Assembly: GCA_031271865.1 (NCBI GenBank)
Contig: JAISUW010000054.1
Span: 1 to 64,000 of the forward strand
Origin: Oscillospiraceae bacterium
GTDB taxonomy: Bacteria; Bacillota; Clostridia; Oscillospirales; Acutalibacteraceae
Length of the DNA stretch: 64,000 bases
Direction of reading: 5' to 3'
The notes under the pieces were generated by a model. The model made no database searches. It had not been told where the DNA came from and was given only the letters and a program-made list of their open reading frames with translations. Positions within the stretch are counted from its first letter, which is position 1. Each line of letters opens with the position of its first letter. This document shows, piece after piece, positions 1-64,000 of the stretch. A program made the translations under genes and the position numbers.

Positions 1-214
1 AGCTTGTCAAGAATTTTTCCGAAAAAATGCAAAATTTGTCGAAACTACCAATACAGCACGCAATTGGTTCGGAATATTTTGGGAAAGTTGAATAAAAAAT
101 GTGCGGGCGTTTGCCCGCAGGGTGTACGGTACGAACCCTTACAATCTCCGTAAGTATGTAAGTTGCGGCTTTCGGCGTTTGCGAGCCGGACAAAGGCAAA
201 AAACCAAAAATAAC

Positions 215-243
215 TTGACAAAGCGTTACAAAAGTGGTAAAAT
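215..243 (+). promoter_or_regulatory. Sigma-70/SigA-type promoter upstream of remA-gmk-rpoZ-priA
   Basis: TTGACA, 17-nt spacer, TAAAAT. Confidence 0.7.
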
Positions 244-280
244 AATATATGCTGATTTTGGGGGATAAGGGGATGCAGCC

Positions 281-547
281 GTGCAATTCGCCAACGTAGG
301 TTTTGGGAATCTCGTCAGCGTTTCGCGTATCCTCGCCATTTTGGATGTGGAGAGTCAGCCGGTGAAGCGCTTGGGGCAGGAGGCTAAAGCGGCGGGTTTG
401 CTCATAGATGCTACGCAAGGCCGCCGCACCAAGAGTGTCTTGCTTCTGGACAGCGGGCACGTTGTCTGGAGTTACCTTGTTCCCGAAACGCTTGCCAAGC
501 ACTTGGGTTTTGATTCCACGAAAGAGGATGAGGGAGAGAAGCGTTGA
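281..547 (+). CDS. DUF370 / RemA-like regulatory protein
   Basis: 88 aa with NLVSVSRILAILDVESQPVKRLGQEA...LIDATQGRRTKSVLLLDSGHV, typical RemA/DUF370, upstream of gmk; GTG start. Confidence 0.85.
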   Translation: MQFANVGFGNLVSVSRILAILDVESQPVKRLGQEAKAAGLLIDATQGRRTKSVLLLDSGHVVWSYLVPETLAKHLGFDSTKEDEGEKR

Positions 548-1164
548 CCGATAACAGCAAAGGCTTGCTCGTCATCCTGTCCGGCCCCTCAGGTTCCGGC
601 AAAGACACTGTGATTACCCACGCGCTGGAAGAGATGAACGGCGTGAAACTCTCCGTCAGTCTGACAACGCGCCCCCCACGCCCTTGGGAGAAAGAGGGGG
701 AGGACTACTACTTCTGTACGAGGGAGCAGTTTCAGGACAAGATTGCCGCCGGGGATGTACTGGAGTATGCGGAATACAACGGCAACTTCTATGGCACACC
801 GAGAGAACCCGTCGAGGAATGGGTCAAAGCCGGCAACACCATGATTCTGAACATTGAGGTCATCGGTGCGGAGAAAGTCCGTGCACGCTGCCCCGAAGCC
901 GTGAGTGTGTTCCTCGTGCCGCCCTCCATGAAAGTCCTGGAGGAACGTCTCCGTGCGCGGGATACCGGAGAGAACCCGGAAGTCATTGCCGGACGTTTGA
1001 AAATTGCCGAGCGGGAATTGGGATGCGCCGGGCAGTACGACTATATCATTTGTAACGACGACTTAAAAGAGGCTGTCAAGAATCTGAAAGCCATCATCCA
1101 CGCCGAGCATCGGCGCACCAAACGCCAAATCGGATTTGTCAGAGAGGTATTGAAGAAATGCTGA
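544..1164 (+). CDS. gmk: Guanylate kinase
   Basis: LVILSGPSGSGKDTV P-loop and SLTTRPPRPWEKEGEDYYF. Confidence 0.95.
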   Translation: MTDNSKGLLVILSGPSGSGKDTVITHALEEMNGVKLSVSLTTRPPRPWEKEGEDYYFCTREQFQDKIAAGDVLEYAEYNGNFYGTPREPVEEWVKAGNTMILNIEVIGAEKVRARCPEAVSVFLVPPSMKVLEERLRARDTGENPEVIAGRLKIAERELGCAGQYDYIICNDDLKEAVKNLKAIIHAEHRRTKRQIGFVREVLKKC

Positions 1165-1355
1165 ACGTAGACCTTCGCAACGTGAGCGGAAACTATACAT
1201 CCAAGTATTCCTTGGTGATAGCGATTGCCAAGCGTGCCCGTGAGCACGTGGAGCGCGCAGAGATTGAGAAGACACCGCTTACGGAGAAACCGGTCACAAC
1301 GGCAATTAATGAATTGATTGCCGGTAAGATAGCCGTGATGGAGAATGATGATTGA
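1158..1355 (+). CDS. rpoZ: RNA polymerase omega subunit
   Basis: 65 aa, YSLVIAIAKRAREH...KPVTTAINELIAGKI; position after gmk. Confidence 0.85.
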   Translation: MLNVDLRNVSGNYTSKYSLVIAIAKRAREHVERAEIEKTPLTEKPVTTAINELIAGKIAVMENDD

Positions 1356-1402
1356 GGCTGTCCGCTTCGATGTGAGAGGGACAGCAAATACCGGAAGAAA
1401 CT

Positions 1403-3838
1403 ATGCAATTTGCCGCCGCAGCCCTTCAAGGCACCCTGTTTGCTTACGACAGGGTGTGTGACTATATCCTCCCGCCCCACTTGGAGGGAAAGGTTCAGCC
1501 GGGTTGCCGCATATCCGTGCCCTACGGTAAGAAAGAGGCGCGTCGGATAGCTTTCGTTTTATCTGTCAGCAACAGTTGCCCACAGGGGAATGCAGCTTCT
1601 TTGCTCTCTTTGGAAGACGGGGAACCGGTTTTGTCCGCTGAACAGACCGCATTAGGTCAGTATCTTGCGGAAACGTGCTTCTGTACGGTTTATGATATGT
1701 TGGATGCTATGCTCCCGGCGGCAATGAAGCTGAAGCCGCAAATCGTCTGGCAGATTCTCCCGCCGGAGGACGCGGCTCCGGAGACTTTTCTTCTGCCGGA
1801 GGAGAGAGTCATCCTCGAAGCCTTGCGCCGCACCCGCAGCGGTTTTGCAGAAGAAGCGGTTTTATTAAAGCGCGTCAACCGGCCAAACGGGCAGGCAGTT
1901 TTGGGAATGTTGGAAGAGAAAGGCTTTGTTTGCCGCCAAAACGCCGTGCGCCCGGCAGCAAAAGGGCGGGAGCGGGAAGCGCAGGAGGAAGCAGTGCTTC
2001 ATATTGCCCTCTCCGCTGATCGGTTGGAGGACACTGTTTTCACACCAAAGCAGCAAGCCGCTTTGGAAGTCATCCGCAGCGACGGGGCAGCAACCGCACA
2101 GGAAATCTGCACGTTAGCAGGGGTCAGTATGGCTATTGTCAAAAGCTTGCTGCAAAAGGGAATTCTGGAAGCCGTACCGCGTTGTGTGCCTGCCAAGGCG
2201 GTCACTATGGAGGCGGAGAGCTTATCTCCCGCACAGCTTGCTGTTTATACCGCCATCTTGGAAAAAATGAGGGAAGCGCGCCCGAAACCTGTCCTGCTCT
2301 ATGGTGTGACCGGCAGCGGAAAAACACGCATATATACCGCCCTCGCCGCCGAGGTGTTGAAAGCGGGAAAGTCCGTGCTGATTCTTGTGCCGGAGATTAT
2401 CCTCACGCCGCAGACAGCCGGCGCTTTCACCGACCGCTTCGGTGCCGGGACGGAGGTCTTTCACAGCGGGCTTTCCATGGCCAAACGCCGCGATGCTTGG
2501 GAGCGCGTCCGCTGCGGAGAGAGCAAGGTAGTGGTCGGGACACGCAGCGCGGTGTTTGCTCCCTTGCAGGACATCGGTCTGATTGTCATGGACGAGGAGC
2601 ATGACCCCTCCTACAAATCCGGCAACCCGCCCCGCTACCACGCCCGCGACGCGGCACGATTCCGCGCCGCAAAGCACGGCGCACTCCTGCTGATGGCCTC
2701 CGCGACACCTTCGGTAGAAAGCTATGCCAAGGCGGAGAAAGGAATCTACACACTCCTCTCTCTGACAGAGCGCTATGGCGGCATCCCGCTGCCGCAGGCG
2801 GAAACGGTGGATATGCTCGCCGCACCGCTTTCCTCTGCGCCCATGTTCTCTGTGCGGCTCTTGGAAGCCCTGCAGGAAACTGTCCAAAGCGGAAAGCAAG
2901 CCATGTTACTTCTCAACCGGCGCGGTTACAGAACCTTTGTGCAATGCCCCTCCTGCAGGGAAGCGCTGACCTGCCCGCGCTGTTCGATCTCTCTGACCTA
3001 CCACCTCGCGGAGAACCGTCTCCGCTGCCATCTTTGCGGCTATAGCAGGGACATGGACAGGGAGTGTCCGCTCTGCGGAAAGCCCGGTCTGCGCCTCTCC
3101 GGGGCGGGGACACAGTCGGCGGAGGAAGAGTTGCGCCGCCTGCTGCCCGCAGCCCGCATCGGTCGCTTGGATGCGGACGCCGCCGGCAAGAGCGGCTGCA
3201 GGGAGGAGCTGTTGGCTGCTTTCCGGAAGAGAGATATAGATATCCTCATCGGAACACAGATGATAGCCAAAGGTTTGGATTTCCCTGCTGTGGCACTCGT
3301 CGGTGTACTCAATGCCGACCAATCCCTCTTTCACGATGACTTCCGTTCCGGTGAGCGAATGTTCTCTCTCTTGGCGCAGGTCGCCGGCCGTGCCGGCAGG
3401 GCAGGGGAGCAGGGCTATGCCATTATCCAGACCAACAACCCCTACAATGAGATTCTCCGTATGGCTGCCCGACAGGACTATCCCGCGTTCTTCCAAACGG
3501 AGATTGAAATTCGCAAATTGCTGACCTATCCGCCGTATTGTTCTCTCTGCACGCTCTCGGTTTGCAGTAATGATGATTCCAAAGCGGACGGTGCTATCCG
3601 GTTTCTTCTCCTCAAGCTCAAGGAACTGCTGAAAACAGAAAGCTATGCTGCGCAGAAAGTAATGATATTGGGTCCGGCTCCCGCTTCTATCCCGAAGCAA
3701 GGCGGGAAATTCTACAAGCAGCTTGTCCTAAAATGCCGCACAGGAAAAGTCTTTACGGCTATGCTGCGGGAATTGCTTGCAGCCTTTTACGCCAATGCAG
3801 CTTTTCGGCAAGTCACAGCCTTTGCGGACATAGAATAA
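1403..3838 (+). CDS. priA: Primosomal protein N' (helicase PriA)
   Basis: GVTGSGKTRIY, DEEHD, zinc-binding Cys pairs CPSCREALTCPRC...CHLCGY, QVAGRAGRAG. Confidence 0.95.
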   Translation: MQFAAAALQGTLFAYDRVCDYILPPHLEGKVQPGCRISVPYGKKEARRIAFVLSVSNSCPQGNAASLLSLEDGEPVLSAEQTALGQYLAETCFCTVYDMLDAMLPAAMKLKPQIVWQILPPEDAAPETFLLPEERVILEALRRTRSGFAEEAVLLKRVNRPNGQAVLGMLEEKGFVCRQNAVRPAAKGREREAQEEAVLHIALSADRLEDTVFTPKQQAALEVIRSDGAATAQEICTLAGVSMAIVKSLLQKGILEAVPRCVPAKAVTMEAESLSPAQLAVYTAILEKMREARPKPVLLYGVTGSGKTRIYTALAAEVLKAGKSVLILVPEIILTPQTAGAFTDRFGAGTEVFHSGLSMAKRRDAWERVRCGESKVVVGTRSAVFAPLQDIGLIVMDEEHDPSYKSGNPPRYHARDAARFRAAKHGALLLMASATPSVESYAKAEKGIYTLLSLTERYGGIPLPQAETVDMLAAPLSSAPMFSVRLLEALQETVQSGKQAMLLLNRRGYRTFVQCPSCREALTCPRCSISLTYHLAENRLRCHLCGYSRDMDRECPLCGKPGLRLSGAGTQSAEEELRRLLPAARIGRLDADAAGKSGCREELLAAFRKRDIDILIGTQMIAKGLDFPAVALVGVLNADQSLFHDDFRSGERMFSLLAQVAGRAGRAGEQGYAIIQTNNPYNEILRMAARQDYPAFFQTEIEIRKLLTYPPYCSLCTLSVCSNDDSKADGAIRFLLLKLKELLKTESYAAQKVMILGPAPASIPKQGGKFYKQLVLKCRTGKVFTAMLRELLAAFYANAAFRQVTAFADIE

Positions 3839-3927
3839 AACCCTTGGTATCCCCCGCACCCTCCCGCAAATTTGCACATACTATAACAATAGTATCCCAT
3901 CCAAGTAACATAAAGGAAGGCATCCCA

Positions 3928-4386
3928 ATGGCAATCCGAAACATCTTAGACGGCGAGGACTCCATTCTCTACAAAAAAAGCAGACCCGTGGAACTGTTCG
4001 ATGCACGGTTGGGGATTCTGCTTGACGATATGACCGAGACCATGCGCAAAGCAGAAGGCGTGGGCTTGGCAGCCGTGCAGGTCGGCATTCTGCGCCGCTG
4101 TTGCGTGATAGATACCGGCAGAGGCGTTGTGGAACTCATCAATCCGGAAATCGTGCGCGAGTCCGGCAAGCAGGAGGAACAGGAAGGCTGCCTCTCTTTC
4201 CCCGGGGAGTACGGTGTCACCCGCCGCCCTGCAAAAGTTACCATCCGTGCCCAAGACCGCTACGGCTCTTGGCGCATGCACCAAGGGGAAGGTCTGCTCG
4301 CCCGTGCGTTCTGCCACGAAATCGATCATATGAACGGCATTGTGTTCAAAGACCGCGTGCCGGGGCGGAAGATATATAGAAAATGA
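3928..4386 (+). CDS. def: Peptide deformylase
   Basis: GVGLAAVQVG, EGCLSFPG, CHEIDHMNGI motifs; ATG at 3928 after AAAGGAAGG. Confidence 0.93.
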   Translation: MAIRNILDGEDSILYKKSRPVELFDARLGILLDDMTETMRKAEGVGLAAVQVGILRRCCVIDTGRGVVELINPEIVRESGKQEEQEGCLSFPGEYGVTRRPAKVTIRAQDRYGSWRMHQGEGLLARAFCHEIDHMNGIVFKDRVPGRKIYRK

Positions 4387-4416
4387 AGCAATGCTTCGTA
4401 TATGGAGCAATGCTCC
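4385..4416. repeat. Two tandem mini-hairpins sharing the GCAATGC core
   Basis: GAAGCAATGCTTC and GGAGCAATGCTCC six nt apart between def and fmt. Confidence 0.7.
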
Positions 4417-4452
4417 GTCTTCCCCTCGACACGTATCGGAAAGGATAGGCAA

Positions 4453-5334
4453 ATGCGCATCGTATTCATGGGGACACCGGCCTTTGCCGTAGCGAGCTTA
4501 GAGCGATTGGCAGCGGACGGGCATGAGATTCTTGCCGTTATCTGCCAACCGGACAAACCGGTAGGCAGGAAGAAGATTCTTACAGCGCCGGAAGTGAAGA
4601 CGGCGGCGCTTGCCATAGGTCTTCCTATAGTGCAACCGGCGTCACTGCGTGAAAATGCGGAGGTGTCAGCGTATTTGCAAAGGCTTTCGCCCGATTTGAT
4701 TGCGGTAGTCGCCTATGGAAAGCTTCTGCCGCTGGAAATTCTGGACTTGCCTGCTTATGGATGCGTAAATGTCCACGGATCTCTCCTGCCGAAGTATCGC
4801 GGGGCTGCACCGATACAGCGGGCGATCCTCAACGGCGAGACGGTCACCGGCGTTACGACGATGCTGCTCAATGCCGGTATGGACACAGGCGATATGCTTA
4901 TGCAGAGGGAGTATCGCATTCCATCGGACATGACGGCAGGGGAGCTGTTCGAGGTATTGGCACCCATCGGAGCGGATTTGCTGTCGGAAACGGTGACGGC
5001 TCTCCAAGACGGCACGCTTAACCCTATGCCGCAAGACGAGGCAGAGGCGACCTATGCACCGATGCTTTCCAAAGCGGATGCACCTCTGGATTTTTCTCGC
5101 CCGGCGCAGGCGTTACACAACCAAGTGCGCGGTTTGCAGCCTTGGCCGGGGGCGATAGCCGTTTTGGGAGGCAAGAATTGCAAAGTGATAAAAACGCGCA
5201 TAGCGGCAGATACTACGGATGGGGCACTGGTACTGCCCTGCGGCAATGGCACTTTTTTGGAAATAGGGACAATTCAGCCTGAAGGCAAAGCCCCCATGAG
5301 CGGGGCGGCATTCAAGAATGGGTATTTGCGATAG
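4453..5334 (+). CDS. fmt: Methionyl-tRNA formyltransferase
   Basis: MRIVFMGTPAFAVASLE, NVHGSLLPKYRGAAPIQRAILNGE. Confidence 0.95.
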   Translation: MRIVFMGTPAFAVASLERLAADGHEILAVICQPDKPVGRKKILTAPEVKTAALAIGLPIVQPASLRENAEVSAYLQRLSPDLIAVVAYGKLLPLEILDLPAYGCVNVHGSLLPKYRGAAPIQRAILNGETVTGVTTMLLNAGMDTGDMLMQREYRIPSDMTAGELFEVLAPIGADLLSETVTALQDGTLNPMPQDEAEATYAPMLSKADAPLDFSRPAQALHNQVRGLQPWPGAIAVLGGKNCKVIKTRIAADTTDGALVLPCGNGTFLEIGTIQPEGKAPMSGAAFKNGYLR

Positions 5335-5358
5335 ATTCAAAGAGGGAGGTCATTTCCT

Positions 5359-6063
5359 GTGGGTTTCGGAAACTACTATATGCCGATGTTTGACATATAC
5401 TTCCTGCTCTTTTGTCTTCCGGCAATGATAGCGGCGGCGGCCTGCCAGATATGGGTCAAGTCTGCGTACCGCAAGCAATCTTTGGTACGCAACTTCCGCG
5501 GCATGACGGGAGCGCAGGCGGCAGCAGCCGTCCTGCGGCACTATGGGGTCAGCAATGTACAAATCCGCCCGATAGCGGGTTCCCTGACCGACCACTTTGA
5601 CCCAAGGGACAACACCATCAACCTCTCTCAAGGGGTATACGGCTCCGCCTCCGTGGCGGCGGTCGGCATTGCCTGCCACGAAGCGGGGCATGCCGCCCAA
5701 CACGCCGCCGGCTATATCCCCATCAAAATCCGCAACGCCATACTGCCGGTCAGCAATATCGGCTCTTTGGCAGGAGTGCCGTTGGCGATTCTCGGTTTTA
5801 TCATGGGCTTCCAACCGCTTGTGACCATCGGGCTGATACTGTTTGCCATGGTCGCTGTGTTTCAGCTGGTGACACTGCCTGTGGAGTTCAACGCCTCCCG
5901 CCGAGCCATGCGTGTGATAGAAGAGGACGGCTTGCTGGAGGGGGAAGAGGCGCAAGGCGCAAGGAAAGTTCTTACCGCCGCTGCCATGACCTATGTAGCG
6001 GCTCTGGCGGTGTCCATAGCCAACCTCCTGCGCCTGCTCGTGCGGATGCACCGCAGAAGTTAG
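5359..6063 (+). CDS. Zinc metallopeptidase, YugP family
   Basis: HEAGHAAQHAAGY, TMs, MTGAQAAAAVLR; GTG start. Confidence 0.88.
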   Translation: MGFGNYYMPMFDIYFLLFCLPAMIAAAACQIWVKSAYRKQSLVRNFRGMTGAQAAAAVLRHYGVSNVQIRPIAGSLTDHFDPRDNTINLSQGVYGSASVAAVGIACHEAGHAAQHAAGYIPIKIRNAILPVSNIGSLAGVPLAILGFIMGFQPLVTIGLILFAMVAVFQLVTLPVEFNASRRAMRVIEEDGLLEGEEAQGARKVLTAAAMTYVAALAVSIANLLRLLVRMHRRS

Positions 6064-6071
6064 GGATATAC

Positions 6072-6096
6072 AAGGGATGGTGACCATCCCTTTTGT
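6072..6096 (+). terminator. Rho-independent terminator
   Basis: AAGGGATGG-TGA-CCATCCCTT followed by TTG. Confidence 0.65.
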
Positions 6097-6198
6097 TATT
6101 CACAAAAGATTTTCAATTAGTTCACCAATGAACTGTTTGGATAGAGTATAATTTATTTAGAAGAATAGACAAATGAAATACTGAAGGGAGATGCCGTT

Positions 6199-7743
6199 AT
6201 GGGCAAGCAAACCGTTCTGATTACCGGCGGGTGCGGGAATATGGGATGGTACACATTCCAAGAGCTATATAAAAGGAAAGACAAATTCCGGATTGTGCTG
6301 TTTGACTTATTCTCCAAGAACAACGTCCAAAAAGCCCTCAAGTACATAGGCGACCCGGCCGTTCGGTTTATCTGGGGTGACCTGACGAAGTATGACGATG
6401 TGTTGGAGGCCGTTACAGGTGCGGATTATGTGCTGCACTTAGGGGGCATGGTTTCACCGAAAGCGGACTACTTCCCGAAAGCATGCTTATACACCAATAC
6501 CAAAGCCGCCGAGAATATCATCCGCGCCATAAAAGCCCAACCGGATCCGGATGCCATCAAGACCTGCTATATCGGTACGGTAGCACAGACCGGGGAGCGG
6601 GATGCACCCATCCATTGGGGACGGACAGGCGATCCCATTAAAATCAGCGTCTATGACCACTATGCACTCAGCAAAACGGTCGCGGAGCGGATTTTTGCCG
6701 AGAGCGGCTTGAAGTACTGGGTAAGCCTGCGCCAAAGCGGTGTCCTCTACCCGGAGATTATCAAGAACTACGACCCCATCATCTTCCATGTGCCCATCAA
6801 CGGCGTCTTCGAGTGGGCGACGGTGGAGGACAGCGGACGTTTGTTGGCAAATCTGTGCAGCACCGATTTGCCGGATCACTTCTGGCGGAGTTTCTACAAT
6901 ATCGGCTCCGGGTCGGACTACCGTATCACAAACTATGAATTTGAGGAATTGCTGCTGACTGCCATAGGTCTGCCTGCCCCGAATAAGGTCTTTGATGCCA
7001 ACTGGTTTACGCTTAGGAACTTCCATGGGCAGTTCTATGCCGACTCCGATGTGCTGGAGAGCTATCTGCACTTCCGTGCGAACAAACCCATCGCGCAGTA
7101 TTTCAGCGAAGTAGCGGGGCGGCTGCCGGGGTATTATAAGCTCGGAAAGGCGGCACCCGGCGCAGCCATCAAACTCATGGGCATGAAGCGGCTGACCACC
7201 CAAGCCATCTGGGGTACCATGAATTGGATTGCTTCCGGGAACCGCGACCGTATCACAGCGTACTTTGGAAACAAAGAAGCCTGGGAGCGCATCGGCTCTT
7301 GGGAGGACTTTAAAATCTGGCGGCCTTCCGGCTTTGAGCGCGAGACTTCCTATGGGCATCACTATAAGCTCGACCACGGCTACCCGGAGGAGAAAGAACT
7401 GCAAGCGCTTACAACAGAAGAGCTGCAGGCGGCGGCAGCTTTCCGCGGCGGGGCGCTTCTCAGCGAGAAGTATGACGGCGACCCCTACAAACCGTTGCGA
7501 TGGAAGTCTGCGCAGGGGCACGAGTTTGAGATGACGCCGAACCTGGTGCTCAAAGGCGGTCATTGGTGTCCGCAGGAGTTGCCATGGAACCCCGAGGTAC
7601 CGGACAAGTTCCTTTGGGACTATGCAGCCGAGGCGGAACGAAATCCGTTCTTCGCGCAGGTCTGGTATCCCCTGCACACCCCGGAGGAGAATGAAGTCTA
7701 TACCGAGCGCATCTTCCGCGGCTTCAAGGGCTTTGAGGGCTGA
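6199..7743 (+). CDS. NAD-dependent epimerase/dehydratase (extended SDR) with a long C-terminal extension
   Basis: VLITGGCGNMGWYTFQEL Rossmann start, YxxxK (YALSKTVAE); about 200 aa C-terminal region beyond the SDR core. Confidence 0.8.
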   Translation: MGKQTVLITGGCGNMGWYTFQELYKRKDKFRIVLFDLFSKNNVQKALKYIGDPAVRFIWGDLTKYDDVLEAVTGADYVLHLGGMVSPKADYFPKACLYTNTKAAENIIRAIKAQPDPDAIKTCYIGTVAQTGERDAPIHWGRTGDPIKISVYDHYALSKTVAERIFAESGLKYWVSLRQSGVLYPEIIKNYDPIIFHVPINGVFEWATVEDSGRLLANLCSTDLPDHFWRSFYNIGSGSDYRITNYEFEELLLTAIGLPAPNKVFDANWFTLRNFHGQFYADSDVLESYLHFRANKPIAQYFSEVAGRLPGYYKLGKAAPGAAIKLMGMKRLTTQAIWGTMNWIASGNRDRITAYFGNKEAWERIGSWEDFKIWRPSGFERETSYGHHYKLDHGYPEEKELQALTTEELQAAAAFRGGALLSEKYDGDPYKPLRWKSAQGHEFEMTPNLVLKGGHWCPQELPWNPEVPDKFLWDYAAEAERNPFFAQVWYPLHTPEENEVYTERIFRGFKGFEG

Positions 7744-7756
7744 ATCTGCTTGAATC

Positions 7757-7780
7757 AGCGAGGGGCGAAAGCCCCTCGCT
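7757..7780. terminator. Bidirectional terminator between convergent genes
   Basis: AGCGAGGGGC-GAAA-GCCCCTCGCT. Confidence 0.7.
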
Positions 7781-7787
7781 GTCTGTA

Positions 7788-8855
7788 TCAAAGGCTTTCT
7801 ATTTCCCGAAGGAGGGCGGAGAGGGCTTCTGCCTCCGGTACTTTGTAAAGCGGTGTGCCTTTCTTAAAGAGGAGGCATTCGCCGATGCCGCCGGCGAGGC
7901 CGATATCCGCTTCGCGGGCTTCCCCGGGGCCGTTGACGGCACAGCCCATGACGGCAACGGTGATGGGTTTGGTGCAAGGGAGAAGCGCCTCTTCCACTTG
8001 GGAGGCAAGGGAGATTAGGTCTATGCGTGTGCGTCCGCAGGTCGGGCAGGAGATGACCACAGGACCTGTGCGCCGCAGTTCCAAGGCCCGCAGCAGGTTG
8101 ATAGCGGTACGTACCTCCTCGATAGGGTCAGCGGTGAGGGAGACGCGTATGGTATCCCCCAGGCCGTCCAGAAGGAGGGAACCGATAGCCGCCGCAGACT
8201 TCAGTATGCCGAGGCGTACGGTTCCCGCTTCCGTCAGACCGAGGTGCAGGGGATAGTCACAAGCCTGTGCCAGCAATCGGTAGGCGGCAACGGTAGCCGC
8301 GGGATGTGAGGATTTCAGCGACACCACAATGTCTGTAAAGTCATACTGCTCTAATAGCCGGATATGCCCCAAAGCGCTCTCGCACATTGCCTCGGGGTTG
8401 GGTGAGCCGTATTTGGCAAGAATCTCTTTTTCCAAACTGCCCCCATTGACCCCGATGCGGATGGGAATCTGCTTTTGGCGGCAAGCATCAGCGACCGCTT
8501 TCACACGGTCGGAGGCACCGATATTGCCGGGGTTGATGCGGATTTTGTCAACACCTACAGCGGCGCACTCCAGCGCCAAGCGGTAATCAAAATGAATATC
8601 CGCCACGACAGGAATGCGCAGGTTCTCTTTCAGTGCGGCAAAAAGCTGAATCGTCGCCTTATCCGGGCAGGCGGCACGGAGAAGTTCACACCCGGCTGCT
8701 TCTAGCGCTTTCGCCTGCACTATGTTGCCGGGAACATCCTCCGCGCGAATGGAGAGCATCGACTGCACACTTACCGGCGCACCGCCGCCGATTTGAAGCG
8801 CACCGACTTTGACGGCGCGGCGCAAAGGCAGGTGTGTTTCTTTTTGAGAAAGCAT
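7788..8855 (-). CDS. ispG: 4-hydroxy-3-methylbut-2-enyl diphosphate synthase
   Basis: VKVGALQIGGGAPVSVQSM, CPTCGRTRIDL, VMGCAVNGPGEAREADIG. Confidence 0.93.
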   Translation of the reverse strand: MLSQKETHLPLRRAVKVGALQIGGGAPVSVQSMLSIRAEDVPGNIVQAKALEAAGCELLRAACPDKATIQLFAALKENLRIPVVADIHFDYRLALECAAVGVDKIRINPGNIGASDRVKAVADACRQKQIPIRIGVNGGSLEKEILAKYGSPNPEAMCESALGHIRLLEQYDFTDIVVSLKSSHPAATVAAYRLLAQACDYPLHLGLTEAGTVRLGILKSAAAIGSLLLDGLGDTIRVSLTADPIEEVRTAINLLRALELRRTGPVVISCPTCGRTRIDLISLASQVEEALLPCTKPITVAVMGCAVNGPGEAREADIGLAGGIGECLLFKKGTPLYKVPEAEALSALLREIESL

Positions 8856-9054
8856 AGGTCTCCTCCTGCATTCGGTTTGTATCTGAATATAGTATAGCAC
8901 ATTTTATTTGTACGCGCAAGGGAAGGCGAAGCCTATCGTTTTTCGGAAATGAAAAATTTACAGTCTGTCAATCAAATTTGCGGCGAACATGATATAATAT
9001 ATATAGGCAATTTTGCCCTACAGTCAGTACCCGGCAGAACGGAGGGGTTTCGGC

Positions 9055-9909
9055 TTGTTTGGCTATGTACAAATCCATAAACCGGAACTTCGCTGCAGGG
9101 AATATGAACAGTACCGCGGTGTGTATTGCTCCCTGTGCCGTGTACTGGGGTGGCGGTATACGCCGGTTGCGCGGCTGTTTTTGAACTACGATGCCGCATT
9201 CTACGCACTGCTCTCTCTCTCGGTCAGTGCGCAATGCCCGCAGTTTAAGCAAACGGTCTGTACAGTGAATCCGCTGAAACGCTGCATGAAGTGTGCTTCT
9301 CCGGTCTTTGCAAAAGCAGCGGATTTGCTCATGCTCATGGCATATCATAAGTGGAGGGATGCCCTGACCGATGAGCCATGGTACTTGAAAGCCCTGATAT
9401 GCCTGCTTTGGCCGTTCATGGCACTTGCTTACCGAAAAGCGGTGCGCAAAGAACCTGCAATGGCGGCTGTTCTGCGCAAAACTATGGCAGCACAGCGCTT
9501 GACGGAACAGGAGAATGCTTCCCCGGACGCTGCAGCGCACCCTTCCGCCTATGCGCTCGGCGAACTCTTTGCCGGCATTCATCCCGAACTCCGGCATTTG
9601 GGGTATCTGTTAGGCCGGTGGGTCTACTTGACAGATGCCGCAGAGGATGTGCAGAAAGATAAAAAGTACGGCCGATTCAATCCTTTCCTGACCTGCGAAA
9701 GCAGAGGAACACAAGACAGTACCTCCTACAAAGAAGAACTCCTCAACGCCTCCGCAGACGCCCTCCTGACGGAATACGCCCGAATTGAGAACCTCGGCAT
9801 TCTAAAACGTTTTGCACCTATTATAGACAATGTCCTCACCTTGGGAACCGAAAACGCACAAAGGCGCGTATTGAAGCAGTTGCCCGCAAAACAAAAAAAG
9901 GAGAACTGA
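9055..9909 (+). CDS. DUF5685 family protein
   Basis: LFGYVQIHKPELRCREYEQYRGVYCSLCRVLG N-terminus; TTG start after GGAGGGG. Confidence 0.7.
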   Translation: MFGYVQIHKPELRCREYEQYRGVYCSLCRVLGWRYTPVARLFLNYDAAFYALLSLSVSAQCPQFKQTVCTVNPLKRCMKCASPVFAKAADLLMLMAYHKWRDALTDEPWYLKALICLLWPFMALAYRKAVRKEPAMAAVLRKTMAAQRLTEQENASPDAAAHPSAYALGELFAGIHPELRHLGYLLGRWVYLTDAAEDVQKDKKYGRFNPFLTCESRGTQDSTSYKEELLNASADALLTEYARIENLGILKRFAPIIDNVLTLGTENAQRRVLKQLPAKQKKEN

Positions 9910-9915
9910 TGCCCT

Positions 9916-10521
9916 ATGGCTGACCCTTACAGCACCCTCGGCATACCCTATGGTGCCTCGGAGCAGGAACTGCGGGACGCATACCGCAAATTGGCAATCG
10001 ACAATGCCGACAACCCGCGGCGTATGTCGGAGATTAATGATGCATATGATGCGATAGTGCTGTCGCGGGGGAATGCCCCTTCAGGGCACAATGCCCCTTC
10101 AGGGCACAATGCCCCTTCAGGGCACCCCGGCGGCTACGCCGCCCCCGGCTTCTCCGACATCCGCCAGCGGATCCAATACGGCAGATATGACGAAGCGGCC
10201 GTATTATTAGACGGCATACCGCAAAGCGGGCGCACAGCGGAGTGGTACTATTTGAAAGGCAGTGCGCAGCGAGGCCGCGGCTGGTTAGAGGAAGCGGAGA
10301 AGAACTTCGAGCAAGCGGTGCGCAAAGAGCCGCAGAATTTCGAGTACCGCTCAGCTTACGACAGTGCGGTTTCCGCGCGGAAAGGCCAATACCGGGCGCA
10401 GCGGCAGCAGCAGAAGTACGAAGAGAAAGGGGACAGCGGATGCTGCAAGATATGCGCGGGATTATGGTGTGCGGATTGCTGCTGTGAGTGCTTCGGCGGC
10501 GATTTGATTTCCTGCTGCTGA
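9916..10521 (+). CDS. J-domain protein with Cys-rich C-terminus
   Basis: DPYSTLGIPYGASEQELRDAYRKLAIDNADN..., TPR-like middle, GCCKICAGLWCADCCCECFGGDLISCC tail. Confidence 0.8.
   Translation: MADPYSTLGIPYGASEQELRDAYRKLAIDNADNPRRMSEINDAYDAIVLSRGNAPSGHNAPSGHNAPSGHPGGYAAPGFSDIRQRIQYGRYDEAAVLLDGIPQSGRTAEWYYLKGSAQRGRGWLEEAEKNFEQAVRKEPQNFEYRSAYDSAVSARKGQYRAQRQQQKYEEKGDSGCCKICAGLWCADCCCECFGGDLISCC
10072..10125 (+). repeat. Three perfect 18-bp tandem copies of AATGCCCCTTCAGGGCAC inside the J-domain gene
   Basis: Read directly; encodes NAPSGH x3; each unit has a TGCCC/GGGCA inverted pair. Confidence 0.97.
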
Positions 10522-10552
10522 GGCGGGATACGGGATAAAGGGAGGGGTATCT

Positions 10553-11089
10553 ATCTCGAACGCAAAGAAGCTGACCCTGAGCGGTATATTCACCGCCCTC
10601 GGCGTAGGCGTGATGTACATTGTGTCTTTTGTGCCGACAATGGAGTTTGCTCTCCCTGCAACGGCGGCACTTGCGGTATTGGTGATCGTCATAGAGTTTG
10701 GCAAAGGTTGGGGTCTGGGAACATATGCGGCTATGGCCGCACTGTCGCTTTTGTTGCTGCCGAACAAATTCGTGCCGTTACTGTTTGCCGGTTTTTTCGG
10801 TCAGTACCCCGTCACAAAGCTGATGGCAGAGAAACTGCCCCGCTGGGCGGAGATTTCGTGTAAAGCGTTGGTATTCAACGCTGGCATCCTCGCGGCATAT
10901 TTTGCGGGCAGGTACCTTTTCGGGGTAGGGTTGGATTTGCTTCCGGATCCATTGGCCAAGTACACCGGATGGATACTACTTCTGGTCGGCAACGTGACGT
11001 TCTGGGTATATGACATCGCCCTCAATCGCTGTATAATGCTGTACACGCGGCGGCTCCAAAGGCGCTTGCGCAAGACGTTGGGGATATGA
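10553..11089 (+). CDS. Integral membrane protein of unknown function; possible ATC start
   Basis: Hydrophobic protein; reading frame and RBS (GGAGGGG) point to a start near 10553, where the codon is ATC; ORF caller begins at GTG 10610. Confidence 0.55.
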   Translation: MSNAKKLTLSGIFTALGVGVMYIVSFVPTMEFALPATAALAVLVIVIEFGKGWGLGTYAAMAALSLLLLPNKFVPLLFAGFFGQYPVTKLMAEKLPRWAEISCKALVFNAGILAAYFAGRYLFGVGLDLLPDPLAKYTGWILLLVGNVTFWVYDIALNRCIMLYTRRLQRRLRKTLGI

Positions 11090-11091
11090 CA

Positions 11092-11886
11092 CTACAGTCT
11101 TCCGGCCAAAGTGCGCAGGACAACGGCATCTTCATAAAACTGTTTTTCAAAATCACCGCGGACAAACTCCAGCAGGAGGTCAGGGTCTGCACCGCCGGCT
11201 CTTGCGGCGGCGATATATTCCCCCCATTGGCTCACTCCGGCGGAAAGCGGCAAACGCTCGTCCCTATCATTTTGGGCATTGCGTACCCAGCAGAAGACGT
11301 GCATATTCGCAATATACCCGGTCAGCAGTTCGAGCTCTTTCAGCCGCGCCGCATGGCTGATTTCGGGATTCGGCTGCCAGTAGGTTTTGGCATTGGGCGC
11401 ACCGACCTCCTCTAACCAAGCAAGGGTACTCTCCGCTGTTTCGGTCAATGTGCCGCGATGGTATTCGAAAGCGAGCGTAATACCCTGCTGCGCCGCCAAG
11501 TCAGCTGCCTCCCGATAGTGTTCGGCCAGACGTTTGCGTTCCGATTGCAGGTACGTATCCGGGGAACGGTTTCCCGCCCAGAGGCGGATGGTAGCTGCGC
11601 CCAACGTACGGGCTGTATCCAGAACATCGGCAAAGCCGTACGAAGGCGTCGGTAAGCGTGCTTGTATGTCTTCCGCTAATGGTCTGTAGTACGAACCATA
11701 CGACAGGACTTTCAGCCCCGCGGCAACCGTCATCTCCCGGACGGCGGCGGCGTTTTCCAAATCCAACGGCGGCACATGGAAATCCCCGCCCCACTCCAAG
11801 CCGTCCAAACCGGCTTCCTTTGCCAAAGCAATCCACCGAGCCGGCGTGTTTTGCCGGAAAGTCACCGTACAGGCACCGATTCGCAT
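11092..11886 (-). CDS. Sugar phosphate isomerase/epimerase (AP endonuclease family 2 TIM barrel)
   Basis: MRIGACTVTFRQNTPARWIALAKEAGLDGLEWGGDFHV...LAFEYHRGTLTET. Confidence 0.8.
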   Translation of the reverse strand: MRIGACTVTFRQNTPARWIALAKEAGLDGLEWGGDFHVPPLDLENAAAVREMTVAAGLKVLSYGSYYRPLAEDIQARLPTPSYGFADVLDTARTLGAATIRLWAGNRSPDTYLQSERKRLAEHYREAADLAAQQGITLAFEYHRGTLTETAESTLAWLEEVGAPNAKTYWQPNPEISHAARLKELELLTGYIANMHVFCWVRNAQNDRDERLPLSAGVSQWGEYIAAARAGGADPDLLLEFVRGDFEKQFYEDAVVLRTLAGRL

Positions 11887-11988
11887 AACGCTCCCCCTCA
11901 TTTCTTTGCCTTACGTGCGATTATAGCATACTACGCCGCAGAAAGTCAAGCCTCACCCAACCGACATAAATTATTTCCCATTTACCCC

Positions 11989-12017
11989 TTGCAAAATATG
12001 CAGAAATAGGCTATAAT
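11989..12017 (+). promoter_or_regulatory. SigA-type promoter
   Basis: TTGCAA, 17-nt spacer, TATAAT. Confidence 0.7.
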
Positions 12018-12125
12018 AATGGAAAGCGGTTTAGCCGTATTTTGGTGTGCCTTTTTGCTTGAAGAGGGACAAGCCAATACCACGCCGGCCGCACCACCTG
12101 AATGCAATTGGATAGGGAGTTTGTC

Positions 12126-13808
12126 ATGGCTAAAGAAAAACTGACCCCGGAAGAAAAGGAACGCTTGAAGTTCGAGAAGGAACGCGAGGCATGGCGCAAA
12201 CGCGAAGCCGCCGGCCGCAAGCGCAAGAAAGGTGCCCCGGACAAAACGAAGATTATTGCATCTATTATATCCATCGTATTGGCGGCCGTTGTTGTCTGCA
12301 GCATCGGGTACATCTACGGCAAGAGCTACGGCTTGCCCGGGCGCTTCCTGACAGCTACCTCTTTGGAGGGGGACAGCATTTCCGCCCCGGAGTATGCGTT
12401 TTTCTTCTATAATCAGTATTACAATGTTGCCTACCAAGCGGAGCAGTTCATGTCCTCCTACGGTTTGGATCTGATGCAGCTGGATACAACGAAATCCCCA
12501 TGGGGGCAGGCAAGTCCTTATGGAATGCAGTGGCCGACATACTTAAAGAAGCAGACCGATGCCTCGGTTCTCGGTTTGCTGGCGATGATTCAAGCAGCGG
12601 AGAAAGCCGGCATAACGCTCAGCGACGCGGACAAAGCCGCCGTAGAGAGCCAGATAGACGAGCTGAAAGCTACCGCGCAAAGCTATGGGATGAGTTACGG
12701 CGCTTTCCTGCGCTTAAACTACACCGCAGGCATCACCCCCGCGAAGTACAAGAAGATTCTGGAGCGCGAGAAAATCATCGCAGCCTATGAAGAGAAGCTC
12801 AAAGCGGACTACGGTGCCGCCCATACCGATGCAGAGCTGCAGGAAGAGTATGACAAAGACCCGGCAGCATATAATTCCGTATCCGTGCGGATTCTGACGT
12901 TCACGAAAGACACCCTGACCGCCGCCGAAGGCGAAAGCGATGACGCCTTGGCAAAGCGGCAGGAAACCGCCGACAAGGCAGTTGTCGCCGAAGCGAAAAC
13001 CTTCACATCCAAAGTCAGTTCTGAGGACAGCTTCCTCAAAGCCGCCGCCGAAGAGAACAGCGATATCGAAGGTTATGATGCCGACAGTGCTACGGGGCAG
13101 TTCCTCGTACAGAAAGACGACCTCTCCTCTTTCGGGACGGACGTGACCGATTGGATATTCAACAAATCCCGCAAAGCCGGCGACAAGACGACCATCGAGG
13201 GCACAAGCAGTGTCTACTGCATCTACATGATTCAGCCTGCCTATGCCCCCTTAACGGTGGATTTCTATACCGTGGATTACGCTTTCCCGTCACCTGCCGA
13301 CGGCGTAGCCAACACCGAGGAAGAGAAGGCGCAGACGAAAGAACAAGCGGATGCCACGCTCCAACAATGGAAAGACAGCGGTGCCACAGAGGAAGCCTTT
13401 AAGGAGTTGGCGGCCGCCGCGCACTCCGCCGAGGAAGATGTCGAGGAGGATCATGTCCATGGCTTCTATCCGGCGACTTCTCCTTCGGATATTACCGACA
13501 ACAGCGTCAAGAAGTGGCTCTTCGACAAATCCCGCAAAGACGGAGAAACAGCCATTGTGGAAACGAGTACAGGCTATGCCGTGTTCTACTTCGTCCGGCA
13601 GAATACGTCTGAACCTGCGTGGCTCAAAGCCCTCCGCGAGGAGAAGAGTGAGACGGATTACGATGCATACTACGCCTCCCTGACCTCCGGCACCGGGGAG
13701 GGTGCGGCCAAACTCAACGAGAACCGCTTGGGCATCTACTTCGCCATGAAGACCGCGCAGAATATGGTGGAGAACTATGTAAGGAATTCGGCCTCCAGCG
13801 CAGGCTGA
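12126..13808 (+). CDS. Membrane-anchored peptidyl-prolyl isomerase / SurA-like foldase
   Basis: N-terminal TM after a charged stretch, SurA_N-like region, two PPIC-like segments (DWIFNKSRKAGDKT..., KKWLFDKSRKDGETAIVE). Confidence 0.7.
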   Translation: MAKEKLTPEEKERLKFEKEREAWRKREAAGRKRKKGAPDKTKIIASIISIVLAAVVVCSIGYIYGKSYGLPGRFLTATSLEGDSISAPEYAFFFYNQYYNVAYQAEQFMSSYGLDLMQLDTTKSPWGQASPYGMQWPTYLKKQTDASVLGLLAMIQAAEKAGITLSDADKAAVESQIDELKATAQSYGMSYGAFLRLNYTAGITPAKYKKILEREKIIAAYEEKLKADYGAAHTDAELQEEYDKDPAAYNSVSVRILTFTKDTLTAAEGESDDALAKRQETADKAVVAEAKTFTSKVSSEDSFLKAAAEENSDIEGYDADSATGQFLVQKDDLSSFGTDVTDWIFNKSRKAGDKTTIEGTSSVYCIYMIQPAYAPLTVDFYTVDYAFPSPADGVANTEEEKAQTKEQADATLQQWKDSGATEEAFKELAAAAHSAEEDVEEDHVHGFYPATSPSDITDNSVKKWLFDKSRKDGETAIVETSTGYAVFYFVRQNTSEPAWLKALREEKSETDYDAYYASLTSGTGEGAAKLNENRLGIYFAMKTAQNMVENYVRNSASSAG

Positions 13809-13820
13809 GTGCAGACAAAT

Positions 13821-13876
13821 ACAGGGAACAGCAAGCAATGGGCATACCCCTACGCTGAGAGGTTCCCTGTTTTTCT
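13821..13876 (+). terminator. Terminator with a long loop
   Basis: ACAGGGAAC...GTTCCCTGT followed by TTTTC. Confidence 0.6.
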
Positions 13877-13934
13877 TATATAAGGTACAATTATATCGTG
13901 CGGCGCGCAGCAGCCCGGACTTAGAGGAGGGAAT

Positions 13935-15050
13935 ATGCCATACCGTTTGCCTGAGAAACTGCAAAACTTGGTACCCTACGACCCGATTGCGGGGGAGTAC
14001 CCGGTACGCTTAGATGCCAATGAGAGCTTCCTGCCCATGCAGTCCTTTGAGAAAGAGGCACTGCGCAGCTTAGAGCGGTGCAACCTGCGCCGTTACCCGG
14101 ATGCTTCGGCAACCGCGCTGCGCAAAGCGGCCGGGGTGTATTTCGGTGTCCCCGCCGAATATATCACCGCCTTTAACGGTACCGATGAACTGCTCTCCAT
14201 CTTGGCCACGGCTTTTACCGAGCCGGCGAATCGCAAAGTGATGTGCTATCGGCAGGACTTCTCCATGTACGCTTTCTATTCCTCCTTGGCGGGGGCAGAG
14301 GTCATACAGTTGGAGAAAAACGCAGACGGCACCATAGATACGGAAAGCACCATAGCGGCCTTGCAAGCAGAGCAGCCGGCCATATTTATCTTCTCCAACC
14401 CCTGTAACCCGACTTCCCTTGTCCTCCCGCAGGAGCAAGTGCGTCGCCTCCTCGCAGCCGCCCCGGAGACGCTGGTGTGCTTGGATGAGGCATACATGGA
14501 GTTTGCTGAGGAGAGTTTGCTCGGTGAATTCCGCGACTACGGCAACCTCTTGCTTCTAAAGACGCTCTCCAAAGCGGTCGGCTTGGCGGGTCTGCGCTTG
14601 GGCTTTGCGGTGGCGAATACCGTCATCACCAAGGCACTCAACGCCTCCCGCTCCCCCTACAATGTGGGGGTGATTCCCCAAGCCCTCGGGACGGCCATCC
14701 TCTCCCACCCGGCACACCTCCGGGAGGCGGCGGAGAGAATCAAGACCTCCCGCGATACCCTCGCAGCCAAATTGGGTATCCTCCTGCGCATCTACCCGGA
14801 GGTAACCGTTGTCGGCAAGGCCGCCAATTTCCTCTATGTCCGCTTCGGCGCACCGTACAGTGCAGAGCAGTGCTTCCTCCACCTGAAAGCCCGCGGGGTG
14901 ATTGTGCGGTGCTTTGCCGGGGACGGTGCTTTGCGTATCACCTGCGGCACACCTGCAGAAAACACGCAGTTCCTCTTCAATCTGGAACTCTACTTCTTGG
15001 AAGAGGCCAACAACGCCAATGTCAAACACGGAGAAGGCTATGAAAAGTGA
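13935..15050 (+). CDS. hisC: Histidinol-phosphate aminotransferase
   Basis: RLDANES, FSNPCNPTS, LKTLSKAVGLAGLRLGF. Confidence 0.92.
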   Translation: MPYRLPEKLQNLVPYDPIAGEYPVRLDANESFLPMQSFEKEALRSLERCNLRRYPDASATALRKAAGVYFGVPAEYITAFNGTDELLSILATAFTEPANRKVMCYRQDFSMYAFYSSLAGAEVIQLEKNADGTIDTESTIAALQAEQPAIFIFSNPCNPTSLVLPQEQVRRLLAAAPETLVCLDEAYMEFAEESLLGEFRDYGNLLLLKTLSKAVGLAGLRLGFAVANTVITKALNASRSPYNVGVIPQALGTAILSHPAHLREAAERIKTSRDTLAAKLGILLRIYPEVTVVGKAANFLYVRFGAPYSAEQCFLHLKARGVIVRCFAGDGALRITCGTPAENTQFLFNLELYFLEEANNANVKHGEGYEK

Positions 15051-15609
15051 GATTAAGCGCAAAACCAAAGAAACCGACATCGCCGCCGCGCTGGACGTCA
15101 GCGGCGGGGAGGTTTCTGTTGCGACCGGTGTCGGCTTCTTTGACCATATGCTCACAGCGTTGGCGGTGCACGCCGGCTGGGGGCTGACATTGAGCTGCCA
15201 AGGAGACTTGCAGGTAGATGCCCACCACACCGTTGAGGACTGCGGCATCGTCCTTGGCCGCGCTTTGAAAGAGGCACTGGGCAGCAAATCCGGCATCGCC
15301 CGCTTCGGCAATGCCGGAATCCCCATGGACGAGGCCTTGGCGAAAGCGCATCTCGACGTGAGCGGTCGTCCGTTCTTGGTGTGGCACGCGGCGTTCTCCC
15401 AAGAAACCGTCGGCGGCTTTGATATCTGCCTCTGTGAGGAGTTCTTCCGCGCCTTGGCTTTCAATGCCGAGGTGACACTCCATTTGGAACTGTGCTACGG
15501 CGGCAATGCCCACCACGAGGCGGAGGCCTTGTTCAAGGCGGCGGCACACGCCTTCCGCAGAGCCCTGGCACCGCGGGAGGGCTTGCTTTCGACCAAAGGG
15601 GTTTTGTAG
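15040..15609 (+). CDS. hisB: Imidazoleglycerol-phosphate dehydratase
   Basis: TGVGFFDHMLTALAVHAG, VDAHHTVEDCGIVLGRAL. Confidence 0.95.
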   Translation: MKSEIKRKTKETDIAAALDVSGGEVSVATGVGFFDHMLTALAVHAGWGLTLSCQGDLQVDAHHTVEDCGIVLGRALKEALGSKSGIARFGNAGIPMDEALAKAHLDVSGRPFLVWHAAFSQETVGGFDICLCEEFFRALAFNAEVTLHLELCYGGNAHHEAEALFKAAAHAFRRALAPREGLLSTKGVL

Positions 15610-15669
15610 GGGGAATGCGCCGCGTCCGAAAACACAGGCGGCACTTTTGTGAGAGGGACGGGCAAAGGT

Positions 15670-17253
15670 ATGGATGCTTACAACGTGGTGATTGTCGGTT
15701 CCGGTTTGGCGGGACTCTATGCCGCTCTGCATTTTGCCGATACGGATTTGTCCGTCTTGGTACTGTCGAAGCTGGCAGCCGGAGACTCCGGCTCCAGTCT
15801 GGCGCAGGGCGGTGTGGCGGCGGTTCTGGAGGAGGACGGCGAAAACGACGGCGAGTGCACCACAGCCGCGGGCAACACAGAGGACAGCTTCCGTCTGCAC
15901 TACCATGATACCTTGGTCGCGGGGCACTACCTCAATAACCCCGATGCTGTCAAAACATTAGTCGCAGAGGGTCCGGCGGATGTGCGCCGCGTCATGGCGC
16001 TCGGTGTGGAGTTTGACCGCGACGAAAGCGGTGCCTTGCTGAAAACATTGGAGGGCGGGCACTCTGCCCGCCGCATCGTCCACCACGCCGACCAAACCGG
16101 TAAGGAGATGGTGGATAAGCTCGTCCCGCAGGTGAAAGCGCTCCCGAACGTGGTGTTCCTTGAGAATGCGACGTGCCTTTCTGCGCAGCGCGCAGATGCC
16201 CGGCAGCACGCAGCGGAGGAAACGGCAGGGTTTGTCCTGCGCGTTTTCCGGCAACGGACGGTTACAGATATATTCGCAGAGAACCTCCTGCTCTGCACCG
16301 GCGGCATCGGGCAGGTCTATGCCTACACAACCAACCCGAAGGTATCCACCGGCGACGGCATTCGGCTGGCTTATGAGCTGGGCGCGGAAATCCGCGACAT
16401 CAGCTATGTGCAGTTCCATCCCACGGCTTTCCGTGCCGAGGCGGAAGGGGAGCAGTTCCTCATCAGCGAGGCTGTGCGCGGAGAAGGCGCGTATCTGCGC
16501 AATGCTGATGGTGAGCGCTTCATGGAGCGCTATGACCCAAGGCTTGAGCTTGCCCCGCGGGATGTGGTTTCCCGCGCCATCTTAGAGGAGGAGAAGCGGG
16601 TCGGTTCGGACAGATTCTATCTGGATATCCGCCGCAAAGGCAAAGCATACTTGCAGGGTCGCTTCCCCGCCATCTATGCCGCCTGTGCCGCCGCCGGGGT
16701 TTACATGGAGAACGATTGCATCCCGGTCTACCCCTGCCAGCACTACCTGATGGGCGGCATCCATGTTGACTTGGAGGGCAGAACCAATGTGCCGCACCTA
16801 TACGCAGCCGGGGAATGCGCCCATACCGGTCTGCACGGCGGCAACCGCTTGGCCTCCAATTCCTTGCCCGAAGCGCTGGTATTCTCCCGCCGGGCGGCGG
16901 TACGGATGCAAAGCGGGGGCTTGGAGCCGCTGTCCGCATCAATGCCCCCTGTCCCCCCACCGGCAAGCCAACCGGAAGCGGGCGCAGACTTCGCAGCCCT
17001 CCGAGCAACGGTCCGTGCCACGATGCAGAAAGCCTACTTCGTAGACCCGGACGATGCGTACCTCCCCATAGCGGCCAAAGAGATGAAAGCCATCTACCAA
17101 ACCCTGCGCCAAACCCTCCCGCAAACCCCGGAAGAGGCCGAAACGCACTCCTTGGCCTGCGTCGCGATGCTCGTGCTGGAGGATGCCATCTATAAGCGCA
17201 CGGAGGACCTCATCCACATCCAAGCCGCCGAAACGAGCGCGAAAAACACTTGA
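15670..17253 (+). CDS. nadB: L-aspartate oxidase
   Basis: VVIVGSGLAGLYAAL, SSLAQGGVAAVL, HPTAF, GGIHVDLEGRTNVPHLYAAGECAHTGLHGGNRLASNSLPEALVF. Confidence 0.95.
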   Translation: MDAYNVVIVGSGLAGLYAALHFADTDLSVLVLSKLAAGDSGSSLAQGGVAAVLEEDGENDGECTTAAGNTEDSFRLHYHDTLVAGHYLNNPDAVKTLVAEGPADVRRVMALGVEFDRDESGALLKTLEGGHSARRIVHHADQTGKEMVDKLVPQVKALPNVVFLENATCLSAQRADARQHAAEETAGFVLRVFRQRTVTDIFAENLLLCTGGIGQVYAYTTNPKVSTGDGIRLAYELGAEIRDISYVQFHPTAFRAEAEGEQFLISEAVRGEGAYLRNADGERFMERYDPRLELAPRDVVSRAILEEEKRVGSDRFYLDIRRKGKAYLQGRFPAIYAACAAAGVYMENDCIPVYPCQHYLMGGIHVDLEGRTNVPHLYAAGECAHTGLHGGNRLASNSLPEALVFSRRAAVRMQSGGLEPLSASMPPVPPPASQPEAGADFAALRATVRATMQKAYFVDPDDAYLPIAAKEMKAIYQTLRQTLPQTPEEAETHSLACVAMLVLEDAIYKRTEDLIHIQAAETSAKNT

Positions 17254-17278
17254 CAATCCGCACCGAATGTGATAGAAT
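17250..17278 (+). promoter_or_regulatory. Promoter of the tRNA-Arg gene, -35 overlapping the nadB stop codon
   Basis: TTGACA, 17-nt spacer, TAGAAT. Confidence 0.7.
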
Positions 17279-17312
17279 ATAGCACAGGGCATACCAAGTG
17301 CCTTGTTCATAT

Positions 17313-17389
17313 CCGCCCGTAGCGAAGTTGGATATCGCAGCAGATTCCGATTCTGAAGGCCGGGGGTTCGAATCCCTCCGGGCGGACCA
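17313..17389 (+). tRNA. tRNA-Arg, anticodon CCG
   Basis: 77 nt cloverleaf: acceptor CCGCCCG/CGGGCGG, D-stem GCGA/TCGC with A20, anticodon loop TTCCGAT, GGGGG-TTCGAAT-CCCTC T-arm, encoded CCA. Confidence 0.88.
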
Positions 17390-17413
17390 AATTTTTCGGA
17401 TGAGAAATATAGC

Positions 17414-17433
17414 AAAAGCCCGCCGGGCTTTTT
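17414..17433 (+). terminator. Terminator after tRNA-Arg
   Basis: AAAAGCCC-GCC-GGGCTTTTT. Confidence 0.65.
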
Positions 17434-17481
17434 CTGTTCCGTATAGATTTCAGCAGAAAGCAACCAAGGAGAATCCAAGCC

Positions 17482-18306
17482 ATGCTCATATCCCCCGCAG
17501 CGCTTCTCCCGCAGGCAGCCAAGGAAGGGAGAATTATCCCCGCATTCAATGCCGGAAACATGGAGATGGTCGCGGGCATTGTCCGCGCGGTCGAGGAAGC
17601 GCAGGCACCGGTGATACTGCAAATCGCCGAGAAGCGCCTTGCCGCCTCGCCGCTGCACCTGCTGGCGCCGATGCTTCTTGAGGCCGCGAAGGTGGCCGCA
17701 ATCCCCATAGCCGTACAGCTGGACCATGGGGAGAGCAGAGAAATTATAGACAGAGCGGTCGCCTACGGTTTCACCGGGATTATGTATGACGGCTCCGCGC
17801 TGCCGTTGGAAGACAACATCCGCAACACGGCCGCATTGCGGGCGGCCTACCCGGAAGTTTGGCTGGAGGGGGAGATCGGCGTTCTCTCCGGCAATGAGGG
17901 CGGCGGGGAGATGCAAGCCCTCTGCGCCGACCCGGCACAGGCGGAGCAGTTTGTCCGGGAGAGCAAAGCCGACTGCCTCGCCGCCGCCATCGGAAACGCC
18001 CACGGCTTCTATAAAGGCAGGCCCAAACTCAACTTTGCTGTCTTGGAGGAAATCCGCCGCCGCACGGATGTGCCGTTGGTTCTCCACGGCGGCACGGGCA
18101 TCCCAGAGGAAGACTTGGCCAAGGCGGTTCGCCTCGGGGTTTGCAAAGTGAACATAGCCACGGCCGGCTTCCATGCTTTATACACAGCGGCTGTCCAAAA
18201 TGCGGGTGCCGATTACTTCACGCTGACAGCGGCGATGCAGAACGCCGTCTATCAGAACACCAAGCAGCACATCGCGATGTTTCGCCGCTGCGCAGCAGCG
18301 GCATAA
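17482..18306 (+). CDS. Class II fructose-bisphosphate aldolase family protein
   Basis: FNAGNMEMVAGIVRAVEE, VQLDHGES, VLHGGTGIPEEDLAKAVRLGVCKVNIAT. Confidence 0.87.
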   Translation: MLISPAALLPQAAKEGRIIPAFNAGNMEMVAGIVRAVEEAQAPVILQIAEKRLAASPLHLLAPMLLEAAKVAAIPIAVQLDHGESREIIDRAVAYGFTGIMYDGSALPLEDNIRNTAALRAAYPEVWLEGEIGVLSGNEGGGEMQALCADPAQAEQFVRESKADCLAAAIGNAHGFYKGRPKLNFAVLEEIRRRTDVPLVLHGGTGIPEEDLAKAVRLGVCKVNIATAGFHALYTAAVQNAGADYFTLTAAMQNAVYQNTKQHIAMFRRCAAAA

Positions 18307-18310
18307 AAGC

Positions 18311-18334
18311 AAAGCCTGCCGGCGGGCAGGCTTT
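18311..18334. terminator. Bidirectional terminator hairpin
   Basis: AAAGCCTGCC-GGCG-GGCAGGCTTT perfect 10-bp stem between convergent genes. Confidence 0.7.
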
Positions 18335-18357
18335 GAATGGCAGGCAGAAAGCCGGAA

Positions 18358-18927
18358 TCACTCCGTTGCCGTTTCCGTTTCCGGGTTAAATACTTCCTCA
18401 AACAATTCGGCATCCCGCTCGAAATCCGCCGTATGCTTCAGGTAGGCCTCCGCCACGAGTTTGGAGAGCGCCTCTAGGGAAGTTCCGGTAACGCCGGTGC
18501 TCCCGGCAGCGGCGGCGGCCGCCGTCGGGGCGGCGGCACCGGTCACACCGTACGGCCGCGGATAGCGGTACTGCGGCGGGCAGCACCCGCAGCCCCAACC
18601 GCCCCAGCCGTGCTGCGGCGCGCAGCCGGGCTGACAAGCCGGCGGCGGCGGCGGGCAGAACCATGGGTTCGCGTTGTAATACCCACCCCAAGGCAGGCAA
18701 GGGTTACAGCCGCACCCGCAGCAGAACTTCGGCGGGACGCCTAAGCCCGTATCCGGGTCATACTCGACCCACACATCCTCACATAAGAACTCGTGTACCT
18801 GCCGCACGCGGGTTTGGTCTTGCGCGTTGGGCCCCCATGCACAGCGCCCCATCGGGTTGCAGGGGCCTCCGCCGTACCAGGTTTCGCCATAGCAGTGACA
18901 ACCGCAATGTTGGTTTTCCGGTGGCAT
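18358..18927 (-). CDS. Cys/Gly/Pro-rich protein with short collagen-like Gly-X-X stretch, unknown function
   Basis: Many Cys (CCGCGCNPC, GCGCCPP), GVTGAAAPT...GSTGVTGTS; upstream AGGAGCG RBS-like sequence on the minus strand. Confidence 0.65.
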   Translation of the reverse strand: MPPENQHCGCHCYGETWYGGGPCNPMGRCAWGPNAQDQTRVRQVHEFLCEDVWVEYDPDTGLGVPPKFCCGCGCNPCLPWGGYYNANPWFCPPPPPACQPGCAPQHGWGGWGCGCCPPQYRYPRPYGVTGAAAPTAAAAAAGSTGVTGTSLEALSKLVAEAYLKHTADFERDAELFEEVFNPETETATE

Positions 18928-19000
18928 ATATGTTTCGCTCCTTTAGGTTTATTAGCCTGTCTGCCGGGCTCTGTCCCGGTCAAGTAGGCAGCGGCGCAGC

Positions 19001-20320
19001 CTAGCGCCGTTCGCTCAGAAGGGCACCCAGTTCCTTGAGTGCCAACTCCGCCGCCTCCTCCACGGAAATCTCGGGGCAAGCCGGGCAGGGCGGGCAAACG
19101 GCAGCGGCGGCATTCTCATTTTGCCGCAGGATGGCGGCCGCATCCTCCGGGTAGACGCAGCGCGGCTGCGGTCCGTTGGGATTCGGCGGCGGATAGACGG
19201 CGGGAATCGGGCTGACAGGCACCTCCCCAACGCGGGTTTGCTTCGGCGGGGGGGGTGGCGTTTCAACTTTGAAAACGGTCGGCGTATTGACTTGGATGAC
19301 GCCCTTATCGGCACTTGCGGCCGCAGAAGCAACAGCGGCGGCTGTCGGCACGGCAGGTGCGCTCAGCGTCGCCCCGCCGGCGGCAAAGGGCAGCAGAACA
19401 AACGGTCCGCTGTGGTCGCAGTAGACAGGGTAGGCCATTCCCTGCGCATCCGGCGGCGGCGGCGCAGGCTCACAGCAAGCCCCGCAGCCGTATCCGCAGC
19501 CGGGAGCGCCGCAAAGCGGCGGGGGCGCCCCTGTAGGGGCGGGCGGCGGCGCGGCCTCGCAAGTGCCGCAGCACCCGCAGCCGCCGGCTTGCCCGGGCGC
19601 TATGACGAGCGGCAGGTTCGGGTGCCCAAGTCCATGCCGGCACTTGTCGGCGCAGTCGTCGGCATACCACTGCCCTTCCAGGGAATCCACATGGTACGGC
19701 ACCCACTGCTGCGTTTCCTCGCAGAAGAAGAGTTCAATCAAGAAGTCGTCGGCGTAGAGCGCCTGCACGGTCTCCCCGGGTTTGGGCATACGGTTGCAGC
19801 AGCTATTGCAGCCGCCGATGCCATAGGTCTCCTCGCGCTCCCTGGTTTCGGCGAGGCGTTCGGTGGCGGTGGTTTGCAGGGTGGCGGCGGAGGTTTGGTA
19901 AGGTTGGAGTCTGCCGTAGCCGCTGTCCGCTGCGGCGTGTGCGGCGCGGATGGCGGCGCGCTTTTTCTCCAATTCCGCAAGGAGCAGGGACTTCCCCGCG
20001 GCCTCCCGTGTCCCGGAGCCGCCGCTGCTCCCGCCGGACGCGCCGGTGGAGCCGGTGGAACCCGTGGCGCCGGTCGCGCCGCAGCACGGGCCGCGGCACT
20101 CTACCCCTTCGGGGCAAATGCAGCCGGTCGGACCCATCTTGCAGCACGGACCGCACGGACCGCCGCCCCACGGTCCCCAAGGCGAGCCGCAACCCGGTCC
20201 CACCGGCCGACCGTTAACCGTGGTACTGGACTGACTGAAAAAGAAGCCGGGGAACCCGAAGCCGCCGGGACCGCAGCCCCAAGGGCCGCCCGCGCCCGGC
20301 CATGCATAAGGCGATGGCAT
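19001..20320 (-). CDS. Cys/Gly/Pro-rich protein with collagen-like GATGATGSTGSTGAS, unknown function
   Basis: ATG at 20320 preceded by GGGGGTAGTACAT; long uninterrupted ORF; paralogous-looking composition to the downstream gene. Confidence 0.65.
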   Translation of the reverse strand: MPSPYAWPGAGGPWGCGPGGFGFPGFFFSQSSTTVNGRPVGPGCGSPWGPWGGGPCGPCCKMGPTGCICPEGVECRGPCCGATGATGSTGSTGASGGSSGGSGTREAAGKSLLLAELEKKRAAIRAAHAAADSGYGRLQPYQTSAATLQTTATERLAETREREETYGIGGCNSCCNRMPKPGETVQALYADDFLIELFFCEETQQWVPYHVDSLEGQWYADDCADKCRHGLGHPNLPLVIAPGQAGGCGCCGTCEAAPPPAPTGAPPPLCGAPGCGYGCGACCEPAPPPPDAQGMAYPVYCDHSGPFVLLPFAAGGATLSAPAVPTAAAVASAAASADKGVIQVNTPTVFKVETPPPPPKQTRVGEVPVSPIPAVYPPPNPNGPQPRCVYPEDAAAILRQNENAAAAVCPPCPACPEISVEEAAELALKELGALLSERR

Positions 20321-20357
20321 ATGTACTACCCCCAATAGCGTGAGTTGCCGGATACAA

Positions 20358-20378
20358 AGAGGTACAAAGCATACCTCT
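20358..20378. promoter_or_regulatory. Inverted repeat upstream of the Cys-rich operon
   Basis: AGAGGTA-N7-TACCTCT. Confidence 0.6.
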
Positions 20379-20524
20379 GTTTCATGATATGCACCCGTGA
20401 ACCAAATGGTGAGGGCGATTGCGTACACACAAATTTAACAAAATAAGCTATAATAGTTCACAAAAATAGTATATACTGGAAATTAGAAAGAGGGAAACAG
20501 CCGGCAGCCGACTGTACCCCGAAA

Positions 20525-20556
20525 ACAACCACCGAACAGGCAGGTGGCTGTTTTTT
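20525..20556 (+). terminator. Terminator-like hairpin in the leader of the DUF3987 gene
   Basis: ACAACCACC-N9-GGTGGCTGT followed by a T-run (one mismatch). Confidence 0.6.
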
Positions 20557-20599
20557 CTTCACCGATTTTACAGGATGTCCGACCGGAAAGGAGCAAAGG

Positions 20600-21973
20600 A
20601 TGGGTAACTATGATGATTGGTATGAGCGTATCCTCCGCGCACTCGGCACATCGCCCGCCGGCGCAGGTTTGAAGCCGCCGGGGAGCAAAACTTACTTTGC
20701 GCCCTTGTGCCCCCTGCAACCGCCGCGGGAGAATCCGCTCCCGCCGAATCCGCTGTGGCTCCCCGCGCCGCTCGCCGCTTTTGCCGCGGGACTGACGCAA
20801 AGCCTCCAAGTCCCGCCGGATATGCCGGTGCTGCTTCTCCTCAGCCTCTTGGCGGCCTGCATGCGCCGAAAGTACACCCTGTGCGTGCGCGGCGGCTGGC
20901 AAGAAGAGCTCTCGCTCTATACCGTCTGCATTCTCCCGCCGGCGGAGCGCAAATCCGCCGCTTTCTCCGCTGTTTACTCTCCTTTTGTGCGCTTGCAGCA
21001 CGAGATGGGCATGAGCTTCTCCGCAGATGATGTGACACCCGAAAAGCTCGCGGAAATGCTCTCTAAGCGCGGTCCGTTGTACATAGCCTCCGCAGAGGGC
21101 GGTGTCTTCGAAGCCATGTACGGCCGCTACGGCGCCTCCCCCGAGGTCTATCTCAAAGCGCATGACGGCGATCCCATCCGCGTGGACCGCATCGGGCGGG
21201 AGGCAGTCTACTGCCCGCGCCCGGGTTTGTCCATAGCCGTCTGCGCCCAGCCGCAATTTATGCAGGAGGTCATCCAAAACCCCGCCTTGCGCGGCAGAGG
21301 ATTAATCGGCCGCTTCCTTTATGCCGCGCCGCCGCGCCGCACGGCCCCGCGCCGCACCGACCCGCCGCCGCTTGCAGCGGAAGTCTCTGCGGCATACGAG
21401 CAGTTTCTGCGCCGGCTCTTGGAAGACACGCTCCCGCCGGATTCTGCGCCCGGTGCGCAGGAACTTCTTCCGCTGTGCTTTTCCGCGGAAGCCTATGCGC
21501 TGCTGGTGTCCTTCGCGGACGAGACAGAGCTTGCCCTACTGGACGAGCTGGAACCCATCGGTGACTGGGCGGGGAAACTCGTCGGCAAAACCGCCCGCAT
21601 CGCTGCCCTCCTGCACAGTGCCGACTGTATTCGCCAAGGCATTTCCCCGCAAACCGAAATCACCGCGCATTGGACGCAAAACGCCATAGCCTTGGCGCGG
21701 GTATTCACCACCCATGCGCAAAATGTCTTGGGCGAGGCCTTCTGCGCCGAGCGCGAAGCTCTCAACCTCTGCGAAAAACTGCGGCACCAAGGCTTCCCCA
21801 CCCTGCCCCTGTCTGATCTGAAAAAGCAAATCCCCTACGCTCTGCGCGCCGCGCCCGAACACACGGCCGCCATTCTCCGTACACTTACCGACAACGGCTA
21901 TCTCGCCGTTTATGAGCAAGGCGATGTGACCGTAGCGGAATGGAACCCGCTTCTGTCCGATACAAACCCATAG
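20600..21973 (+). CDS. DUF3987-like (phage/mobile-element replication-type) protein
   Basis: PPAERKSAAFSAV, SAEGGVFEAMYGRYG, LKAHDGDPIRVDRIGR, LSIAVCAQPQFMQEV...RGRGLIGRFLYAAP pattern. Confidence 0.7.
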   Translation: MGNYDDWYERILRALGTSPAGAGLKPPGSKTYFAPLCPLQPPRENPLPPNPLWLPAPLAAFAAGLTQSLQVPPDMPVLLLLSLLAACMRRKYTLCVRGGWQEELSLYTVCILPPAERKSAAFSAVYSPFVRLQHEMGMSFSADDVTPEKLAEMLSKRGPLYIASAEGGVFEAMYGRYGASPEVYLKAHDGDPIRVDRIGREAVYCPRPGLSIAVCAQPQFMQEVIQNPALRGRGLIGRFLYAAPPRRTAPRRTDPPPLAAEVSAAYEQFLRRLLEDTLPPDSAPGAQELLPLCFSAEAYALLVSFADETELALLDELEPIGDWAGKLVGKTARIAALLHSADCIRQGISPQTEITAHWTQNAIALARVFTTHAQNVLGEAFCAEREALNLCEKLRHQGFPTLPLSDLKKQIPYALRAAPEHTAAILRTLTDNGYLAVYEQGDVTVAEWNPLLSDTNP

Positions 21974-22043
21974 GAAAGCCGACCGCCGCGCCGCAGCCGT
22001 TTATAAATACTGCCCATTGTCAATCCTAGAGGAGGAACCCGCC

Positions 22044-22715
22044 ATGGCAAGCCAACCGACCAAGCTCCGTATTACCCCGAACCGCCGCTACTATCTGAAC
22101 TACTTTACGCCCGAAGAACAAACGCAACTCATCGCCATGCTCGAGCAATACAGCCTCGACGGCATCTTCCCTGAAATCGAAGACTCCATGACGCACATGG
22201 CCTTCGGTGCCATTGCCAAGAGCATAGACACCGCAAAGAAGCGTGCGGCAACCCGCGCCGCGAAGCTGGAAGCCGCTGCCGCCGCAGCGAAAGCCGCCGC
22301 CGAGCCGGAAGCATCCGCACCCGAAACAAAAGCCGCCGCCGCCGAACCGCCGGCAGCAGCCGAAACGAAAGCCGCCGCCGCAGAGTCGCCGGCAGCAGCA
22401 GTCGAAACAAGCCCCGCCGCCGAGCAAGAAACCGCAGAGAGCGATGCCGAAACGCAGCGCATCATCCAAGACTTCCTGCGCTTCTACTGCGAATTCCCGT
22501 TCAAGCGAAGCAGCAAGCTCAGCCGACCGAAAGCTATGCAGCTTTGGCTGGATTTGGGGATGAACTTGGTACCGATAGACGATGTCATCGAAGCCTTACG
22601 CCGCGACATGACCGGCAGGGTCTTCAAAACGGACGCCCCGGATATGCGCACTTGGCTCCTGCGCGAGCAATGGCTTCCCGAAACGGCGCGGTTGGGCGCG
22701 TATCGGTGTGCATAG
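22044..22715 (+). CDS. Hypothetical protein, DUF6291-like N-terminus, Ala/Glu-rich linker, conserved-looking C-terminal module
   Basis: FTPEEQTQLIAMLEQYSLDGIFPEIEDSMTHMAFGAIAKSIDTAKKR followed by A/E/P repeats. Confidence 0.5.
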   Translation: MASQPTKLRITPNRRYYLNYFTPEEQTQLIAMLEQYSLDGIFPEIEDSMTHMAFGAIAKSIDTAKKRAATRAAKLEAAAAAAKAAAEPEASAPETKAAAAEPPAAAETKAAAAESPAAAVETSPAAEQETAESDAETQRIIQDFLRFYCEFPFKRSSKLSRPKAMQLWLDLGMNLVPIDDVIEALRRDMTGRVFKTDAPDMRTWLLREQWLPETARLGAYRCA

Positions 22716-22735
22716 CTGCCGATGCGGGGCAAGCC

Positions 22736-23035
22736 TCACTCGGCAATACAGTTCTCATAGAGCGTTTCCGGTGCGAAATCAATCGCGCTGGATGACCATG
22801 CTGCCCCGGCAGGTTTTCGCCACACAACCGTTTCCCCGTCCGCAGTGACCTGGGAGAATACATCTATGTCTTTCAAGGGAGAAAAGAAAGGCTGTGTTAG
22901 GTATGGGGTAAAGTCAAACACACCGGCTTTACCATCCTCGAACGTGAGCCGGTGCTTATAACCGTCGAGCACAGCAATCTCCCGAACACAGTAATATGGC
23001 CGGTAAGGAGCACGATGCTTTTTTGATTTCAACAT
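22736..23035 (-). CDS. DUF2442 domain protein
   Basis: YKHRLTFEDGKAGVFDFTPYL...GETVVWRKPAGAAWSSSAIDFAPETLYEN. Confidence 0.75.
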   Translation of the reverse strand: MLKSKKHRAPYRPYYCVREIAVLDGYKHRLTFEDGKAGVFDFTPYLTQPFFSPLKDIDVFSQVTADGETVVWRKPAGAAWSSSAIDFAPETLYENCIAE

Positions 23036-23194
23036 AATACCAATCCTTTCATGGATTCAGCTCTACCCATTTCATGAAGAATACAGCTTGATTGCGAAGG
23101 ATGATGGCTTGCGCTTGTTCTCTGTGAAGTAATAGTATACCGTATTTCCCAACAAAAGTCAAGACGCAAGTAATAAGAAGATCTTATAAATAGG

Positions 23195-23228
23195 CGGCAG
23201 CCCCCGCAAGTGGGGGCTGCCGTTTTTT
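23195..23228 (+). terminator. Strong hairpin terminator
   Basis: CGGCAGCCCCC-GCAAGT-GGGGGCTGCCG-TTTTTT. Confidence 0.75.
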
Positions 23229-23244
23229 ATGATACAAAAGGGAT

Positions 23245-24864
23245 TCAGTTCTCCCCCTCCGCCAGCATGGCCGTCAGGGCCTCCAGTTCCTCGAACTGAT
23301 TCTGTTCCTTGGCGATGAGGGCGCGGCGCTCATTGAGCGCGATGTACATCTTCTCTTTCTTCTCGCCCGTCAGGTCATAGAAGAAGAGCGGGATACAGCT
23401 CACGATGGAGGGCACAATCCCCCCGGCGGCGTAGAGCATAACGACTTTCTGGTACACGCTCCGGCTGCCCTGCCCATAGGGGAGCATCGTGAGCGTCGGG
23501 TTGTACCCGGTCCACTTCAGCACCAAGAGCGTGAACGCCGTATTGAACGGAGCCATGACCTTGCTGATCAGGCCGGTCAGCAGACCGAACGTACCGTCCG
23601 GCCGCTCGCCGGTGAGGTACTCCGTGTAGTCGTTGATTTCGCGGCCAATCTCCCCCTCCATGACGGACGCGGGTCCGTCGTTGAGGACGTTCAGGCCGTC
23701 CGTGATGCCGAACACAATGCCGCTCTTCCACCACGTGCTGTTGTCTTTCGTGACGGCGGCACCGATGAGGGCTTGGGCAATCTGCGCCAGCAAGTCCCAG
23801 CCGCGCAGCTCCAGGCAGGTCGTGCGGAAGTTGCCGTGGTTCATCTTCTTGAAGCTCTCAATAAGGCGCAGCGTAACAATCTGCATAATCTGCCGCGGCA
23901 TGTAGAACGGAATGGTCTTGAGCGCGCCGCCCAGCACTTCCTGCTGGAAGATGACGTCCCAGTTGTACCCGCCGCTGGACCACCAGCCTGTAGCGAGACC
24001 CGCCACGAAGCTGCGCATGAAGTACTTGTTCTTCAGGAAGTAGAAGAGCGTCTTGGTCGTGGAGGCCGGCTGCGGCTGGAGGATGACACGTTCCTTGCAG
24101 TTCCAGCTCATGAGCATGGAGGTCAGCGCACCAATCGTAGCGCCGATCAGGCAGAACACGGCGAACACCGCACCCGCCCCGCTCTTGGAGTCTATGTAGC
24201 CTTTGTTCACCAGTTCCACGAACGGCATGAGCGTTGCGGCAATGAAGTCGCCGCTGTACTTCCAGAAGTAGGTCTGCACCAAGCCGACTTGGATACGGTC
24301 GTCCGGGTTCGGGGAGAGCAGCGTCGTCAGGTTCCCGGTCGGGATGCCGTAGATGGTGGAGAAGGTTTCCCGCAGGAACATCATGCTGAAGAGGAAGATG
24401 ACTTTCATTGGGTCATTGGTGTCATTGTTCCCCGCAAAGAACAGCCCGCCGCAGTAGAGGATCGCCGTGGAGGCATAGTAGGGAATGGGCGTCAGCAGGG
24501 CATAGGGCCTGGCCTTCCCCCAGCGGGTCCGCGTGTGGTCGTACGCGATACCCATGATGGGGTTGTTGAGCACGTCATAGATGCCGATAAGCATATCCAC
24601 CAAGATGACATAGAGCGGGTTGATCTTGAGGATGTTGAAGTTAAAGAGCTGCCGGTAGTTGTCGTTGATCTTGGTCGCAATCGTGGAGCCGAGGTTGTTG
24701 AGTCCGCAGAAGAACATCTCCTTCGCGGAAACCTGCCGGGTGTGGTACATCCGCGCCGCCGTGCGCTGGTAGCGCCCGAGCTTGTCGGGGTCTATCTTGG
24801 CGGCGGAGTTCTCTTCAGCACCGAATACGTTTTCCGCGAGTTTCTTCGCATCGAATTTAGCCAA
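23245..24864 (-). CDS. MFS transporter, GPH-like
   Basis: 539 aa multi-TM; NNPIMGIAYDHTRTRWGKARPYAL resembles the GPH/MFS loop motif. Confidence 0.75.
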   Translation of the reverse strand: MAKFDAKKLAENVFGAEENSAAKIDPDKLGRYQRTAARMYHTRQVSAKEMFFCGLNNLGSTIATKINDNYRQLFNFNILKINPLYVILVDMLIGIYDVLNNPIMGIAYDHTRTRWGKARPYALLTPIPYYASTAILYCGGLFFAGNNDTNDPMKVIFLFSMMFLRETFSTIYGIPTGNLTTLLSPNPDDRIQVGLVQTYFWKYSGDFIAATLMPFVELVNKGYIDSKSGAGAVFAVFCLIGATIGALTSMLMSWNCKERVILQPQPASTTKTLFYFLKNKYFMRSFVAGLATGWWSSGGYNWDVIFQQEVLGGALKTIPFYMPRQIMQIVTLRLIESFKKMNHGNFRTTCLELRGWDLLAQIAQALIGAAVTKDNSTWWKSGIVFGITDGLNVLNDGPASVMEGEIGREINDYTEYLTGERPDGTFGLLTGLISKVMAPFNTAFTLLVLKWTGYNPTLTMLPYGQGSRSVYQKVVMLYAAGGIVPSIVSCIPLFFYDLTGEKKEKMYIALNERRALIAKEQNQFEELEALTAMLAEGEN

Positions 24865-24866
24865 TG

Positions 24867-26411
24867 TTATTCCGCTCCTTTCACTGTGACCGTACAGCTG
24901 GCGCGGTAGTAGCCGTCATCCGTGAGGCACTTGACGACAGCCTCCCCCGGACCGACGGCGGTGATAACACCGTCCGCGCTGACCGTTGCAACATCCGCAT
25001 TGTCCGTGCTCCAGTGCACCTTTTGGTTGGTGGCATCCGTCGGGTCAAATGTTACTTTCTGCGTATAGGTCTCGCCGGGAGCGAGGGCGAGCTTGCGCTT
25101 GCTGATTTTCACGCCCTCCACAGAGGTCTGCACCGTGATGACGCAATCCGCGGAGAGCGTCTTGCCGTTAAACTCCATGGAGGCGGTCACGACAGCCGTA
25201 CCTGCCTTGCCGTGGCTATGCACAAAGCCTTCCTTGTCCATGGTGGCAATGCTCTCATCCGAGGTGGTCCATGTGATGGGGGTATCCACGCCCAGCGGGC
25301 CGTCCGGGTGCTGGCGCACTTCCACCGTGTCCTTGAGGCCGATGGTCTTGGTGCGCGCATCCATCTTGATGCCCGGGAACGTGAAGCGGAGCTTGGAGAT
25401 GTCATTGAGCGGGATGCGTCCGACCTCCGCTGCAAAGCCGCCCGCGAGGCCGCTTTCCGTAGCGGTCAAGTCGGCGACGAGTTGGTTCTCAATGTCAATG
25501 CCGGTCAGCTGCCCGGTCAGGCGGTTCACCCACGCTTGGATGACTGCCCCGCGCACTTCCCCTTCCGGGATGGCGGCGCTGAGCATCCCCTGCACCGTGC
25601 CTTCCGTCAGGGCATCGGCGGCGGCTACAGGGTCAGCCGCGGCGAGGGTCTCAAAGCTGCCTGTCTGCCCGCCCAAGATGGTGTTGGTGCCGGTCTGCGC
25701 TATGCGGATATACACGTCCCCGCGGTACTGCTCCTGCAGCTCATAGGCATCCGCGGCTCCGCATTCCTCATTCGGGCAGACGGCGGGCGCGTAGCCCGTC
25801 TCCTCCCGGCCGCATTCGCTGCACTTGTAGTAGCGGTCCGAGCAGAGAAGCTCCGTCCCCTCCGGCAGGGAGGCAGGCAGCGCGTAAAGCAGTGCTTCCA
25901 AGGTATCGCCGTAGTTTACGGTGAGCTTCTCCTGCTTGTCCTGCATACTGTTGTTGTCGTCTTTGGCAAACTGCAGGATGGGCCGCAGTTCCTCCGCGAG
26001 CCCGCTCGTAAGCTCTGCGGCACCCGCATCTGGGTCAAAGCGGTTCTCGCGCTCCAGCTTGGCGCCGGCGGTCTGCGCCTCGGCGACTTTGTCGGCGAGG
26101 TAAGCAAGCACTTCCTCCGGCGTGGAGGCAGTCAGCCCGGGGGCTGCCGGGTACTGCGGCGACGGTTCGTAGGAAGGTTCCACAACGGTCGGCGGTTCCG
26201 CCGGCTCAGCGGCAAGGAGCTTGTTGACTCCCCAGAAGAACCCGCCGATAAAGATGACCACCAAGGCGGCAAAGAAACCGTTGTAGACCATCTTGCGGGC
26301 TTTTTCATTGTCGCTGTCGGCAAGAATCCGGGTCAGGCGGCCCTCTTTGCCGGCAATGTGCGCGGTATCGAATTCATATTCTGCGTTCTTGTCTTTCGGT
26401 TCATCAGCCAT
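24867..26411 (-). CDS. Membrane-anchored protein with zinc ribbon and two bacterial Ig-like (BIG2) domains
   Basis: TM near N-terminus; YKCSECGREETGYAPAVCPNEECGA; two VxWxTxDxxxATVxxxGxVxAxxxGxAxVxxx modules. Confidence 0.75.
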   Translation of the reverse strand: MADEPKDKNAEYEFDTAHIAGKEGRLTRILADSDNEKARKMVYNGFFAALVVIFIGGFFWGVNKLLAAEPAEPPTVVEPSYEPSPQYPAAPGLTASTPEEVLAYLADKVAEAQTAGAKLERENRFDPDAGAAELTSGLAEELRPILQFAKDDNNSMQDKQEKLTVNYGDTLEALLYALPASLPEGTELLCSDRYYKCSECGREETGYAPAVCPNEECGAADAYELQEQYRGDVYIRIAQTGTNTILGGQTGSFETLAAADPVAAADALTEGTVQGMLSAAIPEGEVRGAVIQAWVNRLTGQLTGIDIENQLVADLTATESGLAGGFAAEVGRIPLNDISKLRFTFPGIKMDARTKTIGLKDTVEVRQHPDGPLGVDTPITWTTSDESIATMDKEGFVHSHGKAGTAVVTASMEFNGKTLSADCVITVQTSVEGVKISKRKLALAPGETYTQKVTFDPTDATNQKVHWSTDNADVATVSADGVITAVGPGEAVVKCLTDDGYYRASCTVTVKGAE

Positions 26412-27471
26412 TGTCTGTCGCCTCCTCTTGGATTTCTTCGGCCGCAAGGGTGGCGGCGATGGCGCTTTCCGCTTCTTTGGTATCCACGAGCGCGGCCTCG
26501 CCGATGGCTTGGTTCTCCGTCGCGCTGGCGGTTTCCGGGTTCTTGGTTTTGGAGAGGGCCAAGGCGCGGCGTTCTAGGAGCTGCGCTTTCAGCTCGTCGG
26601 GAATCTTTTCGCTGTTCTGTATGTAGATGCCCTCCAAGTCGGCTTGGATACGGGCTTCCACCTCAAGGGTTTTCTCCGTCTCTACCACCGGCTGCGGGAG
26701 GTCCTCCCACTTCAGTTCCCCGGCACGGACGCGCTTGTAAATTGCCACACGCTCCAAGTCGCCGTCCAGGAAAGACATGGTGACGCCCTCCTTGGCCAGA
26801 CGCAGGTTGGCATAAAAAACGGCACCGAACGCAACCACCGCAAGGAAGGCGCCGATACCGAGTTTCCATTCCGCCATGCTGACCGTTCCCTCAATCTGCT
26901 TGTCCATGACAACGGATACGACGGAGGAGGCTATGGCCGCCAGCACGCCGAAGCCGCTGATACAGCACAGAGCTATGGAGAAAGCTTTCACGCGGATAAA
27001 GGAGAGCAGACTCAGCAGGAAGATGACGACCGCCAAGACGGTCAGGACGGCGGCACACAGGAGCACCCACGAGAACGCCGCCCAAACAGGAGCGACGGCA
27101 CCCGGCATTTCCCTTGCCGCCAAGACAAATGGGACACCGTTGAGAAGACTGACCAGACCGATGGCTCCCGCGCTGAAAGAGCGCGCATAAAACGGGAGTG
27201 TGAACGTGAGGGACGCGAGCGGCGCCAACACCGCACAGACCGGCAGCAGCATAAAGTACAGACGCATCTTCGCCCAGAGCGACCCCGCCATGCCGCCCGT
27301 GAACTTCTTATAGTTCACGCGCACGCTGGCTATGGTCAGCTCGGATACTTTGGCATCCTGCTCGAACCGTTCCTCGAAGCCGTGGAGCATCATGTTGACA
27401 CCGCACTTCGGGCAGTTCGGCCGCCAGTCGGTAATTCGCAGCTTTACGCCGCAGTTGGGACAATTTGCCAA
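26404..27471 (-). CDS. Zinc-ribbon membrane protein
   Basis: CPNCGVKLRITDWRPNCPKCGVN at N-terminus followed by several TMs. Confidence 0.7.
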   Translation of the reverse strand: MANCPNCGVKLRITDWRPNCPKCGVNMMLHGFEERFEQDAKVSELTIASVRVNYKKFTGGMAGSLWAKMRLYFMLLPVCAVLAPLASLTFTLPFYARSFSAGAIGLVSLLNGVPFVLAAREMPGAVAPVWAAFSWVLLCAAVLTVLAVVIFLLSLLSFIRVKAFSIALCCISGFGVLAAIASSVVSVVMDKQIEGTVSMAEWKLGIGAFLAVVAFGAVFYANLRLAKEGVTMSFLDGDLERVAIYKRVRAGELKWEDLPQPVVETEKTLEVEARIQADLEGIYIQNSEKIPDELKAQLLERRALALSKTKNPETASATENQAIGEAALVDTKEAESAIAATLAAEEIQEEATDNG

Positions 27472-27650
27472 TAGACTTCCCCCTTTGTAAAATGTTTGAA
27501 TGGGAAACTTTTTATTGCGCTGTGCTTTCTAAATTATAGCACGAAAGCGGAGAAATTGCAACAAGAAATTTCATATTCTGCCGCAAGGTCTCAGCAAACC
27601 GAAACAAGCGGGCGCGCCGTGCCGTCGGGGATGGCAGCAGCATTTTCTGC

Positions 27651-27678
27651 TTGACAAATCCGGAAAATGCGTTATACT
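27651..27678 (+). promoter_or_regulatory. SigA-type promoter of the aldo/keto reductase gene
   Basis: TTGACA, 16-nt spacer, TATACT. Confidence 0.7.
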
Positions 27679-27718
27679 ATATGCAGAGAGATTCAATCAT
27701 TCATGCACGGAGGTCATT

Positions 27719-28894
27719 ATGCAATACCGTACGGATCCGAAGACAGGACGTTCCCTCTCCGCGCTGGGGTGGGGTGCCATGCGGGCGCCGAAAGACCCGG
27801 CGCAGTTCACCGCCCTGCTGGAGCAAGCAGTCGGGGCAGGCGTGAACTTTATAGACACCGCTTATGCGTATTCAGGCAACGAGGTCATGCTGGGGCAGGC
27901 TCTGAAAGATACAGGTCTGCGGGACAAGGTGTACATCCAGACCAAGTGCCCTATCCAGTTCGTTAAGTCCGGCACGGACTTTGAGAAGTTCTTCTCCCGC
28001 GAACTGGAGCGCCTCCAAACTGACCGGGTAGAGTACTATCTTCTCCATATGCTCACGGATGCCCAAACGCTGCAACGCTTTCTCTCTTGGGGCTTGGATG
28101 CCTGGGTGCAGGAGAAGAAAGCCAAAGGGCAGATAGGCTCTTTCGGCTTCTCTTTCCATGGGCGGGGCGCGGACTTCCTTGCGATACTGGACACCTACCC
28201 ATTCGATTCCTGCCTCATCCAGTACAACTACGCGGATCCGAACTACCAGGCGGGGGTCACAGGGCTGAAAGCCGCCGCCGCCAAAGGAATGCCGGTTATG
28301 ATTATGGAACCGCTCCTCGGCGGGCGTTTGGTGAACAGCCTCCCGCCCGAAGCCGGGCAGATCTTGGCCGCTGCGGGAAAGACCCCCGCCGACTTCGGTT
28401 TGCGTTGGCTCTGGAACCAGCCCGAGGTGACGGTTGTCCTCTCCGGCATGGGCGCGCCCGAGCAGATGACCGCCAACTTCCAAACGGCAGACACCGCTGC
28501 TGTCGGTGCATTGGCGGAGACGGATATGGAGCTGTATGCCGCTGTCCGTTCTGTCTTTGCGGCTTCCAACAAGATACCCTGCCAGGGGTGCGGCTACTGC
28601 CTGCCCTGCCCTAAGGGCGTGAACATCCCCGGCTGCTTTGCGGCCTACAACACCTGCTATGCCATCTCCAAGAAGCTGGGGCGGCATCAGTACATGACAT
28701 CCACCGGCTCTTTCAGCGAGAAGCGCGGCAACGCCGGGCAGTGCGCCGCCTGCCATGCCTGCGAAAAGAAGTGCCCGCAGATGATTCCCATCGCGGACAA
28801 GCTCAAAGAGGTCGGCAAAGAAATGGAGCCGTGGTATTGGCGCATCGGCATGGGCGCGGCAAGGGTCTTCGTGCGCTTCGGGCTGCATAAGTAG
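27719..28894 (+). CDS. Aldo/keto reductase with 4Fe-4S cluster domain
   Basis: NFIDTAYAYSGNE, CQGCGYCLPCPKGVNIPG, CAACHACEKKCPQMIPI. Confidence 0.9.
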   Translation: MQYRTDPKTGRSLSALGWGAMRAPKDPAQFTALLEQAVGAGVNFIDTAYAYSGNEVMLGQALKDTGLRDKVYIQTKCPIQFVKSGTDFEKFFSRELERLQTDRVEYYLLHMLTDAQTLQRFLSWGLDAWVQEKKAKGQIGSFGFSFHGRGADFLAILDTYPFDSCLIQYNYADPNYQAGVTGLKAAAAKGMPVMIMEPLLGGRLVNSLPPEAGQILAAAGKTPADFGLRWLWNQPEVTVVLSGMGAPEQMTANFQTADTAAVGALAETDMELYAAVRSVFAASNKIPCQGCGYCLPCPKGVNIPGCFAAYNTCYAISKKLGRHQYMTSTGSFSEKRGNAGQCAACHACEKKCPQMIPIADKLKEVGKEMEPWYWRIGMGAARVFVRFGLHK

Positions 28895-28895
28895 G

Positions 28896-28937
28896 CAAGA
28901 GGAAAGAAGCAAGAGGAAAGAAGCAAGAGGCAAGAAC
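28896..28937. repeat. 14-bp tandem repeat CAAGAGGAAAGAAG (2 perfect + 1 degenerate)
   Basis: Read directly between convergent genes. Confidence 0.85.
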
Positions 28938-28942
28938 CCCCA

Positions 28943-31900
28943 TCAGGCGGCGGCGACTTTGGCGGCGATTTCTGTGGTCGCCATCTCGAGGACTTTGGAG
29001 ACGCCCTCCTCCTGCATGGTGACGCCGTACAGGATGTCGGCCTCCTCCATGGTACCGCGGCGGTGGCTGATGAGGATGAACTGCGTATCGGTACAGATTC
29101 GGCGCACATAGCGCGCAAAGCGTGTGACGTTCACGTCGTCGAGGGCGGCCTCTACCTCATCGAAGATACAAAACGGTGCCGGGTTGTGCCGTAGGATGGC
29201 GAAGAGCATGGCGATAGAGGCTAAGCCTTTCTCCCCGCCGGAGAGCAGGTCTATGTTCGTGACGTTCTTGCCCGGCGGCTGCACCTCTATCTGTATGGGG
29301 CAGCCGAGGATGTCTGCGGGGTCCTCGGGGTAAAGCCGCGCCTTTCCGCCGCCGAACAGCTCCGCAAAGCACTCGCCGAAGGCTGTGTTTATGAGTGCGA
29401 ACACCTCTGTGAAGCGCTTCTTCATACGCTCTGTGAGGTCGTCGATTAGGTGGATGAGTTCCTTGCGGGACTTCTCCGCGTCCTCCACCTGCCCGGAGAG
29501 GAAGTCAAAGCGCTCCTTGACCTCTTTGAACTCCTCGATGGCATCCACGTTGATGTTGCCCAAGGCGCGGATTTTGCCGGAGATGTCCGTCAGCTCTATG
29601 CCGGCTTGGATGGGGGACTCCAGTTTGTACCCGGCGGCCTCCGCCTGCATGGGGGTGAGGTTATGCTCCTCGAAGAGCCGGTCTGCCGCTTCGTCTTTGG
29701 TGCGCTGCAGGGTGTTCAGGCGTTCCTGCAAGCGCGCCAGCTCTGCGCCGTATTTCTCGCGCTCCGCCAGGAGGACTTTCTCCTCCCGGCGTAGGGTGGC
29801 ACTCTGCATCGCCTGCTCGGTGATGTGTTGGCGGGTGCTGTCGTGTTCGGCTTGCAAGCGTTGGGACAGGGCGGCGCTTTCCGCTGCCGCCGCCGTGCGC
29901 TGCTGCAGTTCCTCGCCCAAGCGGGCGTTGTCCGCCTCTAAGGCATGGATTTGCGCAGACAAGTCGGCAGCTTGCTCTAGTTCCTGTTTGCGGGCGGCTA
30001 AGCGGCGGCTCTGCGCTTCGGCGGCCGCATAGCGGCTGTCTAAGTCCGCCCAGGCTGCCTTGAGTTCTTCCATTTCGGTTTCGCAGCGGCGGATGGTATC
30101 GGCGAGCTGTGCCTCTGCGGCGCGGAGCGCTTCCCGCTCGGTTTCGCGCTCTGCGGCTCCGCGGGCAAAGTCCTCCAAACGGCCGGTGAGACCTGCGAGT
30201 TCCGCTTCCAGACGCACGGCGTCATTCTTTGTGTTCTGGTAGTCTCCGGCCAAGCCGGCGTTGTCGGCTTGGCCGGCGGCGGCCTCCTCGGTGAGCTTCT
30301 TGGCTTTTGCGGCTTGCGCAGTGAGATTCTTCTGTATCTCTTCTATCTCCGCCTTGGTGTCCGCAATCTCGTTTTGGCGGGAGAGGATGCCCGCCCCCGC
30401 TGCGCGTGAACCGCCGGTAATGGAACCGCCGGCGTTGAGCACCTGCCCGTCTATGGTGACAATGCGGAAGCGGTGGTTGTACTGGCGGGAGATGGCAATC
30501 GCACTGTCCATGTCCTCCGCGACGGCGGTGCGGCCCAGCTGCGCCTTGACGATCTCCCGATAGGCAGGGTCGCATTCCACAGCTTCGTCCGCCATGGCCA
30601 GGAAGCCGTAGCAACGCTCCAAGCCGTTCTCGCGGAATTGGGAGGAACGGATGGACGACAGCGGCAGGAACGTAACGCGGCCCGCCGCGGCGCGTTTCAG
30701 GAACTCTACGCCGGCCTTGGCCTCGCGCTCCGTATCGCATACGACATACTGCAAGGCCGTCCCCAATGCCGTCTCTACGGCAACGGTGTAGTCCTCGTCC
30801 ACGCGGATGAGTTGGGAGAGGGTGCCGTGGATGCCGCGCAGGTTCCCGCGGGCGGCTTCGCGAAGCACCGCCCGCACCGCGCCGGAGTAGCCCTCCATGT
30901 TCTGCTCCAGCCCTTTGAGTATCTCCAGCTTGTGCTCCGCTTGGTGGAGGGTCTGTTCGATTTCCCGCTGCTTCTGCCGCGCCTCCCGCGCTTTTTCCTC
31001 ACGCAGCTTCAGGCGCATGGCATAGCCTTGCAGACTGTTCTCAAAACCGGCGAGCTTCTCCCGGGCTTCGCGAAGCGCCTGCTTGGTGTCCGCCTGCTGC
31101 GCGGTGAGGCCGGCCAAGAGGGATTCGCGGTTGGATTCCGCTTCGCGGAGGGCTTCCATGCGCTTGGCGTTGGATTCTACGGACGACTGCGCGGCGGCTG
31201 TATCGGAGGCGTTCTTCTGCGTGCGCAGCAGCAGCGCGGAGCGTTCCCTGTCCAAGGCGGTGCGCTCGCCGGCGGCGGCGTGAATTGCGGCTTCGATGTC
31301 CCCGTCGGAAGGCGCTTCGCCGTCCGGCAGGAGTAGTTCCAGGGCAACCCGGTTGCGTTGGATGGCCTCTGTATTATGGGAGATGGAGTTCTGCAGAACA
31401 GCGGCTTCCCCCTCCAAGCGCAGGGCGGCGGCTTTGGTTTGGGATTGCTTTTCGGACAAGGTGTCCAGCAGCACCTGCAGGTCCTGCGTTTTGTCGCCGA
31501 GGGCTTCCAAGTCTTGCTCCAAGGCGGCGAGCTTGTCCTGCGCTTGCCGGTACTGCGCTTGGGATTTGGTGACTTTGTAATCCTGCTCCCGGAGTTGGGC
31601 AGTGGTTTTGCTGATGGTCTCCAGCGCCAAGCCTATCTCCAGCACCTTGCGGCGGGCGGCGAGAGCCAGGAAGGCTTCCGCTTTCTCTTTTTGCTTGCGT
31701 AAGGGTTCTACGCGGCTCTCCAGCTCCTCTAAGATGTCCCGGAGGCGCACGAGGTTCTCTTCCGCTGCCAAGAGGCGCTTCTCCGCGGTCTCCCGGTGGT
31801 AGCGGGAGGCGGCAATCCCGGCGGCTTCCTCTAACATATCCCTCCGGTGTGCGGAGCGGGCGGCCGCGAGTTCCGCCACGCGCCCTTGCCCGACAAGGGC

Positions 31901-32314
31901 ATAGCCGTCGCGCCCCAAGCCGGTGTCCAGGAACAGCTCCTGTACATCCCGCAGGCGGACGCTTTTGGTGTTGATGCGGTATTCGCTCTCCCCCGAGCGG
32001 TAGAGGCGGCGGGTGACGCAGACATCCGCGCTGTCTATCGGCAGACGGCGGTCGGTGTTTTCCAGATAGAGATTGACCTCGGCCATCCCCATGGGGCGGC
32101 GCGTACCCGTGCCGTTGAAGATGACGTCCTCCATCTTGCCGCCGCGTAGCTGCTTGGTGGACTGCTCCCCCAAGACCCAGCGCACGGCATCCGCGACATT
32201 GGATTTGCCCGAGCCATTGGGTCCCACCACGCAGCTCATCCCGGCCGGAAACTCCAGCCGGGTCTTGTCGGGAAAGGATTTGAACCCATAGAGTTCAATG
32301 GCTTTCAGGCGCAT
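28943..32314 (-). CDS. smc: Chromosome segregation protein SMC
   Basis: MRLKAIELYGFKSFPDKT, GPNGSGKSNVADAVRWVLGEQS, coiled coils, hinge, LLSGGEKGLASIAMLFAI. Confidence 0.95.
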   Translation of the reverse strand: MRLKAIELYGFKSFPDKTRLEFPAGMSCVVGPNGSGKSNVADAVRWVLGEQSTKQLRGGKMEDVIFNGTGTRRPMGMAEVNLYLENTDRRLPIDSADVCVTRRLYRSGESEYRINTKSVRLRDVQELFLDTGLGRDGYALVGQGRVAELAAARSAHRRDMLEEAAGIAASRYHRETAEKRLLAAEENLVRLRDILEELESRVEPLRKQKEKAEAFLALAARRKVLEIGLALETISKTTAQLREQDYKVTKSQAQYRQAQDKLAALEQDLEALGDKTQDLQVLLDTLSEKQSQTKAAALRLEGEAAVLQNSISHNTEAIQRNRVALELLLPDGEAPSDGDIEAAIHAAAGERTALDRERSALLLRTQKNASDTAAAQSSVESNAKRMEALREAESNRESLLAGLTAQQADTKQALREAREKLAGFENSLQGYAMRLKLREEKAREARQKQREIEQTLHQAEHKLEILKGLEQNMEGYSGAVRAVLREAARGNLRGIHGTLSQLIRVDEDYTVAVETALGTALQYVVCDTEREAKAGVEFLKRAAAGRVTFLPLSSIRSSQFRENGLERCYGFLAMADEAVECDPAYREIVKAQLGRTAVAEDMDSAIAISRQYNHRFRIVTIDGQVLNAGGSITGGSRAAGAGILSRQNEIADTKAEIEEIQKNLTAQAAKAKKLTEEAAAGQADNAGLAGDYQNTKNDAVRLEAELAGLTGRLEDFARGAAERETEREALRAAEAQLADTIRRCETEMEELKAAWADLDSRYAAAEAQSRRLAARKQELEQAADLSAQIHALEADNARLGEELQQRTAAAAESAALSQRLQAEHDSTRQHITEQAMQSATLRREEKVLLAEREKYGAELARLQERLNTLQRTKDEAADRLFEEHNLTPMQAEAAGYKLESPIQAGIELTDISGKIRALGNINVDAIEEFKEVKERFDFLSGQVEDAEKSRKELIHLIDDLTERMKKRFTEVFALINTAFGECFAELFGGGKARLYPEDPADILGCPIQIEVQPPGKNVTNIDLLSGGEKGLASIAMLFAILRHNPAPFCIFDEVEAALDDVNVTRFARYVRRICTDTQFILISHRRGTMEEADILYGVTMQEEGVSKVLEMATTEIAAKVAAA

Positions 32315-32351
32315 GGATTTTCCTTTGCGGATACAATAATAGAAGAGAGGC

Positions 32352-33713
32352 TTATTTCCAGGTCAGCCAGACCAGTACATAGCCGACCATGACGGCGGTC
32401 AGGGTATAAGGGACGCTGATTTTCATGAAGGTGCCGGCCTTGACTTCGTAGCCCTCTTTGCGGAGGATGCCAAGACCCGCCACGTTGGCGGAGGCGCCGA
32501 TGGGGGTCAGGTTGCCGCCGAGCGTCGCGCCGCAGAGCAGACCGAAGTAGAGGACATAGGGCGCTATGTTCAGCTGCGAGGAGATGACGGCGACGACCGG
32601 GAGCATGGTCGCGACATAGGGGATGTTATCCACGAAGGCCGAGATGAAGACGGAGAACCAGACGATGACGGTATAGATAACGAAGACATTCCCGCCGCCG
32701 AGTTTGGCGAAAGCGCCGCCGATGAGTTCCACGGCACCGGAGGCGACCAGACCGCTCACCACGCAGAACAGACCGATGAGGGTGAAGATGGTGAAGTAGT
32801 CCATCTCTTGGTGGCAGGTCTTGAGGATGGCCTTGTCCCGTTTGACGGCAAAGTAATACACCAGACCGATTAGGAAGTAACCCATGCAGATGATGCCGTT
32901 CATGTGCTCCGTTACGATTGCCGGGAAGACCTTCTCCGTCGGCAGCATGGACACGATGATAAGCGTCAGGATGGTCGCGCACAGCAGGAAAGAGGGAAAG
33001 TAATCCGTGACTTTGGTCTGCTCTTCCAAGTGGATCTCTTGCTTGGATTTGCGGAAGACGAGCACCAGCACGAGTGTTGCGGCAAAGAGGGCCAGCTGGT
33101 TGACCCAGAACAGCCCCAAACCCGCATGGGCGAAGCCCTCCGGCTTGAAGTAGAAGAAGTCGTTGAAGTTCATGCCGGCGGCACCGCCGAGGAGGATGGA
33201 GGTGGTATCGCCCACGAGGGTGGCCGCGCCCTCCAGGTTGGAGGTGATGGCGATGGAGATGACCATGGGGACGGGGCTGAGGTTCAGTTTTTTGGAGATG
33301 TCCACTGCGATGGGGGCGACCATGAGGGTGGTGGCGACGTTATCCACGAAAGCGGAGATGATTCCCGCAAATACGGAGAGGAGGATGACCGCCCACATGA
33401 CGTTGGGGCTTTTGTCGATGAGGAAGTCCGCCATGCGTGCCGGCATTTTGCTTTCAATAAAGAAGATGACCGTACCCATCGTGCCTGCGATGACCATGAT
33501 GACATTCCAGTCTATCGCTGTCCAGAGGGTGGGACCGCCGCCGCCGCCGGACACCGGCAGGATGCCGAGGAGGATGAACAGGACGGCGGAACCGCACGCG
33601 ATGTAGGGGCGGTACTTGCCGAAGGTGAGCATTCCGACATAGGTCAGGGCAAAAAGGGCGACTGCGGCCCAGAGAACTCCGGTTTCGCCTAAGGCATTTG
33701 CGATGAATTGCAT
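32352..33713 (-). CDS. ArsB/NhaD-type (CitMHS-like) ion transporter
   Basis: SAFVDNVATTLMVAPIAV and SAFVDNIPYVATMLPVV duplicated motifs; multi-TM. Confidence 0.8.
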   Translation of the reverse strand: MQFIANALGETGVLWAAVALFALTYVGMLTFGKYRPYIACGSAVLFILLGILPVSGGGGGPTLWTAIDWNVIMVIAGTMGTVIFFIESKMPARMADFLIDKSPNVMWAVILLSVFAGIISAFVDNVATTLMVAPIAVDISKKLNLSPVPMVISIAITSNLEGAATLVGDTTSILLGGAAGMNFNDFFYFKPEGFAHAGLGLFWVNQLALFAATLVLVLVFRKSKQEIHLEEQTKVTDYFPSFLLCATILTLIIVSMLPTEKVFPAIVTEHMNGIICMGYFLIGLVYYFAVKRDKAILKTCHQEMDYFTIFTLIGLFCVVSGLVASGAVELIGGAFAKLGGGNVFVIYTVIVWFSVFISAFVDNIPYVATMLPVVAVISSQLNIAPYVLYFGLLCGATLGGNLTPIGASANVAGLGILRKEGYEVKAGTFMKISVPYTLTAVMVGYVLVWLTWK

Positions 33714-33928
33714 TTTTCACACAGCTCTTTCATTGTTTATTCTACGAGGTATTAAAGGCACACCCACACCCGCCGCTTTTTGCTTCTTTTGGCGCAAAAA
33801 CCGACTTTGGCATACTGCTTTATTATAACATACTCCGAAGAAAAAGTCAAAGTTTATTTCAAAGGAAGGACGCAGGGTCGAATCGTGCGGAATCAGACGA
33901 TTCCAATGAACAAAAGAGCAAAAAATCC

Positions 33929-33957
33929 TTGACAAATCCATCCATATCGACTATAAT
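33929..33957 (+). promoter_or_regulatory. SigA-type promoter
   Basis: TTGACA, 17-nt spacer, TATAAT. Confidence 0.75.
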
Positions 33958-34004
33958 AAGGAAGTTGCCGGGTGTTTTCGGATTGGTAAAGGAGGAGGCG
34001 CGCT

Positions 34005-35543
34005 GTGTTTGCTCGTGTGAATTCATTGGGCTGCTTTGGGATGGAAACCTTTGTCGTGGAGGTGGAGTGCGACCTCTCCAACGGCAGTCCGCGTTTTGAT
34101 TTGGTGGGACTCCCGGATGCTGCCGTCAAGGAGAGCCGCGACCGTGTGCGCGCCTCCGTCAAAAATGCCGGCTTCAAGTTTCCCGTTTCCCACCTGACGG
34201 CGAACCTCGCCCCGGCGGACAGACCTAAGGAAGGGCCGGTCTATGATTTGCCTTTATTCATCGCTGTCCTGATTGCCAGCGGGCAGCTCCGCGCCGACTT
34301 CTCGGGGTGCGCTTTCTTCGGGGAGTTGAGTTTGGACGGCAGTGTGCGGCGCGTGAATGCCGCGCTGCCTATGGTCATGCAGGCGCGGGACAGCGGTTGG
34401 AAAGAAGTCTTTGTCCCGGCGGACAATGCCGCGGAGAGTGCGGTTGTGGAGGGTATCAACGTCTACCCGGTGGAGCACGTTACGGATTTGATTGCACACA
34501 TACGCGGCCATGCGGCCTTACAGCCGGCCGTACCGATTACCGCAGAAGCGGCGCACCGCTTCCCTGTGCCGGACTTTGCGGATGTGAAAGGGCAGCATGA
34601 GGCGCGCCGCGCCCTGGAGATTGCTGCCGCGGGCAACCACAATGTGCTGATGATCGGTCCGCCCGGGAGCGGGAAGAGTATGCTCGCCAAGCGTTTGCCG
34701 TCCATTTTGCCGGAAATGGCCTATGGGGAGAGCCTGGAGACCACGAAAATCTATTCCGTCGCCGGGGAGCTGCGCGGCGATGTGTCTTTGATTCGGGAGC
34801 GGCCGTTCCGCTCGCCGCACCATACCATCTCTTCGGCAGGGCTTTCGGGCGGCGGCTCTGTACCGCGGCCGGGGGAGCTTTCCTTGGCGCATAACGGTGT
34901 TCTGTTCCTGGATGAGCTGCCGGAGTTTGACCGCCGCGTCACGGAGGTGCTGCGCCAGCCCTTGGAGGACGGGAAAGTGACCATCGCCCGCGCCGCTGCC
35001 ACCATCAGCTACCCCTGCGCCGTAATGCTTGTCTGCGCCATGAACCCCTGCCGCTGCGGCTTCTTTGGGCATCCCACGCGGCGCTGCACCTGCCCGCAGG
35101 GGGATCCGGCGAAGTACCTCTCGCGGGTATCCGGACCGCTTTTGGACCGACTGGACATTCACATTGAGGTGCCGCCTGTGGACTTTCAGCGGCTCTCCTC
35201 GGAGGAGAAAGGGGAGGCGTCGGAAGCCATCCGCGCCCGCGTGAATGCTGCCCGGCAAATCCAAGAAGCGCGTTTTAAGGGCAGCGGGATTTACTCCAAC
35301 TCCAAAATGACGGCGGCGCAGACCCGCGAATTCTGCAAACTCAATGCGCAATCCGCCGCGCTGTTGGAGAAAGCTTTCCTGACGCTGGGGCTTTCGGCGC
35401 GGGCGTATGACAAAATCCTGCGCGTGGCCCGCACCATCGCGGATTTGGACAACAGCGGGAACATTGAGATTCCGCACATCGCACAGGCGATACAGTTGCG
35501 TTCGCTGGACCGGAAATTCTGGTCGCCGGCGAGCGGTGCGTGA
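34005..35543 (+). CDS. YifB/ComM family Mg-chelatase-like AAA ATPase
   Basis: VEVECDLSNGSPRFDLVGLPDAAVKESRDRVRAS, GPPGSGKSMLAKRLPSILP, CRCGFFGHPTRRCTC. Confidence 0.93.
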   Translation: MFARVNSLGCFGMETFVVEVECDLSNGSPRFDLVGLPDAAVKESRDRVRASVKNAGFKFPVSHLTANLAPADRPKEGPVYDLPLFIAVLIASGQLRADFSGCAFFGELSLDGSVRRVNAALPMVMQARDSGWKEVFVPADNAAESAVVEGINVYPVEHVTDLIAHIRGHAALQPAVPITAEAAHRFPVPDFADVKGQHEARRALEIAAAGNHNVLMIGPPGSGKSMLAKRLPSILPEMAYGESLETTKIYSVAGELRGDVSLIRERPFRSPHHTISSAGLSGGGSVPRPGELSLAHNGVLFLDELPEFDRRVTEVLRQPLEDGKVTIARAAATISYPCAVMLVCAMNPCRCGFFGHPTRRCTCPQGDPAKYLSRVSGPLLDRLDIHIEVPPVDFQRLSSEEKGEASEAIRARVNAARQIQEARFKGSGIYSNSKMTAAQTREFCKLNAQSAALLEKAFLTLGLSARAYDKILRVARTIADLDNSGNIEIPHIAQAIQLRSLDRKFWSPASGA

Positions 35544-35579
35544 CGGGGAACGCCCGGAAACGGTACTCTAAAAAAATAT

Positions 35580-35608
35580 TTGACAAATCCTCCCGCATAT
35601 GCTATAAT
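35580..35608 (+). promoter_or_regulatory. SigA-type promoter of purA
   Basis: TTGACA, 17-nt spacer, TATAAT. Confidence 0.78.
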
Positions 35609-35666
35609 TAGACCTTAGGGTTCAAGCAACGAGCCTTAGGTACACCATCTAAACGAGGTGAAACCC

Positions 35667-36944
35667 ATGGTCAAAGCAATCGTCGGAGCCAACTGGGGCG
35701 ATGAAGGCAAAGGGAAAATCACGGATATGCTCGCGGAGAAAGCGGATATCGTTGTCCGGTTCCAGGGCGGTGCCAATGCGGGGCATACTATCATCAATCA
35801 TTATGGGAAGTTTGCGCTGCACCTGCTGCCCAGCGGGGTGTTCCATCAGAATATAACCAATATCATAGGCAATGGGGTTGCCCTTGACCTCGGCAAACTG
35901 AAGAAAGAGCTGGACGATGTTACCGGAGCCGGTGTGCCCGCCCCGCGCATTTGCATTAGTGACCGGGCGCAGTTGCTCATGCCCTACCATATCCTGCTGG
36001 ATAGCTATGAGGAGGCGCGCTTGGCAGAGAAGGCCTACGGGTCTACGAAGTCGGGGATTGCGCCGTTTTACAGCGACAAGTTCGCCAAGACGGGGATTCA
36101 GCTCTGTGAGCTGTTTGATGCACAAGCCCTGCGGGAGCATCTGCGGGAAGTTTGCGCCTACAAGAACATCTTGTTGGAACACGTATATAAGAAGCCTTTA
36201 TTGGATGCGGATGCCCTGGCGGGGGAACTGCTCTCCCATTTGGATTGGGTGCGTCCGCTTATTGCCGATGCGGCGAAACTCCTGCGCGAGGCGGAGAAAG
36301 CCGGCAAGAGTATTCTCTTGGAAGGGCAGTTGGGTTCCCTCAAAGACCCGGATTTCGGCATCTATCCTATGGTGACCAGCTCCAATACTCTTGCGGGATA
36401 CGGCGCCGTGGGCGCCGGTGTGCCTCCCTATGCGATCAAGGAAGTCATTGCCGTCACAAAGGCATACTCCTCTGCCGTAGGCGCCGGCGAGTTCGTGAGC
36501 GAACTCTTCGGGGAAGAGGCCTCCCAATTGCGCGAACACGGCGGGGACGCCGGGGAGTACGGTGCCACAACACACCGCCCGCGCCGCGTCGGCTGGTTTG
36601 ACTGCGTAGCAACGCGCTACGGCTGCGCTGTGCAGGGGGCTACGCAAGCGGTTCTTACCGCCGTGGACTGCCTTTGTTACTTAGACGAAATCAAGGTCTG
36701 TACGGCCTACGAGATTGACGGGAAAGAAACCCGGGACTTCCCGGCGACCGCTCTGCTGAAGCACGCAAAGCCTATCCTCAAGACTTTCCCGGGCTTCGGC
36801 AGGGATTTGCGCGGTATCCAAAGCTACGATGAATTGCCGCAGGCGGCGAAAGACTATATTGACTTTATCGAACAAGAGATTGAATGCCCCATCCGCATGG
36901 TATCCAACGGTCCCAAGCGGGAAGAGATTCTCTATAGAGCTTAG
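35667..36944 (+). CDS. purA: Adenylosuccinate synthase
   Basis: VGANWGDEGKGKITDMLAEKADIVVRFQGGANAGHT. Confidence 0.96.
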   Translation: MVKAIVGANWGDEGKGKITDMLAEKADIVVRFQGGANAGHTIINHYGKFALHLLPSGVFHQNITNIIGNGVALDLGKLKKELDDVTGAGVPAPRICISDRAQLLMPYHILLDSYEEARLAEKAYGSTKSGIAPFYSDKFAKTGIQLCELFDAQALREHLREVCAYKNILLEHVYKKPLLDADALAGELLSHLDWVRPLIADAAKLLREAEKAGKSILLEGQLGSLKDPDFGIYPMVTSSNTLAGYGAVGAGVPPYAIKEVIAVTKAYSSAVGAGEFVSELFGEEASQLREHGGDAGEYGATTHRPRRVGWFDCVATRYGCAVQGATQAVLTAVDCLCYLDEIKVCTAYEIDGKETRDFPATALLKHAKPILKTFPGFGRDLRGIQSYDELPQAAKDYIDFIEQEIECPIRMVSNGPKREEILYRA

Positions 36945-37087
36945 ATGCGCCCCCGATGCATAAGCAGGAAATGAGAACGCGGCGTATATTCTTGGCTTAT
37001 GAGTCTGTATATGCCATAAAAGAATTATAGGTACGGACGTGACAATTGTTCACCTATTGAAATCACACGGAGAGTAGGAACCCCTCC

Positions 37088-38512
37088 ATGCGAAAAAACG
37101 AAATCCTTACCCTTACCATTACAGACATTACACTCCAAGGTGCCGGAATCGCCCGCCACGAAGGGCAGGTGGTATTCATTCCGGGAACTGCCGTCGGCGA
37201 TACCGTCAAAGCGGTCATTATCAAGCCCAAAGAGAACTATGCCATTGGGAAATTGCTCCAGGTGCTGGAGCCTTCCCCTGACCGTGCCGAGGTCGACTGC
37301 CCTTGCTTCCCGGCCTGCGGCGGGTGCGACTTCCGGCATCTGAAATACGAAGCGGAGCTACGCCTGAAAGAGGACAACCTCCGCGAGACACTCCGGCGCA
37401 TCGGCGGAATAGAGGTGCCTGTCCGGCCTATCCGTCCTTCCGCTGAAATCTGCCGCTACCGGAATAAGACTTTCGTACCCGTCGGCTTGGATAAAGATGG
37501 GAAGCTCATCGGCGGGTTCTATGCCCGCGGTACCCACCGCATCGTGCCTTGCGCCTCTTGCTTACTCGAGAAGCCAAGCACCGAACATATCCTCCGCACC
37601 GTGATGGATTGGGCGGTGGATTGCGGCGTCTCCATCTACGATGAGCAGTCCCACACCGGTCTGCTGCGCCATATCATGGTGCGCTATACGCAGGACGAAA
37701 CGGATGTCGGTATCGGTCTGGTCATCAACGGGAACTCTATCCCGCGCGCCGATTTGCTGATTCGGAACATCCGTGCGAAATTTAAGAACATCCGTTGCTT
37801 CCTCTTGGTGCATAATACCGAACGCACCAATGTCGTCAACGCCGGCCCCGTCACGATCCTTTGGGGGAATCCTATACTCACAGAGAAAGTCTGCGGGCTG
37901 ACTTTCGAGGTCTCCCCGAAGGTCTTTATGCAGATTAACCATGCGCAGATGGAAGTGCTGTATGCCGTGGCGCGGGGGTATGCGCTTGCGGGGGGGGGTG
38001 CCCCTACGGGGCATGAGCGCCCCGTAGGGGCGGTTCTCTCCGACAAACCCATCCTTCTCGATCTATACTGCGGCGCAGGAACCATAGGACTGACCATGGC
38101 GGATGCCTGCAAGGAGGTCATCGGCGTAGAGCTTGTAGAGCCGTCAGTGAAAGATGCGATCCGCAACGCGAAGAAGAACGGCATACAAAATGCCCGCTTT
38201 TTGCAACTGGATGCGTCTATGGCGGCGGCGAAATTAGCGCGGGAGGGCGTAGAGCCGGACATCGTAATTGTGGACCCGCCGCGCAAGGGTTGCGAGGAGT
38301 CACTGCTTCGTATCATCACGCACAGTTTCCGGCCGGCGCGGTTGGTGTATATTTCCTGCGACCCCGCGACACTTGCACGGGATTTGCGGTACATAGCCGC
38401 CAACGGCTATACTGTCCGCGAGGTCACACCGGTGGATATGTTCCCGCGCACGGGGCATGTAGAGTCTTGCTGCCTGTGCGTTCGGGACGAAACGGCTGCA
38501 GAAAGCGTTTAG
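37088..38512 (+). CDS. rlmD: 23S rRNA (uracil-C5)-methyltransferase RlmD/RumA family
   Basis: TRAM-like N-terminus, CPCFPACGGCDFRHL, LLDLYCGAGTIGL, VDPPRKGCEESLL, YISCDPATLARDL. Confidence 0.88.
   Translation: MRKNEILTLTITDITLQGAGIARHEGQVVFIPGTAVGDTVKAVIIKPKENYAIGKLLQVLEPSPDRAEVDCPCFPACGGCDFRHLKYEAELRLKEDNLRETLRRIGGIEVPVRPIRPSAEICRYRNKTFVPVGLDKDGKLIGGFYARGTHRIVPCASCLLEKPSTEHILRTVMDWAVDCGVSIYDEQSHTGLLRHIMVRYTQDETDVGIGLVINGNSIPRADLLIRNIRAKFKNIRCFLLVHNTERTNVVNAGPVTILWGNPILTEKVCGLTFEVSPKVFMQINHAQMEVLYAVARGYALAGGGAPTGHERPVGAVLSDKPILLDLYCGAGTIGLTMADACKEVIGVELVEPSVKDAIRNAKKNGIQNARFLQLDASMAAAKLAREGVEPDIVIVDPPRKGCEESLLRIITHSFRPARLVYISCDPATLARDLRYIAANGYTVREVTPVDMFPRTGHVESCCLCVRDETAAESV
37999..38032. 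repeat. Paired palindromes inserted in-frame in rlmD
   Basis: TGCCCCTACGGGGCA and CGCCCCGTAGGGGCG (cores are reverse complements). Confidence 0.85.
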
Positions 38513-38535
38513 TATCGTATCGCGTTCGCTGCAAT

Positions 38536-38574
38536 AAAAAAGCAGCAGGAAGCCGTTCCCTGCGGCATCCTGCT
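38536..38574 (-). terminator. Terminator of the HPr gene
   Basis: AGCAGGATGCCG...CGGCTTCCTGCT then TTTTTT on the minus strand. Confidence 0.65.
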
Positions 38575-38603
38575 ATCCCTTATTGTGCTGTGCGCAACCC
38601 GCC

Positions 38604-38870
38604 TTATTGTTCGGCGAAGCCGGTATTTACGAGGCGCGTGAGTTCTTCGACTGCGGTTTCCTCATCGGGACCGCCGGCGAGGATGCGGATGTCGTTGCCG
38701 CCGACGATGCCCAGAGACAGGATTCCCAACAGGCTCTTGGCGTTGACGCGGCGGTCTTCGCGTTCCACCCAAATGGAGGAACGGAACTGGTTGGCCTTCT
38801 GGATAAAGAAGGTCGCGGGGCGGGCGTGCAGCCCGACATGGTTGCGGACGGTAACATCTTTAGAATACAT
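38604..38870 (-). CDS. HPr family phosphocarrier protein
   Basis: NHVGLHARPATFF (His15) and AKSLLGILSLGI (Ser46 region). Confidence 0.9.
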   Translation of the reverse strand: MYSKDVTVRNHVGLHARPATFFIQKANQFRSSIWVEREDRRVNAKSLLGILSLGIVGGNDIRILAGGPDEETAVEELTRLVNTGFAEQ

Positions 38871-39073
38871 AGCTTTCTCTCCCACTAAACATTTGACTCG
38901 AAGTCTTGGTTTCGGTTGGTTGTCGGGGTGTGTTTCGCGCCTACACTCCTTAGACAATTGAGAACGGTGTCGGGTTCGCCATGACTAACTATTTTTTATT
39001 GTTCCTTTTGAGAAACAAAAATGGACGTTCCCTTTTATATACTCCAATAGCATCATACATTACCATCAACACT

Positions 39074-39102
39074 ATAATACCAACATTCTATTTTTTTGTC
39101 AA
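39074..39102 (-). promoter_or_regulatory. Candidate promoter for the HPr gene with about 200-nt leader
   Basis: Minus strand TTGACA, 17-nt spacer, TATTAT. Confidence 0.55.
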
Positions 39103-39363
39103 CCGGTTTATGCACGATTTATAGGATTTCACAAAAGAACGGCTGTTTTACCGCATGACTTTGGGTATCTTGACAACAAAATTGACCTTTCGTTTTGTGT
39201 ATTTCCTTTTTTCGGAAAACTAACATAAGTTTACAATATATTACCATTCTGCAAGCCGTGTTTTTTTCGGTGAGGCGCAAAGAAGCATAATATTCCATTA
39301 TTTGGAAATCCGTTATTCATGGTATCACCGGGAATCCGGTTTCAATTAGTAACAGATGTTACT

Positions 39364-39939
39364 TTATAGTTTAAAGATAATTCCGCACCCGGCACCTGCT
39401 GCGAGCAGGAGCAAGGGGTGTATATTTTTTGTATATTTCCACAACAGACTGCATAAAAGCACGGCGAAAACGGGTACTTTTCGAAAATCAATCCGGGCGA
39501 ACAGGCTTACCGTACTGTCTACTGTACCTTGCGTGAAAGCAATGGCAAAAAGCGAGGCAACCCCTGCCAGTATCAAGCCGGTGCTGACGGGGCGTAAGAT
39601 GCGCATGAAAGCTTCCAGCCACTTGGCATCTTTGTAGCGGCGCAGGAAAAAGCCCACGAGTACATCAACCAGAATCGTGGGTGTCATGAGTGCGGCGGTG
39701 CCGACTGCCGCTCCGGCAGGACCGCCGGCAAAGCTGCCCAAATAGGCTGCCATATTGGTGCCGTTTGCGCCGGGGGCGGATTGGGCGACGGCTACGGCAT
39801 CACCGACCTGGGTCTGCGTGAACCAATAGGGACGGCGTCCGGCTATATCTTGCCAGAAAGGGATGGTGGCAATCCCGCCGCCGACGGCGCAGAGACCTGT
39901 CAGGAAGAATTCACCCAGAATCAGGAAGATGGTCGGCAA
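39364..39939 (-). CDS. Chromate transporter (single-domain ChrA)
   Basis: LTGLCAVGGGIATIPFWQD...AVAQSAPGANGTNMAAYLG. Confidence 0.85.
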   Translation of the reverse strand: MPTIFLILGEFFLTGLCAVGGGIATIPFWQDIAGRRPYWFTQTQVGDAVAVAQSAPGANGTNMAAYLGSFAGGPAGAAVGTAALMTPTILVDVLVGFFLRRYKDAKWLEAFMRILRPVSTGLILAGVASLFAIAFTQGTVDSTVSLFARIDFRKVPVFAVLLCSLLWKYTKNIHPLLLLAAGAGCGIIFKL

Positions 39940-40025
39940 TAGCAGCAGCCTCCTTTATCGGCCGATACACCGACAGTTTGTGTTCCTATTATCGCAAGCG
40001 GGAATCGCTTGCTGATATTTGCTCC

Positions 40026-40781
40026 CTAAAAGCCAAGGGCGCTTTTTACGGCTTCGGCGAGGATTTCGCCGACGGCTCCTGCTTTTTGTTTGGCCCAGCG
40101 CAGGGGGGCGGCTAAAGTGTCTATTACATTCCAGATGCCGTCCATGTACGGCAATAGGAAGCGGTCTATGAAAGCAATACCTGTGCCGGCGAAAGTGCGG
40201 CGGCCTAAGGCTTTGTTCAGTGCCGCAGTCGCGTTGTCTATCGCTTCGGCAGAAGGGGCGGGGGTGTTATAAAGCGCTTCGGCGGCGGACAGTGCGGTGC
40301 GTATATCTTTAATATAGGAATCGGTGTAACGCGTGTTGGGATTGTTTGCGATGGAACGGGCACGGTCTATGGACGCTTTGAGCTTTGTGCCGTCCAAAAG
40401 ACGGAATTGTGCTTTCTCTGTCAGCGCAGAACCGAATTGCAGCATTGCTGTATATTCATCGGCCTTTCCGGTCTCTACCGTGAGCAGAAGCATCTGCCTG
40501 CCGGGGATGTCATAGGCTGTGATGCCGTCGCCGGTAAATTTTCCTAAGTCGGAATGCGGGATGGCATAGAGATTGTTCAGGGAATCCATAAGAAGCCAAG
40601 CGTAGCTTTTCGCTTCGCCTGTATATGTAAAGCATAGTTCTACCCGGCCCCAATTGCCGCGGTTCACAGTAGGGGCGGGGAGTGTGGGATTGACAGATTC
40701 AGCCATTGCCGACGGTAAGAGAGCCATTGACCCGCACCAAATGGCGAGTACGAGAGCAATAGCTCTGACCCATTTCTTCAT
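40026..40781 (-). CDS. Secreted protein with helical FIVAR-like region, unknown function
   Basis: Signal peptide MKKWVRAIALVLAIWCGSMALLPSAMAE; LKASIDRARSIANNPNTRYTDSYIKDIRTALSAAEALYN. Confidence 0.6.
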   Translation of the reverse strand: MKKWVRAIALVLAIWCGSMALLPSAMAESVNPTLPAPTVNRGNWGRVELCFTYTGEAKSYAWLLMDSLNNLYAIPHSDLGKFTGDGITAYDIPGRQMLLLTVETGKADEYTAMLQFGSALTEKAQFRLLDGTKLKASIDRARSIANNPNTRYTDSYIKDIRTALSAAEALYNTPAPSAEAIDNATAALNKALGRRTFAGTGIAFIDRFLLPYMDGIWNVIDTLAAPLRWAKQKAGAVGEILAEAVKSALGF

Positions 40782-42037
40782 GCCGAACCCTCCCGGTCTC
40801 TGCTTGAAGCCGATTTGTGCAGTTCCTCTGTCGCTAAGGCAAGCTTCGTTACGGAGAACTCCGTTCCCTGCGGATAGCAGTAGAGGGTGTCGTCGCGGGT
40901 GTTTAAGTCCACGCAGTCCCCTTTTCCCTTGTATTCAAATTCCACATGGCAGGCGATGAGTTCTTGCGGTTTCCAACGGACGGTATGCTCCTGCCCTTGG
41001 GAAGTGACGTTGAGGGTGAATCCTTCCATATCGTGCGTTAGGGTGCCTAAACCTAAATCTATGAAGCGCTTTGCGTTCGGCAGGGAGTCGACCCGCACGA
41101 CAGCGGAAAAGCTGTAGGTACCATCGTCGACCTCTTTGCGGACATTGGCTCGTTGCCATTCGTACCAGTCCGGGATGTGGGAAAACGCCGTGACTTCCCC
41201 TTCCGGGGAGATAGTCCGCAAACGGCCGTCTTCCTCCATGAGCCACCGTCTTCCGCAGGCAGAACAGAAAAGCTCTGCCCCGGCGGAACCCATCTTATAC
41301 TCCGTACCGCAGTGCGGGCATTGGTACAGAATCTTGTGCAAACCCTCGGCGCGGGTCTTGGATTTGACAAGGATGCCTTTCTCTTTCTGCCAAGCGTAGT
41401 CGTCATAGGTGAGGGCTTCGGAGATGCGGCGGTGTATCTCTTCCGTTGGGAGGCTTTGCGTCTCTTCCGCGGTCAGCAAAAGACGTATCTCCGCTTCTTG
41501 GTGTTTGGCTGAGCGGCTTTTCGGATTCCAGAACGGGGAATCAATGTGATTGCCGTGCATGAGGAGCGTCACAATCGGTACTTTCAGTACCCGCGCCAAT
41601 TTGGCGACGGATAAAGGTATTTCCGACTGCGTTCCGCACAGGGAATATCTTGCCTCCGGGAACAGCACGCACATATCTCCGTTTTGTATCACCTGCTTCA
41701 TATTGCGAACCAAATGCAGCGAGGATGTGAACTTGCGTACCCCAAAACAACCGACTGCACGCAAGAGCCATTCGCTGATTAGGAAGCCGTCAATAGCCAC
41801 TACATAGTTTGCTCGCTGCGGAAAGGTTGCGGCCGTCATTACCGAAAAATCTAAAAACGCATTGTGGTTGCATAACAGTAAATACGGTGCTTTCAATCCT
41901 TTCATGCCGTACTTGCGGATTTTTATCCGCTTCAGCCATATCGTCGGAAAACAGAGCAGCCAAACGATAGGCCGCAGGATGTTCCATTGCCGGTTCGGTT
42001 TCTTCCGGAAGTCAAAGCGCTCGTAGTCACCTATCAT
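40778..42037 (-). CDS. PlsC-like 1-acylglycerol-3-phosphate acyltransferase with C-terminal zinc-ribbon region
   Basis: LLCNHNAFLDF (acyltransferase H-x4-D-like), FPEARYS; QCPHCGTEYKMGSAGAELFCSACGRRW. Confidence 0.78.
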   Translation of the reverse strand: MIGDYERFDFRKKPNRQWNILRPIVWLLCFPTIWLKRIKIRKYGMKGLKAPYLLLCNHNAFLDFSVMTAATFPQRANYVVAIDGFLISEWLLRAVGCFGVRKFTSSLHLVRNMKQVIQNGDMCVLFPEARYSLCGTQSEIPLSVAKLARVLKVPIVTLLMHGNHIDSPFWNPKSRSAKHQEAEIRLLLTAEETQSLPTEEIHRRISEALTYDDYAWQKEKGILVKSKTRAEGLHKILYQCPHCGTEYKMGSAGAELFCSACGRRWLMEEDGRLRTISPEGEVTAFSHIPDWYEWQRANVRKEVDDGTYSFSAVVRVDSLPNAKRFIDLGLGTLTHDMEGFTLNVTSQGQEHTVRWKPQELIACHVEFEYKGKGDCVDLNTRDDTLYCYPQGTEFSVTKLALATEELHKSASSRDREGSA

Positions 42038-42199
42038 CTCGGCCTCCTTGTGGATTTCAATTGGCGGATTCTGCTTCTGTCTAAGCGTTTCTGATGTTAT
42101 TATATCACTTTCGGCAGAAAAATGCAAGGTTCAATCCCTCTTATGCCTATGGCTTGTTCCGTAAATTTTGCGCTTCGACCGTTTTTTTGCTCTTCTTGC

Positions 42200-42228
42200 T
42201 TGACTTTCTTCCCAAAATGTGCTATTAT
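42200..42228 (+). promoter_or_regulatory. SigA-type promoter for the leader ORF and corA
   Basis: TTGACT, 17-nt spacer, TATTAT. Confidence 0.72.
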
Positions 42229-42297
42229 GATAAATAGAGTTGCGTATACTATATTGGATGGGTTGCTTCAATTCAATCCCAAAGGAGGTGGCGCGCC

Positions 42298-42372
42298 GTG
42301 AGTACTGACCCCGGCGGTAACCCGCGAAGACGAGTCCCTAATATTACTGTGCGCCGTGGGGGATCGAATTGA
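42298..42372 (+). CDS. Putative MgtL-like regulatory leader peptide MSTDPGGNPRRRVPNITVRRGGSN
   Basis: GTG start 9 nt after AAAGGAGG; 24 codons; located between promoter and corA; not in the supplied ORF track. Confidence 0.5.
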   Translation: MSTDPGGNPRRRVPNITVRRGGSN

Positions 42373-42411
42373 ATTCAATTCAATTTCAGCACAGGCGCGA
42401 AAGGAGAGCCT

Positions 42412-43464
42412 ATGCTGAAATTCTACAAAACTGCAGAGGGAGTCATGCACGAACTGCCGCAGCCTATCGAGGGCTGCTGGATTTCCCTCACGGAACCCAC
42501 ATCGGAAGAGCTGAACTTGCTCCAAGAGAAAACCGGCGTTGACCACGACTTCATTCGAGCCGCCTTAGACGAGGAAGAAGCCTCACGTATTGAAAGCGAT
42601 GATGGGCAGACGCTAATCGTTATCGATTTTCCCGTCGAAGAAAAAGACACCCCGCATGAAACCGCAGCCGCAAAACGTGAGATGCGGGAAATGAAGCAGC
42701 ATCTGCGCAACCGTAGCGGCAGCAAGACCACAAAGAAACAGGTAGCACAAGGCAAGCATCGGGCTTCTGCCGGTGCGGCGAATTACTATACGATGCCCAT
42801 GAGCATGATTATCACGCATGATTATGTGATTACAGTGTCGTTGACCTCCAACCCGATTACGGACGACTTCGCCCGCGGGGCTATTAAGAACGTCAATACT
42901 GCATTTAAGACGCAGTTTGTGTTCTATTTATTGCTGCGCGTGGCTAGCTACTATCTGCGTTATCTGAAACAAATTGACCGTCTTTCCAATACTGTCGAGC
43001 GGAAATTGCATACCTCCATGCGCAATGAGGAACTGATTCAGCTTCTGAGCCTGGAGAAATCCTTGGTTTACTTCTCCACTTCCCTCAAATCCACAGAGAA
43101 AGTGCTGGATAAGCTTCTGCGCAAACGGCAAGTGCGCTTTTATGACGAGGACCAAGACTTGCTGGAAGATGTTACTGTTGAGTTCCGCCAGGCGGTGGAG
43201 ATGAGCGAAATCTATTCCTCCATTCTTTCCGGGACGATGGATGCCTTTGCCTCCATTATTTCCAACAACCTGAATATTGTCATGAAAGTGCTGTCGGTCA
43301 TTACCATTGTTATGGCTGTTCCTACGATGGTGTTCAGTTTTTATGGAATGAATACCGATGACTTGCTTCCATTGGCAGGGCAGCCTTGGCTGATTTTGGT
43401 TATCTCCTTGGCAGCTTCCATCGCAGCCGCAATCTACCTTACCAAGCGAAAGTATACGAGCTGA
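42412..43464 (+). CDS. corA: CorA family magnesium transporter
   Basis: C-terminal FYGMNT signature between two TMs, CorA-like helical stalk. Confidence 0.88.
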   Translation: MLKFYKTAEGVMHELPQPIEGCWISLTEPTSEELNLLQEKTGVDHDFIRAALDEEEASRIESDDGQTLIVIDFPVEEKDTPHETAAAKREMREMKQHLRNRSGSKTTKKQVAQGKHRASAGAANYYTMPMSMIITHDYVITVSLTSNPITDDFARGAIKNVNTAFKTQFVFYLLLRVASYYLRYLKQIDRLSNTVERKLHTSMRNEELIQLLSLEKSLVYFSTSLKSTEKVLDKLLRKRQVRFYDEDQDLLEDVTVEFRQAVEMSEIYSSILSGTMDAFASIISNNLNIVMKVLSVITIVMAVPTMVFSFYGMNTDDLLPLAGQPWLILVISLAASIAAAIYLTKRKYTS

Positions 43465-43475
43465 AAATATCGCAA

Positions 43476-43494
43476 GGGGGCGCAGAGCGCCCCC
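43476..43494. terminator. Hairpin between convergent corA and atpC
   Basis: GGGGGCGC-AGA-GCGCCCCC; no clear T-run. Confidence 0.5.
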
Positions 43495-43529
43495 AAACGG
43501 TTCATTGGTTCATAGATAATGGATCATTG

Positions 43530-43937
43530 TCAGTTGATGCTGCCTTTGACGCGCAAGCGAGCCATGGCGCGGGCAAGGGCGGCTTTGTTCATGACATACT
43601 CTCGGGTACTGACTTGCTGGCGGAGCTTTTCTGCCGCACGGCGCTTAACTTCCTCTGCCCTTGCGGCATCGATATCCTCCGGCCACTCACAGGCTTGCGT
43701 GATGATGATGGTTTCCTTGTGGCTGACTTCCATGAAGCCGTCGGAGATGAACGCGTGCTTCCATTCGCCGCCGAGGTTTATTCGGATGATGCCGATATTC
43801 AGCGGTGTCAGCAGAGGCATATGCCCTGCCATCACGCAGAGCTCGCCGTCGGGAACGGTAACAATCACACCCTCGGCGTTGCCGTCGAAGAACTCCCGCT
43901 CCGGAGTCATGATGTGCAGATGAAAAGGCGTAGCCAT
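43530..43937 (-). CDS. atpC: ATP synthase epsilon subunit
   Basis: FHLHIMTPEREFFDGNAEGVIVTVPDGELCVMAGHMPLLTPL. Confidence 0.92.
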   Translation of the reverse strand: MATPFHLHIMTPEREFFDGNAEGVIVTVPDGELCVMAGHMPLLTPLNIGIIRINLGGEWKHAFISDGFMEVSHKETIIITQACEWPEDIDAARAEEVKRRAAEKLRQQVSTREYVMNKAALARAMARLRVKGSIN

Positions 43938-43952
43938 AATGGAAGCTCCTGT

Positions 43953-46444
<2,492 letters not shown>

Positions 46445-46468
46445 GCAGCACCTCCTTATGTGTCCCTA

Positions 46469-47389
46469 TCAGCGGCGGATTTCCGCAAGTTCCTGTGTGA
46501 CTGCGGCTTGTCTGGCCATGTTGTATTGCAATTTCAGTTTGTCAAGCATCTCATCGGCGTTGCGGGTCGCGGATTGCATCGCGGCCATACGGCTGACATG
46601 CTCTGAGGCGTAGGCATGCATGAGAGCGCCGTAGATATAGCCGACTAAGTACTGCGGCACCAACTGCTCAAAGGCCTCATCCTCTGAGGGATGAATCATG
46701 ATATTGTGCGCCGGTTCTGTTTCTTCCACGAGGATGTAGTTGGAGAGCCGAATGGGCAGAATACGCCGCACCATTGGTTCCCCCGCCGCACCCGATACGA
46801 AAGGCGTATAGACCAGGAAGACTTGGTCGGTCTCCCCTTTGTCGAAGCGTTCCAAGATGTCGTAGGCGATGGTGCGGGCATTGAAGAGGGAAGGATCCTG
46901 TGTGACACCGCCTAGATGTTCATCCGGCTCTATACCGCGGCTATGGAAGTACTCCTGTCCCATCATACCGATGGTGATGAGCGTCAAGTCTTTCCGCGCA
47001 TCCCCGCAGAGCAGGCAATCGGCGTTGTGCGTGTGCTTTTGCGTACCGTCCCCATGGTCGGCGCGGCACATCTTTTCCGTGATTTCGCGGTACGCCAAGC
47101 CGAGGACATTTGTGTTATAAGCGCCTGCCAGTCCTTTGTCGCCGCTGATGACAATGTAGGTGCGCTTCTTATGCTCATGCCGCCGCAGATAACGGTTGTC
47201 CGCCAAGTGCGGGGCTATTAGCACATCCTTCATGCAGCTTTCCGTCTGCCGGAGGAAGCGGCGGTTGTAATCCATTTTGCGGATAACTTTCTTCGCACGG
47301 ACGGAGGACACCAAGTGCATCGCGTTGGTTATTTTGCGGGTTTCTTCTATGGCTTGGATGTGCCGTTTGATTTCATTGGGCTTTTGCAT
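46469..47389 (-). CDS. atpG: ATP synthase gamma subunit with Cys/His-rich insertion
   Basis: NEIKRHIQAIEETRKITNAMHLVSSVRAKK, YIVISGDKGLAGAYNTNV, C-terminal ATRNADEMLDKLKLQYNMARQAAVTQELAEI. Confidence 0.93.
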   Translation of the reverse strand: MQKPNEIKRHIQAIEETRKITNAMHLVSSVRAKKVIRKMDYNRRFLRQTESCMKDVLIAPHLADNRYLRRHEHKKRTYIVISGDKGLAGAYNTNVLGLAYREITEKMCRADHGDGTQKHTHNADCLLCGDARKDLTLITIGMMGQEYFHSRGIEPDEHLGGVTQDPSLFNARTIAYDILERFDKGETDQVFLVYTPFVSGAAGEPMVRRILPIRLSNYILVEETEPAHNIMIHPSEDEAFEQLVPQYLVGYIYGALMHAYASEHVSRMAAMQSATRNADEMLDKLKLQYNMARQAAVTQELAEIRR

Positions 47390-47439
47390 TGTATCCTCCT
47401 TATCTGTCGGATGTATCAGCGGCTTTAACGGTAAACGCG

Positions 47440-49158
47440 TTATTTCACGCCCGCCATGAAGCGTTTCACATACGCGCCGATCATGCCGCGGTCGCCGGCG
47501 GAAAGCTGCCCGGAGGCATCAATGGCATGGAGGGTACCGTTGCAGTGCCGGTGGAGGTACTCTAACACCTGCCCGCGGATGACGGGCATTTGGCGCGGTT
47601 CAACGCCATTGAGCAGGCCATCGGCAAAAGCGGCGAGTACCGCCGTCTGTTCGGACAGTTCCAAGACATTGTCCTGCCGCTGCTTTAGAAGCTGGGTGAG
47701 CCGTTCCCCACGGTGCAGAAGCTCCAACGTGGAGGCATCCAAGTCAGCGCCGAACTGCGCAAACACTGCCGTATCACGGTATTGCGCCAAATCCAGGCGC
47801 AGGGAGCCGGACACATCCCGCATCGCTTTCTTCTGCGCCGCACGGCCCACACGGGAGACGGACAAGCCGACATCCACGGCAGGGCGCAAGCCGGCGTTGA
47901 ACAAATCGCTGTTGAGGAATATCTGCCCGTCGGTGATAGAGATTACATTGGTCGGGATATATGCGGATATATCTCCCGCCATGGTTTCGATAATCGGCAG
48001 GGCGGTAATGGAACCGCCGCCCTTCTCCTCGGAGAGTTGCGCGGCGCGTTCCAGCAAGCGCGAGTGCAGGTAAAACACATCCCCGGGATACGCCTCGCGC
48101 CCGGAGGGGCGCCGCAGCAAGAGCGACATGGAGCGGTACGCCTGCGCGTGCTTGGAGAGGTCGTCGTAGACAATCAGCACATCCCGTCCTTGGTGCATGA
48201 ACTCCTCTGCAATGGCGCACCCGGCGTAGGGTGCGAGGTACTGGAGGGTAGCGCGGTCGTCGGCGGCGGCGGTGACGATGATGGTGTTCTCCATCGCCTT
48301 GGCTTTCTCCAAGATTGCCACAACCTGCGCTACCGTGGAGGCTTTCTGTCCGATGGCAACATAGATACAGATGCAGTCGCCTTTCTTCTGCGCCAGCATT
48401 GCCGCAAGGGCAATGGAGGTCTTTCCGGTTTGGCGGTCGCCGATAATCAGCTCGCGCTGCCCGCGTCCGATGGGAATCATGGCATCTATGGCGATGAGTC
48501 CCGTCATGAGCGGACGGCTGACCGGCGCGCGGTCCATGATTGAGGGCGCGGGGGCTTCTACCGGCCGCGTCTTTTCTGTTTTGAGGTCCTTGCCGTCTAA
48601 AGGCGTACCCAATGGGTCTATGACACGCCCCAGCAGTTCCGGACCGACCGGGACGGAAACAACACGGCCCGTACCACGCACAAAGGCACCCGGTTTCACA
48701 TCGCCGTCCGAGAGCAGGACAGCACCCACGCCGCTCTCCTGCAATTCGAGAGCCAGACCGTGCATTCCGCCGTCAAAGCTCAGCAGCTCGCCGTATTTAA
48801 TACCCGGCAGTCCGGCAATGCTCACTACATCATCCGCCACAGCCTGCACACGGCCATAGTCGCCGATTTCGGGTTCCATGGTCATCTCGTCCGGTTGGAG
48901 GTTGTTGATGGTGCGGTTGCGCAGCGTATCGAGACCGCGTTCTCCTGCCATACGTGCTTTCAGTTGCCGCAGGTGCGCGGCAAAACTGAAGTCATAGAGC
49001 GTCCCCTCCACAAGGACGGTATAGCCGCCCAACAAGGCAGGTTCAACAGCAGTCGTGACGCGAACATCCGCACCGAATTTGGAGCGCAGGAGTTCGTCTA
49101 TCTCCGCCCTTGCCGCCTCGTCCAGCGGTGCGGCGGAGCGCACAATGGCTTGCTTCAT
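47440..49158 (-). CDS. atpA: ATP synthase alpha subunit with N-terminal delta-subunit C-terminal-like domain
   Basis: Alpha: [42 protein letters not shown]. First about 75 aa: [64 protein letters not shown], delta-CTD pattern. Confidence 0.92.
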
Positions 49159-49160
49159 GT

Positions 49161-49685
49161 TCAGCCCTCCCCGCTTGTCGGTTCACCGGGAGGCGTGACT
49201 TTCTGTTGAAAGTAGGACTTCGCCATATCGAGGTTCTCGCCGCTGCGCGCCTCGCGGCGCAAAACCTGTGTGGCAATGTCAAAGGAAAGATCCAGCACTT
49301 CCTGCTCCATGCCGGCCAAGGCTTTGTCGTGCATATCTTGGGCTGTGGCGGCGGCGCGCCGGATGGTTTCCCGCGCCTCGTTCTCCGCTGTTTCGCCCAT
49401 AACTTTGGCGGATTCGTTGGCGGCGGAAGTGATTTCCAAGGCTTTCTCCCGCGCCTCTTCCTCGGCTTGGGCAATCCGCGCCTCGTATTCTGCTTTGAGT
49501 TCCTTGGCGTGGGCTTCGGCTTCAGCAGCCTCATCTAAAGACGCCTGTATCTTTTCCGACCGCGCCGCCATGAACTTACGCACAGGCTTGTACAGCAGCT
49601 GCCGGACAAGCAGGAACAGTATCAGCGCATTCAGCGCATGGAGGATGATGTCGTCTAAGGCATATTCTTTCAGTAATTCGAGCAT
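49161..49685 (-). CDS. atpF: ATP synthase b subunit
   Basis: N-terminal TM then [46 protein letters not shown]. Confidence 0.9.
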
Positions 49686-49749
49686 GGTGTTACTCCCGGT
49701 AAGCCCCTGAAGGGACCAAAGTGTAGTACGATTCTATAGCCGTATTGCC

Positions 49750-49980
49750 TCAGGCGTTCGGCGAAACGAAGAGGATAATCAGCGCGACCAGCAAGCCATA
49801 GATAGCCGTGGATTCCGCCAAGGCGCAGCCCATGAGGAAGAGAGCGTTGATTTTTCCGGAGGCTTCCGGTTGGCGGCCGACGGCTTCCGAAGCGCGGCCT
49901 GTGGCGATGCCCATACCGATACCTGCGCCGCCTGCGCCCAAGATGGCAAGACCTGCGCCGATGGTGTAGAGAAGTTCCAT
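49750..49980 (-). CDS. atpE: ATP synthase c subunit
   Basis: 76 aa hairpin, GRQPEASGKI loop, ALAESTAIYGLLVALIILF. Confidence 0.93.
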   Translation of the reverse strand: MELLYTIGAGLAILGAGGAGIGMGIATGRASEAVGRQPEASGKINALFLMGCALAESTAIYGLLVALIILFVSPNA

Positions 49981-50036
49981 AATGTGTTTGCTCCTTTAGT
50001 ATGTGAATGCGATACGCGCAATGCGAATGAGGGTAA

Positions 50037-51053
50037 TTATTCTTCCTCCGCCGTAGCCTCTTCTATATAGGAAAGCGTCAGCGTAACGAAGATGAACGCC
50101 TGAATCAGCGGGTGGAAAGCATTGAAGAACAGCCCCGCCACGGAGGGGATGCCCAAAGCGAAGTTCCCCAAAGCCCAGTACATCAAATCGATGATGACCA
50201 TGCCGGCGAACATATTGCCGAACAAACGGCAAGTCAGGGAGACAGGTACGATGATTTCGGACAGAACCCGGAAGGGGAATACAATGGAGGTTGGCTTGGC
50301 GGCGGCTTTGAGGTTCAGCAAGAACTTGGTGCCAAAATCCGCATTCTCCGGGTACTCCGGTTTCTTGAAGCCTACCAGTGTGCGGATGCGCCCCGCCACG
50401 CCCTTGCGCTTGAAGCCGTAGTAGTTTATCATTACAAAGGTAATCAGCGAGATGGCGGCGGTCATGGTCAGGTCGGCGGTCGGCGCGTGGAGGTGGAACA
50501 GCTCCACCATCGCGGACAGTACCAGCATGATGGTCAGCGAAAACATATACGCTCCGAAAGTCAAACTCATGCCTTGCAGCTTTGTGCCGATATAGTTGTC
50601 TATGCTCTCCACTGCCAACTCCAGCACATTGAGGATACCTTTCGGGTTGTCTTTAGGCTTACGGAACACAAATATCTGGCAGCAGACGGCAAAAACCAAG
50701 ACAACGGCAATAATCAGCCATTCCACCAGAACAGTTTCGCTGATGCTCTCAGAGAGGTGGAGGGGCAGTTTGGGCAGGTTCCAATCTGCGATTCCTTCCC
50801 AACGCTCCGCAAGGATAGAGGGTGCCTCGAAGTTCTCTTTCTCTTTGCCGCGCATCAGGAGCGCCAGCACATGAACCGCCAAAGCCCATAAGCCTGCGAT
50901 AAACATCACAGACCCGAGTTTCTTGGGTTGCAGCTGCTTCTTGGTCGGCGTATTTATGCCTGCGAGTTTCTTGACAGCGGACCGCTTCAGCAGATACCCG
51001 CCGGCAATTAGGCAAACGGTAACGGCAAATGCGACATAATCCAAGGGCGTCAT
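50037..51053 (-). CDS. atpB: ATP synthase a subunit with N-terminal membrane extension
   Basis: SLTCRLFGNMFAGMV, FHPLIQAFIFVTLTLSYIEEA; 338 aa. Confidence 0.92.
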   Translation of the reverse strand: MTPLDYVAFAVTVCLIAGGYLLKRSAVKKLAGINTPTKKQLQPKKLGSVMFIAGLWALAVHVLALLMRGKEKENFEAPSILAERWEGIADWNLPKLPLHLSESISETVLVEWLIIAVVLVFAVCCQIFVFRKPKDNPKGILNVLELAVESIDNYIGTKLQGMSLTFGAYMFSLTIMLVLSAMVELFHLHAPTADLTMTAAISLITFVMINYYGFKRKGVAGRIRTLVGFKKPEYPENADFGTKFLLNLKAAAKPTSIVFPFRVLSEIIVPVSLTCRLFGNMFAGMVIIDLMYWALGNFALGIPSVAGLFFNAFHPLIQAFIFVTLTLSYIEEATAEEE

Positions 51054-51083
51054 GATGCCGCTCCTTTCAGGTAATCAGTCAGT

Positions 51084-51413
51084 CTAATCAATGTCATCCT
51101 CTTCCCAGACGTTGTACTTTGGTTTTTCCGGCGGCGGCGGTTCCTTTTGCGCTTTCCTGTGCCGCAGCACAGCGTGAATCAAGGCAATCAGGAAGAGTCC
51201 CGCCCCTGCTGTAACCCCGAACCACGCCAGTTCCTTGCGGAAGAAGAAAGCGCAAATCAGCATTCCTGCAACGGTCGGTGCCAAAGCCACGGGGAAACCG
51301 ACGGCCGCTAAGATATTTCCATCCAGAATCTTTTTGCACGCTTTGGCAAGGAGCAGGTAGTTGACAAAAGCGCAGACCAGCGCCGCAGTGACGGCCAAAA
51401 GGTGTGCTGCCAT
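51084..51413 (-). CDS. AtpI-like small membrane protein
   Basis: 109 aa, hydrophobic, CAFVNYLLLAKACKKI, first gene of the atp operon. Confidence 0.55.
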   Translation of the reverse strand: MAAHLLAVTAALVCAFVNYLLLAKACKKILDGNILAAVGFPVALAPTVAGMLICAFFFRKELAWFGVTAGAGLFLIALIHAVLRHRKAQKEPPPPEKPKYNVWEEDDID

Positions 51414-51423
51414 ATCGATACCC

Positions 51424-51461
51424 TCCTCCCGCAAGCGTGACAAAACCGTGCGCCGGGAGGA
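51424..51461 (-). promoter_or_regulatory. Leader hairpin overlapping the RBS of the first atp operon gene
   Basis: Minus strand TCCTCCCG-N22-CGGGAGGA, 3' arm overlaps AGGAGG 8 nt before ATG. Confidence 0.6.
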
Positions 51462-51707
51462 AGGGGCTTCATCGCTCCCACACACTATGTGCCATTGACC
51501 ATTATTATATACCTTTTGTAATGAAAAAGCAAGAGGAAAAAACGACTATTCTTATTCGTTTTTCAGGCTGCGATTTGGTTATTATTCTACCTATCCGGCA
51601 AATGCAGCCGAAAACGGCAGCATAGGATAAGGGTTGCTTTCGGCATTATCACGATTGTTCAAGGAAGAAAACGATGTTATGCTGTGAAAAATGTACAAAC
51701 GTAAAGC

Positions 51708-53729
<2,022 letters not shown>

Positions 53730-53856
53730 TCACCCAAAGGCAAGCTGCAATTCGCCGGAGAGCCGAACCTATCGCATGGCTTGCTTTTTTGCACAAAATG
53801 TGTTACAATACTTCTTGGACGCACCGCATGAAGACCATGGAAATGAAGTGATATAT

Positions 53857-54861
53857 ATGGCGAAAGACAAAGAAAAATCCAAAAAGAGATGGAAAGGGAT
53901 AGGAGCGGTATTCCTTTTCCTGCTCGTTATTGCCGCCGGCGCCGGAATCTTTTACCTCGGGCACAAAGCCGGCGGCGGGGAACTGCAGTTCACCTTTCCG
54001 TCAAAGTCCACAACAACGACCACGACCGCCTTTGACCCTGCCAATGGGTTGGAGGTCTATGTGATTGATGTCGGGCAAGGGAATTGCCAACTCATCCGAT
54101 TTGCCGGGCAGACTTTGCTCTATGATGGCGGGGAGATAGGCAGGGAGGACGATGTTACAAGCTTCCTGCGGAAAATTGGGGTAAAGCGGTTGGATTATGT
54201 CATTGCCTCCCATGCCCACTCCGACCACGTAGGCGGCTTGGCGTATGGTATCCTGGAGAATTTCCCTGTGGGAGAGATTATCCTCCCGTTTGTCCCAAAG
54301 GATGCGGTGGGCATAGCACAAAGCTACAATGCATTCTTAAAGGCAGCAGAGAAGAAGCACAACAAAGAAGGAACGGTAATATCAGAATCCAAAGCGTTAG
54401 GCAGAGTGAACTTCTATTTGGGCGGTGAAAACGGTGCTGCCTGCAAGATACTGGGACCGACGCAGTTTGTGCTGAACAACGGAGGCTTCGAGAGCATCAA
54501 CAACAATTCCGTCTGTATACAGATTCGTTATAAAGATACATCCGTACTCCTTACCGGAGATGCTGAGGAAAAGGCAGAGATGTCGCTGATAGAATCCTAC
54601 AACGATACATTGAAATCCAATCTGTTTATCGCAGGACATCATGGCTCGGCTACCTCTAATACGCCGGACTTTCTGAACCTTGTGCGCCCGGATATGATTG
54701 CCGTCTCTTGCGGACTGAATAACTCCTATGGGCATCCCCATGCCGAGGTACTCGCCTATTGCAAGACACATTCCATCCCCGTTTACCGTACGGATTACCA
54801 AGGGAGTCTGCTCTTTGTGTCGGATGGAAATCACTTCTCCCCCTATGTGATAACCGAATAA
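53857..54861 (+). CDS. Membrane-anchored MBL-fold hydrolase resembling ComEC/Rec2 C-terminal domain
   Basis: N-terminal TM, VYVIDVGQGNCQLI, SHAHSDHVGGL, LTGDAE, GHHGS. Confidence 0.85.
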   Translation: MAKDKEKSKKRWKGIGAVFLFLLVIAAGAGIFYLGHKAGGGELQFTFPSKSTTTTTTAFDPANGLEVYVIDVGQGNCQLIRFAGQTLLYDGGEIGREDDVTSFLRKIGVKRLDYVIASHAHSDHVGGLAYGILENFPVGEIILPFVPKDAVGIAQSYNAFLKAAEKKHNKEGTVISESKALGRVNFYLGGENGAACKILGPTQFVLNNGGFESINNNSVCIQIRYKDTSVLLTGDAEEKAEMSLIESYNDTLKSNLFIAGHHGSATSNTPDFLNLVRPDMIAVSCGLNNSYGHPHAEVLAYCKTHSIPVYRTDYQGSLLFVSDGNHFSPYVITE

Positions 54862-54881
54862 AACAGAAAGGAAACCGTATT

Positions 54882-57800
54882 TTGCTGCATTTGATTTACG
54901 GTCGCGCAGGTGCCGGCAAAACGCATTATATCCTCAAGCAAATCAAGGACTTCATTCAAGCCGGGGTAACGGATTTGGTGCTTGTCATCCCGGAACAGGA
55001 GAGCTTCCAAACAGAGCGCGCTGTCTTGCATGAATTGGGCGCGAGAGAGGCGCAGTTCGTGCAGGTGCTGAGCTTTACGCGCCTTGCAGCCTCTGTTGCC
55101 AAAGAGGAAAAGCTGTGTGCGGTGCGGGGGGTCAATGATTCATTGAAATCATTGGCGATGCTGGAAGCCTTGGGTGCAGCCCGTGACCGCTTGCATCTCT
55201 ACAGCAGAGCGGACCGTCGCCGCATACCGGATTTTCTTCACTTGGCGTCTGAGTTGGAAGCAGCCGCTGCCAACAGCACAAAGCTGCTGGAAGCTGCTGA
55301 GGAGCTGCACGGTACAGTCAAACAAAAGTGCGATGAACTGGCACATATTATCGAGAATTATGAGGCTATCCTTACCGCTCGCTACGGCGGCCGGGGGGAT
55401 ACGCTGGAGCTTTTGGCGGAGGCGTTGCGTCAGACGCATTGGTTTAAGGGGAAGACCGTTTTCCTGGATTCTTTCCGCGGGTTCACCGGGGAAGAACGCC
55501 GCATCGTAAAACTGATGCTGGAGCAAGCCTCGCACGTCTATGTGACGCTCATCGGCGACGGACCTGGGGTGTTGGGTGCGGAGAATGTTTTTGCACACAC
55601 CGAGCGGGCATACTTGGATTTGCAGCAGGATGCAAAGGATGTTTGCTGCGTGTCGGCGAAGCCTTTGCGGCTGAGCGGTGAAAACAAATTCTGCAATTTC
55701 CCGCCGGCACACAATTACCATAAGAGTGCCTCCATGCGGCAACTGGAGCTGTTCTTAGCGAAAGGCGAACGTCCGCAAACGTCGGATGCCTCCGACATTG
55801 TGAATGTATCCTGTGCCGACCGCGAGCGGGAGTGCGCATGGGTAGCGGCGGAAATTCACCGCCTGCTGCGCGAGAAGGATCCGCGCATCCGAACCGACGG
55901 TCTGCGTTGCCGGGATATAGCAATTACAGCGAGGAATTTCTCCGATTACGAAGCACCGTTGGCGGCGGCGATGAAAAAGGCAGGTATTCCGGTCTATTTA
56001 GATACCCGCCGTCCTCTCCAGCATCAACCGCTGATGCGCCTTTGCACAGCGGCATTGCAGATTGCCGCCGATGGCTTTCGCACAGAAACGGTGTTTACGC
56101 TCCTGAAAACCGGTTTGGCAGGGTTAGATATGAATGAGACGGCCGAGCTGGAAACCTATTGCTTCCGTTGGCGTATAGACGGTGCAGGATTCCTGCATCC
56201 GTGGAACATGGATACCCGAGGCTTCGGGGACTATAGTGAGGACAACGCCGAGGATAAAGCAGCGGAGCAGAATCGCCGTGAATCGCTCAACCGCCTGCGT
56301 CTGCGTCTGGTGAAGCCTTTGCAGTCCTTGTGCAAGGCGCTTAAAGACACGACGGTTCCGGCAGCGTGTGCGGCACTCTTCTCCTATGTTAACAGCTTGG
56401 ATGTCAGCCGCAGTCTCGCCGAGCAACGGCAACAGTTGACAGATATGCAGGATACTGTCACCGCAGAGATGCTCCCACGCATCTGGCGCGCATTCGTGCA
56501 GATTCTGGATTATCTGACAGAGGCCTCGCAGGCGGCGGAAGGTTTGTCCGGTGACTTAGCGGATCAAGGCACGGAAAAGGCAACCGATGCCAAAGCGTTT
56601 TATGATATGTTCTCTTTGGTTCTGGGAGGAACGGACTTAGGAGAACTGCCGCCCATGCTGGATTGTGTGGTGGCGGGAGAAGCTTCACGTTCCCGTTTCC
56701 AAAGCCCGCGCATTCTTTTCGCTATGGGCCTGACGGACGGCGTGTTCCCCTCTGTACCGACGCAACCGATTCTGCTGTCGGAAGCGGAGCGGGAATTGCT
56801 GAAAGGCACCGCCGCCGGGTTGAAGCTGCGGGATACGCGCCCGGAGTTGGTGGATTTGGAGAGCCTTCTGGTTTATCAAACCCTTTGCGCCCCGACCGAA
56901 CGGTTATACCTTACGCATCCCCGCCGGGATACAGCTGGGGCAGGCTTGGCACCCTCCCCTTTGCTTGCTCGCATATTTGATAAAAAGAGCGGTTGTTTTC
57001 CCGATAGTGCTGCCATTACCGAAGCGGATACCCCGGCAAACCCGGAGGAATGCGCCGATTCTGTGGAGTTTCCGGCTGCCGCTTTCGATATGCTTTGCGC
57101 CTTAGAGGAAGGCACACCGCTGCACCGGGCCTTGCGTGAGCTGACAGAAGAAGACGGTCGCTTCGCGGCAGCCATTGAAGCATTGAATCGCTTGAACTGC
57201 CATGAGCTTTTCTCTCTGGAGGGCGACAAGGAGGCTTGCGCACTGCTTTTGCCGCTCGGGAGCACCATCTCCCCCACACGCTTGGAGACCTTTGCAAAAT
57301 GTCCTTTCCGGCACTATATGAAGTACGCCTTGAAGGCACAGGTCATCCAACCTGCGGCTTTTGACAGTCTGCTGCGCGGGAATATCATTCACACAGCCTT
57401 TGAGGAGTTCTTGGATACCGTGGATTATCCGGAAGCGCTTTCCGTGGATGCACTCTTAGAAATGCCGCCGGAAGAAGTGCGCCGCCGTTTCCGCGAATTG
57501 ACAGACAGCATAGGCAAACGTGTATTGGAACAAGAAGCAATGCCCAAACGCGGTCTATGGCTCTATAAACGGCTGCAGGAAGTTATGGAAGAAACACTTG
57601 GTTCTGTTCTTGATGAATTCCGTGACTCCGGGTTCCGCCCCGCGGCATTTGAGCTGCCGATTGGGCGTCGGGCTGCGGTTGGACCATATAGGCTTTCCCT
57701 GCCGGAAGGCGAATTGCTCTTCTCGGGAAAGACCGATCGGGTGGACATTGATTCCATGCGCGGCGCTTTCCGTATCGCCGACTATAAGAGTTACACCAAA

Positions 57801-58325
57801 GCATTCGATTTATCCTCTCTGTATGACGGCATAGATTTGCAGATGCTCCTCTATCTCTTTGCCGTTGCAGACAACGGAATCAACGGCGAAGCCCCCTTGC
57901 AACCGGCCGCTGTGATGTATCAGCCGGTGAAAGACAAAACCGTGTCGCTCAGCGATCGCAGCAAAACCGCCGAAGCGTTGAAAGAAGAAAAGGAAAAAGC
58001 CCGAAAGCCGGACGGGTTAATTGTCGAGGGTTTAGACAGCGGTTACGGTACCGTCCTCACAAGCAAAATGGTCGCCGTTTTGCGGCGCGACATAGAAGAC
58101 ATTCTCCGAGAAACCGCAAAGCGGTTGCTTGTCGGCGACATAAGTGTTTATCCGCTTGAAAAGGACACCGATTTCGGCGGGTTCGGCACTTGCGATGATT
58201 GTGAATATCATGCGGCCTGCGGACACGAGATCGGTGAGGAATGCCGAGGGAAATACGCGCTGACGAAAGCAACAGTCTTGGAATACTTGGAAGCGGCTGC
58301 CGCAGAAGGGGAGGAGCAAGAATGA
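54882..58325 (+). CDS. addB: Helicase-exonuclease AddAB subunit AddB
   Basis: LHLIYGRAGAGKTHYIL, C-terminal Cys cluster FGTCDDCEYHAAC; probable TTG start. Confidence 0.9.
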   Translation: MLHLIYGRAGAGKTHYILKQIKDFIQAGVTDLVLVIPEQESFQTERAVLHELGAREAQFVQVLSFTRLAASVAKEEKLCAVRGVNDSLKSLAMLEALGAARDRLHLYSRADRRRIPDFLHLASELEAAAANSTKLLEAAEELHGTVKQKCDELAHIIENYEAILTARYGGRGDTLELLAEALRQTHWFKGKTVFLDSFRGFTGEERRIVKLMLEQASHVYVTLIGDGPGVLGAENVFAHTERAYLDLQQDAKDVCCVSAKPLRLSGENKFCNFPPAHNYHKSASMRQLELFLAKGERPQTSDASDIVNVSCADRERECAWVAAEIHRLLREKDPRIRTDGLRCRDIAITARNFSDYEAPLAAAMKKAGIPVYLDTRRPLQHQPLMRLCTAALQIAADGFRTETVFTLLKTGLAGLDMNETAELETYCFRWRIDGAGFLHPWNMDTRGFGDYSEDNAEDKAAEQNRRESLNRLRLRLVKPLQSLCKALKDTTVPAACAALFSYVNSLDVSRSLAEQRQQLTDMQDTVTAEMLPRIWRAFVQILDYLTEASQAAEGLSGDLADQGTEKATDAKAFYDMFSLVLGGTDLGELPPMLDCVVAGEASRSRFQSPRILFAMGLTDGVFPSVPTQPILLSEAERELLKGTAAGLKLRDTRPELVDLESLLVYQTLCAPTERLYLTHPRRDTAGAGLAPSPLLARIFDKKSGCFPDSAAITEADTPANPEECADSVEFPAAAFDMLCALEEGTPLHRALRELTEEDGRFAAAIEALNRLNCHELFSLEGDKEACALLLPLGSTISPTRLETFAKCPFRHYMKYALKAQVIQPAAFDSLLRGNIIHTAFEEFLDTVDYPEALSVDALLEMPPEEVRRRFRELTDSIGKRVLEQEAMPKRGLWLYKRLQEVMEETLGSVLDEFRDSGFRPAAFELPIGRRAAVGPYRLSLPEGELLFSGKTDRVDIDSMRGAFRIADYKSYTKAFDLSSLYDGIDLQMLLYLFAVADNGINGEAPLQPAAVMYQPVKDKTVSLSDRSKTAEALKEEKEKARKPDGLIVEGLDSGYGTVLTSKMVAVLRRDIEDILRETAKRLLVGDISVYPLEKDTDFGGFGTCDDCEYHAACGHEIGEECRGKYALTKATVLEYLEAAAAEGEEQE

Positions 58326-61300
58326 GCAATGCACTTGAAATAGGAACTGCACAGCCGCAGACTGCTGCACCGCAGATGCGTTTTACACCGGAGCAAAGCA
58401 ATGCAATCCGTGCGCGCGGAGGCTCTCTGATGGTAAGTGCCGCTGCAGGGAGCGGTAAGACGCAGGTATTGACGCACCGTGTTTTGGGTCTTTTGCAGGA
58501 TACGGATGCCGCACACCGCTGCTCGGTAGAAGAATTGCTTATAGTAACTTTCACGCGGGCGGCGGCGGCGGAAATGCGGGAGCGTATCCGCAAGGCATTG
58601 GAAAAAGCCTGCGCGGCGGATCCGGACAATGCCTATCTCAGCCGGCAGAAGCGTCTGTTGCCTTTGGCACAGATAAGTACGATAGACAGCTTTACCCTCG
58701 ACTTTGTCAACGGCCGTTTGGAGCAGCTCTCGCTTCTTTTGAAACGGGAGGTACCGCCGAATCTGGCCATCTTGGACAAAGGGCGGTGCGATGTTCTGAT
58801 GGACGAAGCAGCCACAGAAGTGCTGGAGGCGGCATATCGCTTCGATATGGAAAACGAGAGCGGTTCCACCGCTTTCCGCGGCTTGGCACTCCTGCGCGAT
58901 ACGGTAAAAGATGACGCGAAGCTACGGCAGCTCTTGGCGGATACAATCCGCAACGGTCTGAACACGCCGAACCCGGAGGCTTTTCTTTCCGATTTGCCGA
59001 AAGTGTATACGGTACCGCTCCCCGCCGCGGAATCCGAGTGGGGGCAGAAAGTGCTTGCAGAAATTGCCCAACGGTCGCAGGATGCCATTGTGGATATAGA
59101 CTCCGCTCTGCGGCTCCTGCAAACAGAGCCTGCTTTATACAATAAACACGCTCCTGTGATAGAAGCGGATAAAGAAGTATACTGTACCCTCATCTCTCTC
59201 TGTGAACAGGGTGCTTGGGACAGTGTGTATCAGTTTGTTCGCAGTACCCCTTTTCAGAAAAAAAACATCCGCAATGCCAGAAGCGAACACGCGGACTTGC
59301 TGAACCTGGTTGCGACCAAGCGCGAACAGTGGCGTGAACCTTTTACCAACATAAAGAGCAAGCCGCCCGGCCGTTTTCTGAAGCTGACCCCCGTCACCAA
59401 TGCAGAACACCTGTCGGACATGCAAGCCATGGAACCGACAGCGCAGGCTTTTACGGACTTAGTGAAGCAGTGCTTTGCCTTATATACACAAAAGAAACTG
59501 GATTTGGGCGGCGCGGAATTTGCAGATTATCTGCAGTGGGCTTTGCTCTTGCTCGAAGACCCGGACATTGCCGCCGAAATGCAAATGCGGTACAAGCAAA
59601 TCCTTGTGGATGAATACCAAGATGTTACCCCTGCGCAGGATGCTCTCTTTGGGCGCATCTCCAATGGCCGGAACCTGTTTTTTGTCGGGGATGTAAAACA
59701 ATCCATCTATAAGTTCCGCGGTGCGGATACGGCGCTTTTCCGCGATTACAGAAACCGCGCCCATGACTTCGACGGGCAAACCTATCCCGCCGGAATCTCG
59801 CTCGACAGGAACTTCCGCTCCCGTGTGGGCGTGACGGATGCGGTCAATTTTGCTTTCCGTCAGTTTTTGTGCCCCGCTGTGCTGGACTTGGACTACAACC
59901 AAAAGGGTGAGGCGCTCGCGGCGGGGGCGAAGTATACGGCGACGGAAACGCCCTCTGTGGAGTATCACCTGCTGGATACGGACACTTCGCCGGCAGAAAC
60001 CAGAGAAACAGAAGCCGCCTATGTCGCAGAACGCATCGCCGAACTGTTGGACCCTGAGAATGCATACACCGTAAAAGACACACAGAGCGACTTGGATTGT
60101 GCTTTGCGCAGTGTTCGCCCGCGGGATATAGCCGTCTTGACGCGCACAAATGCCGATGGGGTGGCTTTCCGCCAAGCCTTGGAGGATCTCGGCATACCGG
60201 CGTTTCACGCGTTGACAGCGGGGGCTTTCGAGAACCGTGAAGCGCAGTTTTTGATTTCCCTGTTGCGGGTGATTGACAATCCTGCTTGGGATATACCGTT
60301 GGCGGCTGTTTTGCTGTCGCCGGCATTCGGGCTGTCTCCCGCTGTTTTGGCAAAACTGCGCGGACCGCACCCGACCGTGTCCCTCTGGCAGACGGTATCG
60401 GAAGCCGACGACCCCGTTTGTACTGCCTTCTGCAGCCAATTGTGTGCGTGGCGGCTTTTGGCGGCCTCTGCACCGCAGGGGACGTTGGTGCGAACGCTGC
60501 TGGAAGAAACGCACATCTTGAGCATCGTCAGAGCCATGCCCGACGGCGAGAGCCGGCGAGCCAATCTCCTACTGCTTCAGGACTTGGCGGTACGCTATGC
60601 AGATACGCCGGGAGCCTCTTTGCATGGGTTCCTGCGCTTTCTGGAACGCATGGCAGCGGAAGAATCTTTGGAGGGCGTAAATACCGTAGCCGAAACGGCG
60701 GATGTAGTGCACATTACCTCCATACACAAATCCAAAGGGCTGGAGTACCCTATAGTCATCTTGCCCCATTGTGAAAAACCAATTGCCCGCTCCGGTCCGG
60801 CAGAAGCGGACAAAAGGGTGATGTCTGCTACGCAGGCGGAAGGATTGGCATTCCAATTGCCGGATATTGAGGCCGGTGCGCGCTATGATACGCTGCCGTC
60901 GGTCTGTGCTGCGAGCCGTGAGGCAAAAGTCGACTTGGCTGAGGCTGCGCGCTTGCTCTATGTGGCCATGACACGTGCCCGGGAGTTGCTTATATGCACT
61001 TCAAGCATCAGCAAGAGGAAGGCGGTCGACCGGCTCTCTGCGTACGCAAGTGCCCTCAGTGGTTTTGACGCGGCCGATGCCGACGGTGTCCTGCCGCTGT
61101 CGCTGATTCGGGGGGCGAATTGTTTCAATGACTGGCTCCTCCCGGCGTTTCTGCGCCACCCCGATGCGGAAGAATTCCGCCGGCTTTCTGGCGGCAGGGA
61201 CTTTTTGTCTGTAGTAACCGCGCATTCCGACGGCATACCGCCGGAGCATATTCGCTTTGTATATCAGCAATTCACGTCGGCGAATGAGGAGGAGGAGGAG

Positions 61301-62110
61301 GAATCCGAGGAGGAGGAGGAATCCGAAGACGAGGATGCGGACGAATATGAACCCGAAGACGCAGACGAAGACGAAGACATAGCAGCGGATGAAGTATACT
61401 TCTCTCCGGAAGAACTGACGGACTATGAACGCTTCAAGGAAGAAATCGGCGGGAGATTGCGCTGGACCTATGCATATGCCGCACAGAGTGCAGTGCCTGC
61501 AAAATACGGCGTGTCGGCACTCACGCACAGCGAAACAGAAGGCCTCTTTGACTTCACGGAAGTGCCGTCCCTGCTGCGTGAAAGCGAAGCCACGGCAGCA
61601 GAGAAAGGCACGGCTATGCACGCTTTTCTCCAGAACGCGGATTTTCATGCTGCCGCAAAAGACGTACAATCGGAGGCGGAGCGGCTGCTGTCCGAAGGGT
61701 ATCTGACCCAAAGGGAAATGGCTCTGCTGAACACACGGCGGTTGGAAACGTTTTTCCGCGGACCGCTGGCTGAGCAAATCCGCCGAAGCCCCTATGTACT
61801 GCGCGAGCGCAGCTTCACCTTTGCTGTACCGGCAAATGAGGTTCAAGCTGACTTGTCGGCAACCGATGAAATCATCGTCCAAGGCACCTTGGACTGCGCG
61901 TTTGAAGCGGACGATGGTTCCTTTATCCTGCTGGATTATAAGACGGACCGAGTGTTCCGTACACAGGGAATGCAGCCGCGGGAACTTCTCCTTTCCCGCT
62001 ACGCCGAGCAAGTGCGGCTGTATGCCCGGGCACTCTCCGCCTGCTTTGGGAAGGCGGCGGACAAGGTAATGCTGTATTCTTTCTGGCTGGGAGAAGCCAT
62101 CGAAGTTTAA
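58322..62110 (+). CDS. addA: Helicase-exonuclease AddAB subunit AddA
   Basis: MVSAAAGSGKTQVLTHRV, VDEYQDVTPAQD, GDVKQSIYKFRGAD, ILLDYKTDRV; ATGA overlap with addB. Confidence 0.94.
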   Translation: MSNALEIGTAQPQTAAPQMRFTPEQSNAIRARGGSLMVSAAAGSGKTQVLTHRVLGLLQDTDAAHRCSVEELLIVTFTRAAAAEMRERIRKALEKACAADPDNAYLSRQKRLLPLAQISTIDSFTLDFVNGRLEQLSLLLKREVPPNLAILDKGRCDVLMDEAATEVLEAAYRFDMENESGSTAFRGLALLRDTVKDDAKLRQLLADTIRNGLNTPNPEAFLSDLPKVYTVPLPAAESEWGQKVLAEIAQRSQDAIVDIDSALRLLQTEPALYNKHAPVIEADKEVYCTLISLCEQGAWDSVYQFVRSTPFQKKNIRNARSEHADLLNLVATKREQWREPFTNIKSKPPGRFLKLTPVTNAEHLSDMQAMEPTAQAFTDLVKQCFALYTQKKLDLGGAEFADYLQWALLLLEDPDIAAEMQMRYKQILVDEYQDVTPAQDALFGRISNGRNLFFVGDVKQSIYKFRGADTALFRDYRNRAHDFDGQTYPAGISLDRNFRSRVGVTDAVNFAFRQFLCPAVLDLDYNQKGEALAAGAKYTATETPSVEYHLLDTDTSPAETRETEAAYVAERIAELLDPENAYTVKDTQSDLDCALRSVRPRDIAVLTRTNADGVAFRQALEDLGIPAFHALTAGAFENREAQFLISLLRVIDNPAWDIPLAAVLLSPAFGLSPAVLAKLRGPHPTVSLWQTVSEADDPVCTAFCSQLCAWRLLAASAPQGTLVRTLLEETHILSIVRAMPDGESRRANLLLLQDLAVRYADTPGASLHGFLRFLERMAAEESLEGVNTVAETADVVHITSIHKSKGLEYPIVILPHCEKPIARSGPAEADKRVMSATQAEGLAFQLPDIEAGARYDTLPSVCAASREAKVDLAEAARLLYVAMTRARELLICTSSISKRKAVDRLSAYASALSGFDAADADGVLPLSLIRGANCFNDWLLPAFLRHPDAEEFRRLSGGRDFLSVVTAHSDGIPPEHIRFVYQQFTSANEEEEEESEEEEESEDEDADEYEPEDADEDEDIAADEVYFSPEELTDYERFKEEIGGRLRWTYAYAAQSAVPAKYGVSALTHSETEGLFDFTEVPSLLRESEATAAEKGTAMHAFLQNADFHAAAKDVQSEAERLLSEGYLTQREMALLNTRRLETFFRGPLAEQIRRSPYVLRERSFTFAVPANEVQADLSATDEIIVQGTLDCAFEADDGSFILLDYKTDRVFRTQGMQPRELLLSRYAEQVRLYARALSACFGKAADKVMLYSFWLGEAIEV

Positions 62111-62164
62111 AGCGGTGCATTTTTGTTACCGTTTGTTACGATTCCGCTTTTTTTCAAAAAAACA

Positions 62165-62193
62165 TTGCAATTTTCATCGGAATGATGTATAAT
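62165..62193 (+). promoter_or_regulatory. SigA-type promoter of tig
   Basis: TTGCAA, 17-nt spacer, TATAAT. Confidence 0.72.
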
Positions 62194-62261
62194 AATACGT
62201 TGTAAATACTTGGCGGCTGGTCGCCCGCCAATACCATCCTGTACGCAGTAAGGAGAGAATC

Positions 62262-63614
62262 ATGCCGTTTGTAACGAAAGAAAAGACCGGGCCGGCGACA
62301 TACATAATCAATGCGCTCATTGACCCGGAGGAGTTCCGCGAGGAACTGGATGCTGTTTTTGAGGAAGAGCTTGCGAATATCACCGTCCCGGGTTTCCGCA
62401 AGGGCAAAGCCCCCCGCAAGATTGTCGAGCAGAAGTACGGCGAGAAGCTCTTCTATGAGGAAGCTATTGAAGGTCTGCTGGACGACGCCGTAGAAGATGC
62501 CGTTGCCGAAAGCGGCTTGAAACTGCATCTGAACCCCTATGACTTGGAAATCGACACGATTGATAAAGAAGCCGGCGTGACGTTCCACTTTACGGCCGTT
62601 ACTGCTCCGGAGGTAAGTGTAGAAGGTTACCGCGGTTTGGAAGTAAAGAAGCCCATCGCGGAAGTGCTGGACAGCCAAGTAGAGGAGCGCCTCCTGGCAT
62701 TGCAGCGCCGCTCTGCCCGGCAGGTCACCATCGAAGACCGCCCGGCGCAAACCGGTGACATAGCGACCATCAGCTATGAAGGCTTTAAGGACGGCGTGGC
62801 TTTTGAGGGCGGCACCGGTGAGAACTACGATTTGACATTGGGTTCCGGGCAGTTTATCCCCGGTTTTGAGGGAGCGATTCTTGGGCATTCCGTAGGGGAG
62901 TCGTTTGATATTGATGTCACTTTCCCGGAGACCTACCATGCTGCGGAACTTGCCGGGCAACCGGTGGTTTTCCATGTCAGCTTGAACGGCCTGAAAGCCG
63001 AGGAACTCTCCGCGCTGGATGACGACTTCGCCAAGGAAGTCGGCGAGAACGCCGATACCCTCGAGGAACTCAAAGAGGAAATCCGTGCGGAACTCTTGGG
63101 CAACAACGAAAAGACAGCCAAGAAGGTCTTCGATGAGAACCTACAGAAAGCGTTGCTTGAAAAAGTAGATGCCGAGATTTCAGATAAACTTTTCGACCAG
63201 CGCACCGAGCGCAACCTTGAGCTGTTCCAGCAGCAGATGCAGCTTCCGCTGGAGCGCTATCTGGAGTATACCGGCATGGAAGAGGGGGAGTTCCGCGCCC
63301 AGTTCTTTGAGAATGCCATGCGGCAAGTGACGGTAGAGCTGACCCTCTCCAAAATCGCCGAGTTGGAGAACCTGACGGTCTCTGCAGAGGAAATCGAAGC
63401 GGAGTACCAAAAAATCGCCGACCAGTACGAAGTCGAAGTCGCCCGAGCGAAGCTGGCTGTCCCGACCGAGGAGATTGAAACCGACCTCAAACGCCGTGCC
63501 GCGCTCAAGCTTGTAGAGGAGAACGCGGTGATCATACCCGATACCGCAGAAGATACCGACTATCCTTTGCAGGCTGCCGGCGAATCGCAGGAAGAAGTGC
63601 CGGAGGCAGAATAA
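62262..63614 (+). CDS. tig: Trigger factor
   Basis: TVPGFRKGKAPRKIVEQKYGE, PPIase region GFKDGVAFEGGTGENYDLTLGSGQFIPGFEGAILGHSVGE. Confidence 0.95.
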   Translation: MPFVTKEKTGPATYIINALIDPEEFREELDAVFEEELANITVPGFRKGKAPRKIVEQKYGEKLFYEEAIEGLLDDAVEDAVAESGLKLHLNPYDLEIDTIDKEAGVTFHFTAVTAPEVSVEGYRGLEVKKPIAEVLDSQVEERLLALQRRSARQVTIEDRPAQTGDIATISYEGFKDGVAFEGGTGENYDLTLGSGQFIPGFEGAILGHSVGESFDIDVTFPETYHAAELAGQPVVFHVSLNGLKAEELSALDDDFAKEVGENADTLEELKEEIRAELLGNNEKTAKKVFDENLQKALLEKVDAEISDKLFDQRTERNLELFQQQMQLPLERYLEYTGMEEGEFRAQFFENAMRQVTVELTLSKIAELENLTVSAEEIEAEYQKIADQYEVEVARAKLAVPTEEIETDLKRRAALKLVEENAVIIPDTAEDTDYPLQAAGESQEEVPEAE

Positions 63615-63739
63615 TCCAACGCCGACCGTTGCATACTTGAGTAAGGCATTCCTTGCCCTTATTCTCGGCGGTATACCTACCGCACCACCCTAAAAAAGGC
63701 GGTTCAGCCGCCGTTTGAAATGAACAGTGAGGTAGCACT

Positions 63740-64000
63740 ATGGCACTGGTACCGATGGTCATCGAACAAACCGGACACGGCGAGCGGAGTTTTGATATTT
63801 TCTCCCGCTTGCTGAACGAACGCATCGTGATGCTGTCCGATGAGGTCAATGACGTAACAGCATCGCTTATCATCGCGCAGCTTCTGCACTTGGAGGCTGT
63901 GGACAGCGACAAGGACATCAGCTTTTATATCAACTCCCCCGGCGGGAGTGTTTCTGCCGGTTTGGCAATCTACGACACCATGCAGTACCTGAAGTGCGAT
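63740..64000 (+). CDS. clpP: ATP-dependent Clp protease proteolytic subunit, truncated by window end
   Basis: [32 protein letters not shown]...[22 protein letters not shown]. Confidence 0.95.

Follow-up and report, generated by a model that had tools for sequence, protein, structure and literature searches.

Conserved short ORFs with an early acidic-proline motif are candidate Mg2+-sensing leader peptides before corA and mgtE genes of Clostridia

The corA gene in the window (the whole stretch of 64,000 nucleotides of an Oscillospiraceae bacterium that was analysed) is preceded by a short ORF. Judged by comparison with related genomes, this ORF is one of a large family of putative leader peptides of gut Clostridia that is conserved but has so far escaped annotation. 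The comparative data make it close to certain that this leader is a selected, translated regulatory ORF, and Mg2+ is likely the signal that it reads. The sensing step, either ribosome destabilisation or slow Asp-Pro decoding, and the RNA switch described below are in our view probable in the form proposed. The leader is probably a Mg2+ sensor of the ribosome-destabilisation kind that is convergent with MgtL and MgtQ. A search confined to the open-access literature turned up no earlier description of leaders of this kind ahead of corA or mgtE in Bacillota.

An earlier note made from the sequence alone had described a MgtL-like leader peptide at this site, and its promoter, Shine–Dalgarno (SD) sequence, GTG-initiated ORF and downstream corA were all found in the sequence as claimed (Table 1). 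The promoter is the best of three promoter-like matches, where shuffled sequence yields 0.5, and the leader stop is separated from the corA start by 39 nt. The CorA encoded here is the only one found in the source genome. Both neighbours, an acyltransferase gene (40778-42127) and ATP synthase genes (from 43530), are on the strand opposite to corA, so that the leader and corA seem to be transcribed as a separate unit. Among the ATP synthase genes, a URO-D family gene (45389-46444, minus strand) lies between the gamma and beta genes and overlaps the beta gene by four bases. An intrinsic terminator was sought in the window leader and none was found. An outer stem (42267-42280 with 42358-42373, TTCAATTCAATCCC and GGGGGATCGAATTGAA) encloses the entire leader ORF, and TTCAATTC recurs before corA in the window and could give additional alternative pairings.

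Table 1. Features of the corA leader region in the window.
Feature	Position	Strand	Remarks
Sigma-70-type promoter TTGACT-N17-TATTAT	42200..42228	+	10/12 matches, extended TG
-35 element TTGACT	42200-42205	+	from sequence; 17-nt spacer to -10
-10 element TATTAT	42223-42228	+	from sequence
Leader-ORF SD AAAGGAGGT	42281..42289	+	from sequence; an SD was a search requirement for every counted leader
RNA segment 1 (leader SD spacer/start)	42290..42304	+	pairs with segment 2; 1:2 = -18.3 kcal/mol
Leader ORF, peptide MSTDPGGNPRRRVPNITVRRGGSN	42298..42372	+	GTG 42298, TGA 42370-42372, 24 codons
Conserved Asp-Pro, codons 4-5 (GAC CCC)	42307..42312	+	where the ribosome is proposed to be destabilised or to decode slowly
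RNA segment 2 (3' part of leader ORF)	42344..42355	+	pairs with 1 or 3; 2:3 = -13.0 kcal/mol
RNA segment 3 (spacer)	42382..42396	+	pairs with 2 or 4
RNA segment 4 (corA start region)	42408..42422	+	3:4 = -20.3 kcal/mol
corA, CorA-type Mg2+ transporter	42412..43464	+	350 aa, ATG 42412; PF01544, E=6e-49

A DNA search for the window leader within the genus gave only short low-complexity matches and no homologous leader. Homologues of corA were gathered from relatives, the order, the class, the phylum and seven named records, and their leaders were scanned for an SD-preceded ORF of 8-60 codons with Asp/Glu-Pro within codons 2-5. The order-level set comprises leaders from the relatives, the order and the seven named records; one of the latter (L037, Oscillospiraceae bacterium Po218_bin118) appears to be the genus relative G007, whose leader sequence is identical. 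The motif ORF was present in 87 of 127 order-level corA leaders (e.g. MSPDP, MSADP, MNPDP), compared with just 2 of 298 control genes (20 regions and the window; Fisher p=3e-56). It recurred in 28 of 99 corA leaders elsewhere in the class (p=1e-16), a comparison with the control that is not fully like for like since the SD filter was slightly wider (GGTGA and AGGTG added) for the class and phylum sets than for the order set and the control. In the phylum set 12 of 44 leaders carried it, and variants in these two outer sets included MDADP and MDCDP. The motif rule was framed after the first order-level examples and was then applied unchanged to the class and phylum sets; the scan tallies related genomes and not independent origins. 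The conserved leaders are mostly 13-31 codons long. The strict motif is missing from roughly one in two of the corA leaders studied, and near variants are common among these (MSADGN, MSEDGG, MDGDGG, MDSGP, MPDAAD, MVPER).

Selection acts on the encoded peptide and mainly on its N-terminus. For 17 non-overlapping leader pairs of equal length, pN/pS was 0.57 in frame versus 1.08 and 1.20 in the other two frames, with 0.13 for codons 2-8 and 0.79 beyond codon 8. The pairs were taken from motif-selected leaders, a choice that favours codons 4-5 and leaves the remainder of the frame unaffected. These ratios point to strong purifying selection on codons 2-8. The acidic-Pro motif also shifts by whole codons while the frame is kept (MSPDP, MDPAP, MDDP, MTPEPEP), as is predicted for a selected peptide N-terminus.

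A strict-pattern search of whole-genome DNA that was blind to corA asked for an SD, a start codon, a constrained codon 2 and GACCCT at codons 4-5. It gave 17 matches in 278 genomes of the order, and 15 of these were corA leaders. In 292 genomes of the class, corA leaders were among the 31 matches listed, about half of which were unrelated long genes or other matches. Two of the leaders, L344 (MSPDPDSKPKG...) and L346 (MDFDPLPSN...), precede MgtE genes (PF01769), and a third, L340 (MDGDPANK...), precedes a gene for a PRC/MgtE_N/CBS protein. CorA and MgtE are unrelated families of Mg2+ transporters that, going by these matches, share such putative leaders. At L341 (position 239) and L356 (position 1515, reverse complement) the motif lies within a CNNM/CorC protein, at its very N-terminus; these two proteins start with MDADP and MDPDP and have a strong SD before them, which looks as though the sensor motif were now carried by the transporter.

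Several known systems can be compared with the clostridial leaders. According to the passage of PMC11282234 that cites Chadani 2017, EPDP in MgtL triggers Mg2+-dependent ribosome destabilisation, and the ribosome dissociates at low Mg2+. The clostridial leaders resemble MgtL in being short ORFs before a Mg2+ transporter gene, with acidic-Pro in codons 2-5, basic residues after it and rare codons, and leader translation is in both cases expected to oppose expression of the transporter. They differ from it in that they precede corA in another phylum, whereas mgtA encodes a P-type ATPase, and in that the corA start region is paired here, whereas mgtA is controlled by Rho-dependent termination. 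The earlier note had matched M1, D4, P5, P9 and R10-12 of the window peptide to MgtL, which is correct when checked against the E. coli mgtL sequence (record L290), and had left homology or convergence open. Basic residues are indeed frequent after Asp-Pro in corA leaders, but RRR and the extra prolines of MgtL are not conserved among them. P9-RRR in particular is not kept among the relatives: RRR occurs only in the nearest one (L002), one position later. At codon level, where the note had wanted DPxxxPRRR checked, the start, the acidic-Pro and the reading frame are conserved and the PRRR part is not. With PRRR lost among relatives and the gene being corA and not mgtA, membership of the MgtL family was rejected; homology is unsupported and convergence is the better reading. 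The leader-peptide reading had been made dependent on codon-level conservation among corA leaders. Such conservation was found, so the reading survived, and it is further supported by the near-absence of such ORFs from control leaders and by their recurrence before MgtE.

In Salmonella, acidic codons of mgtQ act similarly before mgtB, with a layout of 1:2 and 3:4 versus 2:3 (PMC8092293). By analogy, the clostridial leaders may share with MgtQ an acidic N-terminus, which in MgtQ impedes its own translation, the alternation of 1:2 plus 3:4 with 2:3 and control of transporter initiation. MgtQ is, however, intercistronic, has eight codons and precedes mgtB, whereas here a 5' leader with a conserved Asp-Pro precedes a transporter gene of another family. 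CorL of E. coli and Salmonella is likewise a short ORF before corA, and the more it is translated, the less corA is expressed; in E. coli, corL translation opposes corA (PMC11552253). Unlike the clostridial leaders, CorL has few acidic or Pro residues and acts in a Rho-dependent manner (PMC11552253). The M-box (ykoK, RF00380) may be analogous in giving Mg2+ control of transporter genes in Bacillota, but it is a pure RNA aptamer, unlike the clostridial leader. Neither the window nor the leader by itself had a match of note in Rfam, and none to RF00380, so that identity as an M-box was rejected, and neither an M-box match nor an MgtE was found in the source genome. M-box matches occurred in few genomes of the order (7/149), which is in keeping with use of another Mg2+ sensor.

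The corA leaders also appear to carry an attenuator-like RNA in which pairings 1:2 and 3:4 compete with 2:3. In the window, the corA SD (42402-42406) falls in the loop of the 3:4 hairpin and the corA start codon in the stem, and 2:3 has a perfect core (42347-42352 with 42389-42394). Among the leaders, which are related so that the counts are not independent, the pairing ranked in the top 5% against shuffles of the same sequence for 1:2 in 56 of 87, for 2:3 in 39 of 73 and for 3:4 in 29 of 73; 2:3 and 3:4 overlap in segment 3 in 60 of 73. Ten aligned leaders from one clade contain compensatory changes in 1:2 (A-U to G-C) and in 2:3 (G-C to A-U, C-G to G-C, C-G to U-A), and partner sliding clearly reduces pairing in the same alignment. 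A crude footprint model gave no difference in mean accessibility of the corA SD between early drop-off (0.40) and a ribosome at the stop (0.42), and in the minimum-energy fold of the window 3:4 persists under both ribosome constraints. Since this equilibrium folding yields no switch on average or in the window, we infer the switching step; in the window, where 3:4 (the stronger pairing) outweighs 2:3 and persists, a switch would be kinetic or work otherwise.

We propose the following mechanism. With ample Mg2+, the ribosome would get past Asp-Pro, reach the stop and cover segment 2, upon which 3:4 would form and corA translation would be kept down. At low Mg2+, a ribosome with a short acidic-Pro nascent chain would slow or drop off at codons 4-6 and mask segment 1, so that 2:3 would form and the corA start would be freed. 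In a few relatives (L070, L072, L073, L077, L133) the leader ORF runs past the corA start in another frame, and there full leader translation would occlude corA directly, with the same sign. At sequence level, the mechanism draws on the conserved SD, start and N-terminal acidic-Pro, on purifying selection and on the three pairings. The leaders also show two marks of the ribosome-destabilisation type: a Mg2+ transporter gene is preceded by a short ORF that has an SD to itself, and the ORF has early acidic residues with Pro, conserved at codon level. Against the mechanism, EPDP is a stronger motif than one acidic-Pro.

Ribosome destabilisation alone also does not explain a codon constraint around the motif. 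The key Pro codon is CCT in 57/87 (order), 23/28 (class) and 7/12 (phylum) of the leaders, against a background of 17%. In the order-level corA leaders, Ser after Asp-Pro is encoded by AGT in 64 of 78 cases (12% expected from early codons) and Arg by CGA in 55 of 91 (8% expected). AGT and CGA appear in either order, and their bias is gone further along the ORF. TTA and ATA are likewise raised after Asp-Pro, but the comparably rare TCA and AGG are not, and a general rare-codon account was therefore ruled out. The bias could reflect slow codons at the decisive step, an input from tRNA modification or an RNA motif. An alternative is thus that sensing is codon-specific, through slow decoding of CCU (and AGU, CGA) when Mg2+-dependent tRNA modification (TrmD m1G37) falls, followed by the same downstream switch. 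Such an m1G37 model has been proposed for the Pro codons CCC/CCU of mgtL (PMC6335274). It would account for the strong over-representation at and after the key Pro, and E. coli mgtL likewise uses CCT, CGA, AGA and TTA. The Asp codon of the motif is nevertheless biased to GAC, which is not rare, and TCA and AGG are unenriched. AGU and CGA are not known to be among the m1G37 codons, which also counts against this alternative. Moreover, an acidic residue, in some leaders Glu, is kept, whereas a pure Pro-codon model needs none. Codon-specific sensing seems unlikely.

It is less likely still, and quite improbable, that a metal- or ligand-binding riboswitch overlaps the ORF and that the peptide is incidental. 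The strong RNA structure with its covariation and the synonymous-site constraint just past Asp-Pro would fit this, but no Rfam family (M-box included) matched, selection at amino-acid level is confined to the frame, and SD and start are kept while the motif moves by whole codons (MSPDP, MDPAP, MDDP). A leader that gauges how well Asp-Pro can be translated (through the state of EF-P/YfmR, proline or ribosome stress in general), with Mg2+ as one input only, would agree with B. subtilis, where reporters with Asp-Pro stall if EF-P is missing and YfmR relieves the stall (PMC11381351). We give this marginally less weight than the riboswitch, since the leaders precede Mg2+ transporters of two unrelated families and contain few Pro codons and no Pro runs. 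A chance ORF without function, conceivable for so short an ORF first seen in one sequence, is already refuted by the rarity in controls, pN/pS, the recurrence in class and phylum and the outcome of the strict-pattern search in the order.

Sensing of Mg2+ by the ribosome through acidic-Pro leaders is already known from enterobacteria. If the proposed mechanism is true, its counterpart before corA and mgtE in Clostridia would make this a widespread and probably repeatedly evolved way of sensing Mg2+. It would also account for how genomes that lack an M-box respond to Mg2+, and offer more than 100 natural variants to probe what destabilises ribosomes. More tentatively, and with some doubt on our part, acidic-Pro leaders may be a general Mg2+ sensor of Bacillota that many lineages use in place of the M-box, that has been taken up by two or more unrelated transporter families (CorA and MgtE) and that uses a CCT/AGT/CGA codon signal besides the peptide, with a sensing step that possibly runs via tRNA modification, unlike the known enterobacterial systems.
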